From positions 1 to 47,105 of the forward strand of contig JAKSCQ010000042.1 of NCBI GenBank assembly GCA_022360555.1: DNA of 47,105 bases. The letters are read 5' to 3'. The notes beneath the pieces were generated by a model, which was not told the origin of the DNA, made no database searches, and worked only from the letters and a program-made list of their open reading frames with translations. A program made the position numbers and the translations under genes. The stretch's first letter is position 1, and each line of letters begins with the position of its first letter. Positions 1 to 47,105 of this stretch are shown piece after piece. Source of the stretch: Pseudomonadales bacterium (GTDB lineage: Bacteria; Pseudomonadota; Gammaproteobacteria; Pseudomonadales; Alcanivoracaceae).

Positions 1-2
1 CG

Positions 3-440
3 GCCAGCCATGTGTTCTCTGCCCACCGGGCGCTGCTGGATGCCTTTCTCACGGAAAAATGGGGGGCTCGCTCACTTTCCCTGGTGCCACGGCGTGGTCA
101 GTTCGGCTGGCTGCTGGTGCCCGTGGGAGACATGTTGCCGACACTGGAGCTGGCCATGGTGCTCAATCAGCCGGTCTGGTGCCTGCACCGGGCACCGGAC
201 TTTGCGGCGTTGCCGGCCTTGGTGGAGAGGCGGCAGCCCTGTGGTGTGCTCTGGGTGCTGGATCGCTGGCCGTCTACCAGTGAACAGCAACGGCTCTGGC
301 CGCAGGCCGCGCCAGCCTGGCCGGCGCTCTGTTGGGGGATGCGGGCCGGAGAGATTCCGGCAGCGGTGAGCTGGCTGGGTGACCAGCGTCACACACTGAT
401 CGATAGCCTGTCGCACTGGCAGGCACCGGGAGAGCGTTGA
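3..440 (+). CDS. C-terminal part of an unidentified protein, truncated by the window start; possibly the C-terminal domain of a MerR-type regulator next to the photolyase
   Basis: Frame is open from the window edge to the TGA overlapping the phrB start; the MerR idea rests only on typical gene neighbourhood. Confidence 0.4.
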   Translation, partial: ASHVFSAHRALLDAFLTEKWGARSLSLVPRRGQFGWLLVPVGDMLPTLELAMVLNQPVWCLHRAPDFAALPALVERRQPCGVLWVLDRWPSTSEQQRLWPQAAPAWPALCWGMRAGEIPAAVSWLGDQRHTLIDSLSHWQAPGER

Positions 441-1882
441 TGAATCTGGTGTGGTATCGCAATGATCTGCGGGTGCATGCCCACCGCCCGCTGGCGCAGG
501 CGCTGGCACAGGGGGAGCCGGTATTGGCCCTGTATTGCCTGTGCCCCGCGCAGTGGGACGAGCACGGTGTGGCGCCGTTGCGCCGCTGGTATGTGCTGGA
601 AAGCCTTCGGGAGCTGGGGGCGTCCCTGGCCTCGCTGGGGGTGGATCTGCACGTGCTGGAAGTCGGTGATTTTGCCGCGGTGCCGGACGCGCTGGCGTCA
701 TTCGTGCAGGCCCACGGCGTGCACCGCATCTATTGCAGCCGGGAGTACCCACTCAACGAGCTGGAGCGAGATCGGGCCGTGGCGGCACACATGGAGGCAC
801 TGGGTGTCAGCCTGCACGGCAGTGATGATTCTGTGCTGGTGCCACCGCGTACGCTCAACACTGGCAAGGGAACCCCCTATACCGTCTTCAGTGCCTACAA
901 GCGGCGCTGGGATGCCTGGCTGGATGACCATTTCTCCGCGCCTGCTGCCTTGCCGGCGCCGGCCAAAAAAAGCGGCCACTTTGTTGGGAAACCGCTGGTG
1001 GAACGGGCGCTCAAGGCCTTGTCAGTCGCGCCCTCGCTGACAGCGAAATGGCAGAGTGGTGAAAAGGCCGCGCTCAAGCAATTGGACCACTTCGTGCAAA
1101 CCCGCCTGGCGGACTATCGCCGTTACCGGGATTTCCCCGCTCTGGATGCGACCAGCAGTCTCTCCGTGGCGTTGTCAGCGGGAACCTTGTCTCCGGCCAG
1201 TTGCTATCGCGCCGCCCGGGAAGCCATGGCCGATGCCGGTCAGCGCGATGGGGCGGCCTGCTGGATTGGCGAGCTGGCCTGGCGGGATTTCTATCGGCAG
1301 ATCATGGCCCGCTTTCCCCGCATCAGCCAAGGCAGGGCGTTCCGCCCCGAAACCGAATGGTTGCAATGGGATGATGACGACGAGCGCTTTGCCGCCTGGT
1401 GTGAAGGTCGCACCGGCTACCCCCTGGTGGATGCCGCCATGCGGCAACTGGTGGCCACCGGCTGGATGCACAACCGCCTGCGCATGGTTACGGCCATGTT
1501 CCTCAGCAAACACCTGTGGCTGGACTGGCGCCGGGGTGAGGCGTTCTTCATGCAGCACCTGATTGACGGGGACTTCGCGGCCAATAACGGAGGATGGCAG
1601 TGGAGTGCTTCCACGGGGACAGATGCGGTGCCGTATTTCCGGGTTTTCAATCCGGTGCGGCAAAGTCAGCGCTTCGACCCGCAGGGCCGGTTTATCGCGC
1701 ACTGGGTGCCGGCACTGAGAGAACTGGACGACAAGAGCATTCATGAACCCTGGAAGCAGCCGCTACTGGCGCCGGATTATCCACCGCCGGTGGTGGAACA
1801 CCAGGGCGTGCGTGAACGGGTGACCCGTGAGTTCAAGGCCGCGAAAGCGTTACACGATCAGCAGGAGAACACACAGGCATGA
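440..1882 (+). CDS. phrB: Deoxyribodipyrimidine photolyase (cryptochrome/photolyase family)
   Basis: MNLVWYRNDLRVHAHRPL N-terminus; WIGELAWRDFYRQI, MHNRLRMVTAMFLSKHL and DGDFAANNGGWQWSASTGTDAVPYFRVFNP motifs. Confidence 0.95.
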   Translation: MNLVWYRNDLRVHAHRPLAQALAQGEPVLALYCLCPAQWDEHGVAPLRRWYVLESLRELGASLASLGVDLHVLEVGDFAAVPDALASFVQAHGVHRIYCSREYPLNELERDRAVAAHMEALGVSLHGSDDSVLVPPRTLNTGKGTPYTVFSAYKRRWDAWLDDHFSAPAALPAPAKKSGHFVGKPLVERALKALSVAPSLTAKWQSGEKAALKQLDHFVQTRLADYRRYRDFPALDATSSLSVALSAGTLSPASCYRAAREAMADAGQRDGAACWIGELAWRDFYRQIMARFPRISQGRAFRPETEWLQWDDDDERFAAWCEGRTGYPLVDAAMRQLVATGWMHNRLRMVTAMFLSKHLWLDWRRGEAFFMQHLIDGDFAANNGGWQWSASTGTDAVPYFRVFNPVRQSQRFDPQGRFIAHWVPALRELDDKSIHEPWKQPLLAPDYPPPVVEHQGVRERVTREFKAAKALHDQQENTQA

Positions 1883-3126
1883 GTCAGCGAATTGCCATTG
1901 TCGGGGCGGGTATCAGTGGGCTGACCGCTGCCTGGTATCTGTCGAAAGCACATGAGGTGGAGGTGTTCGAGGCCGGCGACGATCTGGGTGGGCACACCTG
2001 CACGGTACCCGTCACGACCCCGTCCGGTGATTATGCCGTGGACGTGGGATTTATCGTCTTCAATGACCGTACCTATCCCAATTTTCTGCGCTTGCTGGAA
2101 GAACTGGGGATTCGCGGGCAGCCCACGGCCATGGGATTCGCCGTCAGTGATGCCGCCAATGGTCTGGAATATTGTGGTGATGGCCTGGGCGGGATCTTTG
2201 CCCAGAAACGCAACCTTCTCAACCCGTCACACTGGCGTTTGATCGGCGATATCCTGCGCTTCAACCGGCAGGCTCCGTCTTTGATAGACAGCGGTGAAGG
2301 GGATATGCCCCTGGGGGAGTATCTGCGCCGCCATGGTTACAGTGAACGTTTTCGCCGTGATTATATTCTGGCCATGGGAGGGGCTATCTGGTCCTGTTCC
2401 CTGGCCCAGATGGAAAGTTTCCCGGCACGGTTCTTTGTGCGTTTTTTCCAGAATCACGGGCTGCTTTCCCTGACCCGGCGCCCACAGTGGTTTGTGGTGC
2501 CGGGAGGCTCGCGGGAGTACATTCGCCCGCTGGTGGCTCGCTGCAAGGCGCAATTCCATACCGCGTCACCCGTGTCCTCGGTGCGCCGGGACGAGCAGGG
2601 CGTGGTGCTGACCGTCAAAGGCAGGGAGCGGCAGTTTGATCAGGTGATTCTCGCCTGTCACAGCGACCAGTCCCTGGCGTTGCTGGCGGATGCCGATGAG
2701 AACGAAAGGCAGTGTCTGTCCAGGCTGGGGTATCAGGGTAACGAGGTGGTTCTGCATACCGATACCCGCCTGCTGCCAACACGCCGCCGTGTCTGGTCAA
2801 GCTGGAATGCCCTATTGTCAGATGGTGAGCAGCAGCGGGTTCAGGTCACCTACAACATGAATATCCTGCAGGGGCTACAGGCCCCGGAAACCTTCTGCGT
2901 GACACTCAATGCCAGTGAGCGGATTGCCGAACACGCCATTATCAGTCGCCACTATTTTTCCCACCCCCTGTTTACACCGGACTCCATGGCAGCACGGGAA
3001 ACCCTGCTGGCTGCCAACGGCAACCGGCGCACCTGGTATGCCGGGGCCTGGTGTGGCAATGGCTTTCATGAAGACGGGGTGGTGTCCGCCCTGAATGTGG
3101 TGCGGGCGCTGGGAGTATCGCCATGA
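1879..3126 (+). CDS. FAD/NAD(P)-binding amine-oxidase-like oxidoreductase
   Basis: MSQRIAIVGAGISGLTAAWYLSK dinucleotide-binding motif; ATGA overlap with phrB. Confidence 0.88.
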   Translation: MSQRIAIVGAGISGLTAAWYLSKAHEVEVFEAGDDLGGHTCTVPVTTPSGDYAVDVGFIVFNDRTYPNFLRLLEELGIRGQPTAMGFAVSDAANGLEYCGDGLGGIFAQKRNLLNPSHWRLIGDILRFNRQAPSLIDSGEGDMPLGEYLRRHGYSERFRRDYILAMGGAIWSCSLAQMESFPARFFVRFFQNHGLLSLTRRPQWFVVPGGSREYIRPLVARCKAQFHTASPVSSVRRDEQGVVLTVKGRERQFDQVILACHSDQSLALLADADENERQCLSRLGYQGNEVVLHTDTRLLPTRRRVWSSWNALLSDGEQQRVQVTYNMNILQGLQAPETFCVTLNASERIAEHAIISRHYFSHPLFTPDSMAARETLLAANGNRRTWYAGAWCGNGFHEDGVVSALNVVRALGVSP

Positions 3127-3881
3127 TCTGGCAGGCGGTGGCAACCGGGCGAGTCTGGCATCAGCGTCATGCGCCTTTCCGTCATGGTTTTTCCTACCCT
3201 CTGTGGTTGATCTGGTGTGACCTGGACGACATTGCGTCACTGCTGCAACAGCACCGCTGGTGGGGGCGCCGCTGGCGCCCGGTGGTCTTTCGCGACAGTG
3301 ACTTTGTTGACTCCCGGCCGTCCAGTCTCGCCGACAAGGTTCGCGGCAAGGCCAGTGAACAGGGTCTGGACTGGTCTGGCGGGCGGGTGGTGATGCTCGG
3401 ACAATGGCGCACCTTCGGCACGCTGTTCAATCCCCTGGTGCTGTATCTGCATTTCGCCGATGGTGAAGACGCACCGGACAGCATGCTGGCAGAAGTCCGC
3501 AATACGCCCTGGAACCAGCGTCATTTCTATGCGCTGCAACTGCGCGCGCAAACCGATGGCAACATGACGGCCAGCCACGCCAAGACATTTCACGTCTCGC
3601 CCTTCCTGCCCATGGACCTGGATTATCACTGGCGTCTTCACGTTGCCTTTCCCGAGCTGCGTCTAGTGTTGGAAGACAGAAAGGCGAATCAGCCAGTGTT
3701 CACGGCAGGCATGTCGCTGACATTGCAGGCTCCGCAACCACAGACCCTGTGCCAGCTTGTCTTTCGTTTTGGAGCCCAGGGGCTGGCGACATTGCGGCGA
3801 ATTTACTGGCAGGCGTTTCGCCTGTGGCGCAAGGGAGCCAAGTTTCACGGGCACCCGGACAAACAGGCCCAGGATCAATAG
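3123..3881 (+). CDS. DUF1365 family protein
   Basis: Position between the FAD oxidoreductase and CFA synthase; HAKTFHVSPFLPMDLDYHWR; ATGA overlap with the upstream gene. Confidence 0.85.
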   Translation: MIWQAVATGRVWHQRHAPFRHGFSYPLWLIWCDLDDIASLLQQHRWWGRRWRPVVFRDSDFVDSRPSSLADKVRGKASEQGLDWSGGRVVMLGQWRTFGTLFNPLVLYLHFADGEDAPDSMLAEVRNTPWNQRHFYALQLRAQTDGNMTASHAKTFHVSPFLPMDLDYHWRLHVAFPELRLVLEDRKANQPVFTAGMSLTLQAPQPQTLCQLVFRFGAQGLATLRRIYWQAFRLWRKGAKFHGHPDKQAQDQ

Positions 3882-3893
3882 AGGAAGTCACCC

Positions 3894-5174
3894 ATGCTGT
3901 CTGGTGAAAAAATTTCCAACAATCGAGTGCGGGAAAACAGCGAGCCCGGTTGGGCCCGGCTGGTGGCACGGCGTCTGGTGCTGGCACGACTCAACGCCCT
4001 GCCGCACGGCATGCTGCGGATCGAGGAACCGGACGGCAACGTGGTGATTGTTGGCAAAAATGCGCCAGACAGTAGTGGACAGAAAATTGCCGAAATTTTC
4101 CTGCGTGACTGGCGCACCTATTCCATGATGATGAGCGGCGGCGCTCTGGGGGCGGCAGAAGCGTTCATGGAAGCCGGCTGGCAGAGCCCGGACCTGGTGG
4201 CGGTGATTCGCTATTTTGCGAAAAATATTGATGCCATGAACTCCCTGGAAGGGGGACTGGCCCGTCTTTCCAAACCGGCGCTGGCATTGCTGCATCGCCA
4301 CAATCGCAATTCCCTGCGGGGTTCACGCCGTAACATCTCCGCCCACTATGATCTGGGTAATGACTTTTTTCGTCTTTTTCTTGATCGCACCATGATGTAT
4401 TCCAGTGCGATATTCCCCCATGCAAAAGCCAGCCTGGAAGAAGCGTCCACCCACAAGCTGGAACAGGTCTGTCAGCGTCTGGGACTGGCGCCGGGCATGA
4501 CCTTGCTGGAAATCGGCACCGGTTGGGGCGGGCTGGTTATCCATGCGGCGCTTCACCACGGCGTGCAGGTGACCACCACCACGATTTCCCGGGAGCAGGC
4601 ACGCTATGCCCGGAAAAAAGTGAACGACGCCGGGTTGAATGACAGGATCACCGTGCTGGAAAAGGATTACCGCGAACTGGATGGCCAGTACGATCGTGTG
4701 GTGTCCATCGAAATGATCGAAGCAGTGGGGGCGGAATTTCTGCCGGGCTATTTCCGAACCCTGGGCGAGCGGCTCAAGCCGGATGGCAAGCTGTTGCTTC
4801 AGGCGATCACCGTGCCGGACCAGCGCTATGACCATGCCCGACGGCAGGTGGATTTCATCAAACGCTACATCTTTCCCGGTGGTTTCCTGCCCAGTGTCTC
4901 GGTCATGTGCCGTGGGCTGGCGGAGCATACGTCGCTGGCTGTCACCGAGTTGCATGATATTGGCCAGCACTATGCACTGACGCTCCATCACTGGCACCAG
5001 CGTTTCCACGCGTCCCTGCCGCAGGTTCGTGAGCAGGGGTTCGACGAACGCTTTATCCGCATGTGGGAGTATTACCTGAGCTATTGCGAAGGGGCCTTCC
5101 TGGAGCGGGCCATCAGTACCGTACATCTGGTCGCCGCCGGCCCCGGTTATCGCCCGGCCTCGCTGCAGGCTTGA
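3894..5174 (+). CDS. Cyclopropane-fatty-acyl-phospholipid synthase family SAM-dependent methyltransferase
   Basis: ISAHYDLGNDFFRLFLDRTMMYSSAIF, LLEIGTGWGGL and YIFPGGFLPS motifs. Confidence 0.92.
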   Translation: MLSGEKISNNRVRENSEPGWARLVARRLVLARLNALPHGMLRIEEPDGNVVIVGKNAPDSSGQKIAEIFLRDWRTYSMMMSGGALGAAEAFMEAGWQSPDLVAVIRYFAKNIDAMNSLEGGLARLSKPALALLHRHNRNSLRGSRRNISAHYDLGNDFFRLFLDRTMMYSSAIFPHAKASLEEASTHKLEQVCQRLGLAPGMTLLEIGTGWGGLVIHAALHHGVQVTTTTISREQARYARKKVNDAGLNDRITVLEKDYRELDGQYDRVVSIEMIEAVGAEFLPGYFRTLGERLKPDGKLLLQAITVPDQRYDHARRQVDFIKRYIFPGGFLPSVSVMCRGLAEHTSLAVTELHDIGQHYALTLHHWHQRFHASLPQVREQGFDERFIRMWEYYLSYCEGAFLERAISTVHLVAAGPGYRPASLQA

Positions 5175-5340
5175 AAAGCGCCTTGCCCGGGCGCATTTTT
5201 AGTTAAGTAACTGGAGGTGCCAGTGGCGCTGCAATGGGGGTAACCCGTGATGCGCCACAATATGGTATTATGCCCGCCTTGATTTTGTGTTTACTCTCTA
5301 AGTGATTGATATCAGGGGAAAACCCTGGACGGTGAGGGCG

Positions 5341-6393
5341 ATGACAGCAGAGGCAAAAGCACTGGTTCAGGCCCACCTGGCAACGGTGGACCATGATGAA
5401 GATGCTCTCAGCGACGAGCAGCGCATAGCCTATCGCGAGCGCATTAAGGAATTGTTACGCCAGCGCGATGCGGTGCTGGTGGCCCACTACTATACCGATC
5501 CGGAAATCCAGTCCCTGGCCGAGGAAACCGGTGGCTGTGTGTCCGACTCCCTGGAGATGGCCCGCTTCGGCAAGGAGCATCCGGCGTCTACCCTGATTGT
5601 CGCCGGCGTCAAGTTCATGGGCGAAACCGCCAAGATCCTCAGTCCGGAAAAGCGCGTTTTCATGCCCACGCTGGAGGCCACCTGTTCGTTGGATATCGGT
5701 TGCCCCGCGGACGAATTTTCCGACTTCTGTGATCTGCACCCGGATCGCACCGTGGTGGTGTATGCCAACACCTCCGCCGCCGTGAAGGCCCGTGCCGACT
5801 GGGTGGTGACCTCATCCATCGCGGTGGAGCTGATCGAGCATCTGGACCGCAACGGGGAAAAGATTCTCTGGGCGCCGGACAAGCACCTGGGCAGCTATGT
5901 CCGCGACAAGGCCGGTGCCGATGTGCTGTGCTGGGACGGTGCCTGTATCGTCCACGAGGAATTCAAGGCCAAGGGCCTGGATGATCTGAAGGCCGCCTAC
6001 CCGGAAGCCGCTATTCTGGTACACCCGGAATCCCCGGCATCAGTGGTGGAAATGGCGGATGTGGTGGGCTCCACCTCCCAGCTGATCAAGGCTGCCTGCG
6101 AGATGGACAACGACACCTTCATCGTCGCCACCGACAAGGGCATTTTCTACAAGATGCAGCAACTGGCCCCGGGAAAGACCTTCCTGGAAGCGCCCACCGC
6201 CGGCTCCGGCGCCACCTGTCGCAGTTGTGCCCATTGTCCCTGGATGGCCATGAACGGCCTGCAGAACATGCTGGCGGTGCTGGAAGACGAAGGCGGTCTG
6301 GGCCAGGAGATTTTTGTCGATCCGGCCCTGGCGGAGAAGGCCATGGTGCCACTCAACCGCATGCTGGATTTTGGCAAATCGTTGAAGTCGTAA
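5341..6393 (+). CDS. nadA: Quinolinate synthase
   Basis: [31 protein letters not shown]; cysteines in ATCSLDIGC and [13 protein letters not shown]. Confidence 0.96.
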
Positions 6394-6419
6394 GGGTTGC
6401 CCTGTCCGGTGCTCACGCC

Positions 6420-6483
6420 GTTGGAGCTTGAAGATATCAGTGGGCACCGGGGCGCCCCTTCGCCTTGCAAGCAAGGCTCCAAC
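6420..6483. repeat. REP-like palindromic element
   Basis: gttggagc ... ttcgccttgcaagcaaggctccaac; right arm shared with 26.2, 29.5 and 36.2 kb loci. Confidence 0.7.
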
Positions 6484-6507
6484 GGGGCGGTCTTATGCCC
6501 CCACGTC

Positions 6508-7938
6508 TCAGAATTCTTCTTCCGACAACATCTGCATGGTTTTCAGGCGCCCGTTGAGCTTGCTGTACAGGGCGAAGTCATCTTCGGCATCCCGGATGGC
6601 ATAGCGCATCTGTTGCAGGGCCTTGCTGTCGTTACCGCGCAGAAACTGGCTTTCCGCCCGGGCATGCAGTGCCCGGACCCGGTCACCGCTGTTGCCGTAG
6701 GCATCGGCGATCAGGTCCCAGAGGGTGGGATCATTGGGACGCCTGGCCAGCAGGGGCTTGAGCAGGGGCAGAGCCTGCCCGGGTTTGTTGCTGCGCAGGT
6801 AGGCCTTGCTGAGCAGAATGGAGGCCGCGTAATCATCCGGTGACACCTTCAGCACCCGCTGTGCCTCACGGATGGCCTCCGGGTAATTCCCCTCGTCCAG
6901 TGCCACTTCCGCCAGCCCCAGCCGAAACCAGAGCTGGTCCGGATTGTCCTGTGCCAGTGACTGCATCATTTCGCGGGCCTGGTCATAGCGGTTGGCGCGC
7001 AGGTAACTCAGCGCCAGCCCGTAACGCGCCGCCTGTAGCATCAGGGCACTGCGTTCATTGCTGTAACGACGAAAATAGTCGATGGCCTGGGAATCGCCTT
7101 CGATAAAGGCCGCCCTCAGGCGGGCCTGTACCAGCAGATAGTGCGGGGAAATGTTCAGCCGTGGCGAGGGCAGGCTGCGGGCCCGGGCGCGGCTGTCGGC
7201 AATCCGACTTTCGGTAACCGGGTGAGTGAGCAGAAACTCCGGCGGGTCGCCGGCAAACTGCTGGTTGTTGTGCATGCGTTCGAAGAAGCGCGGCATGGCG
7301 TCCGGGTCCATGCCGGCGGCGGCCAGGGTCTGCATGCCCACCCGGTCGGCTTCCCGTTCGTTCTGGCGGGAATAGGCAAGCTGGGCCTGAATGGCCCCGG
7401 CCTGGGTGGCGGCAATGCCGGCCATGCCGGCCTCGCCGTCACCGGCAATGGCCACCGCCAGACTGGCCAGCATGGCGGCCAGCATGGCGGTATTCACTTT
7501 CTGGGAATCCAGATAACGGCGGGCAAAGTGGCGCTGGCTCACGTGCGCAATTTCGTGGGCAACCACGCCGGCCACTTCATCTTCGCTGTTGGCATTGAGA
7601 AACAGGCCGGCATTGAGGCCGATGACGCCACCTGGAACGGCAAAGGCGTTGATCTGGTGACTGTTGACCACCACGATGTCCAGATTCGGTTCCTTGAGGT
7701 CGCTGAAGGAGGCCAGCCGGTACACCAGGCTTTCCACGTATTCCTGCACCAGCGGATCCGACATGATGGCGGTCTGCCCGCGCAGGCTGCGTAGCCAGGC
7801 ACGCCCCAGCCGGTATTCCTGGTCCGCGGACATCAGGGCGCTGGCCGGATCGCCCAGCACCGGCAGGTCATCGTTGGCGGTGACCGGAGTGGCCAGTACA
7901 CAGCAGCTCAGCAGTAACAGTCGTACAAAGAACGTCAA
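6508..7938 (-). CDS. M48 family metalloprotease with C-terminal TPR region, BepA/YfgC-like
   Basis: HEIAHVSQRHFARR zinc motif, signal peptide, TPR-like C-terminus. Confidence 0.9.
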   Translation of the reverse strand: MTFFVRLLLLSCCVLATPVTANDDLPVLGDPASALMSADQEYRLGRAWLRSLRGQTAIMSDPLVQEYVESLVYRLASFSDLKEPNLDIVVVNSHQINAFAVPGGVIGLNAGLFLNANSEDEVAGVVAHEIAHVSQRHFARRYLDSQKVNTAMLAAMLASLAVAIAGDGEAGMAGIAATQAGAIQAQLAYSRQNEREADRVGMQTLAAAGMDPDAMPRFFERMHNNQQFAGDPPEFLLTHPVTESRIADSRARARSLPSPRLNISPHYLLVQARLRAAFIEGDSQAIDYFRRYSNERSALMLQAARYGLALSYLRANRYDQAREMMQSLAQDNPDQLWFRLGLAEVALDEGNYPEAIREAQRVLKVSPDDYAASILLSKAYLRSNKPGQALPLLKPLLARRPNDPTLWDLIADAYGNSGDRVRALHARAESQFLRGNDSKALQQMRYAIRDAEDDFALYSKLNGRLKTMQMLSEEEF

Positions 7939-8007
7939 GAAAGGCTCCGTCTCCGGGATACATATTCCATTGTCTGCCTATGTATAATGCCGGGAGGCAG
8001 GCAATGA

Positions 8008-8271
8008 ATGAAAGCGAACAGCATGACTAACCCGTCCGTGGATCTCCATATCGATGCCTCCAGCCTGCAGTGCCCCATGCCACTGCTGAAAACCCGCCAG
8101 GCTTTGCGGCACCTCAAGGCCGGCCAGTTGCTGGAAGTGATCGCCACCGATGCCGCCTCGGCGGATGATATTCCCGCCTATTTGAGACAATCCTGCCACG
8201 AGCTAGTTCGCATGCAGGAAAACCAGGGGCGCTATGCCTTTCTGATCCGTCGGGGTGAACAGGAGACCTGA
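8008..8271 (+). CDS. tusA: Sulfurtransferase TusA family protein
   Basis: LDASSLQCPMPLLKTRQALRHLKAGQLLEV motif (CPxP). Confidence 0.85.
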   Translation: MKANSMTNPSVDLHIDASSLQCPMPLLKTRQALRHLKAGQLLEVIATDAASADDIPAYLRQSCHELVRMQENQGRYAFLIRRGEQET

Positions 8272-9353
8272 TGCTACGCATTTTCAAGAACTGGGCCGAC
8301 AACTATTTTTCCGACGAGGAAGCGGTATACCTGCTGGTGGTGCTGATCGCCGCGGGGCTGGTTATCGCCTTTTTCGGCGGCATGCTGGCCCCGGTACTGG
8401 CGGCGCTGGTTATCGCCTACCTGATGCAGGGGCTGGTATCGGCGCTGGAACGCCGTGGCATGCGCCGGCTGTTGGCGGTAAACCTGGTCTTTGCCCTGTT
8501 CCTCGGGGTGCTGATCGCCACGCTGGTGGTGCTGCTGCCCATGGTGTGGCGGCAGACGGTGTTGCTGGTGCAGGACCAGTTGCCCCACGTGCTGGGTAAC
8601 GGAGAAGCCTGGTTGAAAGAATTGCCGGAGCACTACCCGGAAATTATTTCCATGGAGCAGGTCAATTCCATCGTGGCGGTGATCCAGCGGGAAGTGGCGG
8701 AAGCGGGGCAGGGGGTTCTGACCCTGTCGCTGGCCTCCATCCCCAATCTGGTGGAGGTGATGGTGTTTCTGGTGCTGCTGCCGTTGCTGGTGTTTTTCTT
8801 TCTCAAAGACCGGGAGACCATCGTTAACTGGATGCTGGGCTTTCTCCCCAAACGCCGGCGTATCCTGGCCCATGTGTGGCACGAGATGGATGGCCAGATC
8901 GCCAATTATGTGCGCGGCAAGGCCATCGAGATTCTGCTGGTGGGCAGCGCGACCTTTATCGCCTTTCTGCTGTTGGGGATGAACTACACCGTGCTGCTGG
9001 CGGTGATGGTGGGCCTGTCCGTGGTGGTGCCGTATATCGGCGCCACGGTGGTGACCCTGCCGGTGGCCGCGGTGGCCTACGTGCAATTCGGCTGGAGTGG
9101 CGACTTCGCGCTGGTGATGGTGGTCTACGGGGTAATCCAGTTTGTCGACGGCAATATTCTGGTACCGCTGCTGTTCTCCGAGGCGGTCAACCTGCACCCG
9201 GTGGCGATCATTACCGCCATCTTGCTGTTCGGTGGCATGTGGGGGCTGTGGGGGGTGTTTTTCGCGATTCCGCTGGCCACCCTGATCAAGGCGGTGATCA
9301 ACGCCTGGCCCCGTCAGGGGGAATACCCTGCCGAACTTGCCGATGAGTCGTAA
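8271..9353 (+). CDS. AI-2E family transporter / PerM-like permease
   Basis: Multiple TM segments; FFLKDRETIVNWMLGFLP; VPYIGATVVTLPVA. Confidence 0.88.
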   Translation: MLRIFKNWADNYFSDEEAVYLLVVLIAAGLVIAFFGGMLAPVLAALVIAYLMQGLVSALERRGMRRLLAVNLVFALFLGVLIATLVVLLPMVWRQTVLLVQDQLPHVLGNGEAWLKELPEHYPEIISMEQVNSIVAVIQREVAEAGQGVLTLSLASIPNLVEVMVFLVLLPLLVFFFLKDRETIVNWMLGFLPKRRRILAHVWHEMDGQIANYVRGKAIEILLVGSATFIAFLLLGMNYTVLLAVMVGLSVVVPYIGATVVTLPVAAVAYVQFGWSGDFALVMVVYGVIQFVDGNILVPLLFSEAVNLHPVAIITAILLFGGMWGLWGVFFAIPLATLIKAVINAWPRQGEYPAELADES

Positions 9354-9442
9354 CGGTTTCGAGTACCGAGAAGCGAGTTTCGAGTTGCGAAAACCTTAAA
9401 ACAGGTTTTGAAGTTCGAAACTCGCTTTTCGAAACGGGTTTT
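9354..9442. repeat. Inverted heptad-repeat element (GAGTTGC type)
   Basis: GAGTACC-GAGAAGC-GAGTTTC-GAGTTGC-GAAAACC and an inverted arm reading GAAAAGC-GAGTTTC-GAACTTC-AAAACC. Confidence 0.85.
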
Positions 9443-9451
9443 GCCTCTAGT

Positions 9452-9928
9452 CTAAATACCCAGCTCGTCCAGTTCGGCGAGCAGGTCTTCGTGATGGGTC
9501 TTGGTCTTGAACTTGTCCATCACCTTCAGCAGCTTGCCATTCTTGCCGACGATAAAGGTGGTGCGAATGAGCCCCATGAATTCCTTGCCCATGAACTTCT
9601 TCAGGCCCCAGCAGCCGTACTTTTCGGCGATGGCGTGATCCTCGTCGGACAGCAGGGTGAAGTTCAGATCGTGCTTGTCGATGAACTTGGGCAGGCGGGC
9701 AACCGGGTCGGGGCTGATGCCGAACACGACCACGCCTCGCTTTTCCAGCTCGGCCCGGGTATCGCGAATGCCGCAGGCCTGGGTGGTGCAGCCCGGTGTC
9801 AGGGCCTTGGGATAGAAGAAAATCACTACCGGGTTCTTGTCCCGGAAGGATCTCAATTCCACGCGGTTGCCGTCCTGATCCGGCAGTTTGAAGTTGGGGG
9901 CCAGATTGCCAATTTTGGGATGTGCCAT
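9452..9928 (-). CDS. bcp: Thioredoxin-dependent thiol peroxidase (peroxiredoxin BCP)
   Basis: APNFKLPDQDGN; FFYPKALTPGCTTQACGIRD. Confidence 0.94.
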   Translation of the reverse strand: MAHPKIGNLAPNFKLPDQDGNRVELRSFRDKNPVVIFFYPKALTPGCTTQACGIRDTRAELEKRGVVVFGISPDPVARLPKFIDKHDLNFTLLSDEDHAIAEKYGCWGLKKFMGKEFMGLIRTTFIVGKNGKLLKVMDKFKTKTHHEDLLAELDELGI

Positions 9929-9963
9929 ATTGGGTCCAAGTCTCTGTTGTACGGTTTACCGTG

Positions 9964-10491
9964 TTAGCGTTTCGGGGTCATGCTGGCATCCAGGTTGCGC
10001 GTCTCGCAGAAATCCAGAAAGGCCTCGCGCAGTTCGGAGACGGATTGTTCCGCCTTCATGCTCAGCACCAGGTGAAGGCTGAACATGCGGGTGCCAGTGT
10101 GGGGGGCAGCGTAGGTGCCGGTGTGCAGATCATCAATATTGATCTTGCGGGAAGAAAAGAAATTGGCGATTTCATGGACAATGCCCGGGTTGTCCATGGC
10201 CACCACCTCCACCTCGTAGGGCAGGGCGGCCCCCTGCAAATCCCGGGGGCGGGTGCGCTTCAGAGTGATCAGCAGGTCCAGCTCGGCGGCAAGCCGGTCC
10301 CGGTCGGCCTCCAGTCGGTCCAGGGTTTCAGCACTGCCGGAGACCAGCATTAGCACCGCGAATTCGCCGCCCAGCACGGTCATGCGCGAATCAAGGACGT
10401 TGCCCCGGTGATCAAGAATGGCCCGGGACAGGGCTTCCACAATCCCCGGGCGGTCCGTCCCCAGGGCTGAAATCACGATAAGTTGTTCCAT
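9964..10491 (-). CDS. gcvR: Glycine cleavage system transcriptional repressor family (ACT domains)
   Basis: [28 protein letters not shown] motif; adjacent to bcp and dapA. Confidence 0.88.
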
Positions 10492-10691
10492 GGTGCTCTC
10501 CTGTCCTTCGCGACACACTGATTGTACCGGGGGAGTTTAGAGGCTGTCGGGGCTTTCTGCACGGTGCCTGACATCTGGCGTCCGGCGTTTTCGGGGTTTA
10601 CCATAGCGCCCTTCACCTGACGACAGGGTCCGGTGCGCCGGTATAATCGCGATTGCGCACGCTGTTTTTTGCGCAGTAACAGGAGAAAGGC

Positions 10692-11576
10692 ATGATTCGC
10701 GGCAGCATTGTAGCGCTGGTCACCCCCATGCGCGCAGACGGCTCGGTAGACTGGGAGCGCCTGCGTGCCCTGGTGAACTGGCATGTGGAGCAGGGTACCC
10801 ACGCCATCGTGGCGGTGGGGACAACGGGCGAATCCGCCACCCTGGGCTTTGAAGAGCACGACAGTGTGATCCGCGAAGTGGTGGCCGTAGCCGATGGCCG
10901 CCTGCCGGTGATCGCCGGTACCGGGGCCAACAACACCGACGAGGCCATTCGCCTGACCCGCGATGCCAAGCGTGATGGCGCCGATGCCTGCCTGCTGGTG
11001 ACCCCCTATTACAACAAGCCGCCCCAGGAAGGCCTGTACCAGCATTACCTGGCCGTGGCCCGGGCGGTGGACATCCCGCAGATTCTCTACAACGTGCCGG
11101 GGCGTACTGCCTGCGACATGCTGCCGGAAACCGTGGAGCGCCTGAGCAAGGTGCCCAACATCATCGGCATCAAGGAAGCCACCGGTAACCTGGAGCGCGC
11201 CCGCGAGATCCGCGAGCGCTGCGGCGATGACTTCATGCTCTATTCCGGTGATGACGCCACCGCCATGGACTTCATTCTGGCTGGTGGCCATGGGGACATC
11301 TCGGTGACCGCCAATGTGGCCCCGGCCAAGATGGCCGCCATGTGCGAAGCCGCCCTGGCTGGCGACGCCGACAAGGCCCGTGCCCTCAATGCGGAACTTG
11401 AGCCCCTGCATCGTGATCTGTTCATTGAAGCCAATCCGATTCCGGTGAAATGGGCACTGTTTGAAATGGGCCTGATTGACGCGGGTATCCGGCTGCCGCT
11501 GGTACCGCTGTCCGAAGCAGCACAGCCGCGGTTGCGCGAGACCATGCGCCAGTGCGGCCTGCTGGAGGTTAAATGA
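10692..11576 (+). CDS. dapA: 4-hydroxy-tetrahydrodipicolinate synthase
   Basis: [40 protein letters not shown]. Confidence 0.97.
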
Positions 11577-12178
11577 AGAAAGCGACGCTGTTGCTCGCTC
11601 TGACGGCAACCGGCTGTAGCTGGTTGCCCAATAGCAGTCTGGATTATCGAGATGCGGAAGTTCGCGAGCCGATCCAGATCCCGGACGACGGGGTTTTCAT
11701 CGGTGAGCAGCCGCTCTATTCCGTACCGCGACAGGAGCAGCGTCTGGTAGGGAAACAGCCGGACGAAGACCGTTTCGAAGTGCCGGAGCCGCCGCAACTG
11801 GTAACGCTGGATGCCGCCGCCGGGCAAGAAGAGGACGAGCCGGCACCGGAAGGGGAATCCGCCAAGGCGATGCTGGCCCGGGACGGTAACGGCTACCCGA
11901 TCATCATGATGTCTACCCGCTATCCGTGGGCCTGGGAATATGTGGGCGAGGCGCTGGAAAAAACCGACCTGGAGATCAGCGACCGGGACCGGGAAATCGG
12001 GGTCTATTACCTGAAGGTACCGGAGCGGTATGAGCTGGGTGACGATGACGCCCAGCTAAAGCTCAGCCATACCACCAATGGTATCCAGGTGGCCGTGCTC
12101 AACGAAGAAGGCTCGTCGCTGGTGGAAAAGACCCCGGGGCTGGCCATTCTTGAAAGCATCTACAGCGAGCTCGAATAA
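11573..12178 (+). CDS. bamC: Outer membrane protein assembly factor BamC-like lipoprotein
   Basis: Lipobox [17 protein letters not shown]; downstream of dapA as in other gammaproteobacteria. Confidence 0.82.
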
Positions 12179-12952
12179 GTGAAACTCGCTTCCCTGGGTA
12201 GTGGCAGCAAGGGCAATGCTACCCTGGTGCAGGCCGATGACACCCTGATCCTGATCGACTGCGGATTCACCGCCCGGGAAGCCGAACAACGGCTGGCCCG
12301 GCTGGGCGTCCCGGCCGATGCGCTCAGCGCCATTGTGGTGACCCATGAGCACGGCGACCACATTCGTGGGGTGGGAGCCCTGGCCCGCAAGATCAGTTGT
12401 CCGGTCTACAGTTCCTTTGGCACCGCCAGTGCGGTGCAGGACAAGCGGGCCAACCTGAAAGGCGTCGACTGGCGGGAAGTGCGGCCGGGCAGGGGATTTA
12501 CCCTGGGGGCCATGGAGGTGCTGCCGGTGCTGGTGCCCCACGATGCACGCGAGCCCTGTCAGTACCGGTTTGCCTGGGGCGACCGGACCGTGGGGGTGCT
12601 TACCGACCTGGGAGCCATTACCCCCCATGTGGTGGACGCCTATCAGGACTGCGATGCCCTGATGCTGGAATGCAATCATGACCCGCAGCTACTGGCCAGC
12701 GGGCCTTATCCCCCGTCGTTGAAACGGCGCGTGGGTGGTATGTTAGGGCATCTGAGCAACGCCCAGGCGGCGGCCCTGCTCAGTCAGGCCAATGTGGATC
12801 GTCTGCAGCATCTGGTGCTGTCGCACCTGAGCGAGCAGAACAACACCGCCCGCCATGCCCTGGACGCCGTGGAGCAGGTCGTGACCGCCGGCCGTGAACG
12901 AATTGGTGTGGCCAGTCAGAATGAAGGCTTCGACTGGCTGCAGATACATTAA
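12179..12952 (+). CDS. MBL fold metallo-hydrolase
   Basis: MKLASLGSGSKGNATLV; VVTHEHGDHIRG; GTG start. Confidence 0.92.
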   Translation: MKLASLGSGSKGNATLVQADDTLILIDCGFTAREAEQRLARLGVPADALSAIVVTHEHGDHIRGVGALARKISCPVYSSFGTASAVQDKRANLKGVDWREVRPGRGFTLGAMEVLPVLVPHDAREPCQYRFAWGDRTVGVLTDLGAITPHVVDAYQDCDALMLECNHDPQLLASGPYPPSLKRRVGGMLGHLSNAQAAALLSQANVDRLQHLVLSHLSEQNNTARHALDAVEQVVTAGRERIGVASQNEGFDWLQIH

Positions 12953-12979
12953 ATAGTGACCCGAGTGATAGGCCTTTTC

Positions 12980-13699
12980 ATGGAAAAACGCGACGAGTTG
13001 TACGCCGGTAAAGCCAAGTCCGTGTACACCACCGATGATGCCGACCGGCTGATCATGCTGTTCCGCGATGACACCTCCGCCTTTGACGGCAAGAAGAAAG
13101 AGGCTCTGGCGCGCAAGGGGGCGGTGAACAACCAGTTCAATGCCGCCATCATGGAAAAGCTGAAAGCGGCAGGCATCCCTTGCCACTTCGAGAAGATGCT
13201 GTCCGCCAACGAATCCCTGGTCAAGAAGCTCGACATGATTCCGGTGGAATGCGTGGTCCGCAATGTGTCGGCCGGCTCCATTTGCCGTCGTCTGGGCGTG
13301 GAAGAAGGCCTGGAGCTGAACCCGCCCACCTTCGAATTCTTCCTCAAGAACGATGACCTGGGCGACCCCATGGTCAACGACTACCACATCCGCAGCTTCG
13401 GCTGGGCCACCGACGACCAGGTGGCACAGATGAAGGCACTGACCTTCCAGGTCAACGACGTGCTCAAGCAACTGTTCCTGGATGGCGGCATGCTGCTGGT
13501 GGACTACAAGCTGGAGTTCGGGGTCTTCAATGGCGAGGTTCTGCTCGGCGATGAATTCAGCCCGGACGGTTGCCGCCTGTGGGACAAGGAAACCCGTGAG
13601 AAACTGGACAAGGACCGTTTCCGGCAGGGGCTCGGCGGGGTGGTGGAAGCCTATGAAGAAGTCGGGCGCCGTCTGGGGATAGCGTTCAACTACGAATAA
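12980..13699 (+). CDS. purC: Phosphoribosylaminoimidazolesuccinocarboxamide synthase
   Basis: [44 protein letters not shown]. Confidence 0.97.
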
Positions 13700-13746
13700 G
13701 CGGTATCCTGAAAGAAAAGATACATCAATAATAACAAGGAGATAGC

Positions 13747-13980
13747 ATGAAATCCGTTATGCGTCTTGCGCTGGTGGGGGTGCTGGCTGCGACCCTGAGC
13801 GGTTGTTTCCTGACCAAAATCGTGACAACGCCCATGCGCTTGGTAGGGGCGGCCGGGTCCGTGGTTGGCGCGGCGCTGTCGATCATCCCGGTGGCCGGCA
13901 ACGCTGCCGACGAAGCCCTGGAAAAGGTGGATGGTGCCATCGACACCTCGGCGGACAGCATCGACAAGATCCCGCTGTAA
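13747..13980 (+). CDS. Small lipoprotein of unknown function
   Basis: 77 aa with lipobox (ATLSGC), good RBS (aaggagat). Confidence 0.75.
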   Translation: MKSVMRLALVGVLAATLSGCFLTKIVTTPMRLVGAAGSVVGAALSIIPVAGNAADEALEKVDGAIDTSADSIDKIPL

Positions 13981-14114
13981 GCTCTCTGCCATGACAGGCC
14001 GGCCCGGCAGGGCCGGCCGTGCAGTGCTTGTAATCCGTGGAAGGCTTGTGAAAAATACAGGCTCGTTTGCCATGGCACCGCCTGCAAATAACAACAAAAA
14101 AACCGGAGTTCGCC

Positions 14115-14621
14115 ATGCGTCGCTGGCTACTGTCTTTCCTTATGCTGATGCCCCTGTCCGCTGCGGCGGATGATGCCCTGGTCGGTATCGGCTATCTCAA
14201 TGGGCTGGTGGGCCTGAACCTGGAGTGGGCCACCGAGCACAACAGCTTTTACGGTATGCCTGCCCTTTATGTGGATTCCGGCGGGCTGGATACCGATGAG
14301 TTCCGCTGGGTGGCCGGCTGGCGCCACAAGATGGAGCGGGGCCTGATGTCCGAAAACGGCTTCTACACCGGCCTGATGGCTGGCGACCTGGGTGGAGACC
14401 GTCATTACGAGCGGCTGGGCATGGGGGTGGAACTTGGGCACCAATGGGTCAAACCCTATTCCCGCTGGACGGTGAGTGCCGCCGTGGGGGCGCTGGAGTC
14501 GCTGGACTGCAACGACTACAAGGCCGCCATCCGCTGTGATTCCGAAGAAGAGCGCGACCGTTACGACCTGGATGTGGAACCGGTGGTGGTGCTGGGTGTG
14601 AGCTTCAGTCTGCGCCGTTAA
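14115..14621 (+). CDS. Secreted/outer-membrane protein of unknown function
   Basis: Signal peptide MRRWLLSFLMLMPLSAAADD; amphipathic beta-rich sequence ending VVLGVSFSLRR. Confidence 0.7.
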   Translation: MRRWLLSFLMLMPLSAAADDALVGIGYLNGLVGLNLEWATEHNSFYGMPALYVDSGGLDTDEFRWVAGWRHKMERGLMSENGFYTGLMAGDLGGDRHYERLGMGVELGHQWVKPYSRWTVSAAVGALESLDCNDYKAAIRCDSEEERDRYDLDVEPVVVLGVSFSLRR

Positions 14622-15008
14622 GGTGCCATCCAACGACTTCTCATTTGCGTCTTGTTCGATTGCTGGTTGAATACTGATGGCGGGCTCGCCATCAGGGCCG
14701 CCTCCTGCCTGTCATTATCTCTGGAACCCCCGTTCCGATTCGCCCGATTGCCCCGCCGGGGGGCAGGAGTTTTGCACAGTGTTTAACCGCATCTCATCTG
14801 CTCCGTGAAAGATGGCCCCTAACTTGTTGATTTGCCATTGCGAATAGATAAGTTGTTGATTTTAAAAGAATTAATAAAATGGCCATTTTTTCATCATTTT
14901 GGGGGGCAGGCAGGCTTTATCAGCACTGGAGCGAATTCCTGACAGTCTATTCACAGAGTTATCCACAGATGTTGTGAGTAACTTTTACGGCCACGTTGGC
15001 CGGGCCGG

Positions 15009-15554
15009 TCAGCGCTTGAACATGGGCAGTGGGCGCCAGGGCTGGCTGACCAGTTGCTGCCCGGTGAGCTTGAACAGCAGCCGGTGAAAGCCGGCATTGG
15101 GAAAGCTGCGTTTGATCAGGCGAATGCGTGCCATGGGGACGCCAAATCGCAGCAGACCCAGGCTCACATCGATCCAGTCGGCCCGGCGAAAGACTTCCAC
15201 CAGGTCCTGGTGGTCCTGGCTGTAGCGGCTGACCTTGTGGTGATTGAGGATCATGGCGCGAATCAGGGGGCGCCAGTCATTGCGTTGCTGTTCTTCCAGG
15301 TAATGTTCGGCCAGCCGGGCCGAAGGCTGCAGGTAATCGAAGGTTCCTGCCAGCCAGATGCCGGCATCATGGAAGAACGCGGCGATGGCCAGTTGCTCGA
15401 CCTGGGTGTTATCCAGTGACGTCTGGGCCGCGACAAGGTTGATCAGCCGGTAGACATGGTTGCGATACGGGGTTTGCTGTTTGCCAAACCGTTCCGAGTA
15501 CTGGTCGAAAAGCTGCTCCACGACAGGGAGCCGGGTAATCAGATCGTTTGCCAT
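15009..15554 (-). CDS. HD domain-containing phosphohydrolase-like protein
   Basis: YRNHVYRLINL...FFHDAGIW pattern. Confidence 0.75.
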   Translation of the reverse strand: MANDLITRLPVVEQLFDQYSERFGKQQTPYRNHVYRLINLVAAQTSLDNTQVEQLAIAAFFHDAGIWLAGTFDYLQPSARLAEHYLEEQQRNDWRPLIRAMILNHHKVSRYSQDHQDLVEVFRRADWIDVSLGLLRFGVPMARIRLIKRSFPNAGFHRLLFKLTGQQLVSQPWRPLPMFKR

Positions 15555-15708
15555 CCTGGGGCCTGGAAATCCGTTGCAGTTGGTGCGCCAGAGCGGCGCT
15601 TTTCTTTTTCATACTGGCGACTCCTGGCGGCTAAATCCAGCGCCGAGGTGTAAAAAGGCGAGATGGTTGGCATCCCCGGTTGCTAAGCGCGGTCAATGTG
15701 TAGTGCAA

Positions 15709-16024
15709 GGGAGCCTCTGGATAACTCCTTGCGTGCTCAGCGTGGCCTGAAGCGTGCAGTTGTTGCGTTTTGTCTCGACGGACAGGGTGGTTTCCTTTCC
15801 TAGAGGCAAGGCGCAGCAGATGTGCGCTTCAGGCCGCGCCTTTATGCACGCCAGTGTGCTCCGGGTCTTCCAGGCTGACCCGTACTCGTCGTTACACGTT
15901 CTGTGAAGGTGAAGAGGTCGATGGATGGACATACACCTTCAAAATTGTGCCCCCTCTGTACCTTTTGCCGAGGGGCGGACCAGCCTGAAAGACTGAGCAT
16001 GCAAGGAGTTATTCAGAGGCTCCC
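15709..16024. mobile_element. MITE-like non-autonomous element, 316 bp
   Basis: Terminal inverted repeats 15709-15740 and 15993-16024 match at 30 of 32 positions; no transposase-like ORF inside. Confidence 0.7.
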
Positions 16025-16111
16025 CAGCGTATCCATGACTTGGTCGCTGACCGGGGTTGTACTATAGTCGGACAAGATATTCGGGATTGTTCAACAACCG
16101 TTGGGGGTCTG

Positions 16112-16807
16112 GTGAGTTTCAAGGCGAAGGAAAGTCTTTCCGAACAGATTGCCCAGCATCTTGCCCAGCAGATTATCCGGGGCGACATGCTGGCGGGCGA
16201 CCGTATCCAGGAACTGCGCATTGCCGGCGAACTGGATGTAAGCCGGGGCTCGGTGCGCGAAGCACTGCTGATCCTGCAGCGCCGCCAACTGATCGATATC
16301 CTGCCGCGTCGTGGGGCGGTGGTGAAGGAAATGTCCGAATCCCATGTGCGCAGCCTCTACGAAGTGATGCAGGTGTTGCTGGGGCTGGTTATCCGCAAGG
16401 CCATCAAGGTGGTCCGCGAGGAAGACCTGGACGCCTTTATTGAACTGGTCCACGGGCTACAGATGGCGGCGGAAGAGCGAGACCTGGATACCTTCTTCAC
16501 CCTCAGCTTCCGCTTTCTCGAGCATGCCTATCCTTATGCCCGCAATCCCTTTGTGGAAGATATCCTGATCAACATGCAGCCGGCCATGCAGCGGGCCTAC
16601 TTCATGGCCCTGCACCTGGAGGCGGATGAGGTGAAGGAATGCCTGTCCTTCTTCAAGGCGCTGGTGGAAACCATTTTCCGCCGCGATGTACGTTCGGCGC
16701 TGGAAATTATCCGTGAATTTGCCGAGCACCAGTCGGACCTGGTGGAAGAATCCATCACCCGCGCCCGGCAGATCGAAACCGCCTGGGGATCACGCAAACG
16801 AAAATGA
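16112..16807 (+). CDS. GntR family transcriptional regulator (FadR/FCD-type)
   Basis: LSEQIAQHLAQQIIRGDMLAGDRIQELRIAGELDVSRGSVREALLILQRRQLI winged-helix motif; GTG start. Confidence 0.9.
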   Translation: MSFKAKESLSEQIAQHLAQQIIRGDMLAGDRIQELRIAGELDVSRGSVREALLILQRRQLIDILPRRGAVVKEMSESHVRSLYEVMQVLLGLVIRKAIKVVREEDLDAFIELVHGLQMAAEERDLDTFFTLSFRFLEHAYPYARNPFVEDILINMQPAMQRAYFMALHLEADEVKECLSFFKALVETIFRRDVRSALEIIREFAEHQSDLVEESITRARQIETAWGSRKRK

Positions 16808-16859
16808 CATTGCCCCCTTGCCCTGACGGGCCAAGCTGCATAGAATTGCCACCCTCTTC

Positions 16860-16936
16860 AGGCACGTAGCTCAGTTGGTTAGAGCACCACCTTGACATGG
16901 TGGGGGTCGGTGGTTCGAATCCACTCGTGCCTACCA
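16860..16936 (+). tRNA. tRNA-Val (GAC anticodon)
   Basis: Acceptor AGGCACG/CGTGCCT, D-arm GCTCAGTTGGTTAGAGC, anticodon loop TTGACAT, T-arm GGTTCGAATCC, CCA encoded. Confidence 0.97.
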
Positions 16937-16943
16937 GACAGTG

Positions 16944-16977
16944 AAAAAGGCCTATCGCATTGCGGTAGGCCTTTTTT
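16944..16977 (+). terminator. Rho-independent terminator after tRNA-Val
   Basis: aaaaaggcctatcgcattgcggtaggcctttttt. Confidence 0.88.
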
Positions 16978-17072
16978 GTTTGTGGCCGATTATCCGGCCT
17001 TGTCAGTCGTCTTGCGGTCAGTAGAGGGCCGACCTGTAGAATACCGGCTCCAGCAAGCAGCCGGGAACGCCA

Positions 17073-17555
17073 GTGATCTCCAAAGCCGACTATCTGGGGA
17101 GCCCCGACCCCGACATCATTTTGTATCTGCCCCATCGTCCCAACGGCATGGCCGGGTTGTCGGCGCGGCCGGACGCGGCTGCGTTGGTGGCGCTCAATTC
17201 CAATCACTGGCGAAAGATCGTCAATCTGCTGGCCAAGATCGCCTGTCCGGTTGGCGGGGACTGGCGCCGTTTTCGCGATGAGTCGCTGTTCGATACCACG
17301 GCACTGTGTTTTGCTCCCGAGTTGGTTCGCCATGGTGGTTGGCACTGGATCGCGGGGAAGGAAAACCGACAGCGCTTTGCGGGGCTTGGGCATCAGGCGC
17401 AGCCCTTGAATGGTGATGCCCGGGTAGCTCTGGATAGCGCGCAGCGTCTGTTGCTGACGCCGTATCCCGACTACCGTCAGTTGAGCAACGCGTTGGTGGA
17501 GCAGGTGAGGGTGTCGCTGGCCGGGCAGGGGTTTTATCGCGAGGCCGGGCAATGA
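17073..17555 (+). CDS. Conserved hypothetical protein
   Basis: 160 aa ORF overlapping the downstream DUF72 gene start (ATGA). Confidence 0.7.
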   Translation: MISKADYLGSPDPDIILYLPHRPNGMAGLSARPDAAALVALNSNHWRKIVNLLAKIACPVGGDWRRFRDESLFDTTALCFAPELVRHGGWHWIAGKENRQRFAGLGHQAQPLNGDARVALDSAQRLLLTPYPDYRQLSNALVEQVRVSLAGQGFYREAGQ

Positions 17556-18397
17556 CGCTGCCTTTCTTTCTGGGGTGCCCACAGTGGCAGCACCCTGCCT
17601 GGAATGCGCGCCTGCCGGCAGGTCAGACCGGGCTGGCGCGTTATAGCCGGGTGTTCAACTGTGTGGAAGGCAACACCACCTTCTATGCCACACCCAGCCA
17701 GGCGCAGTGCCGGCAATGGCGTTCGCAGGTGCCGGCGGATTTCCGCTTTCTGTTCAAGTTTCCCCGGGCGGTCACCCACGATGGTCTGTTGCGAGGGGTT
17801 GGCAATCAGGTGCAGGCGTTTCTGGACATTCTGGCGCCACTGGAGGATGTGCTGGGGCCCTTTCTGGTGCAGCTTCCCGCAGCCTTTGGGCCGGAGCGGC
17901 TGGGTGACCTGTGGCACTTTGTGGATGCCCTGCCGGCGCCGCTGCGCTGCACGGTGGAGGTCCGTCATCCGGCATTCTTCGCCAAGGGGGAAGCGGAAAA
18001 GGCCCTGAACCGGGGGCTGCGGGAGCGGCGTATTGCGCGGGTCTGTTTTGATGCTCGCGCCCTGTTTTCTGCTACTGCCGACGATGACGCCACGCGCGAT
18101 GCCCAGCGCAAGAAACCACAGCTACCAGTGCATGTGTTGCCAGTGGAGGCGCCCGCGGTGATTCGCTACATCGGTCACCCGGACCTGGAAGCCAACCGGG
18201 CGTTTATTCTCCCCTGGGTGGAGCGGGTGGCGGGCTGGATCGAGGACGGCTGGAAACCCTTTGTGTTTGTCCATATGCCGGATAACGGTGACGCCCTGGC
18301 GCTGGTGGGTTTGTGGTATGAGTTGTTGCAGGCGCGCCTGACGGGGTTGCCGCCGTTGTCTCTGGATGCTGGGGGGAGTCAGTCGGGGTTGTTCTGA
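17552..18397 (+). CDS. DUF72 domain-containing protein
   Basis: FFLGCPQWQHPAWNA; FNCVEGNTTFYATP; FRFLFKFPRAVTHD. Confidence 0.9.
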   Translation: MTLPFFLGCPQWQHPAWNARLPAGQTGLARYSRVFNCVEGNTTFYATPSQAQCRQWRSQVPADFRFLFKFPRAVTHDGLLRGVGNQVQAFLDILAPLEDVLGPFLVQLPAAFGPERLGDLWHFVDALPAPLRCTVEVRHPAFFAKGEAEKALNRGLRERRIARVCFDARALFSATADDDATRDAQRKKPQLPVHVLPVEAPAVIRYIGHPDLEANRAFILPWVERVAGWIEDGWKPFVFVHMPDNGDALALVGLWYELLQARLTGLPPLSLDAGGSQSGLF

Positions 18398-18400
18398 GTT

Positions 18401-18546
18401 GGGGGCGAGTGGCGAGTTGCGAGAAGCGAGTTTCGAAAGTCAAAAACCGGGGCTGCGTTGCGGGTGGTTCGGGAGCGGCGGTCTGCGGAAGCACGGAGGA
18501 GCGAATCCTTCCCGGTTTTCGCTCCTCGCAATTCGAAACTCGCGAC
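18401..18546. repeat. Inverted heptad-repeat element (GAGTTGC type)
   Basis: GAGTGGC-GAGTTGC-GAGAAGC-GAGTTTC-GAAAGTC; inverted arm GAGTTTC-GAATTGC-GAGGAGC-GAAAACC. Confidence 0.82.
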
Positions 18547-18560
18547 CCAATACCGACGTT

Positions 18561-19964
18561 TCAGTTCAGGGCGATGCGGGTGTCGTCGCGGCGTTTGCTG
18601 TTTTCCGCCCAGACCAGCAGGTCGTAGTAGCGACGGATGTGACGGACGTAGACCACGGCCTGGCCACCACGGGCATTGCCGTAGCGCAGTTGATCGGCAT
18701 AGGCCGGTTTGGCCAGCAGCGGCAGGCGCTGTTTCACGTCCTGCCAGTTGTCCGGGTCGCCGCCCTGGCGCTGGGTTAGTACGCGGGCATCTTCCAGGTG
18801 GCCGAAGCCCACGTTGTAAGCGGCCAGGGCCATCCAGGTGCGGCTGGGTTCCGGAATCCGCGCGGGGATCCGCTCGTGGGTGCGACGCAGGTAGGCGGCA
18901 CCGGCCTGGATGCTCTGGGCCGGGTCGGTACGGTCGCTGATGCCCATCTGGTTGGCGGTGTCGTTGGTGAGCATCATCAGGCCCTTCACCCCGGTGGGGG
19001 AGATGGCGCCCGGATCCCACAGGGATTCCTGGTAGGCCACGGCGGCCAGCAGGCGCCAGTCGAAATCGCTGTCTTCCTGTGCCTTGCGGAACAGCTCTTC
19101 ATAGCGCGGCAGGCGGTCGTCCAGGTGACGCATGAAGCTGCGTGCCGCGTACAGGTTGAACTGCTCCACATGGCCGTAGAAGCGGTCTTCCAGCTTGGCG
19201 GTGGTGCCGTCGGCCTTGGCCTGGGTCAGGTAGCGCTGGGCAGCCAGATACAGGCTCTTGTCATCCTTGGGGTTGAAGGCCCAGGCCAGCGGCATGTCGG
19301 TGGCCACGGTGTAATCGGCAATCAGGTCCGGCCACAGGGCACGCTGCAGGGAATAGGTGTTGGAGTTGATCAGGGTGTAGTCGATCTCGCCGTCTTCCAC
19401 CAGGGCCAATAATTGTTCCGGCGTGGCACCTTCCACTTCCTGGAAGATCAGTTCCGGGTGTTCCAGTTGGGTCTTGAGCAGTTGTTCGGCATGAGTGGAG
19501 CCGGCGCTAACCGCCACCGTGCTACCAGCCAGATCCGCCAGGCTGTCCGGGCGCGGGGAGCTCAGACGGCGCACGATCAGGGTGTCCACCTGCTGGTAGG
19601 GGGTGGTGAAACGCAGGCTCTCGCTGCGCTCCGGGGTGGCGATCAGGCCGGCGGCGGCCATGTCGGCGGTACCCTTGCGCACCGCGTAGCGGATATAGGA
19701 GAGGTCGTCGGATTCCAGAATGCGCAGCTTGACGCCCAGGCTCTCGGCAAAGCCTTTGGCCAGCTCGTACTCCATACCGGTGAAGCCGTGCTGGTCTTCG
19801 TAATAGGTGGTGTTGGAGGGGCGGGTCAGGACGACCAGTTCACCACGTGCCATCACCCGTTCCATGGCGGTAGGCGTGGGGCGCATGGCGAGCATCATGC
19901 CCAGTACGCTGAACAGGGCCAGCGAGGCGAGCAAATGCTTACTGTGTCGAAAGAATACCGTCAT
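18561..19964 (-). CDS. mltF: Membrane-bound lytic murein transglycosylase F
   Basis: N-terminal SBP_bac_3-like domain; transglycosylase motif AAVAYQESLWDPGAISPTGVKGLMMLTNDTA. Confidence 0.94.
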   Translation of the reverse strand: MTVFFRHSKHLLASLALFSVLGMMLAMRPTPTAMERVMARGELVVLTRPSNTTYYEDQHGFTGMEYELAKGFAESLGVKLRILESDDLSYIRYAVRKGTADMAAAGLIATPERSESLRFTTPYQQVDTLIVRRLSSPRPDSLADLAGSTVAVSAGSTHAEQLLKTQLEHPELIFQEVEGATPEQLLALVEDGEIDYTLINSNTYSLQRALWPDLIADYTVATDMPLAWAFNPKDDKSLYLAAQRYLTQAKADGTTAKLEDRFYGHVEQFNLYAARSFMRHLDDRLPRYEELFRKAQEDSDFDWRLLAAVAYQESLWDPGAISPTGVKGLMMLTNDTANQMGISDRTDPAQSIQAGAAYLRRTHERIPARIPEPSRTWMALAAYNVGFGHLEDARVLTQRQGGDPDNWQDVKQRLPLLAKPAYADQLRYGNARGGQAVVYVRHIRRYYDLLVWAENSKRRDDTRIALN

Positions 19965-20338
19965 CCTGGGTGGTACCTCTGTCAGGTTGTCCAGACAGGT
20001 CGATACTGCCTACGCCGACCGGTTGGGGGTTGTTCACCCCTTGCCTGTGATGTGTATCACGTAATTGCGGCGCAACTCTATCACCGGCAACCGGCTGTTT
20101 TGTAACCCTTTGTCGAACAATTGCGCTTTTTTTGCACAAATTTTAAAAGTCCGGAAAAGAGCATTAATTTGCGTATAAGCCGTGTGGCGTAGGCATTTTG
20201 CCATGGGGTGAGGGCTCGCTTATGGCGGGGTAAATTCCCCTCGCCGGGAGGCTGCGGCCGGCGGGTAAATCCCGTATCATTGCGGCCCTGAATTGACTGC
20301 ACTCCCAACCCCCACTGGTTAATCATATAAGGCGCACT

Positions 20339-23300
20339 ATGCTGATCCTCTCCGGAAGCCCGGCCCTGTCCGCATTTCGTAAGGAAAAACTGCTTGAGTC
20401 CCTGACGGGTGTTACCGCGATTTCGGCTCGCTATGTTCATTTCGTAGCGCTCCGCGAGCCGCTCGACAGCCATCAGCAGCAGGTGCTTGAGGGGTTGCTG
20501 GAATACGGCCCCGCCCTGGAAGAGGACAATGTGGAAGGGCAGCGCTTTGTGGTGGTGCCGCGCCCCGGCACCATTTCGCCCTGGTCCTCCAAGGCCACGG
20601 ATATCTGTCACAACGCCGGTTTGACCCAGGTGGAGCGGGTGGAGCGCGGTATCGAATATCACCTGGCCGGGGAGGGCGATCGCAGCGAACTGGCCGCAGC
20701 CCTGCACGACCGCATGGTGGAGGTGGTGCTGGCGGAGCTGGACGAGGCCGACGCCCTGTTTACCCATCATCAGCCCCGTGAGCTGACCACGGTGGACGTG
20801 ATTGGCGGTGGCCGGGCAGCGCTGGAAGCGGCCAATGGCGAGCTGGGGCTGGCGCTGGCCGATGACGAAATCGATTACCTGGTGGAGCGCTTCACTGCCC
20901 TGGGCCGCAATCCTTCCGATGCGGAACTGATGATGTTCGCCCAGGCCAATTCCGAGCACTGCCGGCACAAGATCTTCAATGCGGACTGGACCATTGACGG
21001 TGAGGAGCAGGCGCTGAGCCTGTTCGGCATGATTCGCAACACCTACAACAAGGCCCCGGAAGGGGTGCTCAGCGCCTACAAGGATAATGCCTCCGTGGTG
21101 GCCGGCCCGGTGGCCGACCGCTTCTTTCCGGCGCCGGACAATGCCCAGTACCAGTTCGTCAACGAACCGGTACACCTGCTGATGAAGGTGGAAACCCACA
21201 ACCATCCCACCGCCATCGCCCCCCATCCCGGCGCCGCCACCGGTTCCGGCGGGGAAATCCGTGATGAGGGTGCCACTGGCCGGGGCTCCAAGCCCAAGGC
21301 GGGCCTGACCGGTTTTTCTGTCTCCAATCTGAACATACCCGGCTTCGAGCAGCCTTGGGAGCAGCCCTACGGCAAGCCCGGGCGGATCGCCTCCGCACTG
21401 GATATCATGATTGAAGGGCCCATCGGTGGCGCCGCCTTCAACAACGAATTCGGTCGCCCCAACCTGTGTGGCTATTTCCGTACCCTGGAAATCGAGGCCC
21501 CGGGGGTGAATGGCGATGAAGTACGCGGTTACCACAAGCCGATCATGATCGCCGGTGGCCTGGGCAATATTCGCGATGACCACGTGGAAAAGAACCCGAT
21601 TCCCGCCGGTGCCAAAATCATCGTGCTGGGTGGGCCGGCCATGCTGATCGGCCTGGGCGGTGGCGCGGCCAGTTCCATGGCCTCCGGTGAATCCGACGAG
21701 ACTCTGGATTTTGCCTCCGTACAGCGCGACAACCCGGAAATCGAGCGCCGGGTGCAGGAGGTCATCGACCGCTGCTGGGCCCAGGGCGACAACAACCCCA
21801 TTGTCTCCATCCACGATGTGGGGGCCGGTGGGCTGTCCAATGCTTTGCCGGAACTGGTCCACGACCACGATATGGGCGCCAGGCTGGAACTGCGCAAAGT
21901 GCCCAGCGCCGAACCCGGCATGAGCCCGGTGGAAATCTGGTGCAACGAAGCCCAGGAACGCTATGTGCTGGCGGTAATGCCGGAGGATATCGAGCGTTTC
22001 GATGCCATCTGCCAGCGTGAGCGCACGCCCTATGCGGTGCTGGGCGAGGCCACCAGCGAAGAACATCTGACCGTCAGTGACGAGCACTTCGGCAAGGCGC
22101 CGGTGGACCTGCCCATGGACCTGCTGTTCGGCAAGCCGCCGAAAATGCAGCGCAGCTTTGATCGCGAGGACTTCCAGCGCCAGACCTTCACCACCGACGG
22201 CATCGACCTGAAAGAGGCCGGCGAGCGGGTTCTGCGCCTGCCCACGGTGGCTTCCAAGAGCTTCCTGATTACCATCGGCGACCGTTCCGTCACCGGCCTG
22301 GTCCATCGTGACCAGATGGTGGGGCCCTGGCAGGTGCCGGTGGCCGACTGTGCGGTGACGGCAACCGGGTTCAACCAGAACACGGGGGAGGCCATGGCCA
22401 TGGGCGAGCGCACCCCGGTGGCCCTGGTGGATGCGGCAGCCTCCGGCCGCATGGCGGTGGCTGAATCCATCACCAATATCACCAGCGCCCATATCGGCGA
22501 TCTGGGGCAGATTCGCCTGTCCGCCAACTGGATGGCCGCCGCAGGCCATCCGGGCGAGGACCAGGCCCTGTTCGATACCGTCAAGACCGTGGGTATGGAG
22601 TTGTGCCCGCAGTTGGGTATCGCCATTCCGGTGGGCAAGGATTCCCTGTCCATGCGCACTGTGTGGAACGAGAAAGGCATCGACAAGAGCGTCACCGCGC
22701 CCCTGTCACTGATCATCTCCGCCTTCTCCACGGTCACCGATATCGACCTGACCGTGACTCCGGAACTGAAGACCGGCGTGGACAGCGAGCTGCTGCTGCT
22801 GGACCTGGGGCGTGGTCAGAATCGCTTGGCCGGTTCAGCCCTGGCCCAGGTGTACGGCAAGGTGGGCGATGTACCGCCGGACCTGGACGATGCCAAGGAC
22901 CTGATCGCCTTCTTCGAGGTGACCCAGCAACTGCTGGCCGAGCGCAAGCTGCTGGCCTACCACGATCGCTCCGATGGCGGTCTCTATACCACCCTGGTAG
23001 AGATGGCCTTTGCCGGCCGCACCGGCCTGGACATCAGCCTGGACCATATCGCCGGCGATGCTCCCGAGGCGGTGGCCGCGTTGTTCGCGGAAGAACTGGG
23101 CGCCGTGTTGCAGGTGGCCAGCGGCCATGTGGACGAGGTGATCAACCGCTACGCGGATGCCGGGCTCAGCCAGTGCGTCTACCGCATTGGCCAGCCGGAC
23201 GAGGACGACGTGATTCGCCTGCGCTTGGGGGGCGGCATCCTGCTGGAAACCCCGCGCCGGGAACTGCAGCGTATCTGGGCGGAAACCAGCTACCAGATCC

Positions 23301-24214
23301 AGTCCCTGCGGGATAACCCGGACTGTGCCCGCCAGGAATTCGATGCCATTCCGGCCAGCAACAGCCCGGGGCTGAATGTGCGTCTGACCTTCGACATGAC
23401 CGAGAACCCGGCGGCACCTTTCATCAATAGCGGAGCCAAACCGAAAATGGCGATCCTGCGCGAGCAGGGCGTCAACGGCCAGACCGAGATGGCGGCGGCC
23501 TTCGACCGGGTGGGCTTCTCCGCCGTGGATGTGCACATGAGTGACCTTCTGGAAGGCCGTGTGCAACTGGAGGACTTCAAGGGCCTGGTGGCCTGTGGCG
23601 GTTTCTCCTACGGGGATGTGCTGGGCGCTGGTGGTGGTTGGGCCAAGACCGTGCTCTATAACGAGTCCCTGCGCGAAGCCTTCAACCGCTTCTTCTTCCG
23701 CGAAGACACGTTTGCCCTGGGGGTATGTAACGGCTGCCAGATGCTGTCGCACCTGAAGGACCTGATCCCCGGTGCCGAGCACTGGCCGCGTTTTGTGCGC
23801 AACCTGTCCGAGCAGTTCGAGGCACGCACCTCCCTGGTGGAAATCCAGGATTCCCCGTCCATCCTGCTCAAGGACATGGCCGGCACCCGCATCCCCATCG
23901 CCGTGGCCCACGGCGAGGGTCGGGTGGAGCTGGCGGATGATGCCCTCAACCGCAACATCGAACAGCGCCTGGTGGCCCTGCGCTATGTGGACGGTCTGGG
24001 CAACCCCGCCGAGCAATACCCGGCCAACCCCAACGGTTCCCCCCAGGGGCTGACGGGCTTCACCACCGCCGATGGCCGTGTGACCATCATGATGCCGCAC
24101 CCGGAGCGGGTCTTCCGTGTCCTGCAGAACAGCTGGATTCCGGATGACTGGCGCGGCCACGAAAACGGCCCCTGGCTGCGGATGTTCGCCAATGCCAGGA
24201 AGTGGGTCGGTTAA
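20339..24214 (+). CDS. purL: Phosphoribosylformylglycinamidine synthase
   Basis: 1291 aa; [52 protein letters not shown]; glutaminase GVCNGCQM and [10 protein letters not shown]. Confidence 0.98.
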
Positions 24215-24220
24215 AAGGCA

Positions 24221-24405
24221 ATTAATAATTAATAGTGAATAATTAATAGCTAAGATCAAAAATGGAAGACTGGGGCGGAAATAGCTTGGCTATTTCCGCC
24301 TTTTTTATGTCCTTTTATGCGCTTGAGCTACAGAGTGTTTCCCCTCAGAATCAAACGATTGTTTGAATCTTTCCGTTATTAATTATTCATTATTAACTAT
24401 TCATT
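24221..24405. repeat. Inverted heptad-repeat element (ATTAATA type)
   Basis: Left arm ATTAATA-ATTAATA-GTGAATA-ATTAATA (24221-24248); right arm 24375-24405 is its imperfect reverse complement. Confidence 0.75.
24274..24307 (+). terminator. Rho-independent terminator after purL
   Basis: GGCGGAAATAG-CTTGG-CTATTTCCGCC followed by TTTTTT. Confidence 0.88.
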
Positions 24406-24413
24406 GGTGTCCT

Positions 24414-25079
24414 GTGTCTGAAAAAACCTTCGGCCCGTTCGAGTTGCGAAAGGCCTATACCACCGAGCCCGTGCCAGCGGATTTCCAGCAGCGCCGGCGC
24501 ATCAGTGCTGCCATGCACACCTTGTCGGAGCGGCTGATTCGGGCGGAGGCCGATGAAGCCACGTTGCAGCAGTGGGCGGAGCGGCTGGAAGCGCTAGTGG
24601 AGACCGTGGGCGAGCCGGAGCGGCGCGATACCCGGGCGGCCAACCGCAAGTTGTTCACCGGGGCGGCCACGGCGGAAGACATCTTTCACATGATGGATTA
24701 CGACCCGGTGGGTGGGCCGTCCAATCCCGTTGCGCCCCAGGTGGAATGGCTGCACGAAGACCAGAACGGCATTGAAGGTGCCGTGCGACTGGGTTTGCAG
24801 TACCAGGGCCCGCCGGGACGGGTACACGGCGGGGTCATCGCTTGGTTGCTGGATGCCGCCCTGTCTCGCACCTTGCACGCGGCTTTCCGGCTGGGTGTCA
24901 CCGGTACCCTGAATATTCGTTATCTGGCATCCACGCCCATTGAAGACACGATTCATTGTCGGGCACACATTACCGGTCAGGAAGGCCGGAAAATCTTTGT
25001 GGAAGGGGGGATCTGGCACGGCGACACCCAGACGGTGAGTGCCGAAGGGATCTGGCTGACCCCCAAGAGTCTGGGGTAG
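24414..25079 (+). CDS. PaaI/hotdog-fold thioesterase family protein, copy 1
   Basis: QGPPGRVHGGVIAWLLDAALSRT and TGTLNIRYLASTPIED; GTG start. Confidence 0.85.
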   Translation: MSEKTFGPFELRKAYTTEPVPADFQQRRRISAAMHTLSERLIRAEADEATLQQWAERLEALVETVGEPERRDTRAANRKLFTGAATAEDIFHMMDYDPVGGPSNPVAPQVEWLHEDQNGIEGAVRLGLQYQGPPGRVHGGVIAWLLDAALSRTLHAAFRLGVTGTLNIRYLASTPIEDTIHCRAHITGQEGRKIFVEGGIWHGDTQTVSAEGIWLTPKSLG

Positions 25080-25082
25080 AGC

Positions 25083-25781
25083 ATGGATCAGACACGCTAT
25101 CATTTTCGTGATATCCGGGTGGCGGAAACGCCTGAACCATCTGCCCGGGCCCAGCTTCATCGCGAGCTGGGCCAGGCGTTGGCGTCGCTGACCGAGCAGG
25201 TACTGCGAGTGGATGCGCCGGAAGAAAAACTGCAGGAATACATCGGTCATATCCAGCAGATGAAGGCCGACCTGCAGCAATATGGCCAGCGCGATTTCAG
25301 CCAGATTCTACAGCGTATGCTGGCCGGTGAAGGCAGTGCTGACGACGTCACCGACCTGGTAGATTTTGAAATTCTCTCCGGCAAAGCCTCGCCCATGTCG
25401 CCTCCGCTGGAACTGTGGCTGGAAGACGACAGGGTGCGGGGCAGGGCCACCTTCGGCATGGCGTTTCAGGGCCCGCCGGGCCGGGTTCACGGTGGGGTTT
25501 TGTCGCTGGCGCTGGATATGCTCATGGCCAAGACACAGGACTTTGTTCGCCAGATCGGCATGACCGGTACCCTGAATATCCGTTACCTGGCGGGTACGCC
25601 CATTCAGACACCGGTGGAGTTCGAGGCGCGTCTGGTTACACTGGAGCGGCGCAAACTGCGCTGTGAGGGCAGCGTCTGGGTCAACGGCCAACAGACCGTG
25701 GCCGCCGAGGGTATCTGGATTTCCGCCCACGGCGACTATGTCCTGAAGCCGGAGTTCGCGCATCTTGCCGATTCGCTGTAA
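25083..25781 (+). CDS. PaaI/hotdog-fold thioesterase family protein, copy 2
   Basis: QGPPGRVHGGVLSLALDMLMAKT and TGTLNIRYLAGTPIQT. Confidence 0.85.
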   Translation: MDQTRYHFRDIRVAETPEPSARAQLHRELGQALASLTEQVLRVDAPEEKLQEYIGHIQQMKADLQQYGQRDFSQILQRMLAGEGSADDVTDLVDFEILSGKASPMSPPLELWLEDDRVRGRATFGMAFQGPPGRVHGGVLSLALDMLMAKTQDFVRQIGMTGTLNIRYLAGTPIQTPVEFEARLVTLERRKLRCEGSVWVNGQQTVAAEGIWISAHGDYVLKPEFAHLADSL

Positions 25782-25795
25782 CGCGGGAGAAGTGG

Positions 25796-26125
25796 ATGAC
25801 CGATACGATTTTCAAGCTGTGTTTTTACGTCCCTGATACCCATGTCGAACAGGTAAAGCAGGCGGTGTTTGACGCCGGTGCAGGAAAGATGGGGGACTAC
25901 GATTGCTGCAGTTTCCAGACGCTGGGGGAAGGCCAGTTTCGACCGCTGGATGGCAGCAATCCTTTTCTGGGTCAGCAGGGGCAGGTGGAAGTGGTGCGCG
26001 AATATCGGGTGGAAACGATCTGCCCGGCCAATTGCCTGCAATCGGTGATCAGCGCCCTGCGACTCTCGCATCCCTACGAAGAGCCGGCTATCGATTTGTG
26101 GAGATTGGAGCCCCTCCCAGACTAG
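25796..26125 (+). CDS. NIF3/YqfO-like protein
   Basis: FKLCFYVPDTHVEQVKQAVFDAGAGKMGDYDCCSFQT...ALRLSHPYEEPAIDLWRL. Confidence 0.82.
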   Translation: MTDTIFKLCFYVPDTHVEQVKQAVFDAGAGKMGDYDCCSFQTLGEGQFRPLDGSNPFLGQQGQVEVVREYRVETICPANCLQSVISALRLSHPYEEPAIDLWRLEPLPD

Positions 26126-26135
26126 CTTGGCAGCT

Positions 26136-26213
26136 GTTGGAGCTTTGCTCGCAAAGCGAATTGTCCCGTGTGGAAATTACCCAACCCTTCGCTTTGCGAG
26201 CAAAGCTCCAACG
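26136..26213. repeat. REP-like palindrome pair, perfect 25-bp inverted repeat
   Basis: gttggagctttgctcgcaaagcgaa (26136-26160) and its exact reverse complement (26189-26213). Confidence 0.85.
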
Positions 26214-26238
26214 GCTCTCCGGGGGTGGGTAGCTCCCT

Positions 26239-26796
26239 TCAGTCGTCTTTCGGGCGGGGTTTCAGCGCGGGAATATCCTGGCAGCGCACGGGAAAATCAT
26301 CACGGGTCAGATCATCGATGTAAAAACGTAGCGTGCGGCCAATGGTGGGAAAGGCCAGCTCGTCCCAGGGAATTTCATCCAGCGCAAACAATCCGGCATC
26401 GCTGCTTTCGTCGCCCACCCCGTACTGGCCATCTTCCAGTTTGCCGAGAAAGAACATGTACACCTGGTTGATGTGTGGCAGGTTGAACACGGTATAAAGA
26501 TCGCCCACTGAAACGGTGGCGCAGGCTTCTTCCCAGGTTTCCCTTGCCGCCCCTTCCTGCAGGGTTTCCCCGTTTTCCATGTAGCCGGCTGGCAGCGTCC
26601 AGTAACCCTTACGCGGTTCAATGGCCCGTTTGCAAAGTAGCACCTTGCCTTCCCATACCGGTACGGCCCCGACAACGATCTTGGGGTTCTGATAGTGAAT
26701 GGTTTCACACTGCTCGCACCAGTACCGGGGGCGGTTGTCACCTTCCGGGATACTGAAGTGCAGGTCACTGTGACCGCAATGGCTACAAAATCGCAT
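26239..26796 (-). CDS. NUDIX hydrolase with N-terminal zinc ribbon
   Basis: FCSHCGHSD...[35 protein letters not shown] Nudix box. Confidence 0.92.
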
Positions 26797-27076
26797 GGGC
26801 GCTTACTCGCAGGGGCCAGAGTGGATGAAATGGGAGAGGAATGAATTTTCATACCCAAAATGGGGTATATGAGGTTTAAGTGGTGTCCTGTATAAAAAGT
26901 AAACAGTCATAAGGGTGACGTATATCCCGGTTTTACACTTTTTTAAAAATAGCCGGAAGGACTAGTGCTCCCTGCACGGGAGAGGCCCTAGACTAACTAT
27001 CCCGGTTGGCAGACGCCAGCCCGTCAGGCCTAAGCCTGGCGAGGAAGGGAACGACACTCCAACATAGCCAAAAACT

Positions 27077-27775
27077 ATGATTATGGGGAAAGGGGATAAG
27101 GAAATGGATGTTTCAATGGCGCAGGGAACGCGTGATGAGAGCAAGACGTATCTGGTGGTTTCTCATTGCAATAACCTTGCAATCAGGCTGCTGGCGCGCT
27201 CCATCGAAACCCAGCGTGGTGTCACCTGCACCGCGATCAGCCGTGACGACCTTTTCTGTGACCAGATTCAGGATGATCTGGTATTGATCAATGTACTGGA
27301 TTTTTCCACCGCCGAAATCGAGCGGCTGCTTGGACGTATCCAGGAAAAGATGCCCATGTGCCGGGTCATTCTTGTCAACGCAGACCGCGGCGACAATATC
27401 TTTTTTCTGCTCAACTGGCCGGTGGTCAAGGGTGTTATCTACCAGCAGGACAATGATGCATTGATATCCAAGGCCATTGATGTGGTCTGCAAGGGGCGTA
27501 GCTGGTTTCCTCGCAGCTACATGGATTATCTGGTCCGTCATCGCAAGACGCCCACCCGCTGCGGGCATGTTTTTGAAAGCCTGACCTGCCGTGAACGACA
27601 GATGCTGGATCATGTGGTGCGCGGCATGAGTAACAACGAAATTGCCGATGCGCTTTGCCTCAGCACCCACACGGTCAAGGCCCACCTGCAAAGCCTGTAC
27701 CGCAAGGTCGGTGTGAAAAACCGGGTAGGGGTCATGCGCTGGGTGCATGAAAACCATCTCGAAGAAGAGAGCTGA
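27077..27775 (+). CDS. csgD: LuxR-family regulator, CsgD-like
   Basis: NWPVVKGVIYQQDNDALISKAIDVVCKG and LTCRERQMLDHVVRGMSNNEIADALCLSTHTVKAHLQSLYRKVGVKNR; directly upstream of csgEFG. Confidence 0.85.
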   Translation: MIMGKGDKEMDVSMAQGTRDESKTYLVVSHCNNLAIRLLARSIETQRGVTCTAISRDDLFCDQIQDDLVLINVLDFSTAEIERLLGRIQEKMPMCRVILVNADRGDNIFFLLNWPVVKGVIYQQDNDALISKAIDVVCKGRSWFPRSYMDYLVRHRKTPTRCGHVFESLTCRERQMLDHVVRGMSNNEIADALCLSTHTVKAHLQSLYRKVGVKNRVGVMRWVHENHLEEES

Positions 27776-27777
27776 CA

Positions 27778-28188
27778 ATGATCTGGCGGCACTTCCGGCT
27801 CCGGGTGGTGTTGCTGGCTCTGACTCTGGCCACCAACCCGGTGTGGGCCGAAGGATTCAATGAACAGGACATGGGGGTGGTGGTCGACCAGACGGTGACC
27901 CCCATCGGAAAACGTTTTTATCAGCAGTTTGCTTATCAGCGTCATTATTTTTATCCAGAGACCCCGTTCAGCATCAGCATCTACGAACAGCCTTCCGCCA
28001 GAAACGGCAGCATCATAACCATCAAGAGTGCCGACACCACCCTGACACGGTTTGTACTGTCTTTTGCTTCCAACTGGGAGGATGCCCGCGTCCAGGAGCT
28101 GGTGCAGTCAGTTGAGGTTCAGGTCAGGCGCCTCAAGCTGATGAATACCCTCGTCGATAACCCGGACCTGGCCAAGGATGGCTATTAA
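27778..28188 (+). CDS. csgE: Curli assembly protein CsgE
   Basis: GVVVDQTVTPIGKRFYQQF; operon position. Confidence 0.9.
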   Translation: MIWRHFRLRVVLLALTLATNPVWAEGFNEQDMGVVVDQTVTPIGKRFYQQFAYQRHYFYPETPFSISIYEQPSARNGSIITIKSADTTLTRFVLSFASNWEDARVQELVQSVEVQVRRLKLMNTLVDNPDLAKDGY

Positions 28189-28598
28189 TGAAACGGTTGT
28201 TTTTTCTTGCCGCTATGGTGGTGCTTTTTTCCGGGCCGCTGGTTGCCAGTGAACTGGTCTATCAGCCGGTAAACCCCAATTTTGGCGGTAATCCGCTGAA
28301 TGGCACACACCTTCTTGGCAATGCCCAGTCGCAGAACAAACACAAGGATCCGGATGCCGGAACGTCCGGCTTTGAACGGCCATCGGATCTGGAGCGGTTG
28401 GCGTCGTCCTTGCAATCCCGTCTGTTGAGCCAGTTGCTGGCGGATGTGGGTGAAGGTAATGAAGGCAGTATCGTCACTGATGATTTTGCCATCAATATCG
28501 TCGATGACCAGGGCATTCTGTCCATCATTATCGAGGATATGAATACCGGCGAAATCACCCAGATTGAAGTGGATGGTCTGGTCCCGGATACGTTTTAG
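28188..28598 (+). CDS. csgF: Curli assembly protein CsgF
   Basis: SELVYQPVNPNFGGNPLNGTHLLGNAQSQN. Confidence 0.93.
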   Translation: MKRLFFLAAMVVLFSGPLVASELVYQPVNPNFGGNPLNGTHLLGNAQSQNKHKDPDAGTSGFERPSDLERLASSLQSRLLSQLLADVGEGNEGSIVTDDFAINIVDDQGILSIIIEDMNTGEITQIEVDGLVPDTF

Positions 28599-28608
28599 GA
28601 ATTCAAGG

Positions 28609-29460
28609 ATGAATAAACTGACTGTCGTGAATGGTACGGCGGCGACGCTACTGTTCGGCCTTATGCTGTCCGGTTGCGTGACTCCTCCGCTGGAAAATGA
28701 GGCCCCGGCACTCGTGGAAAAGTCCGAGGTGGCGCAGGACCTGGAAAAACTGCCCGCCCCCAAGGGACGTATCATGGCGTCGGTGTACAGTTTTCGTGAC
28801 CTGACGGGTCAATACCGGCCGGCGCCGGCGTCGTCGTTTTCCACGGCGGTGACCCAGGGGGCAGCGGCCTTTCTGATTGATGCCCTGAACCGCTCCGGCT
28901 GGTTCCTGCCTCTGGAGCGCGAGGGGCTGCAGGACCTGCTTACCGAAAGGAAAATTGCCCGGGCGGTGGTCGAAAAACGCCAGAAATCCGGCCAGACCGT
29001 GGCAGGCGTTCCAGACCTGTTTTCATCGGATATCCTGTTTCAGGGAGGCATTGTGGCCTATGACACCAATATCCGTACCGGTGGGTTGGGGGCTCGTTAT
29101 CTTGGCGTTGGGGCATCCGAGCAATACCGTGCAGACCAGGTAACGATCAACCTGCGGGCAGTGGATGTACGCACCGGACGCATTATTAACACGGTGTCGA
29201 CTCGCAAGACTATCTACAGCAAGGAGCTGCAGGTGGGGGTGTACCGGTACATCGACTTCAAGGAATTGCTGGAAAGTGAAGCAGGGGTGACGACCAATGA
29301 ACCCGTGCAGCAATGCGTGAAACTGGCCATCGAGGCGGCGGTGGCGCACCTTATTGTCAAAGGGGTAGTGGATGGCAATTGGCAGCTTAAGAATCCGGAA
29401 GACATCAACTCAGAGGTGATCCGCCAGTACAGCGAATCCTTCGTTGCCCGCAACCACTGA
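28609..29460 (+). CDS. csgG: Curli secretion channel lipoprotein CsgG
   Basis: Lipobox LMLSGC; YSFRDLTGQYRPAPASSFSTAVTQGAAAFLIDALNRSGWFLPLEREGLQDLLTERKI. Confidence 0.96.
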   Translation: MNKLTVVNGTAATLLFGLMLSGCVTPPLENEAPALVEKSEVAQDLEKLPAPKGRIMASVYSFRDLTGQYRPAPASSFSTAVTQGAAAFLIDALNRSGWFLPLEREGLQDLLTERKIARAVVEKRQKSGQTVAGVPDLFSSDILFQGGIVAYDTNIRTGGLGARYLGVGASEQYRADQVTINLRAVDVRTGRIINTVSTRKTIYSKELQVGVYRYIDFKELLESEAGVTTNEPVQQCVKLAIEAAVAHLIVKGVVDGNWQLKNPEDINSEVIRQYSESFVARNH

Positions 29461-29486
29461 TCGTAAAACACCCCCTGTCCCTTTTT

Positions 29487-29565
29487 GTTGAAGCTTTGCT
29501 CGCAACGCGAAGGGTCGAGACCGTAACCCAGGGTGAAAGGTTCGCTTTGCAAGCAAAGCGCCAAC
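29487..29565. repeat. REP-like palindrome pair (diverged copy)
   Basis: gttgaagctttgctcgcaacgcgaa ... ttcgctttgcaagcaaagcgccaac; same architecture as 26136-26213. Confidence 0.8.
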
Positions 29566-29626
29566 GGCTATTGGGGTTATGACTGGTATGCCGTGAGAGG
29601 GCCGGTGACAAATATCTCTAACGGGT

Positions 29627-30007
29627 TCAGGACGCGGCGGGGTAATGCTCTGTGACGGTGGCGATGTCCGTATCGTGGGCTTCCAGACGGGCATGGACTG
29701 TCACCGTGTCGCCTGCCTGAATATTGATCTTTATATCACCCACTACCATATCGCCGCTTTCAATCAACACCTGGCCCGATTGGGAAGACCGGGTGTTTCC
29801 ACTGCGCCCCGATTTTTCCACATCAATATAATAACGATAGCGCTGCTTGTGAGGTGAGCATTGTACGCCCAGTTGGAAGCGATGCAGGTTCTCGTCCGTC
29901 GTTCTGAGAATGGTGAGTGTGCAGGGCTGGGTTTGTGCGGAGGCGCTCATGGGCAGGGCTCCGAAAACGCTGATCAATAGAAAGGTAAGCAGTTTGCGCA
30001 GCTTCAT
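29627..30007 (-). CDS. CsgC/CsgH-like curli chaperone or inhibitor
   Basis: Signal peptide plus ~105 aa beta-rich domain; position after csgA; resembles CsgC around the SGxS...LSLNISPDD region by eye. Confidence 0.7.
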   Translation of the reverse strand: MKLRKLLTFLLISVFGALPMSASAQTQPCTLTILRTTDENLHRFQLGVQCSPHKQRYRYYIDVEKSGRSGNTRSSQSGQVLIESGDMVVGDIKINIQAGDTVTVHARLEAHDTDIATVTEHYPAAS

Positions 30008-30045
30008 GATTTTGTCCTTGCCGGCCCCGTCTTTGCGATGGAACG

Positions 30046-30070
30046 AAAAAGGGCCACCCGAAGGTGGCCC
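30046..30070 (-). terminator. Hairpin terminator after csgA-like gene
   Basis: Minus strand GGGCCACC-TTCG-GGTGGCCC followed by TTTTT. Confidence 0.82.
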
Positions 30071-30088
30071 ATGGCGTGATTGCCGAGA

Positions 30089-31279
30089 TTACATCTGCGT
30101 GATGGAGGCGTTGTTGCCGGCACCGCCATGCTGACCGATGCTGGCGTTATTGCCATTTGAGGTCTGCAGGATGGTGGCCGTATTGGGATCAACACTAGTG
30201 CCCAGCCCGGTCTGCAGGATGTCGGCATTGTTGTTGGCGCCCGTCTGTTCGATGGAGCCGATGCCGTACTCGGCCGGAGCCGTCTGGTTGATGTAGGCGG
30301 TGTTGGACGTGTTGCTCTGCAGGATGGTGGCTTCACCATTGCCGCCCCACTGATCAATGTCGCCACTGTTGTTGTCGCCGGACTGGGTGACGGTGCCCAC
30401 GTTGTCGGAACCGGACTGCTCAATGCGGCCGTAGTTCATGTCACCGGTCTGGGTGAGGGTAGCCAGGTTACGGTCGCCCAGGCCCTGATCCACTTCACCG
30501 ATCAGGTTGGTGCCATTCTGGTCCACATAGGCCTCGGAGTGATGGGACTCATCCTGAATCACGTCGGCCAGGTTGTTGGAACCCTGTTGCATGACGTCCG
30601 CGTAGGAATAATCGGAAACGTTCTGCTGGCTCACGTTGGCGGTGTTGCTGTCGCCGCTCTGGTCCACATAGGCTTCGGCGAAGTCGCTGTCGCTCTGGTT
30701 GACCGTGGCAGTCAGGAAATCACCATCATGCTGATTGACGTTGGCGATGCTGCCTTCGCCTTTGGTCTGGGTGACGGTGGCGGAAGAATCATCAGCGAAT
30801 GTCTGGTCAATGTTGGCATCAGCATTCAGGGTGCCGTCCTGAACAATCACGGCGCTGTCATCGTCGGCCCCCAATTGGGTGATGGTGGCGACAGAGGAAT
30901 CGCTGCCGCCAATCTGGGAGATGGATGCGGAGGTGTTGTCGGAAGTCAGGGTCTGGCTGATATCGCCGCTGTTGTTGTTGCCATCTTGCTGAATGGTGGC
31001 AGAGGCAAACCAGCTGTCATCCTGAACGATGCCGGCATGGTTGTCGTCACCGACGGTATCGATGTCGGCGAGCATGGGGTTAGCGCTGTTGGTCTGGCTG
31101 ACATCGGCGTTGTTATTGTCGCCGGTCTGGTCTACGTAGGCTTCGGCGTTGTTGGTGTTGCTTTGGGTCGTGGTTGCGGTATTGCCAGCGCCAGTCTGGT
31201 TGGTGACAGCGGTGTCGGCCCAGGCAGTGGTTGCCAGGGCGGCCAGAATGGCGGCGGCAAGAGGCTTCATCGTCTTCAT
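30089..31279 (-). CDS. csgA: Curlin-repeat major subunit, CsgA-like (enlarged)
   Basis: Signal peptide; about 32 half-repeats of form (A/S)x(I/V)xQ(x)GxxN; second gene after csgB-like gene. Confidence 0.88.
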   Translation of the reverse strand: MKTMKPLAAAILAALATTAWADTAVTNQTGAGNTATTTQSNTNNAEAYVDQTGDNNNADVSQTNSANPMLADIDTVGDDNHAGIVQDDSWFASATIQQDGNNNSGDISQTLTSDNTSASISQIGGSDSSVATITQLGADDDSAVIVQDGTLNADANIDQTFADDSSATVTQTKGEGSIANVNQHDGDFLTATVNQSDSDFAEAYVDQSGDSNTANVSQQNVSDYSYADVMQQGSNNLADVIQDESHHSEAYVDQNGTNLIGEVDQGLGDRNLATLTQTGDMNYGRIEQSGSDNVGTVTQSGDNNSGDIDQWGGNGEATILQSNTSNTAYINQTAPAEYGIGSIEQTGANNNADILQTGLGTSVDPNTATILQTSNGNNASIGQHGGAGNNASITQM

Positions 31280-31324
31280 GGTTTTCTCCTCATTTCATCG
31301 TTACTTAGGCAAAGCGATTTATAG

Positions 31325-31858
31325 TCAGTCCCATTGTTGAATGGAGACCTGTTGTCCGGCCCCGATCTGCGTGACCGAAACACTGTTGGCGGTACCGTGC
31401 TGCGTGATAGCGGCGTGGTTGTCGATGCCGTACTGGGCAATTTGCGCGGTGTTGTACTCGCCGTTTTGTTCAAGCGTGATGGTGTTGTAGGAACCGTGCT
31501 GATAGAGGGAAGCGCTGTTGCCCAGACCGTACTGGCTGACAACGGCCAGGTTTTCCCAGCCGAGCTGGGTAATGTCGGCCTGCTGGTCGGTGCCGTACTG
31601 GATAATGTCGGCCTGGTTGGCAAAGCCGTTCTGACGGATGACGGCGTCGTGGCCGATGCCGGTCTGGGCAATCTCGGCGGTCTGATTGCCCGTCTGCTCG
31701 ATTCGGGCAGACAGGTCACTGCCGGATTGATCAATGTCCGCTTCGTTGCCAAGCGGAAACTCATGGGTGCTGGACAGGTCCGACGCTATGGCCGCAGATG
31801 TCATTGCCAGCAGCACGATCGCTGTGATGCAAAGCCCCACGATATGCCCGATTCTCAT
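31325..31858 (-). CDS. csgB: Curlin-repeat minor subunit, CsgB-like
   Basis: Signal peptide; repeats NEADIDQSGSDLSARIEQTGNQTAEIAQTG; upstream of csgA-like gene. Confidence 0.85.
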   Translation of the reverse strand: MRIGHIVGLCITAIVLLAMTSAAIASDLSSTHEFPLGNEADIDQSGSDLSARIEQTGNQTAEIAQTGIGHDAVIRQNGFANQADIIQYGTDQQADITQLGWENLAVVSQYGLGNSASLYQHGSYNTITLEQNGEYNTAQIAQYGIDNHAAITQHGTANSVSVTQIGAGQQVSIQQWD

Positions 31859-32188
31859 TCTGTCTTCCCTGAAAAGAATGCGTTCCTCGTTGGTTGAGTG
31901 TTGCGCTATTCCGGGTGTCGGAAAATTCACCATGGGTCTCGAATTTTTTTTGTTTTTCTAACACCGTGGGGTAAGCAAAGTGGCGGCCTGGCGGTCGGAG
32001 TGAAGGGCCCGGTGGCCAGGAGGGCGCTGCAAGTGCGGCTATTGCAGCTTTTCCGTTGTCAGAGCCGTTAGGTCCTTTGGTGTAAGCCAATGGCTATATG
32101 AGCCGGCTGGACCGGCGGCACTACCAGGATTACGACAAGGCTTGCCGCTGGCCTCCGGGCTGTTCAAACTACCGTTTGAATTTGACGG

Positions 32189-32779
32189 ATGTGGGAGACG
32201 GGTGTGCTGGATCAGCTCAGGCGGCGATTGCCTGAATACAAACGCACGGAATTGCCCCTGGCACTGCCGGAGGCGGCGGTGCTCATGCCGTTGGTGGATG
32301 CCCCCGACCCCCGTGTCATTCTGACGGTGCGCTCCAGTTCCATGCCCACCCACGCCGGCGAGGTGGCGTTTCCCGGCGGCAAGCGGGACCCCGGGGACAA
32401 GAATCTGCTGATGACTGCCCTGCGTGAAAGCCAGGAAGAGGTGGGGCTGTTGCCGGAGTATGTGGACATCCTGGGGCAGTTATCGCCGCTGGCATCGCGC
32501 TATGGCATGAAGGTCACCCCCTTTGTCGGGGTGGTCAGGCCGGAGGCCCCGCTGGAAGCCGAGCCCGGTGAAATCGACACCATCTTCCAGGTGCCATTGC
32601 AGTTTTTCCTGGATGAAACCCCTGAGCTGTCCAGCCCCATCGATTTCTTTGGTCGCCGGTTCCGCATTCCCAGTTATTATTATGAAGACAAGCGCATATG
32701 GGGGCTCACGGCCTTCATGATTCTGGACCTGATCAACCATGTGTATGACGCGGGCGTCGAGTTCGAAGTGACCGACTGA
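32189..32779 (+). CDS. CoA pyrophosphatase-like NUDIX hydrolase
   Basis: VRSSSMPTHAGEVAFPGGKRDPGDKNLLMTALRESQEEVGL. Confidence 0.92.
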   Translation: MWETGVLDQLRRRLPEYKRTELPLALPEAAVLMPLVDAPDPRVILTVRSSSMPTHAGEVAFPGGKRDPGDKNLLMTALRESQEEVGLLPEYVDILGQLSPLASRYGMKVTPFVGVVRPEAPLEAEPGEIDTIFQVPLQFFLDETPELSSPIDFFGRRFRIPSYYYEDKRIWGLTAFMILDLINHVYDAGVEFEVTD

Positions 32780-32805
32780 CGTTACGGAGAGGCAAGAGGT
32801 AAGCG

Positions 32806-33345
32806 ATGATTTACAAGATTGGCGGGCGACAGCTCGAACAACGCGGTTCCGGGCACTGGATTGCTGACAATGCCACGGTGATTGGCTCGGTTATCATGGA
32901 AGCCAATACCAGCATCTGGTTCAACGCGGTGCTGCGCGCCGACAATGATGTGATCGAAATCGGCGAAAACTCCAATATCCAGGATGGCTCGGTGCTGCAC
33001 GTGGACCCGGGCGTGCCCATGAAGATCGGCAAGGATGTGACTGTGGGCCACAAGGTGATGCTGCATGGCTGTACCATTGGTGACAACAGCCTGATCGGTA
33101 TCAACGCGGTGGTGCTCAACAAGGCCGTGATCGGCAAGAACTGCATCATCGGCGCCAATTCCCTGGTGCCGGAAGGCATGAAGATCCCGGACAATTCCCT
33201 GGTCATGGGCTCGCCCGCGAAGGTAGTCAAGGAAATCACCGATGGTCACAAGGCCATGCTGACCATGAGCAGCATGCACTATGTGGCCCACGCCAAGGAG
33301 TTTGACGAACATCTGGAAGTCGACGAACGGTTCCACCATGACTGA
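32806..33345 (+). CDS. Gamma carbonic anhydrase family protein
   Basis: Left-handed beta-helix hexapeptides; NIQDGSVLHVDPGVPMKIGKDVTVGHKVMLHGCTIGDNSLIG. Confidence 0.94.
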   Translation: MIYKIGGRQLEQRGSGHWIADNATVIGSVIMEANTSIWFNAVLRADNDVIEIGENSNIQDGSVLHVDPGVPMKIGKDVTVGHKVMLHGCTIGDNSLIGINAVVLNKAVIGKNCIIGANSLVPEGMKIPDNSLVMGSPAKVVKEITDGHKAMLTMSSMHYVAHAKEFDEHLEVDERFHHD

Positions 33346-33550
33346 AGCAGTGCCGATCTCACCCTGTGTTTCTATTTGTGCCCTGGACGAGAATGATATT
33401 TGCGTGGGCTGTTTTCGCACGGGGGGAGAAATTTCCATCTGGGGGCTGCTGTCCGATGACGAAAAGCGCGAGGTATACCGCCGTATTCCCCTGCGTATGG
33501 AAGGGAAGGTGGCGCCCTGTGTGGTAAGGAAGGAGAAGAGATCATCATGA
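33338..33550 (+). CDS. DUF1289 domain-containing protein
   Basis: SPCVSICALDENDICVGCFRTGGEISIWGLLSDDEKREV. Confidence 0.9.
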   Translation: MTEAVPISPCVSICALDENDICVGCFRTGGEISIWGLLSDDEKREVYRRIPLRMEGKVAPCVVRKEKRSS

Positions 33551-34476
33551 GTCCGCAGGTAGGCGAAGGCGTGCCGTCAGCCCCGGTGGTGGGGCTGGCG
33601 CTGGGCAGTGGGTCCGCCCGGGGCTGGGCCCACATCGGTGTGATTCAGGCGCTGGAAGAGATGGGGGTGCAGCCCCAGGTCGTGGCGGGGACATCCATCG
33701 GCGCTATTGTCGGCAGTGCCTATGTGACTGGCGTGCTCAACGAATTCGGCGAGTGGGTGAAGTCCCTGACGGTGAAGGATGTCTTCGGTTTGATGGATTT
33801 TTCGCTGTCCGGTGGCATGGTGAAAGGGGAGAAGCTGTTCAACTTCTTCCGCGAACACCATGAAGACCCGGACATGGAAAGCCTGGAGAAAAAACTGGTC
33901 ACCGTGGCCACGGACATGAAAAGCGGGCGGGAAATCTGGATTACCCGGGGCAAGGTGCTGGATGCGGCCCGGGCCTCCTGTGCGTTGCCGGGGCTGTTTT
34001 CGCCGGTCAAGGTGCAGGGGCGTTGGATGCTGGATGGCGGCTTGGTCAACCCGGTGCCGGTGTCCGCGGCCCGGGCCATGGGTGCGGATGTGGTGATTGC
34101 CGTCAACCTCAACGCCCAGCTGGTCGGCGCCCACCTGTCCCGCGATACCCGAAGCCAGGTGGAAGGCGAAAGCCCGACAGAGGAAGAGCGCAGCATCTGG
34201 CAGAAAATGATGGACTACTTTTCCTCTGAAGACGGTACGGACCCGGGGTTCTTCGATGTGGTGGCCTCCAGCATCAACATCATGCAGGACCGCATCACCC
34301 GCTCACGCATGGCCGGCGACCCGCCGGAAGTGACCCTGATTCCCCTGCTGGAAGACTTCGCCCTGATGGACTTCCATCGCGCCAAAGAGGCCATCGAGGA
34401 AGGCCGATCACTGGTCAAACGCTATGAAGCTGATATTCGCGCCTGGGTGGGGTCGCCGTTGGCGGATAGGGTTTGA
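33547..34476 (+). CDS. Patatin-like phospholipase, RssA-like
   Basis: LGSGSARGWAHIGVIQALEEMG; GTSIGAIVGSAY; DGGLVNPVPV. Confidence 0.93.
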   Translation: MSPQVGEGVPSAPVVGLALGSGSARGWAHIGVIQALEEMGVQPQVVAGTSIGAIVGSAYVTGVLNEFGEWVKSLTVKDVFGLMDFSLSGGMVKGEKLFNFFREHHEDPDMESLEKKLVTVATDMKSGREIWITRGKVLDAARASCALPGLFSPVKVQGRWMLDGGLVNPVPVSAARAMGADVVIAVNLNAQLVGAHLSRDTRSQVEGESPTEEERSIWQKMMDYFSSEDGTDPGFFDVVASSINIMQDRITRSRMAGDPPEVTLIPLLEDFALMDFHRAKEAIEEGRSLVKRYEADIRAWVGSPLADRV

Positions 34477-34481
34477 AGAGG

Positions 34482-34643
34482 CAGTTGACAGTTGATAGTG
34501 GACAGTTGACAGCTGCGCGATCGAACTTCCTGTTTTCTTAAATCAATGAGGCCGCGCCCAACCTTTGAGCGCGGCCTCTTGCGTTCCAAGATACCCCCTA
34601 CGGTTAACGCGCAGCTGTCAACTGTCCACTATCAACTGTCCAC
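34482..34643. repeat. Inverted heptad-repeat element (GTTGACA type) flanking a terminator-like hairpin
   Basis: GTTGACA-GTTGATA-GTGGACA-GTTGACA-GCTGCGCG; 33-bp perfect inverted match with 34608-34640. Confidence 0.9.
34548..34578. terminator. Terminator-like hairpin between convergent genes
   Basis: GAGGCCGCGC ... GCGCGGCCTC perfect 10-bp stem. Confidence 0.65.
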
Positions 34644-35900
34644 TTAATCCGCCTTCCTGGCCTTCACCGCCTTCACCATATTGTCCTTAACCTGCAGGAT
34701 CTCGATCTGGTAATGATCGATTTTCACCGAAATATTGGCGTCGGGGATGTCCTGCAGGTATTCCAGGATCAGGCCGTTGAGGGTCTTGGGGCCGTCGGTG
34801 GGGAGGTCCCAGTCCAGGCTGCGGTTGATTTCACGCAGGGTGGCTGAGCCGTCGATCACATAGCTGTCGTCATCCTGGGGGTGGATGTCCGGGCTGCTGG
34901 CGGCCAGGTCGGTGGTGAACTCGCCGACAATTTCTTCCAGGATATCTTCCAGCGTCACCAGGCCCAGCACGTCACCGTATTCGTCCACCACGATGCCAAT
35001 GCGCCGTTTGGCATTCTGGAAATTGATCAGTTGTTGATGCAGTGAGGTGCCCTCGGGGACGAAGTAGGGCTCCACCGTGTACTGCATCAGCTCGGCCTTG
35101 TTGATGTCTTCCTTGAGCAGCAGGCGGCTCAGCTTCCGCAGGTGCAGCAACCCGATCATGTTGTTGGGGTCACCGTTGAACACCGGCAGGCGGGTGTGCT
35201 GGCTGGAACGCAGGGTGGTGAGGATGTCGTGCATGTCATCCTCCAGATCGATCCCCACCATCTCGTTGCGCGGCACCATGATGTCTTCCACCGTCACGGA
35301 TTCCAGGTCCAGGATGTTCAGCAACATCTTCTGGTGACTTTCCGGAATCAGGCCGCCGGCTTCGTTGACCACAGTACGTAGCTCTTCGGGACTGAGGTGG
35401 TCGTCATCCTGTTCATTGGTGCGAATGCCAGCCATACGCAGCAGCACATTGCTCACCCCGTTCACCATCCATACCAGCGGTGCCAGCAGCACCTGCAGCG
35501 GTTTGAGCAGCAGGCTGGCGGGAAAGGCCACCCGTTCCGGGCGCATGGCGGCAAAGGTTTTCGGGGTGATCTCGGCGAACACCAACATGATGATGGTGAT
35601 CACCACTGGGGCAACGGCCGCCCCGCTGTCGCCCAGCCAGCGAATCGCCAGAATGGCCGCCACGGTGGCGGCGAAGTTGTTGACGAAATTGTTGCCGATC
35701 AGGATTACGGACAGCAGCCGGTCGGTGCGTCTGAGCAAGGCTTCCACCCGGGTGGCCGCCTTGTGTCCCTGGCGGGCCAGATGGCGGAGCCGGTAGCGGT
35801 TGATCGCCACCATGCCGGTTTCACTGCTGGAGAAAAATGCCGAGCCGAAAATCAGGGCTACGAGGGCGCCAATCAGCCACCCGTCAGAGAAGGTATCCAA
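34644..35900 (-). CDS. HlyC/CorC family (CNNM domain + CBS pair) transporter-like protein
   Basis: FFSSSETGMVAINRYRLRHLARQGHKAA; VEDIMVPRNEMVGID; IGIVVDEYGDVLGLVTLEDILEEIVGEF. Confidence 0.94.
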   Translation of the reverse strand: MDTFSDGWLIGALVALIFGSAFFSSSETGMVAINRYRLRHLARQGHKAATRVEALLRRTDRLLSVILIGNNFVNNFAATVAAILAIRWLGDSGAAVAPVVITIIMLVFAEITPKTFAAMRPERVAFPASLLLKPLQVLLAPLVWMVNGVSNVLLRMAGIRTNEQDDDHLSPEELRTVVNEAGGLIPESHQKMLLNILDLESVTVEDIMVPRNEMVGIDLEDDMHDILTTLRSSQHTRLPVFNGDPNNMIGLLHLRKLSRLLLKEDINKAELMQYTVEPYFVPEGTSLHQQLINFQNAKRRIGIVVDEYGDVLGLVTLEDILEEIVGEFTTDLAASSPDIHPQDDDSYVIDGSATLREINRSLDWDLPTDGPKTLNGLILEYLQDIPDANISVKIDHYQIEILQVKDNMVKAVKARKAD

Positions 35901-36227
35901 AGGAAAAGTCGTTTTATCCGCCAGTCGGTCCGCTATTGTTCGGGGCAGGGGTTGGCAGTGTCAAGGCGTGCGAGTTGCGATGGGCTGGGAAAGGCTGAAA
36001 AGTGCCTCTGCCCCGATATTTTCTACGAAGCCGCGTAGGAACGGAGCGTAGCGGAGTAACGCCCGTAGGGCGGCCCCGAAGGGGTGAGCGAAGCGAATAC
36101 AGTCTCTCGGACAGCGAACCGCGCTTGCGCGAAACCGCCCAGCGGGCGGTCAGGAATCGCAGGACCCGACAGGTCCATCCAGTCCCCCTGCGTTTCGGCT
36201 TTCCGAAACGCGTACCTCGCAGCCCAT

Positions 36228-36252
36228 TCGCCATGCAAGCATGGCTCCAACG
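36228..36252. repeat. REP-like single arm
   Basis: ttcgccatgcaagcatggctccaac. Confidence 0.65.
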
Positions 36253-36262
36253 GCATGGCATT

Positions 36263-37063
36263 CTATCGCTCGAGAATAAACTCCAGCACTAACTGGCTGC
36301 CGAAAAAGGCCACCAGCAGCACAGCAAAACCGCTCAGGGTAAAGCGGATGGCGGTGCGGCCCCGCCAGCCGCGCACATAGCGACCGCCGAGGAGGATGGC
36401 AAAGACCACCCAGGACACCAGGGTCAGCACGCTCTTGTGAACCAGATGCTGGGCAAACAGGCTGTCCACATAGAAGAAGCCGCTGAGAATGGCGGCGGTG
36501 AGCAGGATCTGGCCCAGCCAGATGGCCTCGAACAGCATGGATTCCATCACCTGGATGGGCGGGAACAGGCGCATGACTCCACGGATATGGCCACTTTTCA
36601 GTTGCCGGTCCTGGACCCAGAGCAGCACCGCCTGGCAGGCGGCCAGTGCCAGCACCGCATAGGCGACAATGGAAAGCAGTACATGTACGCCCAGTCCGTG
36701 GGCCAGCGGGTGGGCGGTGTAGCCGGTGTTGACCCAGAGCATGGCCGGAATGGTCAGGGCAGCGAACGGGTAGACTAGGGCGGAAATCCACTCGAAAGGT
36801 CGGTACAGGCAGGACAGCAGCACCAGGGTGGCGCCGGTAAAGGCCACGGCGGATGCCACCGGAAACAGGCCCAGTTGCAGGCCCTGGGGGGTAATCATGA
36901 CCTGCCACAGGCATACCGCATGAGCTGCAACGGCCAGTCCTCCGGGTACCAGAATGGCCGTGCGAGAGGGCTTGCCCTGTCCGCGAAACTGCCGGTAAAG
37001 CACCAGGCAGGCCACGGTGTAAAGCACAAAGGCCGCAAAACCGCTGATCACGGAAAAGTTCAT
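36263..37063 (-). CDS. Cytochrome c assembly (CcsA/YpjD-like) inner membrane protein
   Basis: Multi-TM; HPLAHGLGVHVLLSIVAYAVLALAACQA; adjacent to ffh. Confidence 0.87.
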   Translation of the reverse strand: MNFSVISGFAAFVLYTVACLVLYRQFRGQGKPSRTAILVPGGLAVAAHAVCLWQVMITPQGLQLGLFPVASAVAFTGATLVLLSCLYRPFEWISALVYPFAALTIPAMLWVNTGYTAHPLAHGLGVHVLLSIVAYAVLALAACQAVLLWVQDRQLKSGHIRGVMRLFPPIQVMESMLFEAIWLGQILLTAAILSGFFYVDSLFAQHLVHKSVLTLVSWVVFAILLGGRYVRGWRGRTAIRFTLSGFAVLLVAFFGSQLVLEFILER

Positions 37064-37291
37064 AGAAGTGTTGTCCGTATTTGATGCCCGGAGTAAAAAA
37101 ATGCCGGACCAAGCCCGCAGAAGTCTGGCATAGCCCCGACTTCACTATCAACAATCATTCTCATTTTCTGCCCGGTCGGGCGGATTGTGGCCGGGCCCAT
37201 GACGTTGGCGGGGCAGGAAGGCTATAATCGCGCCCCTGTCCCTGCGGACGGCGCTGGCCGCCGCAGACATGGTGCATTTGGAGGTAGACCC

Positions 37292-38710
37292 ATGTTCGAG
37301 AATCTCACCGATCGGTTGGGATCGTCGCTTAAAAACCTGGCAGGTCAGGGCGCACTGACCGAAGACAATATCCGCGACACCCTGCGCGAAGTGCGCAAGG
37401 CACTGCTGGAGGCCGATGTGGCCCTGCCGGTGGTGAAAGAGTTTGTCGAACAGGTAAAGGAAAAGGCGCTGGGACAGGAGGTCCTGAAAAGCCTCAACCC
37501 GGGCCAGGCGTTCGTCAAGATCGTCAATGACGAGCTGGTTCACACCATGGGCGACGCCAACGACGCCCTCAACCTGGCCACCAAGCCCCCGGCCATCATC
37601 CTGATGGCGGGCCTGCAGGGGGCCGGTAAGACCACCTCCGTGGCCAAGCTCGCCCGTTTCCTGCAGGAGCGCGAGAAGAAGAAGGTGATGGTGGTGTCCG
37701 CGGACGTCTACCGCCCGGCGGCCATCGACCAGCTGGAGACCCTGGCTGGCGAGGTGGAGACCAATTTCTTCCCGTCCAAGGGAGACCAGGACCCGGTGGA
37801 TATCGCCAGCGCCGCGCTGGAAGAAGCCCGTCGCCGCTACATGGACGTGCTGATCGTGGATACCGCCGGTCGTCTCCACGTGGACGAGGACATGATGTCC
37901 GAGATTAAGCGCCTGCACGGGGCCATCAGCCCGGTGGAAACCCTGTTCGTGGTGGATGCCATGACCGGTCAGGACGCCGCCAACACTGCCCAGGCCTTTA
38001 ATGAAGCGCTGCCGCTTACCGGTGTCATCCTCACCAAGGCCGACGGTGACTCCCGTGGTGGTGCGGCCCTGTCCGTGCGCCATCTCACCGGCAAACCGAT
38101 CAAGTTCATCGGCATGGGTGAAAAGACCGACGCCCTGGAGCCCTTCCACCCGGATCGTATCGCCAGCCGTATTCTGGGCATGGGCGACGTGCTGTCACTG
38201 GTGGAAGAAGCCGAGCGCAAGCTGGACAAGTCCAAGGCCGAGAAAATTGCCAAGAAGTTCAAGAAAGGCAAGGCCATGGACTTCGAGGACCTCAAGGACC
38301 AGTTCCAGCAGATGCGTAACATGGGCGGCATGGCCGGCCTGCTCGACAAGCTGCCCGGCATGGGCGGCATGATGCAGGCGGCCCAGGACCCGGCGGCCAT
38401 GAAACAAATGAAGCACATGGAGGCGCTGATCGACTCCATGACCCCCAAGGAACGTCGCAACCCGGATTTGATCAAGGGCTCGCGCAAGAAGCGTATCGCC
38501 ACCGGTGCCGGGCTGGAGATTCAGGACCTGAACCGCCTGATGAAGCAGCAGAAGATGATGTCCAAGATGATGAAGAAAATGCGTTCCAAGGGCGGCATGA
38601 AGAACATGATGCGCGGCCTGGAAGGCATGATGGGCGGCAATGGCGGCCCGGGTGGTGGCCCCGGCGGCATGGGCGGAATGGGTGGCCCCGGCGGCATGCC
38701 GCCTATGTAA
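37292..38710 (+). CDS. ffh: Signal recognition particle protein
   Basis: MFENLTDRL; GLQGAGKTTSVAKLA; DTAGRLHVDEDMM; Met-rich M domain. Confidence 0.98.
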   Translation: MFENLTDRLGSSLKNLAGQGALTEDNIRDTLREVRKALLEADVALPVVKEFVEQVKEKALGQEVLKSLNPGQAFVKIVNDELVHTMGDANDALNLATKPPAIILMAGLQGAGKTTSVAKLARFLQEREKKKVMVVSADVYRPAAIDQLETLAGEVETNFFPSKGDQDPVDIASAALEEARRRYMDVLIVDTAGRLHVDEDMMSEIKRLHGAISPVETLFVVDAMTGQDAANTAQAFNEALPLTGVILTKADGDSRGGAALSVRHLTGKPIKFIGMGEKTDALEPFHPDRIASRILGMGDVLSLVEEAERKLDKSKAEKIAKKFKKGKAMDFEDLKDQFQQMRNMGGMAGLLDKLPGMGGMMQAAQDPAAMKQMKHMEALIDSMTPKERRNPDLIKGSRKKRIATGAGLEIQDLNRLMKQQKMMSKMMKKMRSKGGMKNMMRGLEGMMGGNGGPGGGPGGMGGMGGPGGMPPM

Positions 38711-38823
38711 AAGGCTGCAAGCGCCAGGCAGCAAGCTGCAACGCGGGCAGAGTGGGTGGGCAAAGCACCTCTCTGCCCGCGTTTGTGTTGGGGCTGTCGT
38801 AGCGTTGCTGGCAGCGATCAACC

Positions 38824-38919
38824 AGTTGCGAGTACTGAGTTGCGAGAAGCGAAAACCTTAAAACCCTGCGCCTTTCAGGTTTTGCATTTCGAAACCCGGT
38901 ACTCGTAACTCGACACTGG
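38824..38919. repeat. Inverted heptad-repeat element (GAGTTGC type)
   Basis: AGTTGC-GAGTACT-GAGTTGC-GAGAAGC-GAAAACC; inverted arm GAGTTAC-GAGTACC-GGGTTTC-GAAATGC-AAAACC. Confidence 0.82.
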
Positions 38920-39122
38920 TTTGAGAGTGCCGCCAGCGACGCTACGGAGAGGGTGGGGCCGTTGTTTCGTGGTGCTTGTTGCGTGCGCCAACTGCCTGTA
39001 TAATTCGCGCCCTTCGCGGCCTGCCCTTGTTTTTTGTGCAATTAAGGGTTGGCTTTCAAGCGGATACGATGGCTCGCTGCACGGTGGGCCGGGAAACCGG
39101 ATTGATAAAAGGTATACAGATC

Positions 39123-39371
39123 ATGGTAATTGTTCGTCTCGCCCGTGGTGGCTCCAAGAAGCGTCCTTTCTACAACATCGTAGTGGCCGACAGCCGTAAC
39201 GCCCGTGATGGCCGTTTCATCGAGAAGCTGGGCTTCTACAACCCCATCGCCCGCGGCGGTGAAATTCCCCTGAAACTGGACCTGGAAACCCTGGATGCAT
39301 GGGTTGCCAAAGGTGCCCAGGTTTCTGACCGCGTCAAAACCCTGGCCAAGCAGGCTCGCAAGGAAGCCTGA
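39123..39371 (+). CDS. rpsP: 30S ribosomal protein S16
   Basis: [41 protein letters not shown]. Confidence 0.98.
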
Positions 39372-39910
39372 TGACCGGTAGGGGGCAAGCGTCCTCTGAG
39401 CTGGAGGTGGTTGGCCGCATCCTCGGGGTGCACGGCGTCAAGGGGTGGGTCAAGGTCTATTCCCATACCGATCCCAGAGAAAACCTCCAGCGGTACCAGC
39501 CTTGGCACCTGAAACAGGGTGCCCACTGGAAGCCGGTAAAAGTGACCGGCTTCCGCCCCCAGGGCAAGGGGCTGATCGCCAAGCTTGACGGTATCGACGA
39601 GCGTGAAGTGGCGGCCAGCCTGGTGGGGCAGGATATCGGGGTCCCCCGGGACCTGCTGCCACAGTCCGGGGATGGTGAGTATTACTGGCGTGACCTGGTG
39701 GGTCTGCGAGTCAGCCTGGCTGATGGCCGGGACCTGGGCAAGGTCGCGCAAATGATGGAAACCGGCGCCAACGATGTCATGGTGGTGCGTGGTGACCGTG
39801 ATAGCCTGGATCGTCGCGAGCGGCTGATTCCTTGGCTGCCGGACGACGTGGTGACCGACGTGAATCTGGCCGAAGGCCGGATGACGGTGGACTGGGACCC
39901 GGATTTCTGA
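39371..39910 (+). CDS. rimM: Ribosome maturation factor
   Basis: [22 protein letters not shown]; between rpsP and trmD. Confidence 0.95.
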
Positions 39911-39911
39911 C

Positions 39912-40709
39912 ATGACGACGGCCCCGACGCCTTATGCCGTCACCCTGGTGACCCTTTTTCCGGAGATGGCAAAGGCGGTTACCGATTTCGGCGTTACCCG
40001 GCGGGCCGTGGAAAACGGCCAGCTCAAGGTGGAAACCGTGAATCCGCGGGATTTCACCGAAGACCGCCACCGGACCGTGGACGATCGCCCCTTTGGCGGT
40101 GGTCCCGGCATGGTGATGAAGGTGGACCCGCTGGCAAAAGCCCTGGCGTCCGCCCGCGCTGCCAACCCGGCGGCCAGAGTGATTTACCTGTCCCCCCAGG
40201 GACAGCCGCTGACCCAGGCGAAGGCCGTGGAGCTGGCGGCGCAGCCCGGCCTGGTATTGCTGGCGGGGCGTTATGAAGGTGTGGACGAGCGATTGCTCGA
40301 GTCGCAAGTGGATGAACAGATTTCCATCGGCGACTACGTCCTCAGCGGCGGTGAGCTACCGGCGCTGGTGCTGATCGATGCGGTCAGCCGACTGATTCCC
40401 GGAGTGCTGGGTCACCAGGACTCCGCCGAGCAGGACTCGTTTTCCGGTGAATTCGAAGACCTGCTTGATTGCCCGCACTACACCCGCCCGGAGGTGTACA
40501 ACGGGCAGGCAGTACCCCCGGTACTGCTGAGCGGCAATCACGAGCTGATTCGCCGCTGGCGCCTGAAACAGGCGCTGGGTCGGACCTGGCAACAGCGTCC
40601 GGACCTGCTGGAACGTCGCCGGGCGCGGGGTTTCAGCGATGAAGAGCAACAACTGCTGGACGAGTACATCGCCGAGCAGTCGTCGCATACAGCAAAACCG
40701 AACGATTAG
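39912..40709 (+). CDS. trmD: tRNA (guanine-N1)-methyltransferase
   Basis: [53 protein letters not shown]. Confidence 0.97.
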
Positions 40710-40719
40710 GAGCGCTGCC

Positions 40720-41076
40720 ATGAGTGGCAAGAACCCCATCATCCAGGGCATCGAAGAAGCCCAGCTGAAGTCCGATCTGCCGGAATTCGGCGCCGGTGAC
40801 ACCGTCACCGTGCAAGTAAAAGTGAGAGAAGGTAACCGTGAGCGTCTGCAGGCGTTTCAGGGCGTTGTGATCGCGCGTCGCAACCGTGGCCTGAACTCTG
40901 CCTTCACCGTTCGCAAAATCTCCCACGGCGTGGGCGTTGAGCGTGTATTCCAGCTGCACAGCCCGCTGATCGACTCCATCCAGGTGAATCGTCGTGGTGA
41001 CGTGAGCCGCGCCAAGCTGTACTACCTGCGCGACCGCTCTGGCAAGTCCGCACGGATCAAGGAAAAAATCCGGTAA
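40720..41076 (+). CDS. rplS: 50S ribosomal protein L19
   Basis: [55 protein letters not shown]. Confidence 0.98.
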
Positions 41077-41172
41077 GATCCCGGACATCAGTCTGCCGGG
41101 AGCGAATGTCGGTTCAGCCTTTGCTGTAGGGCATGCGGAACCGACCTCTGGCCCAGGCAGACAAGCTCCATC

Positions 41173-41208
41173 AAAAAAGCCGCTTCCCTTTGGGGGAGCG
41201 GCTTTTTT
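41173..41208 (+). terminator. Rho-independent terminator after rplS
   Basis: aaaaaagccgcttccctttgggggagcggctttttt. Confidence 0.9.
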
Positions 41209-41247
41209 GTTCTGGCCTGCAAGACTGACTACGACGCTGCACACTTC

Positions 41248-41282
41248 GTAGGTCGGAAATGGGCGTAAGCCCATCTCCGACA
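41248..41282. repeat. Palindromic intergenic element
   Basis: gtcggaaatgggc-gtaa-gcccatctccgac, 12 of 13 stem positions paired. Confidence 0.65.
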
Positions 41283-41383
41283 TGGCGTTTCCGCCGGTAC
41301 CGAATTGCTGCCAGAAAGAAGGCGGAGATGCCTTGCGAGCCTTTTTGCCCTACGGTGACATCGCCGCGGTTCGACGTCTGGTG

Positions 41384-41635
41384 TCAGGCCTTCTTCACCA
41401 CGCGGTAGAGAAACAGCAAGACCAGGGCGCCGACAATGGCGGTGACGAAGCTGCCCAGGCTGAAGCTGCCCATGGATCCCATGCCCACCAGCGAGCCCAG
41501 CCAGCCGCCCACGAAGGCGCCGGCAATACCGAGCAGGATGGTGATGATAAAACCGCCCGGATCCTTGCCGGGCATGATCCATTTGGCGATGATGCCGGCG
41601 ATCAGACCGAATACAATCCACGATAGAATTCCCAC
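41384..41635 (-). CDS. GlsB/YeaQ/YmgE family membrane protein
   Basis: ILSWIVFGLIAGIIAKWIMPGKDPGGFIITILLGIAGAFVGGWLG. Confidence 0.93.
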   Translation of the reverse strand: MGILSWIVFGLIAGIIAKWIMPGKDPGGFIITILLGIAGAFVGGWLGSLVGMGSMGSFSLGSFVTAIVGALVLLFLYRVVKKA

Positions 41636-41824
41636 AATGCCTCTCCTTGGTTAGCAGTCGTTTCGTTACATCCCGGTCCATTGTTGCCATAAATCGTGAC
41701 GCTTGTCGTTAACGGGGGCCCGGGCAAGGCGTAATTTTTAGTAAAACGGTGGCTTGCACCCGAGCGGCGACAGGGCGAGACTGACCCCTAACTAACTGTT
41801 TTTACTGCGAGTCTCCGGCTGGCC

Positions 41825-42733
41825 ATGAATGAATTAAACGAAGAGCATGCGCGCCTGATTGACGGCTGGCTGGACCAGCAATGGCTGGAAAAGGGCCTCA
41901 GCGAGCACAGCCTGGACAACTATCGCCGGGATATCCGACAGCTTGCCCTGTGGCTGCAGGGGCAGAAGGCCGGGCTGTTACAGTGCCAGCGCTACCAGCT
42001 ACTGGAATTTCTTGCCGCCCGTCATCAGCAGGGTGTCAGCGCCCGCTCGGTGGCCCGCCAGCTTTCGGCAATGAAGAGCTTCTACCGGTGGCTGAAGCGG
42101 GAAGGGCGCATTGCCGAGGACCCGGCCCTGTTGATCGAGCGCCCGCAAACCGGCCGCCCGCTGCCCAAGACCCTGTCCGAAGCCGATGTGGAGGCCCTGT
42201 TGGCCGCCCCTGACCTGTCCACGCCACTGGGACTGCGCGACCGGGCCATGCTGGAAGTGATCTACGCCACGGGGCTGCGGGTCACCGAGCTGGTCACCCT
42301 GACCCAGAGCCAGATCAATCCCCGTCAGGGGTTGGTGCGGGTGATCGGCAAGGGTGACAAGGAGCGGCTGGTGCCCCTGGGGGAGGAATCGCTGTACTGG
42401 CTGTCGCGTTACCTGCGCGAGGCTCGGCCTCTGCTGCTGGGCAATGACCAGGAATTGCTGTTCCCCAGCCAGCGCGGCACCTGCATGACCCGGCAGACCT
42501 TCTGGCACCGGATCAAGCAGCTTGCCACTATCGCGGGGGTGCAAAAAAAGCTTTCGCCCCATACACTTCGCCATGCCTTTGCCACCCACCTGCTCAATCA
42601 CGGGGCGGATTTGCGGGTGGTGCAACTGCTGTTGGGGCACAGCGATCTGTCCACGACCCAGATCTACACCCATGTGGCCCAGCAGCGGTTACAGGACTTG
42701 TACCAGAAACATCACCCCCGCTCGGGAACCTGA
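41825..42733 (+). CDS. xerD: Site-specific tyrosine recombinase XerD
   Basis: YATGLRVTELVTLT; KLSPHTLRHAFATHLLNHGADLRVVQLLLGHSDLSTTQIYTHV; followed by dsbC. Confidence 0.96.
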   Translation: MNELNEEHARLIDGWLDQQWLEKGLSEHSLDNYRRDIRQLALWLQGQKAGLLQCQRYQLLEFLAARHQQGVSARSVARQLSAMKSFYRWLKREGRIAEDPALLIERPQTGRPLPKTLSEADVEALLAAPDLSTPLGLRDRAMLEVIYATGLRVTELVTLTQSQINPRQGLVRVIGKGDKERLVPLGEESLYWLSRYLREARPLLLGNDQELLFPSQRGTCMTRQTFWHRIKQLATIAGVQKKLSPHTLRHAFATHLLNHGADLRVVQLLLGHSDLSTTQIYTHVAQQRLQDLYQKHHPRSGT

Positions 42734-42780
42734 TGGGGTTACCGGGCTCCAAACCCGCAGGACGAAGGAGAAACGACATA

Positions 42781-43521
42781 ATGAAGAAATGGTGTGTACT
42801 GGCGTTGATGGGGTTGATGACAGCCTGCGGGGCGGACTCCGATCAGCAAGACGCTGCCGGCAACAAGGGTGAAAAGGCAAAGGCGGCTTTCGAGCAGGCC
42901 TTCGAGGGGATGGAAATCACTGAAGTCCGCGATGCCCCCATCGACGGCATGGTGGAACTGGACGTGAATGGTCGTGAAAGCGTGTTCATGACCGAAGATG
43001 GCCGTTACATGGTGGTCGGCAAGTTGCTGGAGATCAAGGACGGTGAAGTGGTCAATCCCGCGGAGCAGCGGCTGGAGAAGGTCCGCAAGGCCGGCATCGG
43101 CAAGCTCGACGAAGCGGAGATGATTACCTATCAGGCCGATGACGAGACCGCCGAGGTCTATGTTTTCACGGATATTAGCTGTGGCTACTGCCGCAAGCTG
43201 CATCGTCACATTGATGAGTACAACGCAGCGGGGATCACCGTACATTATCTGGCCTTCCCGCGGGGCGGCCCGGCCACGCCGGCGGCGGAATCCATGCGCC
43301 ATATCTGGTGCGCCCAGGATCGCCAGCAGGCCCTGACCGACGCCAAGCTCAACAACGAAGTGGCCGAGGCCGAGATTGCCGACTGTGCCAAGCCGGTGGA
43401 CGGGCAATATGAGCTGGGCCTGACCTTTGGTGTCAGAGGTACCCCGGCGATCTACTCCGTCGAAGGCAAGCAGCTGGGGGGGTACATCACCCCGGAACAG
43501 ATGTCCCAGCGGCTCGACTGA
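42781..43521 (+). CDS. dsbC: Thioredoxin-fold thiol:disulfide interchange protein DsbC
   Basis: VYVFTDISCGYCRKLHRHIDEYNAAGITVHYLAFPRGG (CGYC); lipobox TACG. Confidence 0.93.
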   Translation: MKKWCVLALMGLMTACGADSDQQDAAGNKGEKAKAAFEQAFEGMEITEVRDAPIDGMVELDVNGRESVFMTEDGRYMVVGKLLEIKDGEVVNPAEQRLEKVRKAGIGKLDEAEMITYQADDETAEVYVFTDISCGYCRKLHRHIDEYNAAGITVHYLAFPRGGPATPAAESMRHIWCAQDRQQALTDAKLNNEVAEAEIADCAKPVDGQYELGLTFGVRGTPAIYSVEGKQLGGYITPEQMSQRLD

Positions 43522-43642
43522 ACCGCTGAACCCCGCGAAATCCGGCGCTTTGGCGCCGGTTCTCCATAGCGAATCCATTGACGGCGCAGGGTTGCGCCGT
43601 TAATGTGTCCGCCTTCTTTTGACTCCCGCCCAAGGTGCTGTT

Positions 43643-44833
43643 GTGGAAACCGATTTCCAGCGAATTCGCCGTTTGCCGCCCTATGTCTTCAATATCGTTG
43701 GCGATATGAAGAAAGCGGCGCGAGCGCGGGGGGAGGACATCATCGACTTCGGCATGGGCAACCCGGACCAGCCCACCCCGAAGCACATTATCGACAAGCT
43801 CACCGAGACGGTGCAGCGTGGGGACACCCACCGGTATTCCCAGTCGCGGGGCATTCCGCGCCTGCGCAAGGCCATTGCCGACTGGTACCAGCGCCGCTAT
43901 GCGGTGGATCTGGACCCGGAGTCCGAGGCCATTGTCACCATCGGCTCCAAGGAAGGGCTGGCCCACCTGGCGCTGGCGACCATGGGGCCCGGGGATACCG
44001 TGCTGGTGCCCAATCCCAGCTACCCCATCCACCCCTACGGGTTCGTGATTTCCAACGCGGATATCCGCCATGTGCCCATGGTGAAAGGGGTGGATTTCTT
44101 CGTGGAGCTGGAGCGGGCTATTAAGGAATCCTGGCCCAAGCCGAAAATGCTGGTGCTGAATTTTCCCGGTAACCCCACCGGCCAGTGTGTGGACCTGGCG
44201 TTTTTCGAGAAGGTGGTGGCCATTGCCCGGGAGCATCAGATCTGGGTGGTTCACGACCTGGCCTATGCGGACATCGTGTTTGATGGCTACAAGGCCCCGT
44301 CCATTCTGGAAGTGGAAGGGGCCAAGGACGTGGCGGTGGAGTTCTTCTCCCTGTCCAAGAGCTACAACATGCCCGGCTGGCGGGTGGGGTTCTGCTGCGG
44401 CAACAAGGAGCTGATCCACGCCCTGGCCCGTATCAAGTCCTACCTGGACTATGGCACCTTTACCCCCATCCAGGTGGCGGCCATTGCCGCCCTGGAAGGC
44501 GACCAGAGCTGCGTGGCCGAGATTTGCGAAATGTACCGCAAACGCCGCGATGTGCTGGTGGATGGCCTGGCCGAGATCGGCTGGCAGGTGGAAAGGCCCC
44601 GTGCCACCATGTTTGTCTGGGCCGAGATCCCCGAGTACTACCGGGAAATGGGCTCACTGGAGTTCTCCAAGAAACTGCTGACCGATGCGGGGGTGGCCGT
44701 ATCGCCGGGCATCGGTTTCGGTGACTATGGCGACGACCATGTCCGCTTTGGTCTGATTGAAAATGAACAACGCACCCGGCAGGCCATCCGCGGCATCAAG
44801 AAGATGTTCCGCCAGGACGGGCTGCTGGACTAG
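43643..44833 (+). CDS. alaC: Pyridoxal-phosphate aminotransferase, alanine transaminase AlaC-like
   Basis: [54 protein letters not shown]; start codon uncertain. Confidence 0.9.
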
Positions 44834-44881
44834 CAGGCCGCTGGCGGCCTGGACACTTTGAAAATGGAACGAGGAAACGCT

Positions 44882-46183
44882 GTGAATCCGGTAAAGGTGG
44901 GTATTGCTGGCCTGGGCACTGTGGGCTCGGGCACCGTCAACGTGCTCAAACGCAACGCGCGGGATATTGCCCGTCGTGTGGGCCGTCCCATTGAGATTAC
45001 CCATATCGGTGCCCGCCGCGACAACCCGGCCTGTGAGACCCAGGGCATTCGCCTCTCCCGGGACATCTTCGCGGTGGCTTCTGACCCGGATATCGACATC
45101 CTGGTGGAACTGATCGGTGGCACCGATACGGCCCGTGAACTGGTGCTGACCGCCATCCGTAATGGCAAGCATATCGTTACCGCCAACAAGGCGCTGATCG
45201 CCGAGCACGGTAACGAGATCTTCCAGGCAGCCCAGGACAATGGCGTGGACGTGGCCTTCGAAGCGTCCGTGGCTGGCGGCATTCCCATTCTCAAGTCCCT
45301 GGGTGAAGGCCTGGCGGCCAACCATATCAACTGGCTGGCCGGCATCATCAATGGCACCGGCAACTTCATCCTCACCGAAATGGAAGAGGGGGGCCGTGAT
45401 TTCAATGACGTGCTCGCCGAAGCCCAGCAGCTTGGCTACGCGGAAGCCGACCCGACCTTCGACGTGGAAGGTATCGATGCCGCCCACAAGCTGACCATCC
45501 TGGCCTCTATCGCCTTCGGTATCCCGCTGCAGTTTTCTCGGGTTTATACCGAGGGCATCAGCCGCATCACCACCGAAGACGTGGCCAGTGCGGCCCACTT
45601 TGGCTACCGCATCAAGCATCTGGGTATCGCCAAGGACACCGGCAAGGGCATCGAACTGCGGGTGCACCCGACCCTTATCCCCAAGGAAACCATGCTGTCG
45701 GCGGTGAATGGGGTGATGAACGCGGTCATGGTGGACGGTGATGCCGTGGGGCCGACCATGTTCTATGGCGCCGGCGCTGGCGCCGAACCCACGGCTTCTG
45801 CCGTGGTGGCCGATATCATCGAACTGGGCCGGGCCCTGACCGTGGACCATGATGAGCGGGTGCCCTACCTGGGCTTCCATACCGATCACATGTCCGACGA
45901 GACGATCCTGACCATCGACGACGTGACCTGCTGCTTCTACCTGCGCCTGCACGTGCAGGACAAGCGCGGGGTGCTGGCCGATGTTACCCGCATTCTCAGC
46001 GACAATAATGTCAGCATCGATGCCATGGTACAGCGGGAAGTGGACCAGGGGCTGGTGCCCATCGTGATGATGACTCACCAGGTCCGCGAGGGCGACATGA
46101 ACGCCGCGCTGGCCAAGATCGCTGCCCTGGACACCGTGGATAGCGATATAATGCGTATCCGGGTTGAGTCCCTGGACGCCTGA
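44882..46183 (+). CDS. hom: Homoserine dehydrogenase
   Basis: VKVGIAGLGTVGSGTVNVL; GIINGTGNFILTEMEEGG; C-terminal ACT domain; GTG start. Confidence 0.97.
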   Translation: MNPVKVGIAGLGTVGSGTVNVLKRNARDIARRVGRPIEITHIGARRDNPACETQGIRLSRDIFAVASDPDIDILVELIGGTDTARELVLTAIRNGKHIVTANKALIAEHGNEIFQAAQDNGVDVAFEASVAGGIPILKSLGEGLAANHINWLAGIINGTGNFILTEMEEGGRDFNDVLAEAQQLGYAEADPTFDVEGIDAAHKLTILASIAFGIPLQFSRVYTEGISRITTEDVASAAHFGYRIKHLGIAKDTGKGIELRVHPTLIPKETMLSAVNGVMNAVMVDGDAVGPTMFYGAGAGAEPTASAVVADIIELGRALTVDHDERVPYLGFHTDHMSDETILTIDDVTCCFYLRLHVQDKRGVLADVTRILSDNNVSIDAMVQREVDQGLVPIVMMTHQVREGDMNAALAKIAALDTVDSDIMRIRVESLDA

Positions 46184-46281
46184 TAAACAACGCTTGCAGG
46201 CCGACACGCAGCACGCCTGCACGCCAAAAGCGTGATGCGCGTTAGCGTGTTGCGCGTAAGCCAATCAAGAGAGATTTTGTC

Positions 46282-47105
46282 ATGCCTTTTCGTGACCGTT
46301 ACACCGGCCTGATCAACCGTTACCGTGACCACCTGCCGGTCAATGATGACACGCCTATTATCAGCTTGGGTGAAGGTAACACCCCGCTGATTCGCCTGAA
46401 GAACATCCCCAGGATGCTGGGCAAGGACGTGGACATCTACGTCAAATACGAAGGCCTGAACCCCACTGGCTCGTTCAAGGACCGTGGCATGACCATGGCC
46501 GTGACCAAGGCCGTGGAAGAGGGCAGCAACGCCATCATCTGTGCCTCCACCGGTAACACCTCTGCCGCCGCCGCCGCCTATGCGGCCCGTGCCGGCATTA
46601 CCGCCTTCGTGATCATCCCGGAAGGCAAGATCGCCATGGGCAAGCTGGCCCAGGCGATGATGTACGGTGCCGTGATCATGCAGATCCGTGGCAACTTCGA
46701 CCAGGGCATGGAACTGGTCAAGCAGGTGGCCGAGAAAGCGCCGGTGACCATCGTCAATTCCGTGAATCCCTACCGCCTGCAGGGCCAGAAGTCCGCAGCG
46801 TTCGAAATCGTTGAAGAGCTGGGCCGCGCCCCGGACTACCACTGCCTGCCGGTGGGCAATGCGGGCAACATTTCCGCGCACTGGATGGGCTACAGCGAGT
46901 ACCACAAGGCCGGTATCGTCAACGCGGCACCGAAAATGGTGGGGTACCAGGCCGAAGGCGCTGCGCCTTTCCTGCGTGGCGAACCGGTGACAGAGCCGGA
47001 AACCGTGGCCACCGCCATCCGTATCGGCAACCCGCAGTCCTGGGACAAGGCCTGGGCGCTGCAGAAGGAATCCGGCGGCTGGTTCGATGAGCTGAGCGAT
47101 CAGGA
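46282..47105 (+). CDS. thrC: Threonine synthase (runs off the window end)
   Basis: [36 protein letters not shown]; downstream of hom. Confidence 0.96.

What the first reader, a model, noticed from the sequence alone, without database searches (positions are those of the whole stretch)
24221..24405. ATTAATA heptad element that aligns to the GTTGACA element with only transitions
Left arm ATTAATAATTAATAGTGAATAATTAATAGCT (24221-24251) aligns without gaps to GTTGACAGTTGATAGTGGACAGTTGACAGCT (34484-34514). Every difference is G to A or C to T, so the purine/pyrimidine pattern and heptad order are identical, including the variant third heptad. This suggests one ancestral element diverging under a constraint on R/Y pattern, or a transition-biased mutational process. 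The element encloses a purL terminator.
Basis: seen in the sequence. Interest (0 to 1): 0.68.

Follow-up and report, generated by a model that had tools for sequence, protein, structure and literature searches.

The report
Heptad-armed elements read by four-helix-bundle protein
The two look-alike repeats are members of a dispersed bacterial element whose arms are built from 7-base units, and the letters of those units change in step with a small four-helix-bundle protein gene that carries the same arms, which links two unexplained features of bacterial genomes: a very common protein of unknown function and dispersed 7-base tandem repeats.

Summary
The two left arms differ at 10 of 31 bases, all transitions, and both belong to a genus-wide (Alcanivorax) family of ~160-bp palindromic elements. 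Each arm is four heptads RTKRAYA, and the arms abut stop codons and enclose a terminator. 'Transitions only' is half right: across orthologous sites positions 1, 4 and 6 change by transition, but position 3 toggles T/G.

The cause is neither mutation bias nor a bare R/Y constraint. Arms fall into four coherent classes (GTTGACA, ATTGATA, GTTAACA, ATTAATA) that switch as blocks. In 19 of 19 arm-bearing genomes checked, one gene of the 23S-rRNA-intervening-sequence protein family (PF05635, 'four helix bundle protein') sits inside the same arms between glyA and nrdR. Its sequence clusters by arm class (3 changes on its tree), not by species (9 on the flank tree). Residue 54 matches heptad position 4 in 39/39 proteins, though this is only ~4 independent changes.

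Across phyla, 57/141 PF05635 genes have matching inverted heptads on both sides, of many different sequences, against 10/1259 control ORFs. Binding, mobility and its enzyme are inferred, not shown. I found no earlier report of the link in open-access papers.

The parts
24221..24248 (+). left arm of element 1: heptads ATTAATA ATTAATA GTGAATA ATTAATA (ATTAATA class)
24272..24302 (+). intrinsic terminator of purL enclosed by the arms (14-bp stem, T-run)
   Evidence: conserved in all 17 congeners
24347..24367 (.). conserved interior motif AGAATCAAACGATTGTTTGAA, kept between species while the arms change class
24377..24404 (-). right arm of element 1: heptads (read on - strand) ATGAATA GTTAATA ATGAATA ATTAATA
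34484..34511 (+). left arm of element 2: heptads GTTGACA GTTGATA GTGGACA GTTGACA (GTTGACA class)
34548..34578 (.). bidirectional terminator-like hairpin GAGGCCGCGCCC...GCGCGGCCTC typical of the ~160-bp family
34616..34643 (-). right arm of element 2: heptads (read on - strand) GTGGACA GTTGATA GTGGACA GTTGACA; its outer end meets the stop codon of the - strand gene at 34644
20339..24214 (+). purL (FGAM synthase); its stop codon lies 6 nt before the left arm
   Evidence: Pfam hits
33547..34476 (+). patatin-like phospholipase gene upstream of element 2 (convergent pair)
34644..35900 (-). CNNM/CBS/CorC_HlyC gene convergent on element 2

Best explanation
The two window elements are non-autonomous members of a family of heptad-armed selfish elements. 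What they are: their arms are tandem recognition units for a resident protein of the 23S-rRNA-intervening-sequence (IVP / S23p / 'four helix bundle', PF05635) family. In this genus its gene sits in a ~440-460-bp element with the same arms between glyA and nrdR; in the window's genome it is at G000:C83:31162-31625. Why the letters change as they do: each arm is four copies of a heptad, so a change in the protein's preference applies to the same position of every heptad at once, which makes arms class-coherent. The purine or pyrimidine is kept while G/A (positions 1, 4) or C/T (position 6) is chosen by a few protein residues, chiefly residue 54 with 66 for position 4. Residue 73 tracks positions 1/6 in Alcanivoracaceae only. 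How it most likely works: an IVP oligomer (a solved relative is a homopentamer) binds the heptads of both arms and pairs them. Elements are copied into, or replace each other at, intergenic sites just after stop codons, where the enclosed terminator makes the insertion harmless or useful. Shown: architecture, linkage, coherence, class-protein concordance, block replacement. Inferred: direct binding, stoichiometry, whether the bound form is RNA hairpin or DNA, and the enzyme that moves elements.
For: 1) Linkage: 16/16 arm-rich congeners and 3/3 arm-bearing genomes of a sister genus have one IVP gene 14-33 bp inside inverted RTKRAYA arms. G015, whose arms have decayed, has no PF05635 hit. No PF05635 hit occurs in 14 control genomes. 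2) Class: IVP proteins cluster by arm class. Class changes are 3 (the minimum) on the IVP tree and 9 on the glyA/nrdR flank tree, and the flanks reject each class as a clade (AU p <= 3e-4). 3) Residues: across 39 arm-flanked IVPs from several phyla, residue 54 Q/H/E goes with position 4 = G (23/23) and Y/G with A (16/16). 4) Arms: position 4 pure in 111/115 arms; left and right arms agree in 42/44; arm class matches the genome's own IVP class in 54/115 against 25 expected (p 0.001). 5) Generality: 57/141 IVP genes have inverted heptads of one sequence on both sides, of many different sequences, against 10/1259 control ORFs (odds ratio 85, p 1e-51). Named plasmid cases mostly agree. 6) Blocks: at the acd site four species share a 95-99% identical element within 77-89% identical flanks, while nearer relatives carry other classes. 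7) Fold: predicted four-helix bundle (pLDDT 95) matching 2RLD and Xcc0516, and more weakly Avd of DGR ribonucleoproteins.
Against: No binding data exist, and neither RNA nor DNA recognition was tested. The residue-54 rule rests on about 4 independent changes (2 on well-supported branches), all in the expected direction but too few for significance on their own. Residue 73 does not predict positions 1/6 outside Alcanivoracaceae. The IVP gene stays at one locus in all 19 genomes, so its own mobility is seen only as replacement. No target-site duplication or clean empty site was found. At purL the arms changed while the interior stayed, which block transposition alone does not explain. Seven of 35 other genomes with arm matches had no PF05635 hit, and two genomes (G009, G012) had no sampled arms of their IVP's class. 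About 60% of IVP genes did not meet the both-sides criterion.
Confidence: 0.72

Rival explanations
1. The arms are the regulon of an RNA-binding IVP: the protein binds heptad hairpins in 3' UTRs to tune termination or mRNA decay, its own gene is autoregulated by the same arms, and host selection maintains the sites. Class switching is regulator-site coevolution.
For: Arms abut stop codons and enclose terminators. Both elements fold strongly as RNA (z -6.7 and -13.7). IVP is fixed between glyA and nrdR. Its fold resembles Avd, a part of DGR ribonucleoproteins. Sites are conserved across species.
Against: Whole 160-bp elements with unrelated interiors replace each other at a site across species. 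Flanked genes are unrelated in function. The genus member without IVP tolerates decay of the sites examined. Non-pairing position-3 differences are frequent between arms.
Confidence: 0.3
2. Arms are only long RNA stems under pairing selection. G-U intermediates make transitions the easy path, and the IVP link is a by-product.
For: Transitions at positions 1, 4, 6; left-right identity 88% against 77% when arms are shuffled among elements; strong folding.
Against: Left and right arms differ at position 3 (T/G) in 35% of heptads, which breaks pairs. Discordances show little excess of G-U over A-C orientation (58 against 45, tallied). Pairing alone does not demand heptad periodicity or identical position 4 in all eight heptads, and does not predict the IVP clade match.
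Confidence: 0.06
3. REPIN-type elements moved by a RAYT (Y1) transposase.
For: Inverted-pair architecture; PF01797 is present in the 16 arm-bearing congeners and absent in G015.
Against: Of the Y1 hits in 20 fetched stretches none is immediately flanked by heptad arms (nearest ~2.5 kb), and many have conventional REP-like palindromes instead. Heptad arms contain no REP hairpin.
Confidence: 0.03
4. Transition-biased mutation or a bare R/Y-pattern constraint.
For: Positions 1 and 4 change almost only by transition.
Against: Interior and coding sequence of the same site are not transition-biased to this degree; position 3 shows only transversions; changes come in coherent blocks.
Confidence: 0.03

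Closest known systems
Intervening sequences (IVS) of 23S rRNA, e.g. the 428-nt IVS of Coxiella burnetii encoding S23p (PMC4990558)
   Same: Same protein family, same size (~430-460 bp), ORF enclosed by terminal inverted repeats of 28 bp, suspected selfish element
   Different: The elements here are intergenic (glyA-nrdR and many 3' ends), not in rRNA; arms are tandem heptads; a large non-autonomous population with terminators exists; arm classes match protein clades. Whether rRNA IVS arms are heptads was not tested here
Heptameric repeats GGGAATC of Xanthomonas and GGGGA(T/C)T of Nostoc (PMC4692102)
   Same: Dispersed intergenic tandem heptads; in Xanthomonas ~70-75 inverted pairs in convergent orientation, position usually kept between species
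   Different: Explained there by G-quadruplexes and not linked to mobile elements or a protein; heptad sequence differs
TAACTGA heptamer repeats of Beggiatoaceae, cyanobacteria and Bacteroidetes (PMC4679880)
   Same: Tandem heptads, patchy cross-phylum distribution; the same heptad flanks a cyanobacterial IVP gene (L558)
   Different: Described as direct repeats near start codons; proposed as translational control sites; no IVP link made
MITEs and REPIN/RAYT systems (PMC3116915)
   Same: Small non-coding inverted-repeat elements dispersed in intergenic regions beside a rarer protein-coding partner with matching ends
   Different: Partner is a four-helix-bundle protein without a recognised transposase domain; arms are heptad arrays, not a hairpin; no target duplication seen
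Avd of diversity-generating retroelements (4DWL, 8UB7)
   Same: Similar four-helix bundle by Foldseek (TM up to 0.77, E 0.05); part of a ribonucleoprotein
   Different: No reverse transcriptase was looked for near the IVP gene; function of IVP unknown

Membership tests
23S rRNA IVS / S23p element | ORF of PF05635 / TIGR02436 | tested here: met
   Partner element at glyA-nrdR: PF05635 and TIGR02436; the two window elements themselves have no ORF
23S rRNA IVS / S23p element | terminal inverted repeats of about 28 bp enclosing the ORF | tested here: met
   19/19
23S rRNA IVS / S23p element | located in a helix of 23S rRNA | tested here: not met
   All 19 lie between glyA and nrdR
23S rRNA IVS / S23p element | excised by RNase III | not testable with these tools
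   needs RNA work
MITE | short, non-coding, terminal inverted repeats, many dispersed copies | tested here: met
MITE | autonomous relative with the same ends encoding a transposase | tested here: inconclusive
   Relative with the same ends found, but IVP is not a known transposase
MITE | target-site duplication | tested here: inconclusive
   No clean empty site at six orthologous loci
REPIN / RAYT | Y1 transposase gene flanked by the repeat | tested here: not met
REPIN / RAYT | REP hairpin with conserved tetranucleotide | tested here: not met
   Arms are heptad arrays
Heptanucleotide tandem repeats (STRR / heptameric SSR) | tandem 7-bp units dispersed in intergenic DNA | tested here: met
   181 of 206 arms have exactly four heptads
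DGR accessory protein Avd | pentameric four-helix bundle acting with a reverse transcriptase | not tested
   Fold similarity only; neighbouring RT not searched

The most novel reading that the evidence does not exclude
Four-helix-bundle (IVP/S23p) proteins are a large family of modular nucleic-acid readers, with one subunit per 7-nt repeat and a few residues setting each base of the heptad. Each founds its own population of heptad-armed selfish elements, which would account for the dispersed heptanucleotide repeats of cyanobacteria, Beggiatoaceae, Xanthomonas, Bacteroidota and Clostridia.
Probability: 0.4. Interest if true: 0.95.

Novelty: new variant of a known kind. Interest (0 to 1): 0.87.

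Why it matters
'Four helix bundle protein' genes are found in bacteria of many phyla and have had no known function since the first intervening sequences were described. Dispersed heptanucleotide repeats have likewise lacked a maker. Linking the two gives a direct, testable hypothesis for both, including point mutations that should switch sequence preference. It also means that small elements placed at gene ends, carrying terminators, are exchanged between species as cassettes. If one subunit reads one heptad, the family would be a simple programmable repeat-binding scaffold.

Tried and rejected
RAYT/Y1 transposase as mover: phyletically tempting (absent in the arm-less G015) but Y1 genes are not flanked by heptad arms. 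Genes lying between arms 1.4 kb apart are ordinary chromosomal genes (MscS-like channel and others). Multi-frame stop-codon function: RTTRAYA carries TRA stops, but the common GTTGACA arm lacks a stop in one frame (worked out by hand). A1-C6 'forbidden pair' (G-U wobble) rule: holds in Alcanivorax but not in other phyla, where ATTGACA is common. Pure stem selection: position-3 discordance. DNA-uptake-sequence analogy: several classes coexist in one genome and a partner gene exists. Virus-borne spread: only 55 stretches matched in 2.9 million viral contigs. Residue 73 as a universal determinant of positions 1/6: fails outside the family.

Full report
Observation. The left arm at 24221-24251 and the stretch at 34484-34514 align without gaps and differ at 10 of 31 positions, all transitions. 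The right arms likewise differ only by transitions. Each is one arm of an inverted pair, with a terminator between the arms. Both elements fold far better than shuffled sequence as RNA (z -6.7 and -13.7). The 28-mer RTTRAYARTTRAYARTKRAYARTTRAYA occurs 61 times in the window's genome against 3 reversed-control hits, and in every one of 16 congeners (once only in G015); named hits place the genus as Alcanivorax.

The family in the genus. Collected arms are strikingly regular: 181 of 206 have exactly four heptads and 166 fit RTKRAYA without a mismatch. Most form inverted pairs ~158-160 bp long with a GC-rich bidirectional terminator. Others are 81-126 bp, or enclose a native terminator as at purL. 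The arms abut or overlap stop codons, most often between convergent genes.

What changes and what does not. Six orthologous sites were compared across the genus. The arms stay at the same position but belong to different classes: GTTGACA, ATTGATA, GTTAACA, ATTAATA. Over pairwise comparisons ts:tv is 980:3 at position 1, 861:23 at position 4, 874:203 at position 6 and 1:644 at position 3 (T/G). Pairs of species are not independent, so these are descriptions, not tests. The purL interior has ts:tv 0.61 and purL coding 1.31. Position 4 is pure in 111 of 115 arms, and left and right arms agree in 42 of 44. So the 'transitions only' rule is a property of three heptad positions, and a mutational bias does not explain it.

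Block replacement. At the acyl-CoA-dehydrogenase site, G008, G002, G007 and G016 share a 95-99% identical element inside flanks only 77-89% identical, while nearer relatives carry other elements. Within arms, gains and losses often come in multiples of seven. In G015 the arms are decayed remnants.

The partner gene. A search for ORFs between inverted heptad arms turned up the same protein family in three bacterial groups: PF05635, the 23S-rRNA-intervening-sequence protein, NCBI's 'four helix bundle protein' TIGR02436. In all 16 arm-rich congeners and 3 arm-bearing sister-genus genomes exactly one such gene lies within 14-33 bp of inverted RTKRAYA arms, always between glyA and nrdR (glyA and nrdR named from the translated flanks, not by a family search). 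G015 has none. Other PF05635 paralogs in the same genomes have no RTKRAYA arms; many have other heptads.

Class follows protein, not species. The 19 IVP genes fall into four clades that coincide with the four arm classes: 3 changes on the IVP tree, 9 on the tree of the flanking genes (shuffled mean 10.6). The flanks reject every class as a clade (AU p from 3e-4 to 3e-76). The dispersed arms of a genome match its IVP class more often than expected (54 of 115 against 25, p 0.001), with exceptions that look like older layers.

Residues. Within the genus, Q54/Y54 and S,A66/H66 separate position 4 = G from A, and N73/S73 separates GTTRACA from ATTRATA. In 39 arm-flanked IVPs from several phyla residue 54 is Q, H or E in 23 of 23 with position 4 = G, and Y or G in 16 of 16 with A; residue 66 is small for G and usually H, K, R or Q for A. 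On the tree this is only about four changes, so it is a strong pattern with few independent events. In the predicted structure (mean pLDDT 95) residue 54 lies at the turn between helices 2 and 3, and 66 and 73 are seven residues apart on helix 3 (residue numbering counted by hand). The fold matches 2RLD and Xcc0516, the latter a reported homopentamer (PMC4990558), and more weakly Avd in DGR ribonucleoproteins.

Generality. Among 141 distinct PF05635-like ORFs, 57 have 7-bp-periodic tracts on both sides with the same heptad in inverted orientation. Among 1259 control ORFs, taken from loci most of which were themselves chosen for heptads, 10 do (odds ratio 85, p 1e-51). The heptads differ by subfamily: CAAGCTA, GTCGGAC, AAGGGGC, GGGAACA, GTAATTC, TAACTGA and many more. 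Most of ten named plasmid-borne copies show the same arrangement. The controls are not matched for length or position, and many loci were selected by heptad searches, so the absolute fractions are rough.

Literature. Intervening sequences with S23p and 28-bp terminal repeats are known (PMC4990558). Heptameric intergenic repeats are known in Xanthomonas and Nostoc (PMC4692102) and as TAACTGA in Beggiatoaceae, cyanobacteria and Bacteroidetes (PMC4679880). The passages searched in these papers do not link the two, and further searches found no paper that does. Only open-access PMC papers were searchable, so an earlier report elsewhere cannot be excluded.

Verdict. The dialect is very probably set by a resident four-helix-bundle protein. 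Direct binding, the RNA or DNA form, and the means of movement remain to be shown. A regulatory role is the main rival and is not mutually exclusive.

Noticed in passing
L276-L295 (Alcanivorax RAYT loci): RAYT genes of this genus are commonly flanked by conventional REP-like palindromes, a separate repeat system from the heptad arms.
   Followed up: partly
L215:10488-10646 (G006:C1) and ~25 copies in G006, G003, G001 and others: A second ~160-bp repeat, 81-90% identical between copies, absent at the orthologous site of G001, G010 and G011; not looked at further.
   Followed up: no
L043, L244, G014 at the ech site: Heptad expansions: GTGAACA repeated 18, 11 and 15 times in single arms.
   Followed up: no
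L607, L605, L608, L609: IVP genes lie between cas2 and cas1 (Anabaena cylindrica plasmid), between hsdS and hsdR (Monoglobus; the IVP gene is broken), and between DUF1156 and Swt1-HEPN genes (Chlorohelix and Gloeocapsa).
   Followed up: no
L558: A cyanobacterial IVP gene has GTTAACA heptads upstream and TAACTGA heptads downstream, the latter the heptad reported as abundant in Beggiatoaceae.
   Followed up: partly
L068, L080, L096, L147 and genome G060 (Oscillospiraceae): Heptad-armed elements of near-constant length (in G060 ~145 bp between arm starts) with their own internal hairpins, and with different left and right arms.
   Followed up: partly
window 31558-31633: A 33-bp tandem repeat, 2.3 copies, inside an ORF.
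   Followed up: no
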